A stretch of DNA of 64,000 nt from Ornithodoros turicata (lineage: Eukaryota > Arthropoda > Arachnida > Ixodida > Argasidae), in the NCBI RefSeq assembly GCF_037126465.1, contig NW_026999355.1, forward strand, positions 682,001 to 746,000, given 5' to 3'. The first letter of the stretch is position 1; each line of letters opens with the position of its first letter. Made by a program: the position numbers and the translations under genes. Positions 1-64,000 of this stretch are shown piece after piece. The notes beneath the pieces are model-generated. The model ran no database searches and had not been told where the DNA came from. It was given only the letters and a program-made list of their open reading frames with translations.

Positions 1-818
1 ATCACACAAAAGTCAAAACAGAAAAATACTGCATCTCTTGAACATGATGGGAATTGATGTTCTGAGGCTGGAACATATAGGAAGGACAAATACATACAAA
101 GCCCCAAGTGTTCCCTTTACGTGTAACATGACATATAATACAAAATGAAAAAACAATTTTCACTACTGAATAACGGTGCCAAGAGAACACAACACAACGT
201 CAAATTTCCAACTGTCTACTCCACAAGAAAAACCCATCCCAATTGTGTCTATGTTGATTAAATAATTTTGATGCTGGGTATCTAGAGACATCAGGAAGAT
301 GACCACAACTTATTGTTGTTAGCTGGATTGAACCCGGATAGTAAGAAACAGTGACCTAATGAATACTATGAGCTTTTAGAGCTTACTGCTTTTAAAACTG
401 ACCACGTTTTGTGTTCTCTCTCTGATTTTTAAACGTCTGTATATGCAGGTAATCTGCCTATTGCAAAGGAAATGTTACCAATTGCTTGTTCCCAGAATAC
501 TGAGTTGCAACTTTCAAAAACTGGGTATAGCTAGTACCTAGTAATTAGAACCTGTCTGAATGAAGTTCATGTGTGTTCACTAAACAGGGGTTTGAGTGTG
601 CTAGTTTCCTGCCTACACTTTGAAAATTTTATGCCTGCAATTAACATTTATTTCTACAGCCAGTAAGGCAATGTTTGGTAAAAAACTGCCCTATGTTTTC
701 TGACAACCAGGAGCAGGGGGTGCCATATAAACAATGGGAATATAGCTAAATGAGACAATGGGACAAAAAATGGGGGATCGTACAAAAGGAGAAACGGTAG
801 GTGCTTCCATTCTCTTAC
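1..818. other. CLN3 intron 12, partial
   Basis: This is non-coding sequence after the last visible CLN3 exon. Apart from the dispersed SINE-tail copy at 43-110 I see no gene, RNA or repeat here. Confidence 0.5.
43..110 (-). repeat. Dispersed SINE-tail repeat, copy 1
   Basis: It begins CATGATGGGAATTGATGTTC and closely matches 1971-2041 (opposite strand) and 21471-21540 (same strand) over about 70 bp. The plus-orientation copy at 1971-2041 follows a tRNA-like block, which suggests the shared piece is the 3' body of a SINE family. Confidence 0.55.
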
Positions 819-874
819 CATCTGTATTGCTCCCTGTGAGTCAGTTTTGTATTTTTAAATACTATTAACTCCAA
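819..874 (-). CDS. CLN3: CLN3 exon 12 (56 nt), last exon in window
   Basis: The acceptor is TTTTCCAG and the donor GTAAGA. It encodes LELIVFKNTKLTHREQYRW, equivalent to FELLFFWNTSLSHAQQYRW of human CLN3. The next exon (expected to continue with YQ-YQ-GVF-SRSS) is not present in 1-818, so it lies beyond the left edge. Confidence 0.88.
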
Positions 875-3800
875 CTGGAAAACATGGAAGAAGCATCATC
901 AGTAAGCAGAAGATATCAAAGATAGTCAATAATGACATCTACTAGGAATATCTTTCCCACTCACCAAGCCTTGGTTGATGAAATACTCTGCGAAGTACAC
1001 AATGCCCAGAGGGACCATGAAACGCAGAAGAGGCTGGAAGGAATGTAACAGAACAGGATAGAGTGATAAACCATGAACCTTAGGGTTGAATGCCTCCTTA
1101 CTTTATTACGATACTTTAGAATCCACACTTCTTACAGTTCATCGTATTGTCTGATAATCCACATACATAATCCACTTCCCAAGATATGCAAACGTGTTCT
1201 CCTGCAGTACAGTGCACTTGGTAACATGGCTGGCAAGATGGTGCATGGTGATGGTGCTTTGAAATACTTGGAGATTGAGTGTGTTAATTGCCCACCGTAC
1301 TTACAGGATATTGCTCTCGCTGACTGTTTTGGGTTTTTACACCCAAATGAGTATTTTAAAGGAAGAAAATTTTATGTCGACCTGGCAGTGATTGCAGCAG
1401 TGGAGAAGTATTTCAATGACAAGATATCACTTTTTTTTTTCTAAAGGTTAAAGGAGCTCCAGAAATGTTGTGCTGAGTGTCTTGAACTTCTAGAACAATA
1501 TGTCAAACAGACAAGGGTTTCGTGACTCTAGTCAGTGCTCTCCTTGATTTTGCCAATAACGTTTCAGTTGCATTTTGCCCATCTTGTGACAGTACAAGAG
1601 GGAACCTGAGAGACAGACACATTCGTGATAAAAGAAGAGGCTTAGTGCCCAAAAAGGAAGCAAATAGAAGAAGTCTTTTGTCTACAAGAGCCATGTTAAT
1701 GTAAAGAAACATGCGTACAATCTCCTAAAAGATTTTCCAGGCCCATTGTGCTCTCAGGCACAGAAAAGTGTGCTGCAAGTGCCTCTGTGATACCATCTAT
1801 AATAGATCTCCTGTGTGAGATATACATGACATGCCTGGGTAATGATGAAAGAAGAAAGTCACTGAAAGGGTTAGCCAGCTATAGGACTCAAACCCACATC
1901 ATCCGGATTTTTGAGTCCTACCAGCTGGCTAACCTTTTCAGTGACTTCCTTCTTTCATCATTAATTTCTTAGGCACTTGAGGCTTTGTATGTATTTGTCC
2001 CTTCTATGTGTTCCAGCCTCAGAACATCAATTACCATCATGCCGGGGTAGTCTGTAATCAACCAACATAAAGTATGCCAGCCAATGGACCACATGCAGCT
2101 ATATTAGCTTAGGCACAACCTGTGAACATTTCACAGCACTGGAAAAATAACATACCCTGACCAGCTTGACCTTGTCGAGAAACAGGATCGCATTCTCAGT
2201 GTTTCCCCTGCAAGCACTGCAGGGCAGCAGAGGGACGTCATCTGTGTCGTTTGGAGGTGCAGCAGAAGATGCCTCTCTAGGCTTCTTCGGGTGGACCAGT
2301 ACACACCAAAAACTGCAACAGGAAAAAATGCTGGAGATGCCTCAAATCCTGTAAGGAACTACTGTATAAGTAGGAAGTCCAGCGACCCAGTGAAGATACG
2401 TCGAAGCAAACGCCTCGGGTCTGGAGCCGCCAATATCTCAAACAGAGAACGTTCTTTTACTGTGCGGTAAAAGGAACAGTCTCTCTGTTAGAAATGCTAT
2501 TAGCAGCTCCAGACCTGGGGCTTTCACTTGAAATTACTGGAAAAGTAGGTAGTAATTTTCACAAATTTTGCAGTTGTCATTTTTCTGTAAATTCAAAGTC
2601 CCGTTATATATTGATAATGATGATATAAATTACTGAAAAACTGCAATTTGCAAAGAGTAATACTTCAAGAAAACTGAACGGACTCGCTGAGCAGTGGTTA
2701 TTGTGGCACATTTCTAGCGCACCTTGGCAACAAGGCACCTGCTTTTTCACATACTGCCAACTACATCCTTATTGAGCATGCATTGTTCTCACCAAACATG
2801 TACAGCATGTGTTGAATGAGGGCAACTTCTGAAATCAACAAAGAAAAAAAAAAGGAAAAGAAGACAGAGAGACTCTCAGTGGTCTACTCAAACGATTTGT
2901 CATCACAGGAGATCATCTGTGCAGAACAATCAGAGGTCTCTCCATATTCTGGCATATTCGGGGAAGGAGATGCAGAAGGAAAGCACAAATTTGTACACTC
3001 ATAAATTTTGAATGACACAACTCGTTCCTTTTCTGTCTGTGTCTATATAATGGCATCTTTCATTTCGTGCCGGGAAACTTTTGCACTTTAGTGTCCCTTT
3101 AAAGGTGCAGTCTGCCAGGAGCGACAGTGTACAATATTTCCACTGAATGGTGTCTTATTATCACTACACATTTCAATGTACATGTTTCTCGTGAAACCCA
3201 GCACAGCAAAAACAATAAATAAAATTTAAAAAATATATTTATAGATATGGAAAGATCTTTCAATGTTCCTCAGAATGAAAGATGCACTAGTCTTAACAGC
3301 AATATGAAAGGAAATGCTTCCACACATTGCATCACTCGTGATTTATAGATAACGAAATGATATATATATAACGAAATAAACTGTAATGTGCGCTTTTCCT
3401 CTCAAGAAGGCCGACAACGCGGAGAGGTCTCAGATTGGTCCCTTCAAACAATCTCCCTCGATGATTGGACAGATCGTTTGCAGAGACCAGTGAGAGCGCA
3501 CTCCGCATAATCAGCCTTCTTACGGAGGAGAGGGAGAAGGAAATCACAAGCTACAGGTTCTTTCGCTCGTGGATCACGAACAGCGCAATGGATGACTCCC
3601 GTCCTTTCGTCGTGGTGTGTGATATTGGTTCTGGTATTTTTTACACCTTAGCTGCAAAGATAACACTTGCACAGGGTGAGCATGTCAGACAGACGTCACT
3701 TACCCCTGGGTCATTCCAGGCCAAATCACCCAAAGGTCATGCTCGACCCCCCTCAGTTTTGCTTCCAAAAATTATCATGGACTCCTTATTACAGATAAAG

Positions 3801-6800
3801 ATATTTTCCCAAGTTTTACTTGGCAATGTTGAACCGTTGTCGATTTACGCGGGCTCAAAGTTTGTCAGAATCGCGAAAACCATGCTACGAAAAAAGTTAT
3901 CTACTGAGCAGGGTTTTGCGTCAAGGTGGACTTTAGTGACATAGAATGAAAGAGCGTGGCATTAGCATTCTGCCAATGTCAAGTTCTTCCCTCGTGTTTG
4001 ATTTTCGGTCAGCGAAACAGGGCTGCTTTTTGGCGCTATTTCTTACAACTTTGCGCCTTGCTAAGGGCACTTTTCGCACAAGCTGGAAGGGATAAATAAA
4101 TTCAGCGTGTTCTGTACCTTCCATACTTCAAAATCACATGCTTTAAAGGCCGACCACACAATACTTTTTGCCCCATTTAATCCCAAATGCTGTACTTTTA
4201 GTAAAGTTGGACGTTTTCAATGCCATTTTTGAAAATGAAGCGGTCTTCCGAGAACAATCCAAATAGATGGAGATGACAGATCAAACTCTATACTAAAGCA
4301 TATAAAAAAATTGAGAAGGTACTTTTTGATTAGGGCGAGAAAATATTTTTTATGTCCCACATGGTTACGCGAAGGCCGCATGAGACGGCTCCCTGTGAGG
4401 CGCGTGAACAGATCGCATGCCAAGGTTTCACAAGCCGCGTCCTGCGGCTGGATATGAGCAGGTCCTCTTTTTTGCCAGCCTTTTTGTTAATAAACTGTGT
4501 ATTTTTTATCGTTATCAGTGCATTGGTAAGTATTGTTAGTAAGTGTTTCTCAGAGTCTTTCATTCGTGGTGTTTTAAAGTGGTAGTCATGAGAAACGACA
4601 GCGATGCTTTCACACTCACAAGGAACATTATGAGCAAACCATACCATCCCTTCGAATGTTGCGTTTCTTATGATTATTAGCAACGCAGATCACGTTGGGA
4701 GCGGATGGCTTTTGCTGCGTTGTAGCGTCCAAAAACGCGCTTGTACATCCACGTAACCTTTAACACATGGCCTTGAAATCGGCTTAGAAGAGCTCATCCG
4801 CGGTTCATGCCCGGCTCTGCTGATTAGTTTATGATCATCTTTCTCATATGTGATGCGTGCCGGGTAACCAAAAAGGTTGTTATTGCTCCAAGTTTCTTGC
4901 TGAAGTTGTTGTGTTGAACAATGGCCGAAGTAGGAATGTCAGCAAATGCGCGCGTGCAAAATGAAGGACTGCGGTATGAAAGTGCATGGCACGCACGGAA
5001 ACTCCAGTCAGAGCAGCATTCAAGACCTATCTTTTTGCCGTACAGAGGAAATTGTAGTGGTCACTTCTAATGAGATACCCTACCAATGGTCGTCTTTTCT
5101 TTTTAACGTTTGAAAAGAAAATATGAAATAATAATGAAACCGTTGTGCATTCATTTACGTGGGTATCTTTTTGCTCTTACTTCAAGCTGTTAAAATCGTG
5201 AAAATAAAATATGTAGACTGTCTGACTTGCAAATTGTGACGAAGACGAAGGAACGTCTCGTCGGTAAAAATAAAAGGAAGACGAGAGCGAGGCTCTCTCT
5301 TCTTCAGCCTGATCTCGGCCTGGTCGCTTGTTGTTTCCTGTAACGTCCAGCCACGTTACAACTTGGCGCCCGAACTACGAGCCTTTGATGCACGGAAGAT
5401 GATCGCAGGCACCTCTGCTTCTCCGACCGCTTTCGCCCGTACGCCGTCATAACCAGCGCAGTTCCAACATGGCGGAACATTCCATAGTAGAACGTTCCAT
5501 GGCGGACTTCACTGAGATGGATGACGACAGCAAGATTTCAGCGTTCCGTTCTGCGATAGCTGAGACGGATGCCTTGAAGAAGCAAGTCTATGACTTGCAA
5601 GCACAGCTCTCTGCTGTTCAGGAATCGCTGGGACATTCGCATACCACGGACCCGCGCATCAAGGACGATACCCCATACCTTCAGGCTACACATGACTTGG
5701 TATGCAGTCTCCTTGCACCTGTCATTGCTCGTCTGAATCACCTAGAGATCAGGTCAGGTCAGTCGTCGAGCCTATCATCGTATGCTTCAGATACTTTAGA
5801 TGTCGAAACCGACACGAAACTCAAAAAGAAGAATAGGAGGAAGCCGAAGCCATTGCAACAGGCCACGTCACGTGAACATCTTGCAAGTGTTCCATCAGCA
5901 TCGATGAACGTGTCATCGGTGGCCGCCAATGCAGTGCCTTAACTTGGCAGCGACGTCCTTGGCTGGATCCACCAGACCGACTTCTGGTTTCGGACTTACA
6001 ACGTTCACCCAGATGTCGCCATTCCTCTGATCGTGTCAAAACTGCCACAAAAAGACTTCAGCTGGGTTCGGTACCACGTGAATGCCTAAAAAATTTCATC
6101 ATGGGATGACATGAAAGCAGCCTTTCGTAAGCACTACGGACTTGGTGACAAGTTTCACGCAAAACAGCTGATGTTATCCGCTGTTCAGAAGGCTGAAGAA
6201 AGCTGCACTGACTTTGCGTTTCAGAAGCTTGACCTTGTGGCCGATTGTGAGTACCCGACATCTGAAAAGGACAAGTGCGAAGTACTCATCGAATCCCTAC
6301 TTGCAAGTGCCAGGAAACACTTCTTCGATAAGGAATTTACTTCGCTGGACAAATTGTTGGAGTCATCCCTAAGGTACGACAGATTGCGTGCGTCGCACGA
6401 GTCAAAGAAAGAAGACAACCCTAAGGACAAGAAGGAATCTGTCTTCCACGTATCATCTCCCGGTCCACACAGTCCTCCACAACGGATTCGAAACCATTCG
6501 ACTGCGTTCATGAGCCCAAGACAAAAGCAGAACGTGTCCACCACGCCCGTGCAGTGGCCAGAGCTCAACACACGTCAGACCCGACGAGCATCGCAGTCCC
6601 CCAGGACAAATCACAACTCACTGCCTCATCGAGAGGTCCAACGTGTCTGCCTCAACTGCAAGGACACAAGGCACTTCGCTTCCCGTTGTCCGCTTCCCCT
6701 GTCCCAAGAATTTTTGGAGTGGCAGGAAAGATTTCTGGCGTCGTCACAGTCCCAGACTTCGGGAAACAAATCACTGATGCCTCCGATACCTGCACAGAGA

Positions 6801-9800
6801 CATCAGAAGTAAACCGCGTAAAATGCATCCCTGCAGGTAATTCGAAGGCCATCGAGATCAAATTGAACGGATGTCCACAACTAGCGCTCCTGGACTCTGG
6901 TTCATCGAGGTCTCTCATGAATGACAGCGTCGCCGCACTGTTGGAACTTTATATTGCACCGTCGGCCGTAAGACTCCACGGAGCCAACGGTCAACCTCTT
7001 GTTATACACGGCCAAACCAGCATGGAAGTGTCAGTCGATGGACAAACGTTCCAACATTCGTTCATCGTTGTCCCTCACCTAGAAGTAGACAAGGTTCTCC
7101 TGGGAAATGATTTCCTTGAGACATCACAAGCTGTCGTTGACTGGGGCAGGAACAGCTTCGAAGTAACAGCCACGACACCCACTGAACGGGTCCAGCTTTC
7201 GAAGCAAGTGGTTGTGCCCCCCCGCTCTCGCAAGGCAGTCAAGGTGAAAACCTTGCAACACAAACGTGACGTCCTGGTCACAGCCACTAAAATTTTTACC
7301 GAACGATATGGACTGGACGTGGAGCCCATGACGGTTGAACCACAAGCCTCCCTTTCGGTATTACTGATCAATCGATCGTTAGAACCTGTCTTGGTACCAG
7401 CTTACGTGACCGTTGCGCTCGCTGAAGAAGTGTTGGATATTGAGGATGTGCTCATGACAGACTCTGAAGTTGACCAAGTGTTACAGAGCTCAACGGACGA
7501 AGACTCGTCAACCAGTACGCCTCATTCCTATCCTTCACCGAACAAGACCGTCGTCATAGACGGTATATCTTTCAACGTTGGAGCTGATCTAAACAGCACG
7601 CAGCAAGCAACTGTGCGAGATTTCCTTTGCAAGCATCTTTCGTCTTTTGCAAGAACTTCTACTGACGTTGGATATTGTCGAGTTCAGACTCATGCAATTC
7701 CAACGCAGGACACAACACCCGTAGCGCAACGACCAAGACGACTGTCCGCGGCTCAGAGGGATCTCGTCAAAGCCATGATTAAGGATCTCATTGATGCTGG
7801 TTTAGTTCGACCGTCACGCAGCGCCTGGGCATCTCCATTAGTCCTTGTCAAGAAGAAAGATGGCACTACACGCATGTGTGTAGACTACCGCAAACTGAAT
7901 GCCGTCACACAAGACTGCGTGTATCCCTTTCCCCTCATCGAAGATGCTTTACAAGCCCTTACTGGCAGCAAGTACTTCTCCGTCATGGACCTCGCATCTG
8001 GATTTCACCAAATTCCGATGAAGACAGAAGACGTTGAGAAGACTGCCTTCGTAACGCCTTGGGGACTCTACGAATATTTGAGGATGCCCTTCGGGTTGAA
8101 AGGAGCACCATTCACCTGTCAACGAGCCGTCGACATAGTTATCGATGACGCGAAGTTTAACTACGCTCTTGTGTACATGGACGACTGCGTGGTCTACAGC
8201 GGAACCTTCGAGGAACACCTGGAGCATCTCGGTACAATTTTCCAACGATTTCAAGATGCGGACTTGAAGTTCAAGCCCACAAAATGCTTCTTTTTCTGCA
8301 GCCAAATTTCCTACCTGGGACATGTCATCACTAGACATGGTGTTGCCCCAGACCCCGGAAAGGTCGCAGCGGTACAACGGTTTCCGACGCCGAAAAACAT
8401 CAAAGAATTGCAATCATTTCTCGGGCTTACTGCATACTTCCGGAAGTTCATTCCAGGCTACAGTGTCCTCGCTGCGCCTTTACGTGAACTTATGAAGAAG
8501 GACATGGCTTTCACCTGGACGGACGCTCACTCTTCAGCATTCCTGGAACTTAAAGATGCTCTCTGCAGCCAGCCGACTCTCAAACTGTTCTCGGATGACC
8601 CATCCTTCGATATACAGGTCCACACCGATGCTTCCTCGCTAGGACTAGGTGCTGTGCTTGTGCAAGAGGATGAGGACAAAAACCTTCGCCCAGTGGTATA
8701 CTTGAGTCGTGCCCTTAAAGGTGCAGAAGTCAATTACGCATCGACAGAGTTGGAAGCGCTGGCTGTAAAGTGGTCTGTCGAACAGTTATGCCCGTATCTC
8801 ATCGGCAGGAAATTCCACGTCGTCACGGATCACCATGCCTTGTGCTGGCTCCTGAAGTATAAACAAGGCAACCAACGGTTACTACGATGGTCACTTTCAC
8901 TCCAGGAATTCGACTTCGACGTCATATAAGACTGGGCGCTTACACTATGCACCGGACTGTTTGTCCAGGACTCCACCGGAAAATGCAGGATCGAACGTAC
9001 TGCAAGTTGCAGACGGCGTTACATCATTTGAAGCCCTCTCCCAAGAGCAACAGACAGACCCCTTTTGCAGAGGCATTCTCGATCTACTACATGCACGTTG
9101 TGGTACCCGGAAGCAGCAACGAAGAGCCGTTAAGAAGTTCGTGGTACTCGATAGCGTCCTCTACAAAGCTCACAAAGGCCCCGCTCATCAGCGCTTTCTT
9201 ATCTGCTTGCCACGAACCAGAATTGACTACGTCCTTCGGGAATTCCACGGGGGGAAGTATGGTGCGCACATGGGAATCCGAAGGACTTATGAAGCTATCC
9301 GCACCAAGTACCATTGGCCTAAAATATTCGCCGATGTAAAGAAATTCGTCCAACACTGCGACCTGTGCCAAAAATACAAGATGTCACCGTTCTCTTCGGG
9401 TCTTCTACAGCCAATACCCGTCCATGCACCATTTCACACAGTGGGCCTGGATATCATAGGCCCGTTTCCATCTTCACGGCGTTACAAGTACGTGTTGTCG
9501 CCATAGACTACCTCACCAAGTTTGTAGAAGTGAAACCTGTGAGGAATATCGAAGCGAAAACAATCCAGCATTTTATCGAGAAGAGGCTTGTATTGAAGCA
9601 CGGCTGTCCGGCAGTGCTTATCACCGACCGTGGGACTCAAATGATGGCAAAGTCGACAGAGCTGTTCCTTTGACACCGCGGGATTAAGCACAGCCCGACG
9701 ACTGCGTATCATCCTGCAGCTAACGGACTGTGCGAGAGAGCCAACAAGACGATCAAACAAATGATGACCCTGATGACAGCGGAGGGAGAAAAATGGGTCG

Positions 9801-12800
9801 ACGTTCTTCCTTACGTGGTATTTTGTTACAATACTGGCTACCAGGATACCGTCAAACAGTCGCCCTTCTTCCTCGTCTACGGACGTGATCCAGTGCTCCC
9901 GATAGATGTCGTTTTTAACCGTCAGGAACTCGCCGAACTGAAGGATGCAGCAAATTATACAAGCCTGGTACACGAGCGACTAGCCTGCGCCCGGAAACTG
10001 GCGGCGGATAACATCAAACTAGCCCAGGAGAAACAAAAGCATTACTTCGACCACGGTCGCAAGGATATCGTCCTCGAAAAAGGCCAGCTGGTTCTCCTGA
10101 AGTCTCCACCTACAGGCATCAAAGGACCGAAGAAGTTCACAGGACCATTTCGTATCGTTGCACGTCTTTCTCCGGTGAACTACGAAATCGAGCCAGAAAA
10201 CGGTACCTGGAGCGACGTCGTACATGTGGAAAAGCTCAAGCCCTATTTGAAGCCAATTTCCTTGTACAGTTGAACATTGTGTGTCATCTGTAAATACTCA
10301 TTCTGCATGTTGTCACTATGTATATATTCATATTCTTCCAAAACCCGGGGATGTGACGAAGACGAAGGAACGTCTCGTCGGTAAAAATAAAAGGAAGACG
10401 AGAGCGAGACTCTCTCTTCTTCAGCCTGATCTCGGCCTGGTTGCTTGTTGTTTCCTGTAACAAATAAACTGTTTTTATCATTCCAGCCTGCTTGGGTGAT
10501 CATCATCAGCCAGCTGTTCAGTGTGGATAGATTAGCAAGCACCACATGAACGTCTCAGGCTAGTACGCGGTAGTAGCATAGGTGTGACTTAGTTGAATAT
10601 AATGTCTGTTCTGGTCCTCCATAACGGACAGGAAAACTTCACCACACGGAAAAACTTTATTCGCCGAACCAAGCCTCGCGACCCACCCGTGCGGCGTTCA
10701 GCGTAACTATGTGTAGAGTGGGTGGGATATAAAAAATATTTTATCGCCCTTATCAAAAAGTACCTTCTCAATTTTTTTATATGCTTTAGTATAGATATTG
10801 ATCTGTCATCTCCATCTATTTGGATTGTTCTCGGCCGACCGCTTCATTTTCAAAAATGGCGTTGAAAATGACCAACTTTACCAGAAGTACGGCATTTGGG
10901 ATTAAATGGGACAAAAAGTATTGTGGGGGGGGCCTTCAAAACATGTGATTTTGAAGTATGGAAGGTAGAGAACACGCTGAATTTATTTGTCCCATCCAGC
11001 TTGTGCGAAAAGTGCCCTTAGCAAGCTACAAAGTTGTAAGAAATAGCGCCAAGAAGAAGCCCTGTTTCGCTGGCCGAAAATGAAACACGAATGAAGAACT
11101 TGACATTGGCAGGATGTTAGGGCCACGCTCTTTCATTCTATGTCACTAAAGTTCACCTAGACTCAAAACCCTGCTCAGTAGGTAACTTTTTTCGTAGCAT
11201 GGTTTTCGCTATTCTGACAAACTTTGAACGTGCCTAAATCGACAACGGTTCAACATTGTCCAGTAAAACTCGGGAAAACACCTTTATTTGGAATAAGAAG
11301 TCCATGATAATTTTTGGAAGTAAAACTGAGGGGGGTCGAGCACAACCTTTGGGTGATTTGGTCTGGGATGACCCCCCAATTTATTAATTAGTCAATCAAT
11401 CAAAGTTTAGTTATTATTGAACTAGCTATTTTAGTTAAAAAATTAATTAATGGAAGGCCACCATAGTTAGTTCTACACCCAAATCTTGCTGACCTCTGCA
11501 ACGCAGAAAGCACTCCTAAACTTTTTATACGGTACAAGTAGAAACACTTGTGAGAGCTATTCTTCAATGAAAATAAAGTTTCATGAAGTGGCACCTCTAA
11601 GAACTCCATGGTGCAGGGTAAATGTATCATGAAATTAAGGTCCTGCAAAATATTCCTCAAACAATCCTCCCTCCAAATACGAGTTATTGAGATCACAAAA
11701 TTAATCACTTATACAGCAATCAAGGTGCTTCTTGCAAGTTTATCTGTGCTTAGGCTTCCAAACAGACACAGAAATGTCTTAAATTAACAAATGCTGCTGC
11801 CAATGTAATGCTGTTCTTTGGTTGAATGTAAATATGGCATCTTGTGAGTGACTTACCTAAACGCCAATACGGCAGGCACAAAGAGCATGACCTGTAATGT
11901 TGTCGCAGGTGTGAGTAAAGATGCCATGGAGGCATATGACAGGGCACCCAGGACACCTGCACCACCTTAAAAGGGCAACAGGTAGGGAAACTTAGTTTAT
12001 TAGGCACCACTACCAAATAGTCGAAAATTGCAAAATTTTATTTTCTAGTACTCCTATGTAGACTGTAGAGTAAGTTCCATAGCTCGTGGGATAGATAATT
12101 GCGTACTCCTATGACTTGTTGGTAAAATTAAATGTACAAGCAACATTTTCTCTAATTTTTCATCTTGTTTTTAAGGAGTGAACATTCAAAGAAGAGCACC
12201 ACCATGCACCACATCTACACAAGGTGAATGAGAACAAATGGATGATGTACAGGACCAAGGTCATGTGTCGTATACTAGGTGTGGGACACCACTAGTAGCG
12301 TCGTTTGATACTGTGAGTACGTTGATAGAAAATGGTTCGTGTTGAACATGGTTCTGTGACAAGCAAGAGAGGAGGAGGAAAGATGTGAGAAACTGTCACA
12401 AACCTGTTCCAGATGACCATGTGGATATCACATCTCTATCCGCCATGAAAAAACAAACAAACAGAAAGAAGCTTTCTTTATGTCAAGTGGAAACAGCTGT
12501 GTTTTGACACGACACAAAACAGCAGTGCATGTTAATGTTTTTTTAAATTTCTTGCGGCGTGCCAGACCTGCTGCACCATTCTGTTAGTAATAACGCAAGG
12601 ACATTGCAAGGGATAAGACGAGAACTAAAACAGTTTTCCAGATAATTCTGTTACTGGTGATGCAGGTCATGTATCTTTCTTTGCGTAGCCATGCCATTGA
12701 ACATGCAGATGCTAATGACACTAACTGAAGGTCTCAGGGACAGGAAATGTTGTGCCATACGAGAACAGTTTCACAAAAAGTGCATGTCCTTACAGGAAGC

Positions 12801-15800
12801 TCAGAAAGGTGATGTCAAGAATAAAATACAGTTCAGTACGAGAACCTCTCCTGTTAAAAAAATTACAACTGTAATGCAGTACAATCGTTAATGGGACATC
12901 ACATTGTGCCTCCTTTAGCATATGTTCTTTATCGTGGTCCTTTATTGTGGAGCATATTGTATTGATGAGTTTCTTGTTTGTGTGGTGATTCTATGTAATC
13001 TTGTTGTGCCCCAATCATCCCACTCCTATAACAGCCGGTTTTAGGCTAGTACAGTCAAACTCCTTTATAGCGAACACCTTTTTAACGAAAATACCACTAC
13101 AGCGAATTTTTTTGCGGTCCCGCTGGAGCCCTATAGGTCCAATAATGGACATCCTTTTTAGCGAAAATACCTTTACTGCAAATTTTTTTTGCTGTCCCCT
13201 GAGTTTCGTTGTAAAGGAGTTTGACTGTAGTACTACATAGAGAAATAACATTATTGTTGTTGTTAGGTAAATTAACAAATAAATTTTGAGTACGCATGCC
13301 TTCATGACCATTATACTCACTTATGAAAGTGGGATGAGTAAGCAAGGAATGTAATTTCTCCCAGGCCACTTCCAATCGATGCACAGATTACACCTGAAAA
13401 CCAATATGTGTTGCATAAATGCTCTCCTTCAGCACGCAGCTTCTAGTGACTACACAGGTGGAAGTGCAATGATGCATAATTTGCTAGAAAACTGTGGCAC
13501 CGACAAGATATGATGGTTGATGCATGTCCATTTTGAAACAATCACAGTATCAGCAGCAAAGGGCCTTGTGAGGACTCTCGCTACAAATTGTGCACGAGTA
13601 CTATACTTCTTCTGTATGCTGTCATATGCCGTTGGAATGTCAGATGTAAGAAGAATCACTGTGCTGATGTGGGCCATTCAGAAATTCTTCCACTTTGCAT
13701 TCTTTTACCAATCTCTCTTCTCATATTTCAGATTTTGGGACTTTAATTAACATGGTATCATATGGAATTTTAAAGTAGCACAGAAGTATTTTTAACACCC
13801 TGTTTTCTTCCTATAAAACTGTTAAGTAGGCCAGTAAGATGCACCCTGCGAAGTAATTCACACCACAGAGTCACAATTATCGCAGAAATTGAATTTAAAG
13901 TACGCCGCAAAAAGCGATCGTGCGCAACGGCGGTGAAGAGCAGTACCAGCCTGTGATCTGCCTGGAACCTCACGCTGACGCAATAAGGAGAACGCTCGCA
14001 GATTGGTCTAGAGAAATGTCTGCTACTCCGCTGTCGTCTGCTACTCGGCTGCTCGGGGTTCTGAAAAAGCCTTTCTCCTGGCTCGGTAATGATTCGGCCA
14101 CTCCTTCTATTCCCAATTCTCCGGGAGAACTGGCAAAACTGGTTTACGGCGGCAAAGGGACAAGGCGCTGACCCCTACTGACCGGCGAACCAGAACGCGT
14201 TCTCCTTATAACGTCATCGGTGATGTGCCATCATACCTCCTCATCCTCGTTATACCTGGAGTGGTGAGTTAAGGGTGAACGCGCCGGGGCTTGTTTATGC
14301 GAGTTTTTTTCTGGGAAACATATTGCGCACATCAAAACCTTTTGCGCTATTTGGTAAAATGACACACACACTTTCATTAGAAATCTTAATCTGAAATTTT
14401 TTTGGATGGCCCTCTGTACTCCTTTAAATTTCTCGTTGCTACATATGTACCCTGCCTTATGGAATATCCCATAAGGGGTGCTTAAATAAAGGGTGCTGGG
14501 CCATGATCGAAAGTGCACAAAACACACGGTCCAAGGAAGAAGAGGAACAACACACGCGCAACTCACAACTCAATTTAATGTAAAAACCAATGAAACCAAA
14601 CACACACCTGGAATGCTGCGAAGCCACCTACAGAAGTCAACAACCTCAATCAGGGTCATCACACAAAGAGATAACGAGGTTTCCACATGCTGCTATCAAG
14701 GAGCAGGACTTCCCTCTCCCATAAGGCCATGCAGGGGTGGCTAATGTGCTTAGGGTAATACCAATCTTCCTGATAGCATAGGCCTCTATAATCTCCCTTG
14801 TCAAGGGATTAGGTGACACAGCCAAGACAACAGTATCTTGAAAGGTTGGACTGCACCCACACCTATTACAATGCAGAGCCAGATGCCCCAAAGGTATACC
14901 ACCCAAAGGTGCTGCATGCTCTCTAAGCCGAATACTGACGAGCCAGTTCATCTGTGTGTTTTCAATCATGAGTTATTTAGACCAACTAGCCCAAAGTCTT
15001 TTGTCATTGTGACTCAAAGCCCTGTTTCTTTTATCACACTGTCTACCAGAAGTCACCATGCACAGTACATTTGCTGTGCAGTGTATCGTCACTGAGCAAT
15101 CAAATTTACACAAACGTTTGGAGTGGTAAGCACTTTGGGAACCAAAAGTTCGTCTGACACTGCTGCTGCTATGGTGTCTCGGCTGCACTTGGCTACGTCA
15201 AGAGTCACCCGATCCGATCTCCCATCCAGACTGCAAATGTCACGACGTGACATTGACTACCCTCAATCACTTACACATTGAAGGAGCAGGAGGTTTCTAG
15301 AGGGGGCGCAGATCACTGGCTTCTCTTCAAGCCAGTTGTGCTCACTGTTCTTTCGCGAGGGCTTACACTATTTGTTGCACAACGCAATGCGGCCAAGAAA
15401 GAATATCTTATGGAGGGATAATAAGATGAAACTAAATGGAATTTTGGAAATACATAACACTAGGGCATTTCGCTGTTCTTAAGATAATAAGATGAAACGA
15501 AATGAAATTTTAGAAATACATGACGCTACACAACCTGCATGAAGTTTAAAAAGAAAATTTATTTCCCTTCTCTCATTGAAAACTCACTGAGCTTTCACTC
15601 AAAGCAGATAATCTCTGTGCTGCTTTGCATCCTAGAGGTCATCAGAAATGCCATGTTAAGGAATTGAAAAGCATGCGCCACAGCATTGTGAAGAGAATGA
15701 TGAGCCAAAAAATGTGATTTTTCAGATGAATAAAAACTGCAAGATGATGGCATAACAAAACCACAGAGTACACACGACTAGTTTGGTTCTCAAGGCCAAA

Positions 15801-18800
15801 AGACCTGCAATTTTTTTTCTTCCAGTTTTCATTTATGCATTACAGTGATGAGAGAGGCACCACTGACAAGTGGGAAAAATGTAGGCACGTTGCTGTACAA
15901 GCTTTCCAGGACACGCAAAAGTTTAATGATTGTGAAGGCTACAACCTGAACATGACATACCTACGAAGGACATCCATTTGGCCACTGCAAAGGACGTCAG
16001 AAGGAAACTAAGACAGGACAGCATGACCACAAGGACAACCTGCACACTGGCACAGCCAAAGACCGTGCAAAAAGAAGAAATTGAGATCGTACAGGTCAAA
16101 CCCAAACCCCCCAAAAAAGGTGCGTTTGGCTCAAAGCCAAACACACTGAGACCTTGGTTGTGTGTGCTCTTTCTACAAATCCCTAGTCTCAAAATTTTTC
16201 GTCATGAAAGATGCTCTGTCCCAAAATAGAATCTTCCGGTACGAAAATTATGATCAGTAACGACAAGGAGTCACAGTCACAGCTTGTATCATGGTCTCCC
16301 ACATTTCCTGGTATGCAAAAAAAAAAAAACTTTCAAAACCTTCTTGCCAAAAATCCTACATTTTGTGGCATACAGTCCATGTACCTGGCAAAGACCAACT
16401 CTTTGAAGCCTCTGAACTGCTATTCAGTAAGATGCCATGCAAAATTTTAGTTTTCAGTACATAATGCTTAGAGAGTAATAGTTAAAGGAATTTTCAGTTT
16501 GTTCAACAGCTAAATAATTGCGGTAGGCTAATTTAGACTTCCTTTGAAATGGTTTCAGATATGTTCTGCAGCCCCTGGACAAAAAATCGACGACGGAGGG
16601 GATGAGCCGTGGCCTTTAGGATTGCAGAGGTTCCCAACCCCCGAGCTATATCAATATACCGTATTTTGCAAGAAAGTTGGCTACAGAGGAAGTCATCCAC
16701 GATAGCCTTTTGCAACTTCTTCGTATCAGCTAGTAGAAAAGAAAACAAATGCAGCAATATATTGTGATATACCACATAGCCCACTGATCCCTATATCATG
16801 TAGACTGAGCATTACTGAGATTGTACGATGCCAACCTTCTCGACAGACTGCATGGGCTTCTGTTGGATTAGTTAGCAACTGCATTTGCGGTATGACACAT
16901 GCATGCAAGGATGGAGAATGGGAGAAACCAAAAACAAATGCGCTCTGTAGCAGATGAACGGGCGGGAACACTAAATGGAGAAACTCAACCCCATTCATCA
17001 TCAAAAGTGTTGTTGCTAAAAACTGCAAAATCAAAGCCCCACTCTAGACAGTCCCAATCGGTGCAAAAGCAGCACCAGATGACATGTACACCAGGATGCA
17101 ATGTTGGGGGAATCTTTTGAAACTACAAAACAGCTTCACTTCTCTTGTCTGAGGAGAGCACCATGTGTCAAGTCCATGTATGTAGTACACAGGTCAACGT
17201 GCAATCACACAACTCACCTGGTGGCGATGTTCAAGAATGGCGCACAAAGTTTTACTATCAGTGCTGGAAGGATGTCTGCCAACAGGATGGCCTGGAAAAC
17301 AAGAACACTGAATATAAGAAAGAAGGCATCCAATGCTTCTGCACACTATTTTCGGGATACGTGCAGAGGGGAACCTAGGGAGGGGGAGGTGCGGATGTCC
17401 TGACCCCCTTTCAATTTCTGTCGTCATCAAGTGCTTCAATTGACCTTGAGCAGTGGACTTGGCATGCTGTCCTGGACTGGACACCCCCTCAGAAAAACCC
17501 TAGATCCACCCCCGGGTATGTATACTAAATTTCACCTGCCTCAACTTGCGGATCAGCAAGTGAGTGAATAAGCCATGTAGGAGAGAATGTGGAGAGGGTG
17601 AATACTTGCACAGCACAAATGTTAAGTAGCCCTTTGCATGTTGACAAGGGTGGTTGCAACAGCAGCACACATGAGCAAGCGGATATTCAAAGTGCATATT
17701 CAATTCCTGCCACCATTACGTGGAGCCTTGCTTCCCCTTGTAGTTCCTGCTGCAATGAAGACACTGGTGGAAGTACATACTTACACCAGTTGATGTTGGG
17801 TTGCATCTTGTCAAATTTGTGCGATGAATAATTGCAGAGGAGGCCTAAATAAAGTCAAATAAAACATCTAAATTGCGATGATGTAGCAGAGAATATGAGA
17901 GCATGCAAACGACGGACCTACATTTCGTGGGACGACATCCTTGTTAAGAATATCGAATGCTGCGCTTAGCATTACCACATAGGCATAATTGTTGCAGAGA
18001 CCGAGAAACCTGAAAAAGGAAAAAAAAAAAAAGGCTTTCCATCAAAACATTTCAAAACAGCATTAAATTATGTTTCAGGGACATGGTACAATGGCACATG
18101 TGGCCCTCACTAGCAGTGTCACGTATATTCAGGTCAACCTTGACGGGCACATGTACGGCCATGTACCTTAATATGTGTCAGGCACATGTATGACTCTGAC
18201 ACTTGACAGATCTTGGAGTGCTTCAGGAGGATTGCTGACCGCAAAATTTCAGTGAATAGACCTATACCGCATTTTGTGGTGTGGCTGTGAATGTATAGAT
18301 GCTTTCCTTTTTGTTTTCCCTGCGTTCTGATAGCTTTAACCAACCGTCATCATTATGATAATTATTTGATGAAGTCAAGTTCTACCTGTTTATAATACTA
18401 CCGTGAGCATGAGGAGAGAAATTCAAATTGCTATGTACTAAAAATAATAAAAAGAATAATAAGAAACAATAAAAAGAACACAGGCCCACTTGCGTTTCAA
18501 GTTTGTCTATCCATGTTTAGGCCAGCAGCAGTTTCAAAAATGAATTGGCGAGGCTAACTGCTCCGACAATACGTCTGAGAACGTGAAAGCACATTTCATT
18601 GACTCACACGTAAAGTGTGTTTCACGTTAGCTGAAACATAATTTTAATGAGAGCACACAGATTTTTAAAGCTATAGAAGTGTGATCTAACTTACCAAAAT
18701 CCAACAAGATTTCGCACTTTCTTCTTTGTGTCGGCATTCTCTGCAAACGAAATTGGGAAAACAAATAAAAAAATGAGGCTGAATTGAAAAATGGGGATAA

Positions 18801-19612
18801 GCCCAAAGGTGCAGCTGTAAACCTGCAAAGCCCAGCTTGGAAATGTACGATGCAGTGCAAACTCGCATGGGTACATTGCAGACAATGTAGTGGCACTGAA
18901 GCATTGCAGACATTTCTCCTTTGAGTATGACCGCACACCCAGATCGAGCGCTGTACAATTCGTCCGTAGACGAAGTGCATTCCATAATGGCAAACCTGAG
19001 CGAGTTCATCCACCAGCTTGCCTGTGTCAGCGCAATTTTGTCAGTAGACAAAGTGTTTCCGCGCAGTGGCTGGGTGGGGCGTGCGTGGGGGTGTGACCCC
19101 CCCCTCCCGAAATCGTACATTTGGTAGTGGAATTGTGATAGAGCAGCCAGGGGGGGAATCCTCCTCCCCATGCAAAGACCCCATACCCATAGAGCCCTTC
19201 CGAAATATATTTCTGGTTACGCCACTACTGTTTTCGCTAAATGGTCATCCGGAGCCTACTTGATGCTCATGTGCAGTTTTTGTCGCGCTCTCTTGAGAGC
19301 TTGAGAGGTTATGGGCAATGTGAAGTCAAGCAACTTCGCAACCGTAGCTCCAAGCAATCAAGTCGATAATACAACTGTTTGTTGGTTTCTTTATAATGGC
19401 TGGTAGGAGAGGTTAGCCAAGGCAGGGATGGCCAACTGTCACGAATGTACGAACACGGACATGGTAGTACGTATCATATATAGCTGGCCCATGCAGATCA
19501 CACGCTTGCAACGCGATAAGGATTAAAAAAGGACTAAAAAGAAGTCCGAAAACTAACCTGAAGCTTTTAACAACTCGTTGGAAGAGTCCTCATTCAAAAT
19601 ATCGGATGACAT
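819..19612 (-). CDS. CLN3: CLN3/battenin, multi-exon gene, 3' end outside window
   Basis: CLN3 is a multi-pass late endosomal/lysosomal membrane protein, lost in Batten disease in humans. I rebuilt 12 coding exons on the minus strand (high to low): 19612-19558, 18740-18695, 18009-17922, 17844-17785, 17291-17218, 16046-15961, 13393-13321, 12435-12404, 11965-11857, 2312-2156, 1033-965, 874-819. All introns are GT-AG and the frame closes at every junction, giving 905 coding nt (301 codons plus 2 nt). Family signatures seen in order are NLVGFW, LGLCNN, YVVMLSAA, ILLADILP, SGLGEITFL, ISTWSSGTGGAGVLGALSYA, VYFAEYFINQGL and REQYRW. The N-terminus (about 24 residues before the first membrane segment) is acidic and short. 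Human CLN3 is 438 residues, so roughly the last third should lie beyond base 1. No stop or frameshift was seen. Introns range from about 90 nt to 9.5 kb, with intron 9 filled by nested transposons. The identification is secure; the exon 3/4 donor choice rests on frame. Confidence 0.93.
965..1033 (-). CDS. CLN3: CLN3 exon 11 (69 nt)
   Basis: Twenty-three whole codons lie between acceptor CCTTCCAG and donor GTGAGT. They encode PLLRFMVPLGIVYFAEYFIN and then QGL, the near-invariant YFAEYFINQGL signature of battenin. Confidence 0.94.
1205..1530 (+). pseudogene. Mariner transposase relic (3' end)
   Basis: A decayed reading frame resembles the C-terminal part of mariner transposases. It has a CPPYLQDIALADCFGF block in place of the usual HPPYSPDLAPSD, then FKGRKFYVDLAVIAAVEKYF, and after a stop at the T-run near 1441 the downstream KELQKCC...YVKQ tail. 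The third catalytic D region is recognisable but altered. It lies in CLN3 intron 10, antisense to the gene. Terminal repeats were not found, so it is a fragment. Confidence 0.6.
1841..1962. repeat. Long hairpin of two inverted SINE-like fragments
   Basis: The arms (1841-1891 and 1911-1962) are about 51 bp and nearly complementary, with a roughly 19-nt spacer. Each arm contains GGACTCAAA or its complement next to an AGCTGGCTAACC-type block, resembling the B-box region of a tRNA-derived SINE. It lies in CLN3 intron 10. The right arm runs straight into the SINE-tail repeat at 1971-2041. Confidence 0.7.
1971..2041 (+). repeat. Dispersed SINE-tail repeat, copy 2
   Basis: It is the reverse complement of 43-110 with a few mismatches, ending AATTACCATCATG. 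It directly follows the right arm of the hairpin at 1841-1962, so hairpin arm plus tail probably form one SINE copy. Confidence 0.55.
2156..2312 (-). CDS. CLN3: CLN3 exon 10 (157 nt)
   Basis: The acceptor is CTGTTGCAG and the donor GTATGT. A single extra base completes the serine codon from exon 9, then 52 codons encode a short hydrophobic start (SFWCVLVHPKK), a polar stretch rich in P, D and S (cytosolic loop, variable in the family) and end FLDKVKLVR. The loop is shorter than the human loop. No stop occurs in this frame, while the other two frames are closed. Confidence 0.85.
2313..3707. other. CLN3 intron 9, right of exon 10
   Basis: No coding exon or recognisable repeat. Short open frames here are not conserved-looking and lack splice-site support. 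Confidence 0.4.
5235..5344 (+). repeat. Gypsy 5' LTR
   Basis: It starts TGTGACGAAGACGAAGGAAC. The part shared with the 3' repeat is 110 bp and ends TTTCCTGTAAC. A further 16 bp (5345-5360) ending GTTACA come before the primer site. If those belong to the LTR it is 126 bp with TG...CA ends. It is exceptionally short for this superfamily. Confidence 0.8.
5364..5375 (+). other. Primer-binding site, lysine-tRNA type
   Basis: TGGCGCCCGAAC is complementary to the 3' end of a lysine tRNA, as in many retroelements. It lies 3 nt after GTTACA (5360) but 19 nt after the end of the LTR portion shared with the 3' copy. Confidence 0.75.
5469..6812 (+). pseudogene. gag: gypsy gag (two in-frame stops)
   Basis: One reading frame of 447 codons is interrupted by TAA at 5940-5942 and TAA at 6088-6090. 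The sequence between and after the stops stays in frame and is clearly continuous. The N-terminal part has a coiled-coil-like stretch (residues about 15-60, ALKKQVYDLQAQLSAVQESL) and a lysine-rich segment near 120. The central part has the hydrophobic/aromatic pattern of a capsid-like domain (WDDMKAAFRKHYGL). Near the C-terminus is one zinc knuckle, CX2CX4HX4C (CLNCKDTRHFASRC). Gag would package element RNA. It overlaps the pol open frame by up to about 260 nt. Confidence 0.85.
6554..8929 (+). pseudogene. pol: gypsy pol: protease, reverse transcriptase, RNase H
   Basis: The frame is open for 791 codons in the -1 frame relative to gag, and the protein proper probably begins after a frameshift near the gag end. 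The aspartic protease is shown by LALLDSGSSRSLM (about 6885-6925). The reverse transcriptase has VKKKDGTTRMCVDYRKLN, FSVMDLASGFHQI, MPFGLKGAPFTCQ and the catalytic YMDD (about 8175-8186). RNase H is shown by IQVHTDASSLGLGAVL and VVTDHHALCWLL. The frame is broken at a stop at 8927-8929, just inside the linker to integrase, where a small deletion moves the continuation into another frame (KTG..LHYAPDCLSRTPP-like remains). The domains themselves look intact. Confidence 0.93.
8930..10273 (+). pseudogene. pol: gypsy pol: integrase, frameshifted and interrupted
   Basis: The integrase part runs through 8961-9506, then shifts frame near 9493 (ending KYVLSP) and continues in the frame read from 9365 to a TGA at 9671-9673. 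It resumes in that same frame to 10273. Visible parts are the HHCC zinc domain (HCDLCQKY near 9353-9378), the catalytic core with D in GLDIIGPF, D in LITDRGTQ and E in NGLCERANKTIKQM, and a C-terminal chromatin/DNA-binding segment with QSPFFLVYGRDPVLP. The D,D,E residues are present, but one frameshift and one stop inactivate the copy. Confidence 0.9.
10340..10351 (+). other. Polypurine tract of the gypsy element
   Basis: AAAACCCGGGGA directly precedes the 3' LTR at 10352. It is the expected position of the plus-strand primer, though the tract is interrupted by CCC and so is atypical. Confidence 0.5.
10352..10461 (+). repeat. Gypsy 3' LTR
   Basis: It matches 5235-5344 with two substitutions over 110 bp. 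It ends GTAAC followed at once by the AAAT target duplication, and lacks the 16 bp that follow the equivalent point in the 5' copy. Confidence 0.85.
11377..11856. other. CLN3 intron 9, left of exon 9
   Basis: AT-rich sequence with no recognised element or exon; it holds the splice donor context of exon 9 only. Confidence 0.4.
11857..11965 (-). CDS. CLN3: CLN3 exon 9 (109 nt)
   Basis: The acceptor is TTTTAAG and the donor GTAAGT. It encodes GAGVLGALSYASMASLLTPA followed by a hydrophobic stretch ending VPAVLAF, matching the GGAGLLGALSYLGL region of human CLN3. It is followed in the transcript by the 9.5-kb transposon-filled intron 9. Confidence 0.92.
12404..12435 (-). CDS. CLN3: CLN3 exon 8 (32-nt microexon)
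   Basis: The exon is only 32 nt, encoding KDVISTWSSGTG across its junctions. The acceptor is GGATAG and the donor GTTTGT, the weakest splice sites in the gene. It is required to supply the WSSGTGG motif conserved in all battenins, so it is real despite its size. Confidence 0.88.
13052..13227. mobile_element. Tc1/mariner-type MITE (176 bp)
   Basis: Terminal inverted repeats begin CAGTCAAACTCCTTTATAGC and end with the near-complement, flanked by TA on both sides (13050-13051 and 13228-13229). No coding capacity. It lies in CLN3 intron 7. Confidence 0.85.
13321..13393 (-). CDS. CLN3: CLN3 exon 7 (73 nt)
   Basis: The acceptor is GGTTTTCAG and the donor GTGAGT. It encodes VICASIGSGLGEITFLAYSS, the highly conserved SSGLGE-TFL motif of battenin. 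A Tc1/mariner MITE (13052-13227) lies about 95 bp beyond its donor. Confidence 0.93.
13760..14480. other. CLN3 intron 6, GC-rich unassigned stretch
   Basis: A patch at about 13900-14220 is clearly more GC-rich than its surroundings. It holds an 83-codon open frame on the plus strand (13920-14171) that resembles nothing I know. It may be a transposon-internal or unrelated regulatory fragment. Confidence 0.3.
14646..15188 (-). pseudogene. Penelope-like GIY-YIG endonuclease relic
   Basis: On the minus strand one frame reads IRLREHAAPLGGIPLGHLAL, then CNRCGCSPTFQDTVVLAVS and LTREIIEAYAIRKIG. This matches the C-terminal part of the GIY-YIG endonuclease of Penelope-like elements (RLREH, C.C...F..T.VL, LTREIIEA..I). 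An upstream frame (to 15188) with CKFDCSVTIHCTAN...GRQCDKR may be the GIY-YIG start but is out of frame. No reverse transcriptase remains. It lies in CLN3 intron 6, same strand as the gene. Confidence 0.55.
15961..16046 (-). CDS. CLN3: CLN3 exon 6 (86 nt)
   Basis: The acceptor is GTGCCAG and the donor GTATGT. It encodes VQVVLVVMLSCLSFLLTSFA and continues to MSFVG, a hydrophobic span aligning with the third membrane segment of CLN3. A competing acceptor seven bases further in would shift the frame, so it was not used. Confidence 0.85.
17218..17291 (-). CDS. CLN3: CLN3 exon 5 (74 nt)
   Basis: The acceptor is TTTTCCAG and the donor GTGAGT. It encodes AILLADILPALIVKLCAPFL, the diagnostic LLADILP motif of battenin, within the second transmembrane segment. 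Phase 0 in, phase 2 out. Confidence 0.92.
17785..17844 (-). CDS. CLN3: CLN3 exon 4 (60 nt)
   Basis: Twenty whole codons lie between acceptor TTATTTAG and donor GTAAGT. They end in RCNPTSTG, equivalent to the CN..ST block of CLN3 that precedes the second membrane segment. The luminal loop carries an N-x-T glycosylation sequon (TNLT), a position of known glycosylation in this family's first luminal loop (inference for this species). Confidence 0.88.
17922..18009 (-). CDS. CLN3: CLN3 exon 3
   Basis: The acceptor TTTTTCAG is preceded by a long T-run. It encodes FLGLCNNYAYVVMLSAAFD and then ILNKDVVPRN, covering the first transmembrane segment. The donor is read as GTAGGT after AAT because this keeps exon 4 in frame; a GTCCGT donor four bases later would break it. 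Confidence 0.9.
18695..18740 (-). CDS. CLN3: CLN3 exon 2 (46 nt)
   Basis: The acceptor is TTTGCAG and the donor GTAAGT. It encodes ENADTKKKVRNLVGFW across the junctions, matching the conserved NAVGFWLLGLCNN start of the first membrane segment in CLN3. Phase 1 in, phase 2 out. Confidence 0.9.
19558..19612 (-). CDS. CLN3: CLN3 exon 1 (start codon)
   Basis: ATG is the complement of 19610-19612, and 18 codons plus one base follow before the donor GTTAG (intron begins at 19557). Encoded residues start MSSDILNEDSS. The start is chosen because it is the only ATG in frame with exon 2 and gives a short acidic N-terminus like other CLN3 proteins. The sequence upstream (19613-19900, transcribed leftward) should hold the 5' UTR and promoter, but I saw no clear TATA box. 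Confidence 0.8.
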
Positions 19613-20170
19613 CGCTATGTTTACAGGTTCTTAATTTGGGGCGAATTACTGCACACGTTCACGCATACCGTCACCGTCAACTCTTCAACAAGCAACCAAA
19701 CTCTGCGTGCACGCAGCTTCACTGGACAGGGAGCATGAACGGGATCGTAATAAAAATAGGTACGATAAGCCACAAAGCAGATGTCATGTGAGAACTTTGC
19801 ACTGCATGGCGACACAGCTCGACTGAAAGCAACAAAAAGTTACGAGTCAGCGTCAACGACGCCAACGTAGCGCTTCTGGCACCGGAAGTAAACAGAGAAC
19901 ACGTGCAGTCCATGAACGTACGACGTGTTTGACGTATTTCCATGTTTGTCGCGCAAAGCTGTTGTGCGGGGCGCGGAGTGAATCAGCTGACAGAATGACG
20001 CTGTGGTATTGCTGTTCTACACTTCCCACCAGCCATAAATGTAAGGCTATGCATGTCACCATGTGTCGTCGTCGATTTCATCTGCGCTTGCACGCACGGA
20101 AGGGGACATTTACGGATATTTTGTAGTTTGGGCAGCGATTGCGACTGCTTCGGATGCTGCTTATTATATC

Positions 20171-20316
20171 CCAAGCAGCAAAATGTACTGCAAGTCGAGT
20201 GCAATGGTGGTGGATGGGTAGGTAAAGGCCTTGAACAGACTCGTGAAACTAAGGAACATTGATAAGACACATACCGTCCACCGCATTGCACTCGACTTTC
20301 AGTACATTGTGCAGCG
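20171..20316. mobile_element. Small MITE (CCCAAGCAGC family), copy A
   Basis: Inverted arms start CCCAAGCAGCAAAATGTACT and end with the near-complement ending at about 20316. The arm sequence continues AAGTCGAGTGCAATGG. A second copy occupies about 41784-41935. Confidence 0.7.
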
Positions 20317-20319
20317 ATT

Positions 20320-21470
20320 GCTGGTGTTTTGAAGCAGTGATTGTGCTCGCGGATACATGGAAATACAGCGTCATTTTGATTTTTGTGTCCTTCAACGTGC
20401 TATTATAGCTACCATAGTGCTATCGCGCGTATCGGATGTAATAAACGGAAAATAATTCCACATACATATGCAGCTACGTGTTTGCGCTTAAAATTTCGAA
20501 GTAAAATGAGCTTGATAAACCATAGTGTTTCTCAATTAACTGCTACTCAATGGACTTGAGACAGGAAATCTGATAGGAAGTCTGACAGGTATCCTGGGTG
20601 TTTTTCTCCTTTTTTTTTTTTCGAGTTTACGGAATTTTTATAAAAAAAGAGCAGCAATGTTCGTCGTTTTGCAGGTAAATTAACTACGGCCAGGCGGACA
20701 TCCTATGGAAGAGAGTATGTAACTAGAAAATGACTATATAATTAACCTGAAATTCATTAATTAGGACTCTTTAATTAACGAATTTCGAGCAAAAGCGAGA
20801 TAGCAGATTGAGAGACTATCCTCGTTGATCGCCATTCCGCGCTTAAAAAATCCTGAAACACGGCGTTGAAACATCAATTCCCGAATTTCAATATACAATT
20901 GAGATTCACTTTTTATTATTTGTTCCCATTCTTATGAAACTACACATAAAGCTTTCATCGAAGTGTATCGCAACGTCAAGCATCGCGTGCATGCAGTCTG
21001 CAGACCGAATCAGCCCGCATCCATGACCGCTCTCAGGATTGTTCCTGCGGTGGGGGGGCAAAGCATTCAACTTCTTCGCCTCTTTTCCTCGAGATGGATG
21101 CCGCTGACTGCACGAGTGTTTATTATGACTATGACAATCTGTGAGTAAAGAGAGCGCAACTTTCGCAGGTGACCTTGGAGCTCCAAGGTGGTGTGGGTGA
21201 AGAGAGAGAGAGGGGGGGGGACGCTCCCCTTTGTCCCTCTCTGGGAACGCCCATGAGCCGAACATACAGGTGCTGCTGAAGTGGAAGTTTGACTTGATTT
21301 TGAGCCAACAACATCGTAGCATTTGAAACCTCATTGGTCAATAGCCAGACAGGGAAGAAAGTATAAACAGAGGCGGAGATATTAGTGTGTACGGTACAGT
21401 AAATCTTGGTTATAGCGAAGAGGGACGGGGAAAAAAAATCGATGTAAGCGGCAACACGATAAAATCGGAA
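20320..21470. other. Intergenic, nothing recognised
   Basis: AT-rich sequence between the small MITE and the SINE-tail copy, with scattered short open frames and no recognisable gene or repeat. Confidence 0.4.
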
Positions 21471-21540
21471 CATGATGGTAATTGAGGTTCTTAGGCTGGA
21501 ACACATAGAAAGGACAAATACATACAAAGTCTCAAGCCTC
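21471..21540 (-). repeat. Dispersed SINE-tail repeat, copy 3
   Basis: It starts CATGATGGTAATTGAGGTTC and matches 43-110 and the complement of 1971-2041. Confidence 0.55.
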
Positions 21541-21957
21541 AAAAGCGGAACTGCCACAAAATGAGTGATATAGCCTCGGAAGTGCGTAAAAATACCGCAG
21601 GAGAGAATATTGACCTGTACCACCTGTACTTCATGGGAAGGTGTATAAAAAGGAAAACCTTGCGATGAGCACATTGGCAACCTTCATATATGGACAAGAG
21701 AGAGAGAACATGAGAGGCACTCCACACAAAAGTAGCGTAATACTAACGTCGCCACAAATTCGAAAAAGTAACGCGACATCGCTATACCGCTTCCAAGTAA
21801 AAGTAACGCAAATAGATTTCAACGATTCCCCCGCAACTCTACCTTTATCGTTCGGGCATCCTGTTGCTCAGTGTATCTGCCATTCCCTCTGTTGGCCTGT
21901 TGAGAAATAATGGGTATAGTTTTCCATTAAATTTTTGGACGTTTGTGTGTAGAAGAC

Positions 21958-23188
21958 TGTCACAGGGCAACCTGTAGTTGTGCGAGTTTGTGTATAAACA
22001 TATTTCGGTTCTCCCTTTTTGCGAGTTAATTTAGACCAGAGTTAGAACGGGCACTTGTTCGGCCGTCCATGACAGCTTGGGGGTTCTAGAATTTACTGCC
22101 TCCAGATGTTTTGTAAGATGTGTTGGAGGGACAGTACGAGCCAAGAAACCGGACACTTCGACGCAACTATGTGTGCGTACTCCGGGTTGTTCTCGACCCC
22201 CTGCGGCGAGGCCAGGCATGGCGTTTTTGGGTCGGTCGCACCGTTTACGGTAACCCGATGCCACGTGTTTTTCGTCCAGAATATTTTGGCCCCCAAATTC
22301 TGGGAATTGTCTCCAGACTCAGTCTTTTGGAAAGTGAAAAGTACATTATCGTTTTTTATGTTAAGTGACCAGTCGTGTTGGGTGGCAGGGGCGTGGTGAC
22401 CCTTTTTCCCGCCCAAGAAAAGAGGGATACCCCGTGAAATAAGTTTTGGAAGCCCCGTTTAACGAGGTTATATAAGGATATAGTTAGAAGAAATTAGGGG
22501 AGTCCGGTAGTCGATTTGGGAAGGAGAAGAAAGACAACGCGAACGGGGTAGCAGCGGTTTTCCCGCCGGGGAAGTTTGGGAAGAGTGGCGGCGACACTAA
22601 GTTCTGTTTCAAGTAACAGTGTCGACGATCGGTTTGTAGTATCGAATGCAGGTTGCTGCATAGAAAGTGGTTGATTGATGTGAAGTGTGCAAGAGTGTGT
22701 GCCACGGTGTGACGTCGAGGGAAACGCAGAAGACGCGCCGCCACAACAAGAAGACGACAGGCTCTTCGAAGTTTCTTCGGACTTCCCCACCCCTATACAG
22801 CTAAGTGATTTCTATGAGACTGGCGTAGTGCATTTTGTCAAGTAGTCTGAGTAGTCGTTTTGATTGTGAATGTAAGAAGCCGGGATACATTTTGTGCATT
22901 TTGGTTGGTGCCTTGGTGACGAGTGTGATTTTAGGATCATTGAGCAGAGAGTATCGTCGGGAAAGTTGTAGGATCGCAGAGGTGGAATGTTTTATCGTGT
23001 GGTATACCTTCATTTCTGTGTTTGTCGCGAAGTATTCAGTAAAAGTGCAAGTTTCATTGTTTGTTGAAAATGAGTCTGGGTTCATTCATTACCGCACTGG
23101 CCACAGTCCCTCCACTAGCCGGGTCCGAATCTATACATTGATCACGGGTGTAGGTTTATTCCACTCATTTAGACTCCAACCCGTGACA
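21958..23188 (+). mobile_element. Solo LTR (1231 bp)
   Basis: The sequence starts TGTCAC and ends GTGACA (inverted termini with TG...CA) and is flanked by a perfect 5-bp duplication AAGAC (21953-21957 and 23189-23193). An internal TATATAAGG box lies at about 22469, where an LTR promoter would be expected. No internal gag/pol sequence is adjacent, so this is most simply a solo LTR left by recombination. Family (gypsy or Bel/Pao) is not determined. Confidence 0.7.
22468..22482 (+). promoter_or_regulatory. TATA-like box in the solo LTR
   Basis: TTATATAAGGATATA lies about 510 bp into the solo LTR. Plausible as the old element's promoter; transcription is not shown. Confidence 0.45.
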
Positions 23189-23254
23189 AAGACGAAGAAG
23201 AGACTTTTTTTGTGGTACCCAACCCAACGGTACCGATCGTACCGATGGATGGCT

Positions 23255-23440
23255 CATCAGGGCATTTCGAGCTCTTGCTCAGTACAAGGTCGTTGCGGGT
23301 TCAAGCCGGGCCGAGGACGGTAGCAATGTGGGGGAGGTATAAACATCCAGCACCGCGTGTCGGAGATTTCCAGCGCACGTCAAAAGAACCCCAGGTGGTC
23401 GAAATTATTTGCAGTCCTACCCTGCGACACGTACAGCACG
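23255..23440 (+). mobile_element. tRNA-derived SINE, tick type
   Basis: A B-box-like GGGTTCAAGCC (about 23298) is followed by a body with GCGCACGTCAAAAGAACCCC and AGGTGGTCGAAATTAT, then a CCTACCCTGCGACAC tail. This is the conserved core of a SINE widespread in ixodid genomes. A shorter copy of the core is on the minus strand at 52862-52935. Confidence 0.65.
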
Positions 23441-23530
23441 TTGCAGTATTTTACGGAGACAAACCTTACGTGTAAATCACGGCACCATTATTATTATCAT
23501 TACAAGGTCTTTGCTTGCTGCATGAGGTAG

Positions 23531-23550
23531 TATATATATATATATATATA
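23531..23550. repeat. (TA)n microsatellite, left border of array
   Basis: About ten TA repeats immediately before the first 287-bp unit. A matching tract lies after the last unit. Confidence 0.9.
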
Positions 23551-24698
23551 AAGAGGGGGGAAAAGCCATTAAAAAATAGGTTAAATGATGCTAGACGTGT
23601 TTGAAATTCAAACTTACAGTTAAGATGGCTTCTATGGCTGCACGTAGAGAAACAGATACTCATTGAACGATGCGACAGCACCAGAGGACACGTGTTTCGC
23701 CGTGTTTGCGGCTCATCGGCCCTGGGTAGCTGCGCTTCGTTCGGGATTGGCAAACCAGGGGTCACTCAGCAAGTGATATACACCTGGGAGGGTGACCGAG
23801 CACTCCTCAATGCCACAGTGCAAGCCAGTGAATTATAAAGAGGGGGGAAAAGCCATTAAAAAATAGGTTAAATGATGCTAGACGTGTTTGAAATTCAAAC
23901 TTACAGTTAAGATGGCTTCTATGGCTGCACGTAGAGAAACAGATACTCATTGAACGATGCGACAGCACCAGAGGACACGTGTTTCGCCGTGTTTGCGGCT
24001 CATCGGCCCTGGGTAGCTGCGCTTCGTTCGGGATTGGCAAACCAGGGGTCACTCAGCAAGTGATATACACCTGGGAGGGTGACCGAGCACTCCTCAATGC
24101 CACAGTGCAAGCCAGTGAATTATAAAGAGGGGGGGAAAGCCATTAAAAAATAGGTTAAATGATGCTAGACGTGTTTGAAATTCAAACTTACAGTTAAGAT
24201 GGCTTCTATGGCTGCACGTAGAGAAACAGATACTCATTGAACGATGCGACAGCACCAGAGGACACGTGTTTCGCCGTGTTTGCGGCTCATCGGCCCTGGG
24301 TAGCTGCGCTTCGTTCGGGATTGGCAAACCAGGGGTCACTCAGCAAGTGATATACACCTGGGAGGGTGACCGAGCACTCCTCAATGCCACAGTGCAAGCC
24401 AGTGAATTATAAAGAGGGGGGAAAAGCCATTAAAAAATAGGTTAAATGATGCTAGACGTGTTTGAAATTCAAACTTACAGTTAAGATGGCTTCTATGGCT
24501 GCACGTAGAGAAACAGATACTCATTGAACGATGCGACAGCACCAGAGGACACGTGTTTCGCCGTGTTTGCGGCTCATCGGCCCTGGGTAGCTGCGCTTCG
24601 TTCGGGATTGGCAAACCAGGGGTCACTCAGCAAGTGATATACACCTGGGAGGGTGACCGAGCACTCCTCAATGCCACAGTGCAAGCCATATGAATTAT
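23551..24698 (-). repeat. 287-bp hammerhead array, four units, minus orientation
   Basis: Four tandem units of exactly 287 bp, nearly identical to each other, are read from the minus strand. Each holds a hammerhead-like motif (minus strand, 23681-23725, 23968-24012, 24255-24299, 24542-24586). The array is 4.0 units long and meets the opposite array head to head near 24698. The size, tandem repetition and one ribozyme per unit match the retrozyme plan: transcription through the array and self-cleavage would release 287-nt RNAs. The 81-codon open frame in each unit is a by-product of repeat identity. Confidence 0.85.
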
Positions 24699-26130
24699 CT
24701 GTTTCTCTACGTGCAGCCATAGAAGCCATCTTAACTGTAAGTTTGAATTTCAAACACGTCTAGCATCATTTAACCTATTTTTTAATGGCTTTTTCCCCCT
24801 CTTTATAATTCACTGGCTTGCACTGTGGCATTGAGGAGTGCTCGGTCACCCTCCCAGGTGTATATCACTTGCTGAGTGACCCCTGGTTTGCCAATCCCGA
24901 ACGAAGCGCAGCTACCCAGGGCCGATGAGCCGCAAACACGGCGAAACACGTGTCCTCTGGTGCTGTCGCATCGTTCAATGAGTATCTGTTTCTCTACGTG
25001 CAGCCATAGAAGCCATCTTAACTGTAAGTTTGAATTTCAAACACGTCTAGCATCATTTAACCTATTTTTTAATGGCTTTTCCCCCCTCTTTATAATTCAC
25101 TGGCTTGCACTGTGGCATTGAGGAGTGCTCGGTCACCCTCCCAGGTGTATATCACTTGCTGAGTGACCCCTGGTTTGCCAATCCCGAACGAAGCGCAGCT
25201 ACCCAGGGCCGATGAGCCGCAAACACGGCGAAACACGTGTCCTCTGGTGCTGTCGCATCGTTCAATGAGTATCTGTTTCTCTACGTGCAGCCATAGAAGC
25301 CATCTTAACTGTAAGTTTGAATTTCAAACACGTCTAGCATCATTTAACCTATTTTTTAATGGCTTTTCCCCCCTCTTTATAATTCACTGGCTTGCACTGT
25401 GGCATTGAGGAGTGCTCGGTCACCCTCCCAGGTGTATATCACTTGCTGAGTGACCCCTGGTTTGCCAATCCCGAACGAAGCGCAGCTACCCAGGGCCGAT
25501 GAGCCGCAAACACGGCGAAACACGTGTCCTCTGGTGCTGTCGCATCGTTCAATGAGTATCTGTTTCTCTACGTGCAGCCATAGAAGCCATCTTAACTGTA
25601 AGTTTGAATTTCAAACACGTCTAGCATCATTTAACCTATTTTTTAATGGCTTTTCCCCCCTCTTTATAATTCACTGGCTTGCACTGTGGCATTGAGGAGT
25701 GCTCGGTCACCCTCCCAGGTGTATATCACTTGCTGAGTGACCCCTGGTTTGCCAATCCCGAACGAAGCGCAGCTACCCAGGGCCGATGAGCCGCAAACAC
25801 GGCGAAACACGTGTCCTCTGGTGCTGTCGCATCGTTCAATGAGTATCTGTTTCTCTACGTGCAGCCATAGAAGCCATCTTAACTGTAAGTTTGAATTTCA
25901 AACACGTCTAGCATCATTTAACCTATTTTTTAATGGCTTTTCCCCCCTCTTTATAATTCACTGGCTTGCACTGTGGCATTGAGGAGTGCTCGGTCACCCT
26001 CCCAGGTGTATATCACTTGCTGAGTGACCCCTGGTTTGCCAATCCCGAACGAAGCGCAGCTACCCAGGGCCGATGAGCCGCAAACACGGCGAAACACGTG
26101 TCCTCTGGTGCTGTCGCATCGTTCAATGAG
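24699..26130 (+). repeat. 287-bp hammerhead array, five units, plus orientation
   Basis: Five units (4.99 periods) of the same 287-bp repeat, read from the plus strand. Hammerhead motifs are at 24916-24960, 25203-25247, 25490-25534, 25777-25821 and 26064-26108. The array starts at a different phase of the unit (TCTGTTTCTCTACGTG) than the minus array ends, so the junction is not a simple mirror point. It ends in a second (TA)n tract at about 26131-26158. Confidence 0.85.
24916..24960 (+). ncRNA. Type I hammerhead ribozyme motif (representative of nine)
   Basis: The motif reads in order: stem I 5' strand CCAGGG; core CCGATGA; stem II GCCG, loop CAAACA, CGGC; core GAAA; minimal palindromic stem III around ACGT; cleavage triplet GTC (cut after 24954); stem I 3' strand CTCTGG. 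Stem I gives six pairs including one G-U, and stem II four. The only departure from consensus is C for U at core position 4 (CCGANGA instead of CUGANGA), shared by all nine copies. A very short stem III is typical of ribozymes that act as dimers in Penelope-like elements and retrozymes. Activity is not shown. Confidence 0.75.
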
Positions 26131-26194
26131 TATCTATATATATATATATATATATATCTTGAAAAGTTGGAGTTGGATCGGACGGCTACGTAAT

Positions 26195-26534
26195 TATAGT
26201 TGAAATAAATGGGAGACAGAAGACAAAAGTAGGGGAAGTAACAAAAAAAGGGTTTATTAAAACTTAAAAATCATGAAAGTTAGGGAGAATGTCTACGTTA
26301 CGGCGGAAGCTCCGCCTTCTTCGGGACAAAAGAGCTAAATGTGGCCACGAGGGGCTTTCTCAAGCCCCTTATCAGCCTCGTGGCCACATTTAGCTCTTTT
26401 GTCCCGAAGAAGGCGGAGCTTCCGCCGTAACGTAGACATTCTCCCTAACTTTCATGATTTTTAAGTTTTAATAAACCCTTTTTTTGTTACTTCCCCTACT
26501 TTTGTCTTCTGTCTCCCATTTATTTCAACTATAT
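26195..26534. repeat. Long palindrome with hammerhead-like motif in each arm
   Basis: Two inverted arms of about 155 bp with near-perfect complementarity flank a short spacer (about 26353-26375) that has its own GGGGCTT/AAGCCCC hairpin. Each arm contains a motif at 26290-26328 (minus) and 26400-26438 (plus): TGTC, CCGAAGA, hairpin GGCGG-AGCTT-CCGCC, GTAAC, GTA, GACA. It parses as a type I hammerhead with a 4-bp stem I, but with two core changes (C at position 4, U at position 13). It is bounded by (TA)n tracts like the adjacent array. Confidence 0.7.
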
Positions 26535-26559
26535 ATATATATATATATATGTTTCTCTT

Positions 26560-27739
26560 GCAATTGATAATTTCTTACTTCGCGTCGTGACACAACTATG
26601 ATCATGAGCGACGCGATAGTGGTCGGTCTGTGGATTAATTTTCTCCAGCTGAGGCTTCTTTCACGTGCGCCTAAAGCTCGGCCCAAGGCACACCGTATTT
26701 AACCTCCCTTGAAAAGACGTGTCTAAGCCAGTTGTACCCTACATTTGGGGGTTTTAGAGTGAGGTGTCTCGATAAATCACTGATTGTAAAGTACGGGCAG
26801 ATTTAATCGGATGGTGTACAACGGCTATCCTTTGCAATCTAGCCGCGTGCAGGCGGGTTCCTCGCGTTCGAGATCGGCTATCATATAAAGACGGCGTTCG
26901 GGCACAAGTATGACAGGATTGTGTCTACGAGGCAAGGGAGAGCAAATCGTTGGAGATTACATTTTCTCACACTATTTTCAACGCAGTTTTCGGAAAACTC
27001 TTCTGTGGCTCTCAAGCTGGAGCACAAGTCGGATTCGTGCGCAGTGCAAGGATTCTCGGACCTGACTTGGGGTCAGGGTTTGTGATCCGTATTCTTTCAC
27101 ATCGCATCGGGACAGGATCATGAGTAGGGAAGGGAAGCGGAATGGCGGCTGAATGTGCCCAGGTAAAACCTTCTTCGCTTCGGACACTGGCCGGCTGATA
27201 GATGTATAGGATTGCGCAATGCTTTACCACAAGTACCGTGCCTTATACTGACGACTGCCTCATCAAATATGTTTACGGTACTACACCGCAATGAATTTCA
27301 TACAATATAAATTACGTTCTTCAAATAATGCGGCTACAACAGATGCAGCATCTCCACGTGCTATCTCTCCCTAACATTATGTGGCCTATCTATTCCTCCC
27401 GTTCCGTACCTCTTAGCTGGTGTACTTTTACAGGTGGCAAGAACTTCTGCGATAATGCGCCTGCTGTTATGAGTCACATCTTAACTGCTGGTTATCGCTC
27501 GCTATTAAAAAAAAAAAAAAAAGAAGACACTCCATGTAAGAACTGAAGGAAGTGAGTTTCGGAAACGCACTGCTTGGTGTAGCCCATGTAGCCTGCGTGT
27601 GTACTACTAGCTTGATGAATGCCAGCATTCGATAACAAGCAATGGAAGAACGTCGCTAAAGTTGGAGGTATAAGAACGACAAAATGAAATCTACAATAGT
27701 ATAAAAATTACAGTGTCCTTATTCCGCGAATATTCACCA
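26560..27739. other. Intergenic, nothing recognised
   Basis: Unique-looking sequence with a poly-A run at about 27509; no gene or repeat identified. Confidence 0.4.
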
Positions 27740-27747
27740 GCTGGAAC

Positions 27748-29856
27748 CAGGGTGTCGAATCGAAACGTTTTTCGTTCCGGTTTTCGTTCCGGTTCTATCA
27801 TAAACGGTCCGGTACCGGTTCTGCTCCGGAGCAAAAAAATAACGGTTCATACCGGTTTTAACCGGTTCCACTTCTGGTGGGCATATTCATTCCCAGAAAA
27901 CATATCAATGTTGCAAAATGTAAACCTGTTTATTCCGCATACATGGCATTTAATATTAATAGGCAGCTGAGAAATGGGTAGCTCCTGGTTCCTGTAGGTG
28001 ACTGTCTATTCAAATAGCTTTCTCCTTTCTTGAAGCGCATGATACAGACGGACTTGTTTGTCGTGATGTCATACATAAAGTACTTTCTTGCTGGATTGGT
28101 GCGATTGCGTCCCATCCGAATGCCTGTTGCTGCTTCCTAGCCAGCAAGCACCACCGCACGAGTACGACGCAAATCGAGCACTCACAAACGCGCTCGACGA
28201 CTCCGTTTTTACTTTTTTTTTTTCTTCGTGTCCTGTCCACAAAAGAGCAGGGTGTCGAACCGAAACGTTTTTCGTCCCGGTTTTCGTTCCGGTTACATCA
28301 TAAACGATCCGGTACCGGTTCTGCTCCGGAGCAAAAAAATAACGGTTCATACCGGTTTTTAACCGGTTCCGCTTCTGCTGGGAATATTCATCCCCACAAA
28401 AAAAAAAAATCAGTGTTACAAAATGTACACCCGTTTGTTCCGCATACATGGTATTTAATATTAATAGACAGCTGTGAAATTGGTAGCTCCTGGTTCCTGT
28501 AGGTTACTGTCTGTTCAAATGGGTTTTCTCCTTTCTTGAAGCACATGCTACAAACGGACTTGTTTGTCGTGATGTCGTACGTACAGTACTTTCTTGCTGG
28601 ATTGGAGCGATCGCGTCCCATCCGAATGACTGTTGCTACTGTCTAGCCAGCAAGCACCACCGCACGAGTAGGACGCAAATCGAGGAACCCCTTCACTCAC
28701 AAACGCGCTCGACGGCTCCGTTTTATTTTCTTCGTGTCCTGTCCACAAAAGAGTTGCCACTTCGCACGGGCTTGCCCTCGCGCATACGTAAATGTATTCA
28801 ACTTAGCTGCTCTCAAACAAGGGACGCGTTGCGCGACATTACCGTTAAAGAAGCCGTTATGCAGCCCCCTTGGGTCGCTGTTTAGTTGAGGAGAGTTTGC
28901 GGGGATCGAATTAAAACGAACACTACGGCACACTGCTAGAGAGTCACATGTACCTCTAAGTCTGTGTGCGTGCGCGAACGATAAACCATTACAAAGGGAG
29001 CCTAAGGGTCATAGTGTACCGAGATACATTCCACCGTAACCATAACCCCCGTATAGTATCCATGACATGACTTCAGAGCACACGACGTCTGTTTCATTCG
29101 CCTATCCGTATAGTCCAAACCGGCGAAGTTTTTTCTTGGACCGAAAACCGTTAAATATATTTTTCGGTTTCCCTCCTGAGCGAAAAAAACGTATACGGTT
29201 TTGATTCCGTTCCGGTTCGCACCAAAATAGCAGTTCTTTTCGGTTTTCGGTTCCGGTTTTCGGTTCGCTCCGACACCCTGCAAAAGAGGCGCCACTTCGC
29301 ACGCGCTTGCCCTCGCGGATATATAAATGTATTCAACTTCGCTACTCTCAAGGGACGCGTTGCGCGACATTACTGATAGAGAAGCCGTTACACAGCCTGG
29401 TTGGGTCGCTGTTTAGTTGACTGTGTTCCCTCTTAAGGGGAACGTAACCAGAGAGAAGGGTTTGGGCGGATGACATTAAAACGAACACTGCGGCACATTG
29501 GTAGTCACAACCGGTCACATGTACCTCTAAGTCTATGTGCGCGAACGATAAAATGTTACAAAGGGAGCCTAACAGTCATAGTATACCGACATACATTCCA
29601 CCGTAACAGTAACCCTCGTTTTTTTTTTTTTTTAAACCCTCGTAAAGTATCCATGACATGACTTCAGAACACGCGGCGTCAGTTTCATTCGCCTATTTGT
29701 AGTCCAAACCTGCGAAGTTTTTTCTTGGACCGAAAACCGTTCAATAAATTTTTCGGTTTCCCTCCTGAGCGAAAAAAAGGTATACGGTTTCGATTCCGTT
29801 CCGGTTCGTACCAAAATAGCGGTTTTTTGCGGTTTTCGGTTCGCTCCGACACCCTG
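27748..29856. mobile_element. Non-autonomous hAT element, interrupted by a sister copy
   Basis: Ends are CAGGGTGTCGAATCGAAACG on the left and the complement-like CTCCGACACCCTG on the right. The 8-bp flanks are GCTGGAAC (27740-27747) and GCTGGAAT (29857-29864), 7 of 8 identical, as expected for hAT. Removing the inner element leaves about 1.07 kb. Interior and subterminal regions are rich in CGGTT and ACCGG. No transposase. Confidence 0.8.
28248..29280. mobile_element. Inner hAT element (1033 bp) with perfect 8-bp duplication
   Basis: It starts CAGGGTGTCGAACCGAAACG and ends CTCCGACACCCTG, flanked on both sides by CAAAAGAG (28240-28247, 29281-29288). It belongs to the same family as the element it landed in and carries the same internal CACAAAAGAG site (about 28744). 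Confidence 0.9.
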
Positions 29857-30276
29857 GCTGGAATGCGTGAAGGTTCGGGTAATCAGAAAACACTATTGGT
29901 GCTCGGAATTATTAAAAAAGGAACTATATATTTTGTAGCGAACACGCAACACTTTCCTGGACAAAGAAGCTCGGAGCATGAAGAAAATGGAGTCCGTGTC
30001 AAAGTACCGTCGGCAAACGAAAACAAAACGCACCACTGAAGCTATCTAGTACATTTATTAAGACACACGGTTTTCCCCAGAGCCGCCTGGGCTTCTTCAG
30101 GTGTACATAAAGAATGAAACAACAACAACAACAACAAGAATAACAACTTTACTGCGAAATAAACCCAAGACGAGGAGTACAGACAAATTCCGCAGTCATG
30201 CACCAGCTTGTCAGCACCATTTCGCTTTTGTCAATAACGTTAGTATTATAGTATATAAGCAAATATAAAATAGTTA

Positions 30277-30449
30277 CAGTGAACCCTCGTTAATATGACC
30301 CCCGATTATCTGACATACGCGCTTTACGACCATACTCCTGGGGAACAATGCAGTGAAACCTCTGCAAATCCCCACCGTTAATATGACAATTCCGCATTAT
30401 GACCCAAATTTTCGGGAACGACAATGGTCATAATAACGAGGGTTCACTG
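30277..30449. mobile_element. Tc1/mariner-type MITE (173 bp)
   Basis: Inverted ends CAGTGAACCCTCGTTAATAT and its near-complement, with TA on both sides (30275-30276, 30450-30451). No coding frame. Confidence 0.88.
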
Positions 30450-30919
30450 TATTTGTTTGTTGTTTTGTAGTTGTTTGTTTGTCTTGTGCTGTCAGAGGTT
30501 GTTTTTCTGCTAGGGCAGACTAAGCTGGGCATAGTGAAAAGGCGTCATATCGAGCCGGGGGTGGAGACTTGTCCCTTCTATATGGGCCAGATTTAGGGCG
30601 TATTTTTAACCAGTTATAGTGACGATGGGAGAAATTTCACGGCTAAGCGTAAATTATTTGAGACGTACTCGACTGTAGTGCCAGAATCCTAAAACCTCAA
30701 AAAGCGTCTCTAGGTAAGCATCTGTTTGAAGTTTGGTAGGCCAACCAGGAAGCGTATAGCCGCCACTGGTCCGCAGCCTGAAGCCCGTTCGTCGCGAAAA
30801 CCTTTTAGCAATCCAAGTATCCAACTGTGCCGCGAGGGAGAATTTATATCGCATATAAAGATCTGTGGAAGCAGAACCTTTCGTGTGTAGGCAAGTCCCC
30901 CAATATGAAGGATTACACC

Positions 30920-31140
30920 GAGAATGAAGCACAAGGTTTGGGTCGTACCCTAGAATCGCTAAATGAGTTCCCGACGATCAAGAGGCCGTTCGTGCAGTAC
31001 AACACGGGAATCCCGTCATCCGCTTCCGCTGAACGAGTGTGTAGTATATGGTAACAGATGTCCTGTCGCTGAAGCAGGCAAGGCTAGCGGATGACAACTT
31101 TGAGCATCAACTGCAACTATACGCTGAAATAAATATTATT
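30920..31140 (+). pseudogene. hAT transposase C-terminal relic
   Basis: The frame reads ESLNEFPTIKRPFVQYNTGI, then PSSASAERVCSIW before a stop near 31054, and after a shift SLKQARLADDNFEHQL. This is the hAT dimerisation domain pattern (LF.KYNT..PSSA..ERLFS...., RL.D..FE). The rest of the transposase is missing, so it is a fragment. Confidence 0.65.
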
Positions 31141-31287
31141 TAAAGTTTTTGCCTATACCAGTCTCGTTTCTGCAGGGGGCACCGATTTGGGGGATATTCG
31201 GGTGGCTATTGCCTATAACAAAGAAAACGCGGAAGAAAACTCATGCGTGGCACGTTTGAGGGTTATGTCCGAAAACACATAAATGTG

Positions 31288-31398
31288 TAATGCCAGAGTA
31301 ATGCGATTACTTGATGAAAGTAATGACGTTACTAATTCATTACTTTATATAAAAGTAACGAGTATTGCAATGCATTACAAAATAAAAGTAATTTTCCC
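31288..31398. repeat. ATTAC/GTAAT-rich hAT-like end fragment
   Basis: Repeated GTAATG, ATTACT and GTAACG motifs resemble the subterminal regions of the elements at 33724-34643 and 40655-41432. No matching second end was found. Confidence 0.4.
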
Positions 31399-31404
31399 GC
31401 CTCT

Positions 31405-31605
31405 GCTCAGAGAGGAGCAGGAACGCGGAGTTTCCTCCTCAGTAACCCAGAGTTCCTCCCTCGGGGCGAAGCAGGAACCGAGAGTTCTTCCTCTGAGAGG
31501 AGCAGTAACCCAGAGCTCACCCCTCAGAGCGGAGCAGGAACTGGGAGTTCCCCCTTCAAAGAGGAGCAGGAACTCAGAGTCCCCCACTCAGAGAAAAGCT
31601 GAAAT
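31405..31605. repeat. Degenerate ~32-bp minisatellite
   Basis: About six diverged copies of a unit like CTCAGAGAGGAGCAGGAAC followed by a CAGAGTTCC block. It directly abuts the 3' end of a SINE. Confidence 0.7.
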
Positions 31606-31707
31606 CCCCCACCCCCTGTATCCCACGTACTCCTTCCGACTGTCGTCTTTCCACTTCTGGACACCGCTCGACCCACAGCTGCTTCGCAGTGCTAACACAG
31701 AATACGC
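31603..31707 (+). mobile_element. Ruka-like SINE, 3' fragment
   Basis: It matches the 3' half of the complete copy at 46759-47061 (CCCCCTGT, ACTCCTTCCGACTGTCGTC, GCTTCGCAGTGCTAACAC). The 5' half is missing. Confidence 0.65.
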
Positions 31708-31709
31708 AA

Positions 31710-33329
31710 AGTGAAGATAAGAAACGGACTCTTTCGGATGGTCTTGTTTTTCCGCGATATTTTCTCGGTGCACGCTCTCGTCCGTGGACATCCCACCCGA
31801 TAATGTCGCCAATGCGGATGCCCGGTGTTGTGCTCAGAGGGGAAGGAAGAGCTAAACAAAACGAATGTGAGCGAGCAAGCCGTCTTAAAGGAACCTCAAG
31901 TGGGCAACGATGATTTTTTGTTTGTTGTTGGCTGCGTGTCGTGTTCAGCAACGAATAAATTATGCACCTGCAAGAGAACGACGAGCTCAAGTGTCCTGCA
32001 GCGCGCGTAACAGGCTTTTGAAAAACCCTCCACTCTTCAAAGAGCGTGTCGGAGAATGAGGAGGGTGCTCTGTGGCGTCACATATGCCCCTGTCAGGGCC
32101 AGTCATGTGACGCATGACGTAGACCGGCTCAGCTCACGCGTCCAGCAGCGCGCGAGCTGAGAAAGGAAGAAACAAGGCAAGGGGACATGCCGACAACACG
32201 CGGGCTGGGCTGTTTGCAAATTTGATTGCGCTGTGACCCTGTCCCCGAACCCCACGACCCCTGGGGCACTAGGGGAACCCAACCTAACTAAACCAAACTA
32301 ACCTAACGTGGCCTAACCCGATATTTGGCATTGTCACAAGCGCCGCCTCCCCGCTCCTGCCGCTGGTAGAAGTGTCGTTCCCGTTAGTTTAGCCGAAACC
32401 TTTATCTGTTATGTATACAACGCTGCATCATCACTGCGACATCTTGAACACTTTTGAAATTATAAGCGTTTTAAATTACTCCCAATTTCGTCACGCAGCC
32501 TGCCGGTCATAGCACTGGTCATGCCACCAGCCATACTTACCGCAAAGGAAGACGTGGCTCTATGCGTCCAAACAAACGGAAAATACGAGCAAAATTCTTT
32601 CTCCGCGTTTTGCCCTTCTGCCACCGTGTCATTACGTGGGGCGAACCGCGCCACTGCGGATGAACTGGATACTTGCATATCTTGGCCTTTCTTTCCCAGG
32701 GTTGTTGTCCTATACGTATCAGCTACAACGGAGCAGGCAGGAACTGTAACACAATCTGGGACTGCGTGGCGACTATCAGATAGGCGGATAACTTAAACAC
32801 AGGGTTGCGCTGTTTACACCAGGTGTTGAAACGTTTTATCTGGAACCGACAGCGAAAGTTCAGATGCAAGGGGGTGTGTGGCTGGCATGAGTCTTGTCAG
32901 TGCGACGCGTCACCTCGCGGAGCTGCACAGGTGAAGCAACGTCCAGCGCTATCTGTTCGCCCTTATGCACTTGCTCTACATTGTGCCGCTTGCGGGGGTT
33001 TGAAGTTGGTACCTGCACTCCTTCGGTGAAGCATCCCTGATTTGTTCAGGTATGTTGAAATCGCATATCCTCCTTGATAGAAAACAAGAGACTAGCCAGG
33101 CGGAACGAAACAACAAAGTGTTTCCGTTTGGTACTGGCAGGTCGCTCTACGTCGCGAGACAACTGCGACCATCCATCGGTCTGTGGATTGATTTTGCCAC
33201 TGCACACTGTATTAAACGGTCCTCGCCAAAGATGGCGTCATACGCGACTCCGTCTTTAGGGTGGTGACATCTCCAGTCGACGTCCCTCAGGCGGCCGCCA
33301 TGTTGGTCCCCTGCTTTTACAGAATCGCG
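31710..33329. other. Intergenic, nothing assigned
   Basis: Mixed sequence. The portion around 32400-32560 resembles 50150-50300 in several blocks (a dispersed repeat of unknown type). No gene was recognised. Confidence 0.35.
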
Positions 33330-33560
33330 AAAGGTGCTGCAGAAACGAACTTCACCGCATAGCACGCTCCTAGCAAACCATCATCTCGAATTATATCGTT
33401 ATCTGCTCTGATTTGCTGAAAACGGGAGGCGTGTATACGCCGTTTTTGTGACAATTATGTACAGCGTAAGTGTCACAAAAATAGGTGTACGATATCCTTC
33501 GAGATGATGGTTGACTAGAACCGTGCCATGCGGTGAAGTTCGTTTCTAAGAGAGTATGCT
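33330..33560. mobile_element. Palindromic MITE, related to 45194-45445
   Basis: The arms share AACTTCACCGCATAGCACGC and its complement near 33530. Each arm also carries CAAACCATCATC. The family is the same as the TA-flanked copy at 45194-45445. Confidence 0.65.
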
Positions 33561-33723
33561 CACCATACCACGCCGTCTAGGGAATGGGGACTAAGATGCA
33601 TGGCGAGCGGCGGCAAGTGGTGTGTCAAAGGCTGACACCACCATAAGACCGAGTCGCTTATGTAGGCCCCCTAATACTATCTGCCTCTGAGAGTGCTGCT
33701 ATTCAGACACTATAACTTGTACC

Positions 33724-34643
33724 CAGGCTTGTGCCCGTTACTCGAAAAAAGTAATTGATTACCGTTACCGTTACTTCTACGGATAAAGTAATTGATTACC
33801 GTTACCAATTACTCGACTCCAAATGTAATTGAGTAATGAGTAGAAAAGTAACGCGTTACTCCGGTCGTTACTTTGCATTCACGCAAGATATACCCGTCTC
33901 TGTGTGCCTCAAAAAAGAGAGAGAGAAAAAAAGGTTCAACAGCTTCACAGCTGAAGTAACACGAAAAACAAAAACGTGTAGGATCTGTACAGCTTGAGAC
34001 AAAGGTTTACGGAACATGGCACTTGCATATTTCTTCAACGGAGTGGCCCCCCTGTTGCTATCAGGAAGAGATCGAATGAGGAACGGGCTATTTTATTCAC
34101 ATCTCAGTATCTGTGTCCGCTGCACTTTCCTGTGAGAGTGTCGCTCCAATAGAGAAACGCGACACCCCGGTGTTCCGTAAACTTTTGTCCCAAGCTGTAC
34201 GTATACTGTATTTATCGCCCGGGAAGACGTTGACCCGGTTGTGGAAGAGCATTGCGTGGAACTTCCCCATGACTCCCTCAATCTCCAAAGCTTCAAGTAC
34301 CACCACACTGCTGTAGGAAGACCCACAAATTTCAGAACATCATTACAATGACCTTCGCTTGCTATAGTAGAACGGCCCAACAAAGGCTGACGGTACGAGG
34401 GGCTTGACTTCGGGCAGAGCATCTGAAAGATAAGTTAATCTCTGCCGGAAAAGTAGTCAATTACTGGGTAATCGATTACTCAGAAAACTAATTGATTACT
34501 CGAAAAATTACTTTGACAGTAAAGTAACTGATTACTCGAAAAATTACTTTGACAGTAAAGTAACTGATTACTCGAAAAATTGCTCAAAAAAGTAATTGAT
34601 TACAAGTAACGCAATTACTAGTAACGCGTTACGCACAAGTCTG
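33724..34643. mobile_element. Non-autonomous hAT-like element
   Basis: Ends are CAGGCTTGTGCCCGTTAC and the complement of CAGACTTGTGCGTAAC. Both subterminal regions are packed with TTACTCGAAAAA and GTAATTGATTAC motifs. TTGTACC occurs at both borders (33717-33723 and 34647-34653), a likely target duplication although three extra bases separate it from the right end. It contains a nested MITE at 33990-34197. Confidence 0.65.
33990..34197. mobile_element. Tc1/mariner-type MITE nested in hAT element
   Basis: Inverted ends CAGCTTGAGACAAAGGTTTA and its near-complement (TTCCGTAAACTTTTGTCCC) are flanked by TA (33988-33989, 34198-34199). A similar single end (GGGACAAAAGTTTACGGAAC) occurs at about 35390. 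Confidence 0.75.
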
Positions 34644-34665
34644 CAGTTGTACCCTGCTACAGAAT

Positions 34666-34702
34666 TACACTCTTAAAAATGAACTTCATTTTTAAGAGTG
34701 TA
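34666..34702. repeat. 37-bp perfect palindrome
   Basis: Two 18-nt arms starting TACACTCTTAAAAATGAA are perfectly complementary around a single base at 34684. The arm matches the terminal type of the MITE at 45194-45445 (TA-CAC-C-CTTAAAA), so it may be two transposon ends joined with nothing between. Confidence 0.8.
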
Positions 34703-34709
34703 CGTGAGG

Positions 34710-35690
34710 AGTCAGGAGCAATGGAAAGTGGCTTTGAGAATGTTATAGAGGATCGAATCATACGCATAATGCAGTGTCCCTTGCTTGTTTTTGCAAATAC
34801 TATGCACCAGAATGACGCAAGTACGGGATGATATGGACTAGTCCTTCATTGCGTGGAATTAGCTGCGTGACCCTGTCGAGCCGGACTCTCGGAAACATGT
34901 TTGTCGGGCCGGCCCGCCGCCGTGCTGGCGTCTCTTGTCGGCCGATCCCTGCCCGGGGTGTTGACCTATTTGACGGCCCGGCCTATCAGACAGTTCGGGC
35001 ATCTATTGGCAGCTGCATTCAAACGAAGCAAATTCCCAACGAGAGGAACATGGTCCTTCAAGGGTTCTCACAGTACGATAACCGTGCGAATTACCGTTGA
35101 TGTTGATGAAGAAAAATACTGGGGAGAGGCTGAATTCGTCACACGACAAATTCGGCTACTCCCATAAACAGACCCCCCCCCCCCCCCCAAAGGTGAAAAA
35201 AAAAAAAAAAAGTGTATATATAATAATTGTCGCGTCTTTCATTCACTGTAACGAAAGTCCGGCTCGTGCGTCATAAACTACATGCAATGCACCGAGTCGT
35301 GAAATTCTCGTTGGCAAGGAATCTCATCGCCATGCTGTAAGATACCACACCACTGCCGCTTCCGCTCAACTACAAACATCGTGCAGGGTGGGACAAAAGT
35401 TTACGGAACACGCGAGCGGCGTACTTTTTCTTCCGTGCGACACCCTAGCGGCCGCCGGAAGCGGGTACGTTCACTCTTTCGGAGGGGTGGAAGGTTACGC
35501 TGTTAGCGACACACAGCGGTAGCTTCCGATTCCAAGGCACACCCAAACCTACACCGGAACGACCACTGTGTGTCGCTAATGCGCACCCTTCTGCCCCACC
35601 GGCGACCGCTAGGGTTGTACTTGCGGCGGCGGTGGTGGTGGTGGTGGTGGTGAAAGGGCTTGCTGTTGTCGGCCTCACGTATGTGAGCAA
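34710..35690. other. Intergenic, low-complexity tracts only
   Basis: It includes a C-run then A-run at 35167-35213, a GGT/GGC-repeat at about 35625-35653, and an orphan MITE end near 35390. No gene recognised. Confidence 0.4.
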
Positions 35691-35702
35691 CGTCACGACT
35701 GA

Positions 35703-35815
35703 CGCCCTGGGGAAATGTGCGTCCTGGGCCGACTTCTAGGGGAACTGTGCCGACATATGTCTGAAAGCGTCTGAGGAAAACCCAGGAAAAACCCCAGACA
35801 GCACAGCTGTGTGGG
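35703..35815 (-). mobile_element. Ruka-like SINE fragment, minus strand
   Basis: The complement contains GTGCTGTCTGGGG, CCTGGGTTTTCCTCAGACG, TATGTCGGCACAGTT and AGTCGGCCCAGGACG, matching the middle of 46759-47061. Confidence 0.65.
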
Positions 35816-35941
35816 TCTGTGCTGCTGGGTCATCTGGCTGTCTGGCTGAACTGGCTGCGGCGCTGGTGTCTGCGCACGTCCCGCAGGTCACGCGCCCGCG
35901 CGTTGCGGCTCAGCCTGGTGGCGGCTGTACATTGTCAGCAG

Positions 35942-36110
35942 CAGAGCGTCGAACCGAACCGAAAACCGGAATTAACCGTTATTTTTAGCTGGAACTGAAC
36001 CGGACGTGAACCGTAATTACTCGCCATCTTGGTGCTCAACGGGAGCCGAATACGATCTCAAAATTTCTGTTACCGGTCCGGGATACCGGTTCGGTTCGGG
36101 TAGGTGTGTG
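35942..36110. repeat. Short hAT-related fragment
   Basis: Starts CAGAGCGTCGAACCGAACCG, like the end of the hAT element at 28248, and is rich in CGGTT/AACCG. The right end is unclear. Confidence 0.35.
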
Positions 36111-36396
36111 CCGCCTGTTATCTATCCCATCGTCTGGTGGCGACATTCGTTTAGTGTGACATAATACTCGAGATCTGGCGGTCCATTCGGTAGCGCCGGT
36201 CAAGGGTGAAGGAAGTTGTCTACTCACCGCAGCTTATAGAAGAATGTTTCATCGTTTCTACCTTAGAAATTAGAAATTTACAACAGACAATTACAATTTT
36301 ACAACAACATTGTAAGAACATCACGTGGAACATTAAAAACGTAGCCAAAACGTGCCACGGCACGCCCTGTCACGGCAGTTTAGTCCTTCCGTTATA

Positions 36397-37320
36397 TACG
36401 AGGGGTGTTCAAGTGAGACTGGGACTTTTCATTTTTCGCAAAAGTAAAATGAACTTACAGGCGAGAAATTAGTTTTATTTTTCAACGTAATCTCCTTGTC
36501 CCAGCGCTTCACGAGGGCTTGGATGCCAGCAGCATAGAAATCCTTACCGGCGCGTAGCAGCCATGATCGGACCGCATTCTTGACCTCGTCGTCGCAGCTG
36601 AAGTGGCGGCCCCCAAGGAACGCCTTCAATGGCCCGAAGAGATGGAAGTCACTGGGGGCGAGGTCTGGACTGTAAGGGGGATGCGGCAGCAACTCCCAGC
36701 CAAGTTCCTGTCCTGTCGTGTCGTGAGATGCGCGATATGGGTGCGTACATTGTCCAGTAGGAGGAGGACTCCTTTGGTGATGAGGCCTGGCCGCTTTTGC
36801 TTCAGCGCCTTATGCACATCCCTGAGTACCTGGCAGTAATATGCACTATTGATGGTGCAGAAACTCAACTTGGCAGAAAATCAACATGAACAACACCAAC
36901 CTTGTCTCAGAAAACCGTGGCCGTCACCTTACCCGCAGACGGGGTGCATCAGAACTTCTTGGGAGCTGGCGAGCCCGGATGCTTCCACTGTTTTCATGCG
37001 CGTTTAAACTCAGGAGTGAAATGGTGCACCAACGTTTCATCGCACGTGATGATCCAATCAAGGACCGGCTGCCCTTCAGTGTTGAAGGTGCACCTTAGCT
37101 CTTGGGAGATTTCCAGTCTTCTCTGCCGGTCAAAAACGGAGAGCTGCCTCGGGACCCAGCGGGCACTAACTTTCCGAAACTGGAGGCGTTCATGAATGAT
37201 AGTGTTCAACGTTCCCACAGAAAGATCCGTCTTTCTAGCCAGTTCGAGACATGTTATGCGTCGGTCCTTGAGGATCAGGCGCTCCACAAGTTGTCATAGT
37301 TCCATTAGAGACGTTCGAGC
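36397..37320 (-). pseudogene. Mariner transposase pseudogene
   Basis: On the minus strand, helix-turn-helix-like sequence (ERLILKDRRITCLELARKT, then HERLQFRKVSARWVPRQL) precedes the three catalytic regions: IITCDETLVHHFTPE, LLLLDNVRTHIAH, and HPPYSPDLAPSDFHLFGPLK (the D,D,D order typical of mariner). Several stop codons lie between 36994 and 36868 (after FKRA, KKF, TVF) and a frameshift separates the last two blocks. The 3' end carries the terminal repeat GAGGGGTGTTCAAGTGAGAC at 36399. The N-terminal part and the other terminal repeat were not found, so the copy is truncated near 37320. Confidence 0.85.
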
Positions 37321-37329
37321 AGAGCCATA

Positions 37330-39510
37330 CGGGAGACGTACATAATGCACTTCGATTTCGCTGAAAACTGGAAAGTTGCCATGCCTAGCGAAATACGAGC
37401 GTGTCACTGGGGAAAAACAGATTTCCATATTCACATGTGCGGTAACAGCTGGCACGCAAACGCACAGTTTAGGTGAGCGAAGACTTGTGTCACGATTCAG
37501 TACAGTCACTGTTAGCTTCGATAGCTATTGAAGAATGGCTTGACGAGAATGTTCCTCTTGCTGCTAATGATTTACGTGTCAGATGGAGCGGCGAGCCATT
37601 TTAAAAATCGGCATAGGCTCTATGAGCTCTCCAAATCTACTTTCGCGAGCGCGGCATGGATGTTCAGGAACAGGCCACGACAAAAGTGCGTGTGACAGGA
37701 TCGGTCGAATAATCAACCACCATGCCGCTACACGTAACTTGTGTTCGCTCGAGCAAGATGTTATCTTAGAGTCACAAGATATGATAACGTGCTTGTGAAG
37801 ACACCTAACGCGCGTCCATTTACTCCATGTACGGGCTGAGGACGTGACTTCTTTTGGAAAGAAAAAGGAATGGGTAAATGTATACCGCATCAAAGTGGCA
37901 TACAAGGTTCACATGCGTGGCAAAGCAAGACATCGGAAAGTCGAGGCCGAGAAACATTCATAGCTATAGTACCGTGGACAGTGAATGCAGAAGAGTGACG
38001 TTTTAAAGTGAGTGAAATCATTTGTCGCTGTCATTGCAAAATACTGCTTTTTGTACATATATCGACGTAAACTACCACTTCTGATTACACAAAGTTGTCC
38101 CTTTCTTGTACGACATCGACAGGAGGCCCGCCATCCCGCGGTACCGGCAGCAGGGCTCCGCACGCAGAGGGCCTCGTTTTAACGCGCTAATCGCCAGTGT
38201 GCGCTTTTTAAGCATAATTTTGTTACGTAAGATGAAAGGACTAGCATCGGACCATGTCCTGGCAAAATGTAAATGAAATAAAAGGGCGACTTTTCGAGAA
38301 ACGGACGCTCAAAATCGTTGTTTTTATCGAAATCTACCTTAACATTTGCCACTTTCAGCAGATACCTGTAGGATACGGTATACACGGTATACATATCAGA
38401 TGAAAGAGCATTCAAATCTGAGTGAATTGATACCAAATATGGTAATGAGGAACATTTACAGCCAGAGAAATCATGCGTCGAAGTTTGAACAAAACTGCGC
38501 GAGAGAGCATGTTCGCCATTTTTTATAGCACAGAGCGTTGCACCTGCGCGCCAAACTTTGCACTCGGGCTCCTGGCCTTTAGGCATACTAAAGCATAAAA
38601 ACATTTCACAACAATATCTTTTAAAACTCGTGAGATGTACGCTTGGAAACACAACAAAACTGAAACACTGGAATTCAGGGCCGGATTTTCTCGATTCTTT
38701 GCGCGAAAACTATTCCGTAGAAATTATTCATTTTATCGCTGTTGGTCGTCATGTATGATGAGCTTTTAAATATAAAAAAACAATCATGAAAATCTAGCAG
38801 GTCGATGGGACCTCCCTGCCTGAACTGACGTGAAACCGGCCTACAGCTTTTTGGTCATACCAGTGAGCTGCAAGGTACTGGGGAACAGTTTCGACAAGCT
38901 TGCTGTACACATTCAACGAACTAACACATACTTAACTTATACACATATAAGTCATTAGGCTTTTAGGAGGAACTAATCCATTTGAAAACTTCGTCAGGAA
39001 TTTTGAGATATTAAATATTTGGGGAACCTACAACTTTAATTTTTATGCCAATAGTTGGTGCACGTTTAGGGTTATATACAGGGGTAAGGAACTCGCTACC
39101 GGTGACGTGCGCACTACAACTATTTTATATTCTTGTCTACACGTTGATACGTATGATAGTGTCGCGTATTCACTGTATAATAAAAGCTGTTGATGAAAAA
39201 CAAGATGATAAACTGTCGTAGCGAATAACGTGAGACTAAAGCGTCATTTGATGACCACGGCGATGTTGCACAGGTTCTGACGAGGGCCGATAACTGCAGT
39301 CATGTTCAATGAATTCCAGCTGATATCCATTCAACAGAGCCAGCGGAGGCTATGCAATGCTGCGGCTATGCAATGCTGCGGCGCATCAAGTGGATTGTAG
39401 TTGAATTATGACATCTTGATATCATGTAAAGGAAATATCTACGGAGGAGTGTTATGTCAACGAACTGCGACACGGAGTTATTGTTTTCTAAACTTTTGTT
39501 TCGTTCACCA
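37330..39510. other. Intergenic, nothing recognised
   Basis: Moderately AT-rich sequence with no gene, RNA gene or repeat that I can name. Confidence 0.4.
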
Positions 39511-39514
39511 CATT

Positions 39515-39605
39515 ACCGCCAGGAGTGGGGTAGAGTACTCAGTACTGCCCCTGGAGATGAAACTTCATATTCATCATCATTCAAATAAAGTTGTTGTTAT
39601 TTTCC
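39515..39605 (+). repeat. Probable LINE 3' tail
   Basis: GTAGAGTACTCAGTACTGCC, CCTGGAGATGAAACTTCA and an AATAAAGTTGTTGTTATT end resemble tails of non-LTR elements in ticks. Similar GTTGTTGTTG tails occur on the minus strand at about 30117-30155 and 45045-45065. No coding part. Confidence 0.35.
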
Positions 39606-40654
39606 TGTTTAGTTTTAATTTCAATATTTATTTTCTTTTCGGTTGGAAGAGGAAGCAAAAAGCCGAGGAGGTTTGACTAAGGCTCCCCTCCCAATGTACT
39701 CCGTACAGCAACAGTACAAAATGACAAAGTAACAATACAAATTAACAATATACAAAGTAACAAGGTTAAATACAATGAGGATAAAGTGATTAATCCATGT
39801 TTAGAATTAAGCTTAGAATGAAGTTTAGTGCTATTTTCCAGGTGACGACTTGGTATAGTTTGTTAGCCAAACCCACAATAAACGTGCTTTCAGCCAACAC
39901 TGTGCTATTCACATATGGCTCGGTGAAACATTCAGTTTGTATCGCGGATAATAACGATAGCAATTATCGACGATCCATTGACCCTGTATACAGCAATTTA
40001 GGAAGGACACCCAAGCAGCCCAATGGGGATGACGCCGAAATAAATCATGTAAAAATAAAACGTTCAAAAATAAATCTCTCAAATATCAAATTTGCAAAAT
40101 AAACTCTTCAATATAAATCATGAGAAAATCCACGCTGTCGAAATAAACTCCGAAAAATAAACTTTGAAGAATAAACGCTTCGAAATAAATCTTTTAACAT
40201 CCATCGTCCCTGATTGGTGGACAGCCGACGGCTCTACGTCCGCCGCGGAAAATAGTACCCTCCTCGCGCTTGGGGCTAGCCAGGGCTATAACTGTGAACG
40301 AGGATTTCGGTACACCGGAAGTAGGTTGTCTGTCTGTATGTGATCCGTGACAAGTTTTGCCAACTTAGTAGCGGGGTGGGGGGCTAATATCATTCGGAAT
40401 GACGGATGCCCGGGAGCGTATTATTCGGTGAAGTTCTGTTTTAGCAGTGCAAGTAACGCGCGACATCGGTGTAATATAGTCTAATATAGAGCCGACTATC
40501 AGGAGAGTTTGGCCATTCTTTGGTATGTTTTCTGATTTTGCGTTTCTCTTTTTCGTGTGCGTGCGCGCTTTCTTGGTCTTTCTTTTAGCAGTGCGAATGA
40601 CCGTCGCCGCGCAATCCGTCCACAGAGCTCAGCTGGCTCAAGGGTCAAGAGCAT

Positions 40655-41432
40655 ACCCGCGTAAATTACTTCTAAAATGTAATTGAATTACATTACTCGA
40701 GTTAAAATTTAATTAAATTACATTACTCATTACTGCAATAGAAACGTAATAAAATTACATTACAATTACTACGAAAAAGTAATGACATTACAAAGTCATT
40801 ACTTTACCATTATTGGCATACATGTTCCCGAGTTTGAGGGAGGCACAAGGGACACACAAGTTGACGAAACTTGCCTTTCCCGAAATTCGAGGAAAAAAAT
40901 TTATGCTTTCAATGTATCAACAGTTAGCTTGTACCCTTCTATTTGTCTCTTCTACATGTCATGCTAGTGTGCCTCGTATGACGTATCGTTCCACAATGTA
41001 GAGACGAAGGAGACACAATGTATCACGATAACAGGAAGATTGTCAGGAGGATGGGGCAGGCAAACAATGGTTCTCCAGGGCTACAAACCGTTGACCTAAT
41101 AACGTTTGTTTGTGAGTGCCCTGCCTAAGGCAACTGGCTCATAGAAGGGAATTGACGTTCCACGTGCCGATTGAGTGCGTCACCGTTCATGGTGCCGTTG
41201 GAATTCTTTTCACTCGCCAGTCCCCCAACTCTCTTTCTGCCAAGTGCCAACACAGAACACACACTCGATTCTTTTGTAAAAAGTAATGAGTAATGTCATT
41301 CAAATTACAGCCCAAATGTAATTAAATTACATTACAAATTACCTAATGTCAAAAGTAATGCGTTACATTACAAATTACCAGAAAAAGTAATTCATTACTG
41401 TAATTTCATTACAGTAATGCTATTACTACCCA
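40655..41432. mobile_element. ATTAC-rich non-autonomous hAT-like element
   Basis: Subterminal regions full of AATTACATTACT on the left and AGTAATGCGTTACATTAC on the right are in inverted arrangement, with ends near CATACCCGCGTAA and CTACCCAGGTATG. A target duplication was not resolved. It is nested in the fold-back-like element. Confidence 0.5.
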
Positions 41433-41783
41433 GGTATGATCAAGTGTGCGTGTTCTGTATTCATACGCGCACCGTCGTCATCACTTTTAAGCTGGATATT
41501 TCGAAATCCTAAGTTGTTATGTAATTGATAGCAATACAAACATGAATAAGAAACATCATAATAGCATGTTTCGCCGAAAAGAACATCGTGTCGCCCATAC
41601 AGCTATCACTACTATGATACGGAGAATTACCTTCCTAAGCCTAACCATGATTTATTTTAACAGCGTTTATTTTGAGGACGTGTATTTTTAAACGGTTTAT
41701 TTCAGAAAATGGATTTCGAAGGGTGGAATTTTAAGCGTGGATTTTTTAATGTTTTATTTTAAAAGATTTATTTCGGCGTACAG

Positions 41784-41935
41784 CCGCACAATGTACTGAA
41801 AGTCGAGTGCAATGGGGGTGGACGGTATGTGTCTTATCAATGTTCTTTAGTTTCACGGGTCTGTTCAAGGCTTTCCATCTACCCGGCCACCCCCATTGCA
41901 CTCGACTTTCAGTACATTGTGCTGCTTGGGCACAT
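41784..41935. mobile_element. Small MITE (CCCAAGCAGC family), copy B
   Basis: Arms CACAATGTACTGAAAGTCGA at the left and the complement ending GTGCTGCTTGGG at the right. Nearly the same sequence as 20171-20316, in the opposite orientation. Confidence 0.7.
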
Positions 41936-42274
41936 TCTGCACCGAAGAACAAAAAGCAGCAATATCGTCGCCAGATAACCGTTGTTAGCGTCCTGACAGA
42001 ATGTGTTTACCAGGAAACTGCGTCCACCAGAATAATGCTAAAAAAAGTACGGGATTCATAATTGTGAGAGCCATTGTCTCCTAACGAAACAGCAGAGCTT
42101 ATCAACTGCTTGTCGTGTATTCTAAAAATGACTAGGCGTTCCAGAAACCCCCTTCCAAAGACTAGGAGCTCTGGAACGAGAGGTGTAAGTATTCGAGGCA
42201 AAACTATAACAATGCGTTTCCCGTGCTTTGATTTTTGTGTTACAAAACGGTCCACAGTGAAACCACTGGTCGTT

Positions 42275-42487
42275 GTACACGGTGTTTGCTCTAACGTGTC
42301 CAGAAATTTTATTTAAAGCGAGCGATAAAAGAGAAACCAGCGCTACTTTTCAGCTGCTTGACTAAGAAACAGGTGCTAGTAGTGAAGCCGTACCTGTTTC
42401 TTACTCAAGTAGCAGAAAAGTACCACTTGCTTTTCTTTTATCGCTCGCTTTAAATATAATTTCTGGACACGTTAGAGCCGTGTACAC
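42275..42487. mobile_element. Palindromic MITE
   Basis: Arms of about 85 bp contain CTCTAACGTGTCCAGAAATT and TTTAAAGCGAGCGATAAAAG with complements on the right. The centre holds a smaller hairpin (AAGAAACAGGT / ACCTGTTTCTT). Confidence 0.75.
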
Positions 42488-42689
42488 TCTAAGAAAAAAA
42501 CACACATTTTGGGGACAAAATGCATTGCCACAAAAAATAGTCCCTTTCGGGAGTAAATGCACGGGAGTAAATGAATGTCACAGAGTGGAGACTGCATTTC
42601 ACGCGCTGTTGTAAGAGTCCCAGGTGCATAATTCGTGTGCATGCATGAAAATACTTGGAATCAAACCGTCAACCGTGATATATCGAGTG

Positions 42690-44075
42690 ATATAAAATCT
42701 TCGGGAACCGGAAAAAATGTTCCCAAAAAAAATGTCCCCGGAAGAAATGTCCCCGGAAAAAATGTTCCCGGAAGAAATGTCCCCTGGAAAATATGTCCCC
42801 CGGAAAAAATGTCCCCTGGAGAAACATCCACTTTTGGTACGCGTGGAATTTTTGCGAAATCCCCGGTTGCGATATTGCAGGTCTTGAAGTCCTCCGGCTC
42901 AAAATAAATACTAAAATTCCTAACCACATACTAAGGGTTTTTTCTTTGAAAGCTCGACCTACTTACACTTACGATTTCTCGTAGGGAATACACCGCAATC
43001 AATTTCACGTTCGTTGATACAACGTGACACGGGTTCGAATCTTGTCACCAGGTGTGCTCTCTGAGGTTTTCCCTGGGTTTTCCGTCGGACTTTCCTGATG
43101 AATGTCGGCTCACTTAGCCCTGAAGTCGGCCCAGGACGCATACTAACCCCCTGTCACCCTCGCTCCTGCTGTCCTCTGTCCACGCCTGTACACCGCGTAC
43201 AGCAATAGTTGCTTCGCAGCGCTAACACGGAAAAACATTTTCTCTGCTAATTAGCACAAATGTGAAGTGTCACAGAAAGTAGTACGCCGTCCAGTTTCAA
43301 AAAATCAGGAGAGAAGACGTCATTCGGATTGACCAGGAGCATGTCAAGTTCTTTTTTAGAAGTGTGCAGATCGACGTGCACGGTGATGTGTAAAGAGGAA
43401 AATAAAATGCGGGGGGAAAGCAACAAAATTGACAGACAAAAATATATTTCAATATGTCTAGCGGTATCACATCTCGGGAGCCCCATGACTGTACAGGCCG
43501 CATTGTTGCAAGACACAATGAAGTAAATTCACCAAAACTGACGCACAGCGACTACCTAGGCAAAGAAATGCTATGTGTGAATAGTCATTTTAAAATGGAA
43601 TTGAATACGAATAAATTAAGTGACTCGTTGAATAACCGTAATTGGATACATATACAACATATATTGGAATACAAACATGTACGGTACGTATATGTATGCG
43701 TAAGTATAGCGCTTACTCTTTTTTTGTTCTCCATCTGCCGGGTCTCTTCAAATATATTCAGTTTAGTAGAAGCATCAATTCGATTTGGAATTCGAACATT
43801 GAATTCCATATTTGATTAGGAAATGGAATAGGATATACGATTACTCGCTTCGGTGCTCAAAAATCCAAACATTCACACCGTCCTATATAGTAAAAGTCAA
43901 TGTCCGAAGTCAACCAGTCCACGCGTACCAAAAGTGAATTTTCCTCAGGGGACATTTTTTCCGGGGACGTTTCTTCCAGGGAACATTTCTTCTGGGGACA
44001 ATTTTTCCGGGGGCATTTCTTCCGGGGACATTTTTTCCGGGGACATTTCTTCCTGGACCCAAAATCTTCCGCCAT
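42690..44075. mobile_element. Inverted-repeat element with AAATGTCCCCGGA arrays
   Basis: The left array (42717-42823) has about six units like GGAAGAAATGTCCCC (16-18 bp). The right array (43947-44057) carries the complement. Just inside both lies CACTTTTGGTACGCGTGGA, inverted (42829 and 43919 regions). ATCTTCGG / CCAAAATCTTCC blocks flank the arrays. Confidence 0.7.
43005..43236 (+). mobile_element. Ruka-like SINE, diverged 5' end
   Basis: B box GGTTCGAATCT (about 43032) then TGCTCTCTGAGG, TTTTCCCTGGGTTTTCCGTC, GTCGGCCCAGGACGCATACT and GTTGCTTCGCAGCGCTAACA. The A box is not recognisable. Confidence 0.75.
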
Positions 44076-44513
44076 ACATAGGGCACAAGTTGCGAAGAAA
44101 GACGCGCTACTGTTTCTTACTGTGTGGCTGGAAAATTGCTACGTTTGCTGAGTTATACAGCCTTATGCCATCAAATTGACCTAGGGCACATATTTACGTA
44201 GACTGTTGCATTCAGGAGACCATTCGCGAAGTTCAGTGACAATTGGCAGTCTTGGGGAGTAAATGTCGGAACTAAATGGCGGGTTAGTGGACTAAAATGG
44301 GGAGTAATTGCAGTCTAGGGGAGTAGAAGCTGCACTTACTCCCCGTTTTACTCCTTTTTTTTTTAGAGTGTATAGCGTCTAATTTGTTGCGCCTTATTTT
44401 TCAGCAAGACTGATTAAGCTCTCAAGCAATCTCAGGGTATTCTGCCACTTATCCTGTCTTAACTACTTTGGCGCAACTTAATCCTAGTTATCCTTGCGCC
44501 AGATAAATCCAAA

Positions 44514-44750
44514 TCACTCACACTTATTCTCCCGATCACTATACATTTGCAAGTCACACCATGTCAGCTGGGTTTCCACCCCTGCCTCGGTGGAATAGCA
44601 ACAGTTAAATGAAACTATTGTACTGACCAAGAGTACTTTGTTTGGGTATTCATTATGGGAGTAGCAGAATTCGTCAGGTGACAATTTCAATTTCTTCCCT
44701 TTTTCCATTTCAAACTCAAGCTCAACTTTCTTCCCTTTTATCACGGGCAC
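44514..44750 (-). other. Unassigned open frame (78 codons)
   Basis: A lysine/glutamate-rich frame (PVIKGKKVELEFEMEKGKK and LSPDEFCYSHNEYPNKVLL) looks more protein-like than its surroundings. There is no recognised domain, no clear splice sites and no partner exons, so it could be a gene or transposon fragment. Confidence 0.25.
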
Positions 44751-45193
44751 AATCCGACCAGTGTCTTCTTTTCTTGGGTGTTCCTGTTCGACGTTCGGCC
44801 CCGAATCCTCTTATCTGGTACCCAATTAGAGGGGATAAGCAGTCGTTTGAACCCGACCGCGGTGGGTCAGATAAGATATTAGAGTATCTTTCGCTCGCGG
44901 TCCGTAGGATTTCCTAAATCACCAATTCAGAGGAAGAAGTTTCCCGTGAAGCTACGCTTGGAGCTAGCCGGGGTGAGTGATGCATTTTCTTCCCGATCGA
45001 AGCGTTTCGCAGAGGAGTGGAACGTGTAAGAAGTGCGTAGCATCGTCAACAACAACAACTTTATTTCAGGATGATGGGTGGGTAGCATCGTCGGTGCTTC
45101 TATAGTCGTCAAAATAACCAATTTTAATGATTTCTACGATTTTGTCGGGGATTTTTTGATAGAACGGAGGAAAGAAATTGCGAATACCTGGTA

Positions 45194-45445
45194 CACCCTT
45201 AAAACAAAACTTGAGAGCATAGCACTCTCCTAGCAAACCATCATCCCGGGTGACATCATTCTCTCCCCTGATTTCTTGAAAACGGGAGGCGAACGCCATT
45301 TTTGTGACAATCATGACTGCACACGTGTCACAGCTAGAATAGGTGTACGCCTCCCACTTTCAACAAATCAGGGGAAACAACGATGTCATTTGGGATGTCG
45401 GTTGGCTAGGAGCGTGCTATGCGGTGAAGTTCTGTTTTAAGAGTG
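45194..45445. mobile_element. TA-flanked palindromic MITE
   Basis: Ends CACCCTTAAAACAAAACTTG and the complement of CACTCTTAAAACAGAACTTC, with TA at 45192-45193 and 45446-45447. The arms share CATAGCACNCTCCTAGCAAACC. Confidence 0.8.
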
Positions 45446-46312
45446 TAGAAACTTGCAGGATAACTTGTAACACATAAAATGACGAGCGCAAGACTGCAGC
45501 ATGCTTGCAAGAGCACTGCATTCGTCCAACCGGTATGTACCGTTCCAAAACCTCGCCGCTCCGCGGCCCATAAAAATATAGACAACACCCCCACGCACAC
45601 ACACACGGTTTCCCTCGCCGCGACGCCGGACGTCTTCGGATCTCAGCGCATGAACGTTAGCCAAAAACGATCATGCACTGATATTTTATTAGCGCTACAT
45701 TCAGTGCTCTCTGAGCCCAAAAGTCGTTCACAACGGCATGCTGCACAACTGCACGTTTCGCTCACCGACAACGCACGCGAAACGGTTTCCTTAGCTTTTT
45801 GACGTCCGCTCTAATCCGAGAAGACGCCACAGCGCGGTGCACCGTTAAGTCGGCGTAAGGTCGGCGTGAAAGCAGGCGTGAAAGCGAGGCTGTGTGATGC
45901 ATGGAATGGAAAGCGTCGCGTACCTCGCATGAAAGCGCATCTATGAGAAACCTCCAGGTCTGGTGCCACGGGGTGCCTGGTAACGCAGGATAGCGGACAC
46001 GGCGTGTCATTTTTTTTTTAAATTTAGAGATCAGTGCGGCCCATAATTTGGGTCACTGCAGTACCCAAAAACGTCAGTCACGGCAGTGGCAGTCAGTATG
46101 GCGGCCAGTGAAGGACGACGACGCGCCACTACTACCGCGCTCTATGGCACGAGCTGTAGTTCTATCTGCTGCGTCCTGGAGTTGAAGCCACGAGCTGAGA
46201 AGCTCCCCAGCATATCCAGCTCTCCGGGACATTCCATCATCGCCGATAAGGACTCTAAGCAGACGAACACCTTCAAAAAAGCACCCTCTCGTTGGTCGTT
46301 ACTCTTATAGGC

Positions 46313-46580
46313 TGTCCAGTAGACCGGGAGGGTGTCAGATTGAATACCTCCGTACCTCCGTCTGTGCTGTCTGAGGATTTCCATGGGTTTTCCAGCAGAC
46401 ATTCCTGACTAGTATCGGCACAGTTTCCAGTCGGCTGGCGTTGAAGTCGGCCCAAGACGTATACTAAACCCCGTCCTCTTCTCGTCCCTGCTGTCATCTT
46501 TCCATCTGTCCACGACTATACGCTGTTCATAGCCACATTTGGTTCGAGGCGTTAACAAAAAGAAAAAAAGAAAAAAAAAA
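46313..46580 (+). mobile_element. Ruka-like SINE, diverged
   Basis: Contains TGTGCTGTCTGAGGATTTCC, AGTCGGCCCAAGACGTATAC and a poly-A-rich tail (46553-46580). The tRNA-like head is poorly preserved. Confidence 0.7.
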
Positions 46581-46758
46581 CTAGAAAAGATCACGGCTTT
46601 CCGGAACGGCTGTCGTACAAGATGCGGACAAAGATGAAGATGAAGTTGACGCGGACCAGAGCCGAAAATTAAAAGGGAGCCTGCCTATACCTACCTATAC
46701 CTGAAGCTTCACCCACAGTTTTTAAGCTGTCTGACCAACGACGTCTTGAAATACGGGG

Positions 46759-47061
46759 GCCAGCGGCATGGCCGAGCGGGTTAAGGCGTCCCGCTCATTG
46801 GTGGTAGCCAAGGCCGTGCTGAAGACTGGGAGGTGGTGGGTTCGAATCCTACCACTGGCTGTGCTGTCTGAGATTTTCCCTGGGTTTTCCGAAGACTTCC
46901 CAGACGAATGTCGGCGTAGTTCCCCCTGAAGTCGTCCCAGGACGTACGCATACTAAACCCCCTGTGCCTCACTTCCTTCCAACTGTCCTCTCTCCATCTG
47001 ACCACATGTGTGCGCCGCACATTGCCACAGTTGCTTCGCGGCGCTAACACGAAATTAAAAA
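46759..47061 (+). mobile_element. Complete Ruka-like tRNA-derived SINE
   Basis: The tRNA head has an A box (TGGCCGAGCGGGTTAAGG, about 46769-46786), a B box GGTTCGAATCC (46839-46849) and paired acceptor ends GCCAG/CTGGC. The head is of the serine/leucine type with a long variable arm. A body of about 200 bp ends in an A-rich tail. A perfect 10-bp duplication AAATACGGGG flanks it (46749-46758 and 47062-47071). Four diverged relatives lie in this window. Confidence 0.9.
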
Positions 47062-47359
47062 AAATACGGGGCATTATCGATCAGAATGTCCCTCTCTATC
47101 TGTCCCCTTATCCTACATGTGCGGCGCCATTTTGGGTGGCAAGTGGATTGGGTTAGATCGAAATAGATAATTCTTGCGATTCGCAAGACTAGTGGATTTC
47201 TGTGCCAATTTGATGCCGCGAAGGCGCAAGGCACTTCGGTATTTTATGGCGGTATTACCATAGGTATTTGCCATATCTGCCATCCATTGTTGTTCCGCTG
47301 CCGGCAGAACCACCTGCTTGTACACGTCCGGCAGTCGGTAGGACTTTTTTTTTACATTA

Positions 47360-47895
47360 AATAACGTGAACGGAGGCTACCCCAGCTACTGTACATATTA
47401 ACCTCCCATGAACCTTCCTTCTCACTTCCTTCAGTTTCTCGCCTGTTCTGCAACATTCTCTCACCTAGAGTCACTAAATAAGCTACGCTCTCAGTGACTC
47501 TACTCTCACCCAGACTGAGCCTTTGAAAATGAAGTTTTTGTTATAATAACATAGTCTTCGAATATTACGTGTATTCCCTTCACGGCATCAAGCAATTATT
47601 GTATTGCACTGTGCCCGTGTTTTGCTCTTTTGAGTCACCTATGTTGTTTTGTACTGTATTTCTCCTGACATGATCTTCCTATCTTCCTATGAAGTTCCTA
47701 TCTTCTTAATTTTTATTTTTGCTGTGCCTCATACCTGTTTTGCTGTCGTTTAGGTTACCTTGTCCTTCTGTTGCTCCGTTACCATCTTATTATATAATTT
47801 TATGCTGTGTATTGTACATACTTTTTCTGTATATCTACCTCAGATAGTGCGCCAACACAAAGGCCCTGGGCCGTTCTTGGGCACTGAATAAAACA
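47360..47895 (+). repeat. Possible LINE 3' UTR tail
   Basis: A T/C-rich stretch ends with GCCAACACAAAGGCCCTGGG, GGGCACTGAATAAA, reminiscent of non-LTR retrotransposon tails. No open frame upstream supports it. Confidence 0.3.
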
Positions 47896-47899
47896 TTCC

Positions 47900-50727
47900 T
47901 AAATGAGTTGGTATCAAAGCAGCAGGATGCCTGATCCATAAAATTACGTTAAATCTTGACGACCGAAGACATCGAAGTCAGACGGCTGCCGCAGTTCTTG
48001 CGACACGTGTAGGACCTCCTGGGTGGCCTTGAGCCCCTAAGGGAAAGAGGAGCATATTACGATGGGGAAAGAGTTTGTTGGGTGACAAGCTGTCGCATTT
48101 GTACCAGGACTGTAGGGTGAGCTACAGACTGCTGCAGGTTTGACAGGCGACGTTTTACTCAGTTGCGTCGTACTGCAGTCGCAATTGGTACTAATGACAT
48201 AGGGTGAAGTGGGGCTACTTGAAGACGGTGGCAAGTTGAGGGTTTTTTTCGCGTGGTATTTTCTTAGCAATAATTGTTTCTCGTCTGTGACACCAGGGTG
48301 AGCACAGTGGTTATCTGGGCTATGAAGTAACATGTTGACGTTCTGCCGTGGCTTTTTAGAAAGACGTCAGACACTGTTTTGCAGATGTGGTCGAGGTAAG
48401 AGGGGCCTTTTTTTTTTGTCCCTTCTGTAACTTTTGCGAGCATTGTCTTCCAATTTGCTCGCTTCTGCTCCTCGGCTAATAAAATATGACCTCGCCGGTA
48501 TGATGCCGTGTCACTGCCCTGTGTTTCCATGTGCATTACTCGTGGCTGGTCGTTTCGGCTGGCCCAAACAAAAGACAAAATTGAAACTCGGCATTAATTT
48601 TTTGATATCCTCAACTTATCCATAGGGTGGGGTAAGTTGATAAAAAAAAGTAGCCTGTCACTTTTGGCTCGTATGAAATAAATATCTGGTTCAGCACCAG
48701 AGTAATTTGTGGATCATTTCTCAAAGGTTCGGGGATTCACTTAACGACATATGGTACAGTTTAGGCGATTATTCTGACTTCTATTAACAAAATAGTTCAA
48801 CTGTTTTCAACATAGACCGCCTTACCCTATTCATGCCAGTGTCTTTTACCCCACATGAACCACCACACAACTGTTGCATACTTTCGAGAAATGGGTAGGT
48901 GTTTCTGAAGGTGCGGTGATCGAGATAGGCGTCTGGTGTCTCGCTGTTCCTGGTGGTCTACTCACGTATACGGATAGTACTTGGTGACCTCGACTATATT
49001 GGATGCGTCAGCGCATACGTCAGCGCATAGGGTTTATTCACACGCCGTGAAGCGCAGGAGACCGCCACTGTCGCTAGCATGCAGATGTGCAATTCGGCCT
49101 CCATACTGTTGGTCCCATCCAAGCCGTTACCCATATCGTAGCCGCCGTATATTTGGTGTTTCAAAGTTATTGTGCTGCGTGACTTGTAGCATATCCAAGC
49201 AATTTCCATGTTTCTGACGTTAATAGTCATCCAAAGAGCATATAGCAGCGAACGAAGGCGGGAACATAACTTTGAGGGACTGCGGCGAGGTGACGTCAGT
49301 GAATAAACCATATGGATGCATGTAACAGGTACCATTCCATTCTGACGGAAGAAGCTGCGAGGAGAACTTGAACCGTTCCTTCTTCGTCGTGAGTGCCGCG
49401 AAAATTGGTGACGACATTGTCCTCAGGCAATATACAGCATCCCGCATCGCTCCAACTTCACCCCTTTGCATGGTGCCGTTCGCACCTGTCCGTTGTGCGG
49501 TCCACGGACCTCCAGCTGAAGATGATACGGACTGTATACCAGGCGAAGCCACACAAAGATCGTTCACAGTGCGCGACAGCACGCGAAATAAAAGTCAGTA
49601 TTCGTCAGTCGCATCTGTTGTCCAGTTCCTGGCTGCGAATACCCCATAACGCTACGTAAAATAAAGATAGCGGTGGCTGCAGCCCCCCCCCCCCCCACGC
49701 ACACACACATACAGTCCCAGCCGAGACGTAGATCTACGGACACGTCATCCATTATGATTGAATTCATTTCGACTTGTTTTCTAGCTGTAACTCCCAACGT
49801 CGATGGTCGTGGTGATGTAATGTCGCTGTTTTCGTTCTTTGTCTATAAAGTCCAGAACATTATGCAGCAGTGAGTGGTATCTTTTTACATTCCTTATTGT
49901 CTGCTCTTCCCTGTAGGACACGTTTTCTTCGATTTTTATTGCGTTTCTTTCGTCTCATATATGCAGACATTATCAGAAAATTCACCCTTCGGCGCAGTAC
50001 TTGCTGTATAATTTTCCAGTGCGAAATTAGTTTGTGTCTCATTTCTCTTGTTGCGACACGCGGCGATTGTTGGGCGACTGACGACATTCGTGCTATCAAA
50101 TGCGCAAAATACGCCCTTCACCATTGCCGGTGACCCGTACATTATAATATGAAAATTTCAACTGTTATCTATTACAACGCCACCTCACTCATTGCGATAC
50201 CTTGAATTGTTTTGAAGCGGCGGTGATGCGGCCTCCTCGCTGACGACACCTCGTACGTACCGCAAAAAAAAAAAAGACGTGGTTCTACGTCAAAAGGAAA
50301 CGCAGCAAACTTCCGGAAGGACGGTCAGGGTTACGGGAGCGCGGGGCCTCAGAGGCACATGCTCAACGCGGGGCTTTCCTGCTGCGAGCCATATTCATGG
50401 ATACTATATTGCTCATGGCAACGATGTGGACCGAAAATACTCGGCAGAATAAAACTGCAGTACAAGGAAACACTGCAAGGCCTTTCGATCTTGGTGCATT
50501 TGCACGCGTTCCACCCATTGCACAGTTGTCGTAGAGCAATTTACTGTATGCCGGGTGACGAATGCTAGACTTAATACAATGCCCCTGCTCCTACTCCCCT
50601 AGCGGTCCTGTTTGCACTTCACATACCTAGAGCTACTACACATAACGATAATTTGAATTGCCGGATAATCGAAGATAATCTTAATTGCAAGCATACATAA
50701 TCTTATTGAATGCTTGTCCCACTACAG
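47900..50727. other. Intergenic, nothing assigned
   Basis: Several open frames of 60-120 codons (for example 49220-49582 minus) but none recognisable. A C-run/CA microsatellite lies at about 49683-49711. The block 50150-50300 resembles 32400-32560. Confidence 0.35.
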
Positions 50728-50805
50728 GTCTGTCTGCTCACCAGGGGATCTGCGATTCTTCCAAGCGACCTATGACGGTGTTGTGTTGCCGACATTGAAA
50801 GTGAC

Positions 50806-53800
50806 ATGAAGAGATTACGAGAGAACAGTGATCATGATGATCGTGAAGTCTCACTTCCTAACAATCCAACCTCGACTGAGCAGCTCGCGTCCTCATCTGC
50901 AGGTGTTTCTTTGAACACTGAAGTCGAGGAACCGGACGTTCCAGAAAGCATCCCAGTAGTCACTTCCGAGGACGCTCCGCAAGACGTACCCAACTCGAGC
51001 CTGTTTTCGAAAGTATTTCATTACATTTATCTGGCCCGTCTAGAAGTCTTCCTCGTGCTGTACATCTTCAGCCGCTCCCTGACGGCCACGTCTATACAAG
51101 ATCTCCTGCTCCACAAGGCGTGCCTCAATAACCTGCAATGGAATTCTTCCATATGCGACCACCTGGACCAGTATCCGCCCATCAAAGATGAAGCCGAGAA
51201 AATCGCCAGCAACTACAGCATGCTGAGATCTGTAATATCCTTAGCTCCTTCCGCGGCAATATCTATCGTTATCGGTCCCTGGTGCGACAGGTACGGGTAC
51301 AAGACTCCTCTCCTGATTAGCAACATCGGTTATGTAGTTAGTACGACGCTCGTTCTTGTAACGGCCTACAGCATGTCGCTTCCTTTATACTATGACCTCT
51401 TGGCTGCGATTCCCGATGGCGTACTTGGAGGAATGATCTCTGTCTTCATGGCAGTGTACAGTGAAGCCACTCTTTCTACTAAAGGAAGTCAAAGACGTAT
51501 CAAATTTTTCCTCCTGGATCTGGGACTCGCGGCCGCGTATCCTTTGGGAAACCTGATTGGCGGTCAAGTCTACGGTCATTTCGGGATCCGTGTCATATTG
51601 CGGGTTTCAATCTGTGTGTCCCTTATTGCCGAACTTTGGGCTCTGGTGGTGTTTGATGTGCCCGTTCGAGCGAAGGAGCTAAAAGACAGTGTATGGACCA
51701 AGCTGCGACGCCTGTTCAAAGTCCAAAATTTAACCGATGGTATTCGGGCTTGTTTGCGAGTTCGACCAGCTAGGGGAAGGACTCAGCTGTGGCTGCTCTT
51801 TGTATCACTCTGCTTCATGGTTATGGATATGGCAAGTAAGTGCAACACTGCAACAACAGCAGTTCAACTTTATCTCGATATCTGAATTCAAATTTCAATT
51901 TATCTCGAGATGATGAATGGGGAATTTCATCGCCAGTGGCGATACTCTACCTCATTACAACTGCAATGTCAACGTGGTAGCTCTGAGCAGCGACACTTTA
52001 GAACATGCACATTAAAGATAATATCCAGTGCATCCTGATAAGATCACGTCACATAACACTCTTCGCTCCGCCTTTGTAGCTGTTATTTGGTGTGCTGTGA
52101 CTAGGATAAAAGATGTGTACGTAAAATGTACATTACGGGAATGCAAGGAAACAAGAGAGATCCGGAGAGCCGCGCTGTCCTTGTTTCCTTGTGTTCTCAG
52201 CACCTCCAGGCCTTAGCCACACAGCAAAAGGCACGGAACTCGTAAGTTACCACAGTTAACAATTGAAACCGAACTTCCGAAGAGTTGTTGCTGTTCTTTT
52301 TTAAAAAGTGTCTAACGGCAATTAATAACTTGTCTCAAATGCGTTACGTTGTACTTCAATATCACGTGACGTCTGTCCGCGAATATGCCGCCTGATGTCT
52401 GGCCGGCTCTAACTTTGCCCTTCGCGAACGTTGAGGTACACCAGCTTTCAGTCCCTAAAAGCGTTCGAAATTAATTAGTGCGAAGAGTATTTACAACCTG
52501 ACTTATGTGTGTGTGATCACACCAAGTTGATGGTATTCTGAAACATTGTGGTTATATTGCACTTTACAGAACTTCCGTAGGCGTTTTGGTAGGCCCGCGC
52601 AAGAGCTCGTGGCAAATCACTGCCTAAGTGACGGATTTAACGCCTGTTACGGGATAACGACAATGTGAATAAGGCCCGGCGATATGGAGGGGGTGAGTGA
52701 GGCGACCGCCTTAGGCCCCGAGCTTGAGTAAGCCCCGCGCACGAAGCCCCCAACCAGGGATTACTTTTTTAAAAAAAATATCAAGTATGCACTTAATCGT
52801 GTGAAACAGGCCCCGCGATGTGCCTTTGCCTCAGGCCCCGCACACCCCTAGCACCGGCTGTGGCTGCACGAGCTGCAGGGTATAGGACTGCGGAGGTAAT
52901 TCCGATCACCTGAGGTTCTTGTGACGTGCGCCGGAAACAGTGGCGTAGCCAGACCTCCAACGTAAGGGTGGGGGGCTCGATACGAAAACTCACTTCCTCC
53001 CCCCCCCCCGATCCTGTGTGCGACAACACGCACACAGATCTGTGCACACTGCAAAGTACGGATGAAAAAAAAGGAAAGAAAGTAGCTGACTTGGACCTGC
53101 ACAATACGATTACATGTACAGGCTGTCATGACCAATGAGCCAATGAGGTGGTGTCACGAAGATTGGAAGTATTTTGAAAACTTTGAAAACTATGCAAGCT
53201 AGTGTGCTGCTTAAATAGACGCCATGAACTGCAAGAACTTTTGCGATCGTCACACTGGTCCCCTCTTCCCCATATATTATGTTCTCCTCGGATCTGCATG
53301 ATTTGCGTGGGTCGGTCCGTGACAGCTAGGTGGAGGGGCTTGGGTTCCTTCAAGGGTTCGGGCCATTACGAACCTGTATCATTTTCGTCAGACTCTGAGA
53401 AGTGCGACGAAGTTTCTTCAGAGTCACAGGTGTATACGCTAACAGCAACCTCCGTGTTGCACAGGTGCTCGCCGCGCATGACGAGCCTTGCTTCGCAGCC
53501 TTATCTACAATCTACAGGGTGAATTTAGCAAAGGTTACACATTTTGATAACGTCGTAAAAATAGAAGATGACGTTTCTAGCGCTTCAAACTTTACAGACT
53601 CATAGTCATTCGTCTCAAGCTTCAACCACATTTTTTTTCAAATGCTATCACTTTGTAGACAAAAGTTAGAAGCAAAGCAAATTCTCACCCCATGTATATT
53701 TCCTATGGCCTATACCGCCCACACACCACCATTTTTTTCCCTCTGTCTGCTTCTCGTTCACATCACCATGTATAGGTGGCGCTGCCTCGAAACCCTGCAT

Positions 53801-54957
53801 CTAGTCCATCTGGTTGTTCCATAGGTTCTGGTTTTGCTTCGTCTCCAGGCAGCGTCACCTATACGTGGTGATGTGAATGTGAAGCAGACAGAGGAAAAAA
53901 AAAAAAAAAAAGGCGGTTTGCGGACGGTATAGGCCATAGGAAATGCACGCCGGGTGAGAAATTGGTTTGCTTGCTGGCAAACAGTTTATAAACAGTGCGG
54001 TTGTCGTTTCTGCGCGACGTTTTGGAAGTATTTTTATCCTATAATCTCGCAGTAAAACGCGCAGTTCTGCACATAAGCCACAGTACTGTTGACGACTTCC
54101 AAAGATATGTGATGCCGACTGCGTGTTAAGACTCACTGAGCCGATGCGATGTACTTAAACTAAGGAAAAATGAGCTACCATGTTGCGGAAGAAGTATGGC
54201 ATAGTTTACGCTGGCAAAATACGTACATTATATTCATCTCTTGGCTTTATGACGACAGAAATATATATCGTTAGCGACAAAACGACATGCAAACAAAGTC
54301 ACGTGACCTCAAAATGACTGTTTCTATCACGTGCGACCAGGTCAAGGTGGCGGTTTTGCAGAAAGCACTCGCTTGGGGGTAGTTACAAAGATGGCGTATT
54401 TATGTCACCGGACGTCCTCCCAGTGTTGCTTGCAACACATCCTTCCAGTGGCGGCTCCGGGTGACCGCTCCTCGCATTTCAAAAACCATTTTCGTGACGT
54501 TTGCGCCGTTTTCAGACGAGATATTCCGTAACTGCGTTCGAAACATGTCAGTAACCATAATAGTAACAGAAGCCTGCAACCGATTTTCTTCCGAGGTCTC
54601 CCTTCCTCGGGGCTGCACACCACGCGACGAGTAAAGTAACAGAATGATGTTTTATCAATAGGAAACCGTCCCAGTTCTATTGCTAGCATCTCTTGACTAA
54701 CTTGTCTCATTTATTCGCAGCCATGAGCGTGTCCTACTATTATGTGCGGAAGATGTACTCCTGGAGCGTGCAAGAGTACACGGCCGTCAGCTCTATCTCG
54801 TCAGGCGTCACCTACATCTTCTATGCGCCCATCGTACTCCTTTTCTCACGGGTATTGAAGGTATCTGATTTGTGGATGGCAGCCACCGGAGTGTCCTTTG
54901 CAGTTGGTCAACTTGTCGTATGTGGTCTGGCGTACACGGAGTGGCTCTACTACCTCC
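50806..54957 (+). CDS. SLC46/PCFT-like MFS transporter, 5' exons only
   Basis: Exon 1 is 50806-51835 (1030 nt; donor GTAAGT at 51836) and exon 2 is 54721-54957 (237 nt; acceptor TTATTCGCAG, donor GTGAGT). The junction makes one threonine codon, keeping the frame, giving 422 codons so far. A likely 5' UTR exon start is the acceptor CCCACTACAG at 50727. The N-terminus is about 65 polar acidic residues, then VFHYIYLARLEVFLVLYIFS (membrane segment 1). A luminal loop follows with cysteines and an NSS sequon, then GPWCDRYGYKTPLL (the D-R-x-G-x-K motif after segment 2) and about five more segments. Exon 2 adds YYYVRKMYSWSVQEYTAVSS and two segments. Family members (proton-coupled folate transporter, SLC46A1/A3) move folates or other organic anions with protons across plasma or lysosomal membranes. 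The substrate here is unknown. The 3' exons are missing (gap or beyond the window). Confidence 0.85.
52862..52935 (-). mobile_element. Tick SINE core fragment, minus strand
   Basis: The complement has GCGCACGTCACAAGAACC, CAGGTGATCGGAATTACC and CCCTGC, matching the SINE core at 23255-23440. In intron 1 of the transporter gene; repeated at 59536-59609 after the gap. Confidence 0.6.
53675..53970. mobile_element. Palindromic MITE in transporter intron 1
   Basis: Arms of over 90 bp contain TTTCCTATGGCCTATACCG, CTCTGTCTGCTTC and CATCACCATGTATAGGTG with their complements at 53855-53945. Repeated after the gap at about 60340-60632. Confidence 0.75.
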
Positions 54958-55149
54958 GTGAGTATTGCATTGCTCGTCCTGGGCTCATGGAGCCCTATTT
55001 ACCGCCCATTATACCCTATCTTACCAGCACGGACGAACTGCTGTTTTGGGCTCTCTTGAGCAGTGCCAAGCACTTCAGCCACGGTCACATTAGATAAGAC
55101 ACAGGAAGCTCATGTTGCTATATGTACCTCATATTGTCTTGGTCCTATG

Positions 55150-55970
55150 CAGACTTGTACGTATCTTGAGTACGTACTCAAAATACAGTATTTTAAATAC
55201 TTTTTCCGGTATTTTGGTACTCAATACTTTTTTGCGACAAGTATTTTTAATGTATTTAAAATACTTTTTTCGGTAAAATACTTTATTCGGCTACTCAGTA
55301 CTCAAAATACTTTCCTTCCTCGTCAAGCCATATCCAGCACGCTTCCCGCCGTGCCGAGATTTTCAGCTCACTGGGATTTAACCCCATTTTTCTTCGTTTT
55401 CTTTTTTTCGGGAATTCGCGAATCTGTCATTTTTCCTCTTGTACAATAGGCTGGTCCCAAGCCTGGCCTTGCTTCTCAATAGCCAGCTTCGTCAGAAAAC
55501 CGTTCCTATTCATATTGCCAGGTGAATCACAAGGGGATTAGGTACAAGATAATCCCGGTATTTATTTCCTTGGTCATCAAAGCAATAAACACGTGTCAGA
55601 GGTTGAAAGACCCGAACCGACATACAGGAGGGATTACGAAGTTTTGGGTCAGAACATATCAACAAAGTTTACTTGGGTTCACCAAAGTTCACCAAACATT
55701 ACTTGACACCAAGACGTTGCAAATGAAAGATATGCATGGCTGATGAAGTTTATTCCTTTCATTTGTAAGGCCACGTTCAGAATATGCGTTTCACTTACTG
55801 CTAATACTAAAGTACTTTAAATAGTATCTTAAATACTTCTTAGAGTATTTAGTACTCTACTCAAATTACTTTAAGTTTTGAGTATTTTGTACTCTATTTT
55901 AAATACTGTTTCCGTAGAGTATTTAGTATCGTATTTTAAATACTTTTGCGCAGTATTTTGTACAAGTCTG
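55150..55970. mobile_element. Non-autonomous hAT element (821 bp)
   Basis: Ends CAGACTTGTACGTATCTTGA and the complement ending TACAAGTCTG, with a perfect 8-bp duplication GTCCTATG (55142-55149 and 55971-55978). Subterminal regions are packed with AAAATACTTT/GTATTTTAAATAC motifs. In intron 2 of the transporter gene. Confidence 0.92.
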
Positions 55971-56315
55971 GTCCTATGTTACCCTACCAGACATTTTCTT
56001 ATTGTGCGAATCAGCCTAATATTCAGCTCTCTAAATAACACTCATCTTGGTCAGTGGCGGCGTCTACGGGAGGGGGGGGGGCAATCCCCCCCCCCGTAGA
56101 CTCCTCCCAAGACGTCCTCCGAGGGGGCGTAAAAATGACTGCCGGATGGCTGGGAGCTCACGGTGTTTGGCGTCCCCCAAACCGATGACATCGTCTGTCG
56201 TCTGTGAAGCTCTGTTGCATTGTTCGACGGTCACAAGTATGGTCTTTGCAAGGCATATATATTAAGGCATATTAACGCATTGTGTACAAGCCTGTCCTTT
56301 CAACAGAATAGAATA

Positions 56316-57654
56316 CGAGGCTCAGTCAAAAAGTAACCCTAAAATCACGATAAAAAATCGAAATTGCGCAGTGCGCGACTTTTGCTTCACACAAGCTCTT
56401 TCCCACGGCGAAACGAAACAGTGAGAGACAGAAAGTTGTCATGACGGGAAGCGTGGCGTCATCAGACCATATCAAAGATGGCTGCCCCCTTGCACGTGTG
56501 CACCAGCCAGGAGCAGCGTTCAGCCGTTCGTTTTTTCTTCAACGAGTGAAGGACGAGTGAAGGTGAAAATCGAACGATATTCATCAGAGGATGGTATCCC
56601 AGTATGGGGATACTTGTTTGTCGCTGCAGCAAGTGTACGAGGGGCGCAGGAGGTTTAAATCTGGCGTGACTTCTGTGGCTGATGCACCGCGGCCGCTCCT
56701 GGCGGCCGACCGATGCCACAACGCCTGACATTATCGTTGCAGTGGAAGCTGTCATACGGGACAACCGCAGAGTAACCATCGACCAGGTGGCTGGAAACTT
56801 GAACATCAGTCACCACGTTGTTCACGACGTTCTACATTACCACAAGGTATCAGCCCGATGTGTACCAAAGCACTTGATTCCGGAACTCAAGGGACGTCGC
56901 ATGGACGCCTGTCAGGAGGCTGTCACAGCGCTATGAAGCTCAGAGCGACGACTTCTTGCAACGTATTGTCAATGGCGACGAATGTTGGGTGCACTAGCTA
57001 TTTCCAGCCGGAAACCAAGAGGGCAAGCAAGGAGTGGCGGCATTCCATTTCACTGAAACCAAGAAGTTTCGTTCGCTTCTGTCGGCCGGCAAGGTAATGC
57101 TGACTGTTTTCTGGGATGCAAAAGATCCAATCGTGGAGCGCAACATGCCCAAGGGAGCCACTGTCAACAGCCAGTCATACAGTAAGCTTACCCAGAAAGA
57201 GTTGAAGCCCGCGATAAAATCTAAACGCCGTGGCTTACTCAGTTCTGGCTTGCTGCTACAGCATGACAATGCGCGACCGCACACAGCTCGTGCGACCGTG
57301 GAAAAAATTAAGGACCTTCGTCTGGAGTGTCTTCCCCATCTCGCATATTCGGCGGACCTTGCGCCCAGCGACTATCATCTATTTGGCCTACTCAAAGAAG
57401 CGCTAGGCGGGAAAAAAAATTGCCAGTGACGACGAAGTAAAGCAGGTGGTGCATGAGTGGCTACAGAGTCAACCGCAAGATGTTTTTTTTTGTTTGTTCT
57501 GCCATTGGAGCGCTGGTGAGGCGGTGCCGCACGTGCATTGAACGTATGGGGAGGGGGGGGGGCGATGTTGAAAAGTGATCACAAGCCTTCTATCTCTCTG
57601 CTACATTTTCCGCAAATAAAAAAAAATATTAAGGTTACTTTTTGACGACCCTCC
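56316..57654 (+). mobile_element. Full-length mariner element (1339 bp)
   Basis: Terminal repeats CGAGGCTCAGTCAAAAAGTA and the complement of GGAGGGTCGTCAAAAAGTA are flanked by TA (56314-56315, 57655-57656). It carries a broken transposase gene in the plus orientation. Confidence 0.92.
56478..57500 (+). pseudogene. Mariner transposase pseudogene
   Basis: It starts MAAPLHVCTSQEQRSAVRFF. The remaining coding signal is spread over three frames: the HTH region (VTIDQVAGNLNISHHVVHDV, HKVSARCVPKHL), the first catalytic D in IVNGDECWVH followed by TAG at about 56996, then FQPETKRASKEWRH in another frame. It ends in a longer frame from 57034 with GLLLQHDNARPHTA (second D) and SADLAPSDYHLFGLLKEALG (third D), stopping at a run of A (57413-57419). 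At least three frameshifts and two stops. The D,D,D triad is intact, which fits recent decay. Confidence 0.9.
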
Positions 57655-57659
57655 TATCA

Positions 57660-59366
57660 AAGGTTGGATGCCGTATGGTACGCTTTTCATTCATTCCGTT
57701 GTGTCGTGTTTCGTTCGGGGCGTCATGTGTTTAGGGGTCACCCACGGAACGCACGGCCAAAGAAGTTGTGTGGTACGGGCGTGAGGGGGGGGGGGGCGCA
57801 AATCTTGGCGTGTGCCCCCCAGGACCAAAAAGTAGACGCCGGCCCCGATGTAGGTAAACCTACCGCGCACCTTAAATAGGCCATCTATGTAGATCCTATT
57901 ATCCTTCCTCCATTCCAAGGGCGACTTTGAACGTTCTCTGCCACTTGTTTATTGGGTTACTTGTTCGATATGTGTTAAAGGGATTGAGAAACCACACGGA
58001 TAGACCTTTGTCTCTGACAGGGTCTGTACGCTTCACGCTGCGCACCTCTTATACGAAGTCCCACCTCCCAAATCCTATTATTTTTTTAGGCTACCGAGCT
58101 TTAAAAATCTCCCATCTTCGAGGCCCCCGCTAACCGTGGCGCCAAGCGGTGCGGAGCAGCTCCATGCGGGGCGGGGCAGCAGGCGGGACATGACGCTTTG
58201 ACCGGTTGCTCTACGTCTTAGCACTTCGCTCATTTCCGCTGGCGTTACGAGCACTTCGCCGCGCCGCGTACCAGCGTTTCATGAAGATGGGAAGCTCGCA
58301 CTTCCGTTGCGCGCTCGATACGTAATACCGAGATGGAGGAGGGGAGCTAAAAGTGAGAGGACCTCATCATATTCAAAGCGCCATAACGCCGTGACGTGGG
58401 AGCGCAGCGTGAAGGGGTTTCGACGGAGATGTTTGGCACCCATAAATCAACATTTCAACCATGATTTCGTGTGAGTATTCGGGATTGGTTAGCCTAGAAG
58501 GACCTGGGGTCGGATTCACAAACGCGATCGTAAGTAACGCTAAGATGCGCCAAGACGTCGCCGCCTGCGACGCGCGTACGACGGCGTCGTAAGCAGAGGT
58601 GGGCATTTGTCCTCACTAGCCTCGCCCTCACCTCAATTTTCTGGGAGAAAAATTTTCCTCACCTCACCTCAAATTTCCCCGCCGAAATTTTCCTCACCTC
58701 ACCTCAATTTTTTTCGACATTTTCCTCACATCACCTCACCTCAATTTTTTAAAGCTATTTGCGTATTCGATGTGAAGATTGTGTATTCGATGCGCGTTGG
58801 CTTTGAGTGACTACCAATGCAAATGGATATATCTCAAGCGTGAGTGCATACAGGGTACGGCACGAATTAAACGTGTCATTTGACCATTATAAGAAAACGG
58901 CTTAACGGAAAAATATGGGGTAAACAACTTTCTTCTGGACATTTAGTTTGTCACCAAATACAAATAGTTTCATCAATTTGCCATTGAAATACATTTTCGA
59001 AATTGAACTCATTAAATTGCTTAGTCAATGTACCGTTCTTTTTTTTTTTTCGGCTTGCTGGAAGACTTGGCCTAGTCAATCACAGAAAACGCTTCGTGGA
59101 ACGATTGTTATACCGATAAAAGTTGCGCGGAAATTGAGGTTCAATTGCGGGTATGCGAGTACGCGCAAAGTCGGGCGTCAGATCAGCGGCGAGAGAGGAG
59201 GGCAGTCCCCGCCCAGATGAGAGACAGAAGCTGCAGAAAGAAGGAAAGATATCCCATGTACGCGCGGGAAAAGTTTTCATAAAGTGAGCGTTCATAAATT
59301 TTTCCTCGCCTCACCTCAAAACATTTTCCCATAGTTTTCCTCACCTCACCTAAAATTTTTTTGAAA
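57660..59366. other. Transporter intron or intergenic, nothing coding
   Basis: Repeated TTTTCCTCACCTCACCTCAA motifs occur at about 58610-58755 and again at 59298-59350, probably a small satellite or transposon-end repeat. CAGAGGTGGGCA at 58593 resembles a hAT end but no partner is visible before the gap. Confidence 0.4.
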
Positions 59367-59466
59367 NNNNNNNNNNNNNNNNNNNNNNNNNNNNNNNNNN
59401 NNNNNNNNNNNNNNNNNNNNNNNNNNNNNNNNNNNNNNNNNNNNNNNNNNNNNNNNNNNNNNNNNN
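59367..59466. other. Assembly gap (100 N)
   Basis: Exactly 100 N, the conventional length for a scaffold gap of unknown size. Confidence 0.99.
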
Positions 59467-61384
59467 TTAATCGTGTGAAACAGGCCCCGCGATGTGCCTT
59501 TGCCTCAGGCCCCGCACACCCCTAGCACCGGCTGTGGCTGCACGAGCTGCAGGGTATAGGACTGCGGAGGTAATTCCGATCACCTGAGGTTCTTGTGACG
59601 TGCGCCGGAAACAGTGGCGTAGCCAGACCTCCAACGTAAGGGTGGGGGGCTCGATACGAAAACTCACTTCCTCCCCCCCCCCGATCCTGTGTGCGACAAC
59701 ACGCACACAGATCTGTGCACACTGCAAAGTACGGATGAAAAAAAAGGAAAGAAAGTAGCTGACTTGGACCTGCACAATACGATTACATGTACAGGCTGTC
59801 ATGACCAATGAGCCAATGAGGTGGTGTCACGAAGATTGGAAGTATTTTGAAAACTTTGAAAACTATGCAAGCTAGTGTGCTGCTTAAATAGACGCCATGA
59901 ACTGCAAGAACTTTTGCGATCGTCACACTGGTCCCCTCTTCCCCATATATTATGTTCTCCTCGGATCTGCATGATTTGCGTGGGTCGGTCCGTGACAGCT
60001 AGGTGGAGGGGCTTGGGTTCCTTCAAGGGTTCGGGCCATTACGAACCTGTATTTTCGTCAGACTCTGAGAAGTGCGACGAAGTTTCTTCAGAGTCACAGG
60101 TGTATACGCTAACAGCAACCTCCGTGTTGCACAGGTGCTCGCCGCGCATGACGAGCCTTGCTTCGCAGCCTTATCTACAATCTACAGGGTGAATTTAGCA
60201 AAGGTTACACATTTTGATAACGTCGTAAAAATAGAAGATGACGTTTCTAGCGCTTCAAACTTTACAGACTCATAGTCATTCGTCTCAAGCTTCAACCACA
60301 TTTTTTTTCAAATGCTATCACTTTGTAGACAAAAGTTAGAAGCAAAGCAAATTCTCACCCCATGTATTTCCTATGGCCTATACCGCCCACACACCACCAT
60401 TTTTTTCCCTCTGTCTGCTTCTCGTTCACATCACCATGTATAGGTGGCGCTGCCTCGAAACCCTGCATCTAGTCCATCTGGTTGTTCCATAGGTTCTGGT
60501 TTTGCTTCGTCTCCAGGCAGCGTCACCTATACGTGGTGATGTGAATGTGAAGCAGACAGAGGAAAAAAAAAAAAAAAGGCGGTTTGCGGACGGTATAGGC
60601 CATAGGAAATGCACCGGGTGAGAAATTGGTTTGCTTGCTGGCAAACAGTTTATAAACAGTGCGGTTGTCGTTTCTGCGCGACGTTTTGGAAGTATTTTTA
60701 TCCTATAATCTCGCAGTAAAACGCGCAGTTCTGCACATAAGCCACAGTACTGTTGACGACTTCCAAAGATATGTGATGCCGACTGCGTGTTAAGACTCAC
60801 TGAGCCGATGCGATGTACTTAAACTAAGGAAAAATGAGCTACCATGTTGCGGAAGAAGTATGGCATAGTTTACGCTGGCAAAATACGTACATTATATTCA
60901 TCTCTTGGCTTTATGACGACAGAAATATATATCGTTAGCGACAAAACGACATGCAAACAAAGTCACGTGACCTCAAAATGACTGTTTCTATCACGTGCGA
61001 CCAGGTCAAGGTGGCGGTTTTGCAGAAAGCACTCGCTTGGGGGTAGTTACAAAGATGGCGTATTTATGTCACCGGACGTCCTCCCAGTGTTGCTTGCAAC
61101 ACATCCTTCCAGTGGCGGCTCCGGGTGACCGCTCCTCGCATTTCAAAAACCATTTTCGTGACGTTTGCGCCGTTTTCAGACGAGATATTCCGTAACTGCG
61201 TTCGAAACATGTCAGTAACCATAATAGTAACAGAAGCCTGCAACCGATTTTCTTCCGAGGTCTCCCTTCCTCGGGGCTGCACACCACGCGACGAGTAAAG
61301 TAACAGAATGATGTTTTATCAATAGGAAACCGTCCCAGTTCTATTGCTAGCATCTCTTGACTAACTTGTCTCATTTATTCGCAG

Positions 61385-61621
61385 CCATGAGCGTGTCCTA
61401 CTATTATGTGCGGAAGATGTACTCCTGGAGCGTGCAAGAGTACACGGCCGTCAGCTCTATCTCGTCAGGCGTCACCTACATCTTCTATGCGCCCATCGTA
61501 CTCCTTTTCTCACGGGTATTGAAGGTATCTGATTTGTGGATGGCAGCCACCGGAGTGTCCTTTGCAGTTGGTCAACTTGTCGTATGTGGTCTGGCGTACA
61601 CGGAGTGGCTCTACTACCTCC
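61385..61621 (+). CDS. Second copy of transporter exon 2
   Basis: The 237 nt carry the same acceptor and donor as 54721-54957 and encode the same residues. Most likely it is the same exon assembled twice. If the duplication were real, the gene would have a duplicated exon that keeps phase. Confidence 0.8.
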
Positions 61622-61813
61622 GTGAGTATTGCATTGCTCGTCCTGGGCTCATGGAGCCCTATTTACCGCCCATTATACCCTATCTTACCAGCACGGACGA
61701 ACTGCTGTTTTGGGCTCTCTTGAGCAGTGCCAAGCACTTCAGCCACGGTCACATTAGATAAGACACAGGAAGCTCATGTTGCTATATGTACCTCATATTG
61801 TCTTGGTCCTATG

Positions 61814-62633
61814 CAGACTTGTACGTATCTTGAGTACGTACTCAAAATACAGTATTTTAAATACTTTTTCCGGTATTTTGGTACTCAATACTTTTTGCGA
61901 CAAGTATTTTTAATGTATTTAAAATACTTTTTTCGGTAAAATACTTTATTCGGCTACTCAGTACTCAAAATACTTTCCTTCCTCGTCAAGCCATATCCAG
62001 CACGCTTCCCGCCGTGCCGAGATTTTCAGCTCACTGGGATTTAACCCCATTTTTCTTCGTTTTCTTTTTTTCGGGAATTCGCGAATCTGTCATTTTTCCT
62101 CTTGTACAATAGGCTGGTCCCAAGCCTGGCCTTGCTTCTCAATAGCCAGCTTCGTCAGAAAACCGTTCCTATTCATATTGCCAGGTGAATCACAAGGGGA
62201 TTAGGTACAAGATAATCCCGGTATTTATTTCCTTGGTCATCAAAGCAATAAACACGTGTCAGAGGTTGAAAGACCCGAACCGACATACAGGAGGGATTAC
62301 GAAGTTTTGGGTCAGAACATATCAACAAAGTTTACTTGGGTTCACCAAAGTTCACCAAACATTACTTGACACCAAGACGTTGCAAATGAAAGATATGCAT
62401 GGCTGATGAAGTTTATTCCTTTCATTTGTAAGGCCACGTTCAGAATATGCGTTTCACTTACTGCTAATACTAAAGTACTTTAAATAGTATCTTAAATACT
62501 TCTTAGAGTATTTAGTACTCTACTCAAATTACTTTAAGTTTTGAGTATTTTGTACTCTATTTTAAATACTGTTTCCGTAGAGTATTTAGTATCGTATTTT
62601 AAATACTTTTGCGCAGTATTTTGTACAAGTCTG
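61814..62633. mobile_element. Second copy of the 55150-55970 hAT element
   Basis: Same ends and the same GTCCTATG duplication (61806-61813, 62634-62641), one base shorter in a T-run. Confidence 0.9.
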
Positions 62634-62978
62634 GTCCTATGTTACCCTACCAGACATTTTCTTATTGTGCGAATCAGCCTAATATTCAGCTCTCTAAATA
62701 ACACTCATCTTGGTCAGTGGCGGCGTCTACGGGAGGGGGGGGGGCAATCCCCCCCCCCGTAGACTCCTCCCAAGACGTCCTCCGAGGGGGCGTAAAAATG
62801 ACTGCCGGATGGCTGGGAGCTCACGGTGTTTGGCGTCCCCCAAACCGATGACATCGTCTGTCGTCTGTGAAGCTCTGTTGCATTGTTCGACGGTCACAAG
62901 TATGGTCTTTGCAAGGCATATATATTAAGGCATATTAACGCATTGTGTACAAGCCTGTCCTTTCAACAGAATAGAATA

Positions 62979-64000
62979 CGAGGCTCAGTCAAAAAGTAAC
63001 CCTAAAATCACGATAAAAAATCGAAATTGCGCAGTGCGCGACTTTTGCTTCACACAAGCTCTTTCCCACGGCGAAACGAAACAGTGAGAGACAGAAAGTT
63101 GTCATGACGGGAAGCGTGGCGTCATCAGACCATATCAAAGATGGCTGCCCCCTTGCACGTGTGCACCAGCCAGGAGCAGCGTTCAGCCGTTCGTTTTTTC
63201 TTCAACGAGTGAAGGACGAGTGAAGGTGAAAATCGAACGATATTCATCAGAGGATGGTATCCCAGTATGGGGATACTTGTTTGTCGCTGCAGCAAGTGTA
63301 CGAGGGGCGCAGGAGGTTTAAATCTGGCGTGACTTCTGTGGCTGATGCACCGCGGCCGCTCCTGGCGGCCGACCGATGCCACAACGCCTGACATTATCGT
63401 TGCAGTGGAAGCTGTCATACGGGACAACCGCAGAGTAACCATCGACCAGGTGGCTGGAAACTTGAACATCAGTCACCACGTTGTTCACGACGTTCTACAT
63501 TACCACAAGGTATCAGCCCGATGTGTACCAAAGCACTTGATTCCGGAACTCAAGGGACGTCGCATGGACGCCTGTCAGGAGGCTGTCACAGCGCTATGAA
63601 GCTCAGAGCGACGACTTCTTGCAACGTATTGTCAATGGCGACGAATGTTGGGTGCACTAGCTATTTCCAGCCGGAAACCAAGAGGGCAAGCAAGGAGTGG
63701 CGGCATTCCATTTCACTGAAACCAAGAAGTTTCGTTCGCTTCTGTCGGCCGGCAAGGTAATGCTGACTGTTTTCTGGGATGCAAAAGATCCAATCGTGGA
63801 AGCGCAACATGCCCATCAGGGAGCCACTGTCAACAGCCAGTCATACAGTGAAGCTTACCCAGAAAGAGTTGAAGCCCGCGATAAAATCTAAACGCCGTGG
63901 CTTACTCAGTTCTGGCTTGCTGCTACAGCATGACAATGCGCGACCGCACACAGCTCGTGCGACCGTGGAAAAAATTAAGGACCTTCGTCTGGAGGTGTCT
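62979..64000 (+). mobile_element. Second copy of the mariner element, cut by window end
   Basis: It starts after TA at 62977-62978 and matches 56316 onward, with the same transposase lesions. Three small insertions near 63800-63850 relative to the first copy change the frame. Confidence 0.9.

Follow-up and report, generated by a model that had tools for sequence, protein, structure and literature searches.

The window, a 64,000-nt stretch of the genome of the soft tick Ornithodoros turicata (Argasidae) on contig C73, contains a tandem array in which each unit carries a hammerhead motif, and this raises the questions of what kind of element the array represents and how it came to be inserted there. 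A tandem-repeat scan placed the repeat at 23547-26135, with a period of 287 nt and 99% matches. The nine 287-bp units reported in a preliminary description held up in period and count, but not as a single array. They form two inverted arrays, head to head, with ~4 laps on the minus strand and 5 laps on the plus strand. This inversion, which is missing from the preliminary description, is the most informative feature of the locus.

A hammerhead had been proposed for every unit, and a covariance-model check on all nine agreed: Hammerhead_1 (RF00163) was matched in 9/9 units at 35.5 bits each (gathering score 34, E 3.4e-05). The type I motifs are located on the minus strand at 23681..23725, 23968-24012, 24255-24299 and 24542-24586, and on the plus strand at 24916..24960, 25203-25247, 25490-25534, 25777-25821 and 26064-26108. 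The stems named in the preliminary description, the GAAA, the palindromic stem III and the GTC triplet are all present in the motif, and cleavage after 24954 was recovered from the sequence as the predicted position for the unit at 24916..24960. Stem I contains the named pairs but is longer than the six given for it, as positions 1-22 pair with 232-252 in the predicted circle fold. The core reads CCGATGA, that is, with a C at position U4, and this C was invariant across 26 locus consensuses. The usual core consensus is CUGANGA, and a C at U4 may weaken cleavage, which we count against the reading preferred below.

The 287-nt unit has a GC content of 48.8%, and its longest stop-to-stop frames in the circle are 81 aa in the sense and 77 aa in the antisense direction. 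The search of 1.07 Gb of genome returned at least 186 matches to the unit, the window's own included (best 40 of 514 candidates scored), and the hammerhead repeat in the window is therefore not a chance occurrence. Arrays continue across the predicted cut site and have their ends at other positions. In a circular fold, the unit had a predicted energy of -82.7 kcal/mol, compared to -66.2 (sd 4.4) for shuffled sequences (z -3.74). The type I hammerhead, the lack of a long frame, the multiple copies, the read-through arrays and the self-paired predicted fold support the earlier retrozyme call at the level of sequence and modelled structure, and the 287-nt element is very probably a retrozyme. These properties are shared with the metazoan non-LTR retrozymes in the available text of PMC7229834, which have one type I hammerhead per tandem unit of 150-450 bp, a GC content below 50%, no long frame, many copies and a highly self-paired predicted circle.

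The two arms of the array were delimited by phase, defined as the position counted from the predicted hammerhead cut. The left arm (23547..24698, minus strand) comprises 4.01 laps, with its 3' end at phase 140, within a site designated S2, and its 5' end at phase 138. The right arm (24696..26135, plus strand) comprises 5.02 laps, with its 3' end at phase 33, within a second site designated S1, and its 5' end at phase 29. The arms meet at a junction (24688..24698) that was read directly; it has a 3-nt overlap (TAT) and a G-to-TA change relative to the unit immediately to its left. Both 3' ends pass directly into (TA)n, on the left into a tract at 23531..23550 and on the right into a tract at 26135..26156 that separates the right arm from a second, Penelope-like twin. 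Metazoan retrozymes have target-site duplications of more than 4 bp when these are present; here (TA)n on both sides masks any. Neither 3' end in the window lies at the predicted cut site, and the template thus passed through a ligated or uncut site.

The end census covered the window and 27 loci picked by unit similarity (L009-L035), and a wider census added loci found by end motifs (L049-L051, L056-L069). Arms shorter than 24 nt were dropped from the end census, as were BLAST pieces below a score of 26 or 85% identity from the twin count. The 3' ends fell into two clusters beside (TA)n, S1 at phase 31-33 and S2 at phase 138-140, and the 5' ends were scattered. Across 47 arms, 24 3' ends fell in the S1 interval (25-46), 20 in the S2 interval (112-146) and 3 elsewhere, with both intervals defined after the ends had been seen; exact phases of 31, 33 or 138-140 were found for 38/47 arms in the window and the 27 similarity loci. 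A (TA)4 or longer run was located within 34 nt at 40 of the 44 S1/S2 ends, compared to a background of 0.27% in the window, and the remaining 4 had shorter TA runs. Both sites overlap with TA, so each is uncertain by a few nucleotides. The phases of the 5' ends appeared uniform in the window and similarity loci (KS p 0.63) and were less uniform once the end-motif loci were included (KS p 0.013). Exact 26-base end motifs occurred genome-wide 204 times for S1 and 379 times for S2, with 0 reversed.

The window twin has one end of each type, and this proved to be the rule. Both ends were read in 35 head-to-head twins, with 4 further twins cut by a locus end and uncounted; 32 were S1/S2, 2 were S2/S2 and 1 was irregular. 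The mixed twins were balanced in order, with 15 S1-left/S2-right, 15 S2-left/S1-right and 2 with shorter TA. The irregular twin, L011, had one S1 end and another at phase 284 without TA. Among the 34 twins whose ends both fell at S1 or S2, 32 were thus mixed (binomial p 3.5e-8 under free and equal choice by each arm), as were 16 of 17 twins of the similarity-chosen set alone, in which L011 was the exception. The target by itself cannot impose this pairing rule, because (TA)n is identical on both strands; its source should be sought in the RNA or the enzyme. The 2 S2/S2 twins and the irregular end of L011 weigh against the Penelope-type insertion that is proposed below.

In the end lists for contig C1, minus/plus neighbours no more than 10 kb apart comprised 17 mixed and 4 same-type pairs, against a random expectation of 0.28; 12 of the 17 mixed neighbours were read at sequence level. 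The same-type pairs were also read. L051 resolved into two separate S1/S2 twins flanking a twin of another hammerhead family (the 233-nt family), L057 into an S1/S2 twin plus a lone arm, and L058 into an S1/S2 twin whose S1 end had been missed by the pattern (the listed partner at 85.516 Mb lies outside the reading). L056 was a true S2/S2 twin. A second S2/S2 twin, the middle twin of L058, has a recombinant appearance.

Both end sites lie beside one predicted RNA helix. In the circle fold, positions 40-52 pair with 147-161, with S1 located 6 nt 5' of one strand of this helix and S2 6 nt 5' of the other. Positions 26-33 are also paired in the circle fold (p 0.36-0.98); the prediction therefore does not leave S1 free, and this weighs against the preferred reading. 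Site variation was scored over the 26 locus consensuses. Variable sites made up 6/106 positions in the hammerhead, the stem I extension and the start helix, compared to 27/152 elsewhere (Fisher p 0.004). The commonest change within the hammerhead was at position 259, which we take to be N7 of the core, a position free to vary in the consensus. In the start helix 1 of 28 sites varied, too few for a covariation test. Matches of the inverted repeats to miRNA families were below gathering scores and reflect long hairpins.

The second head-to-head twin in the window (26154-26533) shares a TA tract with the retrozyme array. Its left arm (26154..26352, minus strand), part of a pseudo-LTR, has its 3' end at a site designated S_B and carries a tail, and its right arm (26357..26533, plus strand) has its 3' end at a site designated S_A and is without a tail; a (TA)n tract at 26530..26549 forms the outer right flank. 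For this sequence 48 matches were listed (best 40 of 1088 candidates scored). Of these, 36 make up 18 pairs of minus/plus neighbours no more than 6.3 kb apart, and a hand count found no plus/minus pair among the matches listed. At L048, the window fragment corresponds to the pseudo-LTR of an element with a 919-aa frame for a reverse transcriptase (RT) and a GIY-YIG-like domain, and two same-strand pseudo-LTR copies lie 3,868 bp apart. The frame matched RVT_1 at 43 bits (cut-off 29.6) and GIY-YIG at 22.4 bits, just under the Pfam cut-off of 22.6, a shortfall that counts against the reading preferred below; its protein has homologues in Ixodes, amphioxus and others, some with both domains (e.g. 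P0015). The minus strand of L048 also contains a 282-aa GDSL-like hydrolase frame (PF13472, 43.5 bits) at 3245-4093, upstream of and in frame with the RT/GIY-YIG frame (485-3244), with one stop codon between them.

Two end sites recur among the Penelope-like copies, S_A and a site 37 nt beyond it, S_B. One S_A and one S_B end were found in 7/7 Penelope-like twins read (window, L011, L016, L052-L055), with one end in L016 lying 7 nt short of S_B, and these twins are flanked by (TA)n. A predicted helix is again present, with pair probabilities of 0.96-1.00, and S_A lies 5 nt and S_B 8-12 nt 5' of its strands. Retrozyme arrays abut the Penelope-like element in the window, L016 and L028, and L011 contains both. 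Rfam hammerhead searches of the Penelope-like copy tested gave no match up to E 1 and 0.5, a result that counts against the preferred reading; reduced variants may escape the model, and the hammerheads of Penelope-like pseudo-LTRs are reduced variants in the published accounts available.

The arrays also record how far copying proceeds. The shortest arms cover part of a single lap and the longest exceed 18 laps. Each window arm has one single-lap substitution, the junction region aside, and in the window the laps diverged from each other by 0.0010, the two arms by 0.0012 and the locus from its nearest counterpart by 0.0307. Among the 12 twins in which both arms contain full laps, sister arms were closer to one another than their locus was to any other in only 8, which counts against the preferred reading; this comparison leaves out L035, where there are two insertions. 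A sister arm was closer than the median other arm in 59/62 comparisons. In a stricter test the sister arm was at least as close as the closest arm elsewhere in just 18 of 62 comparisons, an outcome due to short arms over conserved stretches, which tie near zero. The closeness of sister arms is clear in the window and a tendency across loci. Stopping of the RT at its own primer was considered as a cause of whole-lap arrays and rejected, as only 9/48 arms longer than 0.9 lap came within 0.03 lap of a whole number of laps (p 0.002), a mild excess for which microhomology at the TA-bearing sites could account. Higher-order patterns of 4 or 9 laps were found in the long arrays L013, L014 and L032. 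Multimeric RNA circles were rejected as their source: in L014 the 4-lap pattern is present in one arm and absent from the other, which makes later unequal exchange likelier. In young loci (among them the window, L024, L025 and L027) variants were confined to single laps.

We consider it probable that the element is a metazoan-type retrozyme whose RNA, itself probably circular, was inserted by Penelope-type machinery copying from both target strands. Transcripts would self-cleave at the hammerhead and ligate into 287-nt circles, and a Penelope-like RT/GIY-YIG protein would take the retrozyme RNA in trans and nick both (TA)n strands. Reverse transcription would then be primed by one TA end at S1 and by the other at S2, each site lying next to a different strand of the predicted helix; the end footprints behind this step were observed, and from them we infer a simultaneous start on the same RNA. 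Each RT would complete anything from part of a lap to more than 18 laps, and the two cDNAs would be joined at scattered 5' points, as at the TAT overlap in the window, to give head-to-head arrays with (TA)n outside; these last two steps are seen as products. The preliminary description had stated that retrozymes move with help from other retroelements. Twin form, two-site ends and TA give that claim structural support and point to Penelope-like elements. A more specific version, which we put forward tentatively and give slightly less than an even chance, is that one RNA circle is copied simultaneously at two starts, each beside its own strand of the single helix, by a two-fold symmetric dimer of the Penelope-type RT on palindromic (TA)n. 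Each protomer would nick one strand and start one rolling cDNA, and the retrozyme helix would mimic the Penelope start helix.

One alternative concerns the circle. The same Penelope-type insertion could have used a linear multimeric transcript of an older array: near-identity of laps would equally be expected had they been copied from a single young array, the circle step is an inferred one, and the U4C core might leave multimers uncut. Arms exceeding 18 laps, and window arms of 4.01 and 5.02 laps with just one single-lap substitution each, argue against a linear template, which we regard as unlikely though deserving of serious consideration. The enzyme could also have been of LINE type, with ordinary twin priming in which the second strand primes on the same RNA. 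Head-to-head inverted products are known from LINE-1 twin priming, and the assignment of the enzyme rests on footprints; however, both 3' ends lie at two fixed internal sites that abut (TA)n instead of A-tails, and a Penelope-like element of the same genome, in the same tract, has a matching two-site twin signature. We consider a LINE-type route improbable.

Explanations at the DNA level were weighed against the same ends. If the locus were satellite DNA, a hammerhead tandem repeat would have been grown and inverted by unequal exchange, breakage and hairpin repair, with no reverse transcription at each locus. The 4- and 9-lap patterns of the long, old arrays fit unequal exchange, and the middle twin of L058 resembles a recombination product. 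Yet dispersed copies have the same two 3' end sites and (TA)n ends, with S1/S2 in 32/35 twins, an inversion of DNA would not select one S1 and one S2 end, and the young loci carry single-lap variants only, so that a satellite origin is decidedly improbable. Mirror artefacts of sequencing or assembly are scarcely credible as the source of the head-to-head arrays. Palindromic chimeras are a known class of artefact, but a mirror repeats one end, whereas 32 of the 35 twins here have two unlike ends, and the flanks that the twins join are different.

Hammerhead families of 233 nt and ~236 nt are also present in the genome. By eye, the 233-family twin of L051 and a twin of the other family at L049 each lie in a TA tract and have both types of end; the left end at L049 is altered. 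Structure prediction for the 233-nt unit does not give the S1/S2 helix as its optimum, which weighs against the preferred reading. A long run of 233-bp hammerhead units spans C3:106824423-106837050 (L036-L041), and its right end does not abut TA. Hammerhead-like matches ~236 nt apart at L030 2045-4981 (HH9 model, below gathering) represent a further retrozyme-like family. Serial insertions of several hammerhead families and of twins, next to one another in TA tracts, were observed at L051 1-1401, L049 1540-1990, L056, L057 and L059, as if each insertion left TA on both sides for the next one.

Elsewhere in the window, gag, protease/RT and integrase-like frames of a Gypsy-like LTR element were recognized by eye at 5403-10273. 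The coding exon at 50776-51885 matches Ornithodoros turicata LOC135373751 with 100% identity across 93% of the exon, which confirms the tick host of the preliminary description. Two tandem-repeat arrays are shared at equal spacing by 55257-55963 and 61920-62626, which probably reflects duplication of a segment of ~700 bp or more.

LINE-1 twin priming resembles the retrozyme twins in that its inverted products are primed by both target strands. It uses one fixed start at the A-tail and one variable internal start, unlike the two fixed internal sites and many laps of the retrozyme. With the GIY-YIG Penelope-like elements the tick element shares head-to-head inverted copies, an AT-rich target and two internal start sites, going by the available parts of PMC3846280 and PMC11167929. 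The pseudo-LTRs of Penelope-like elements are tandem or inverted with an optional tail of 30-40 bp on one of them, and the inverted form with a tail on one of the two is described in what is accessible of the same two papers. The purified Penelope-like protein cuts and extends both strands, uses AT-rich targets and starts at two adjacent internal RNA sites, according to the accessible portion of PMC11167929. In this anole protein study, again as far as its available text goes, the RNA start is not homologous to the cut DNA, whereas the retrozyme S1 and S2 sites contain TAT/TATA beside (TA)n. The retrozyme also differs from Penelope-like elements in encoding no protein, in being far smaller and in being repeated for many laps. 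In the available text of the rotifer paper (PMC3846280), inversion of the pseudo-LTR was explained by self-priming on antisense RNA, and the rotifer Penelope families gave no sign of cross-mobilisation, which counts against a helper role.

Plant LTR retrozymes (PMC4918200, via the available text of PMC7229834 and PMC7761336) are likewise non-autonomous hammerhead elements, and the plant ones have circular RNA. They differ in their LTRs, PBS, PPT, type III hammerheads, 4-bp target duplications and Gypsy-type helper, as given in the parts available of PMC7229834 and PMC7761336. For metazoan retrozymes, the accessible Discussion of PMC7229834 names Penelope-like elements as a strong helper candidate, since the two share type I hammerheads and tandem copies and are found together in the animals studied there. 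Twins, two fixed 3' start sites, a (TA)n target and a start helix are not described in the available text of that paper, nor are ticks mentioned there among the animals; circular RNA was shown there, whereas the tick element is known here from DNA sequence alone. Retrozymes and a suspected link to Penelope-like elements were therefore already known. Full-text searches, judged on titles and the starts of abstracts of the papers listed and covering few subscription papers, found no report of tick retrozymes or of head-to-head two-site retrozyme twins.

The tick insertions carry a Penelope-like signature, with both target strands, two fixed internal starts and a TA target, and the suspected helper and its parasite each show a similarly flanked predicted RNA helix. 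The suspected Penelope helper is now tied to named, testable sites, and the arrays provide many natural records of reverse transcription over many laps. If the proposal of a shared start helix is correct, mimicry of that helix would be how a tiny RNA captures the Penelope machinery.
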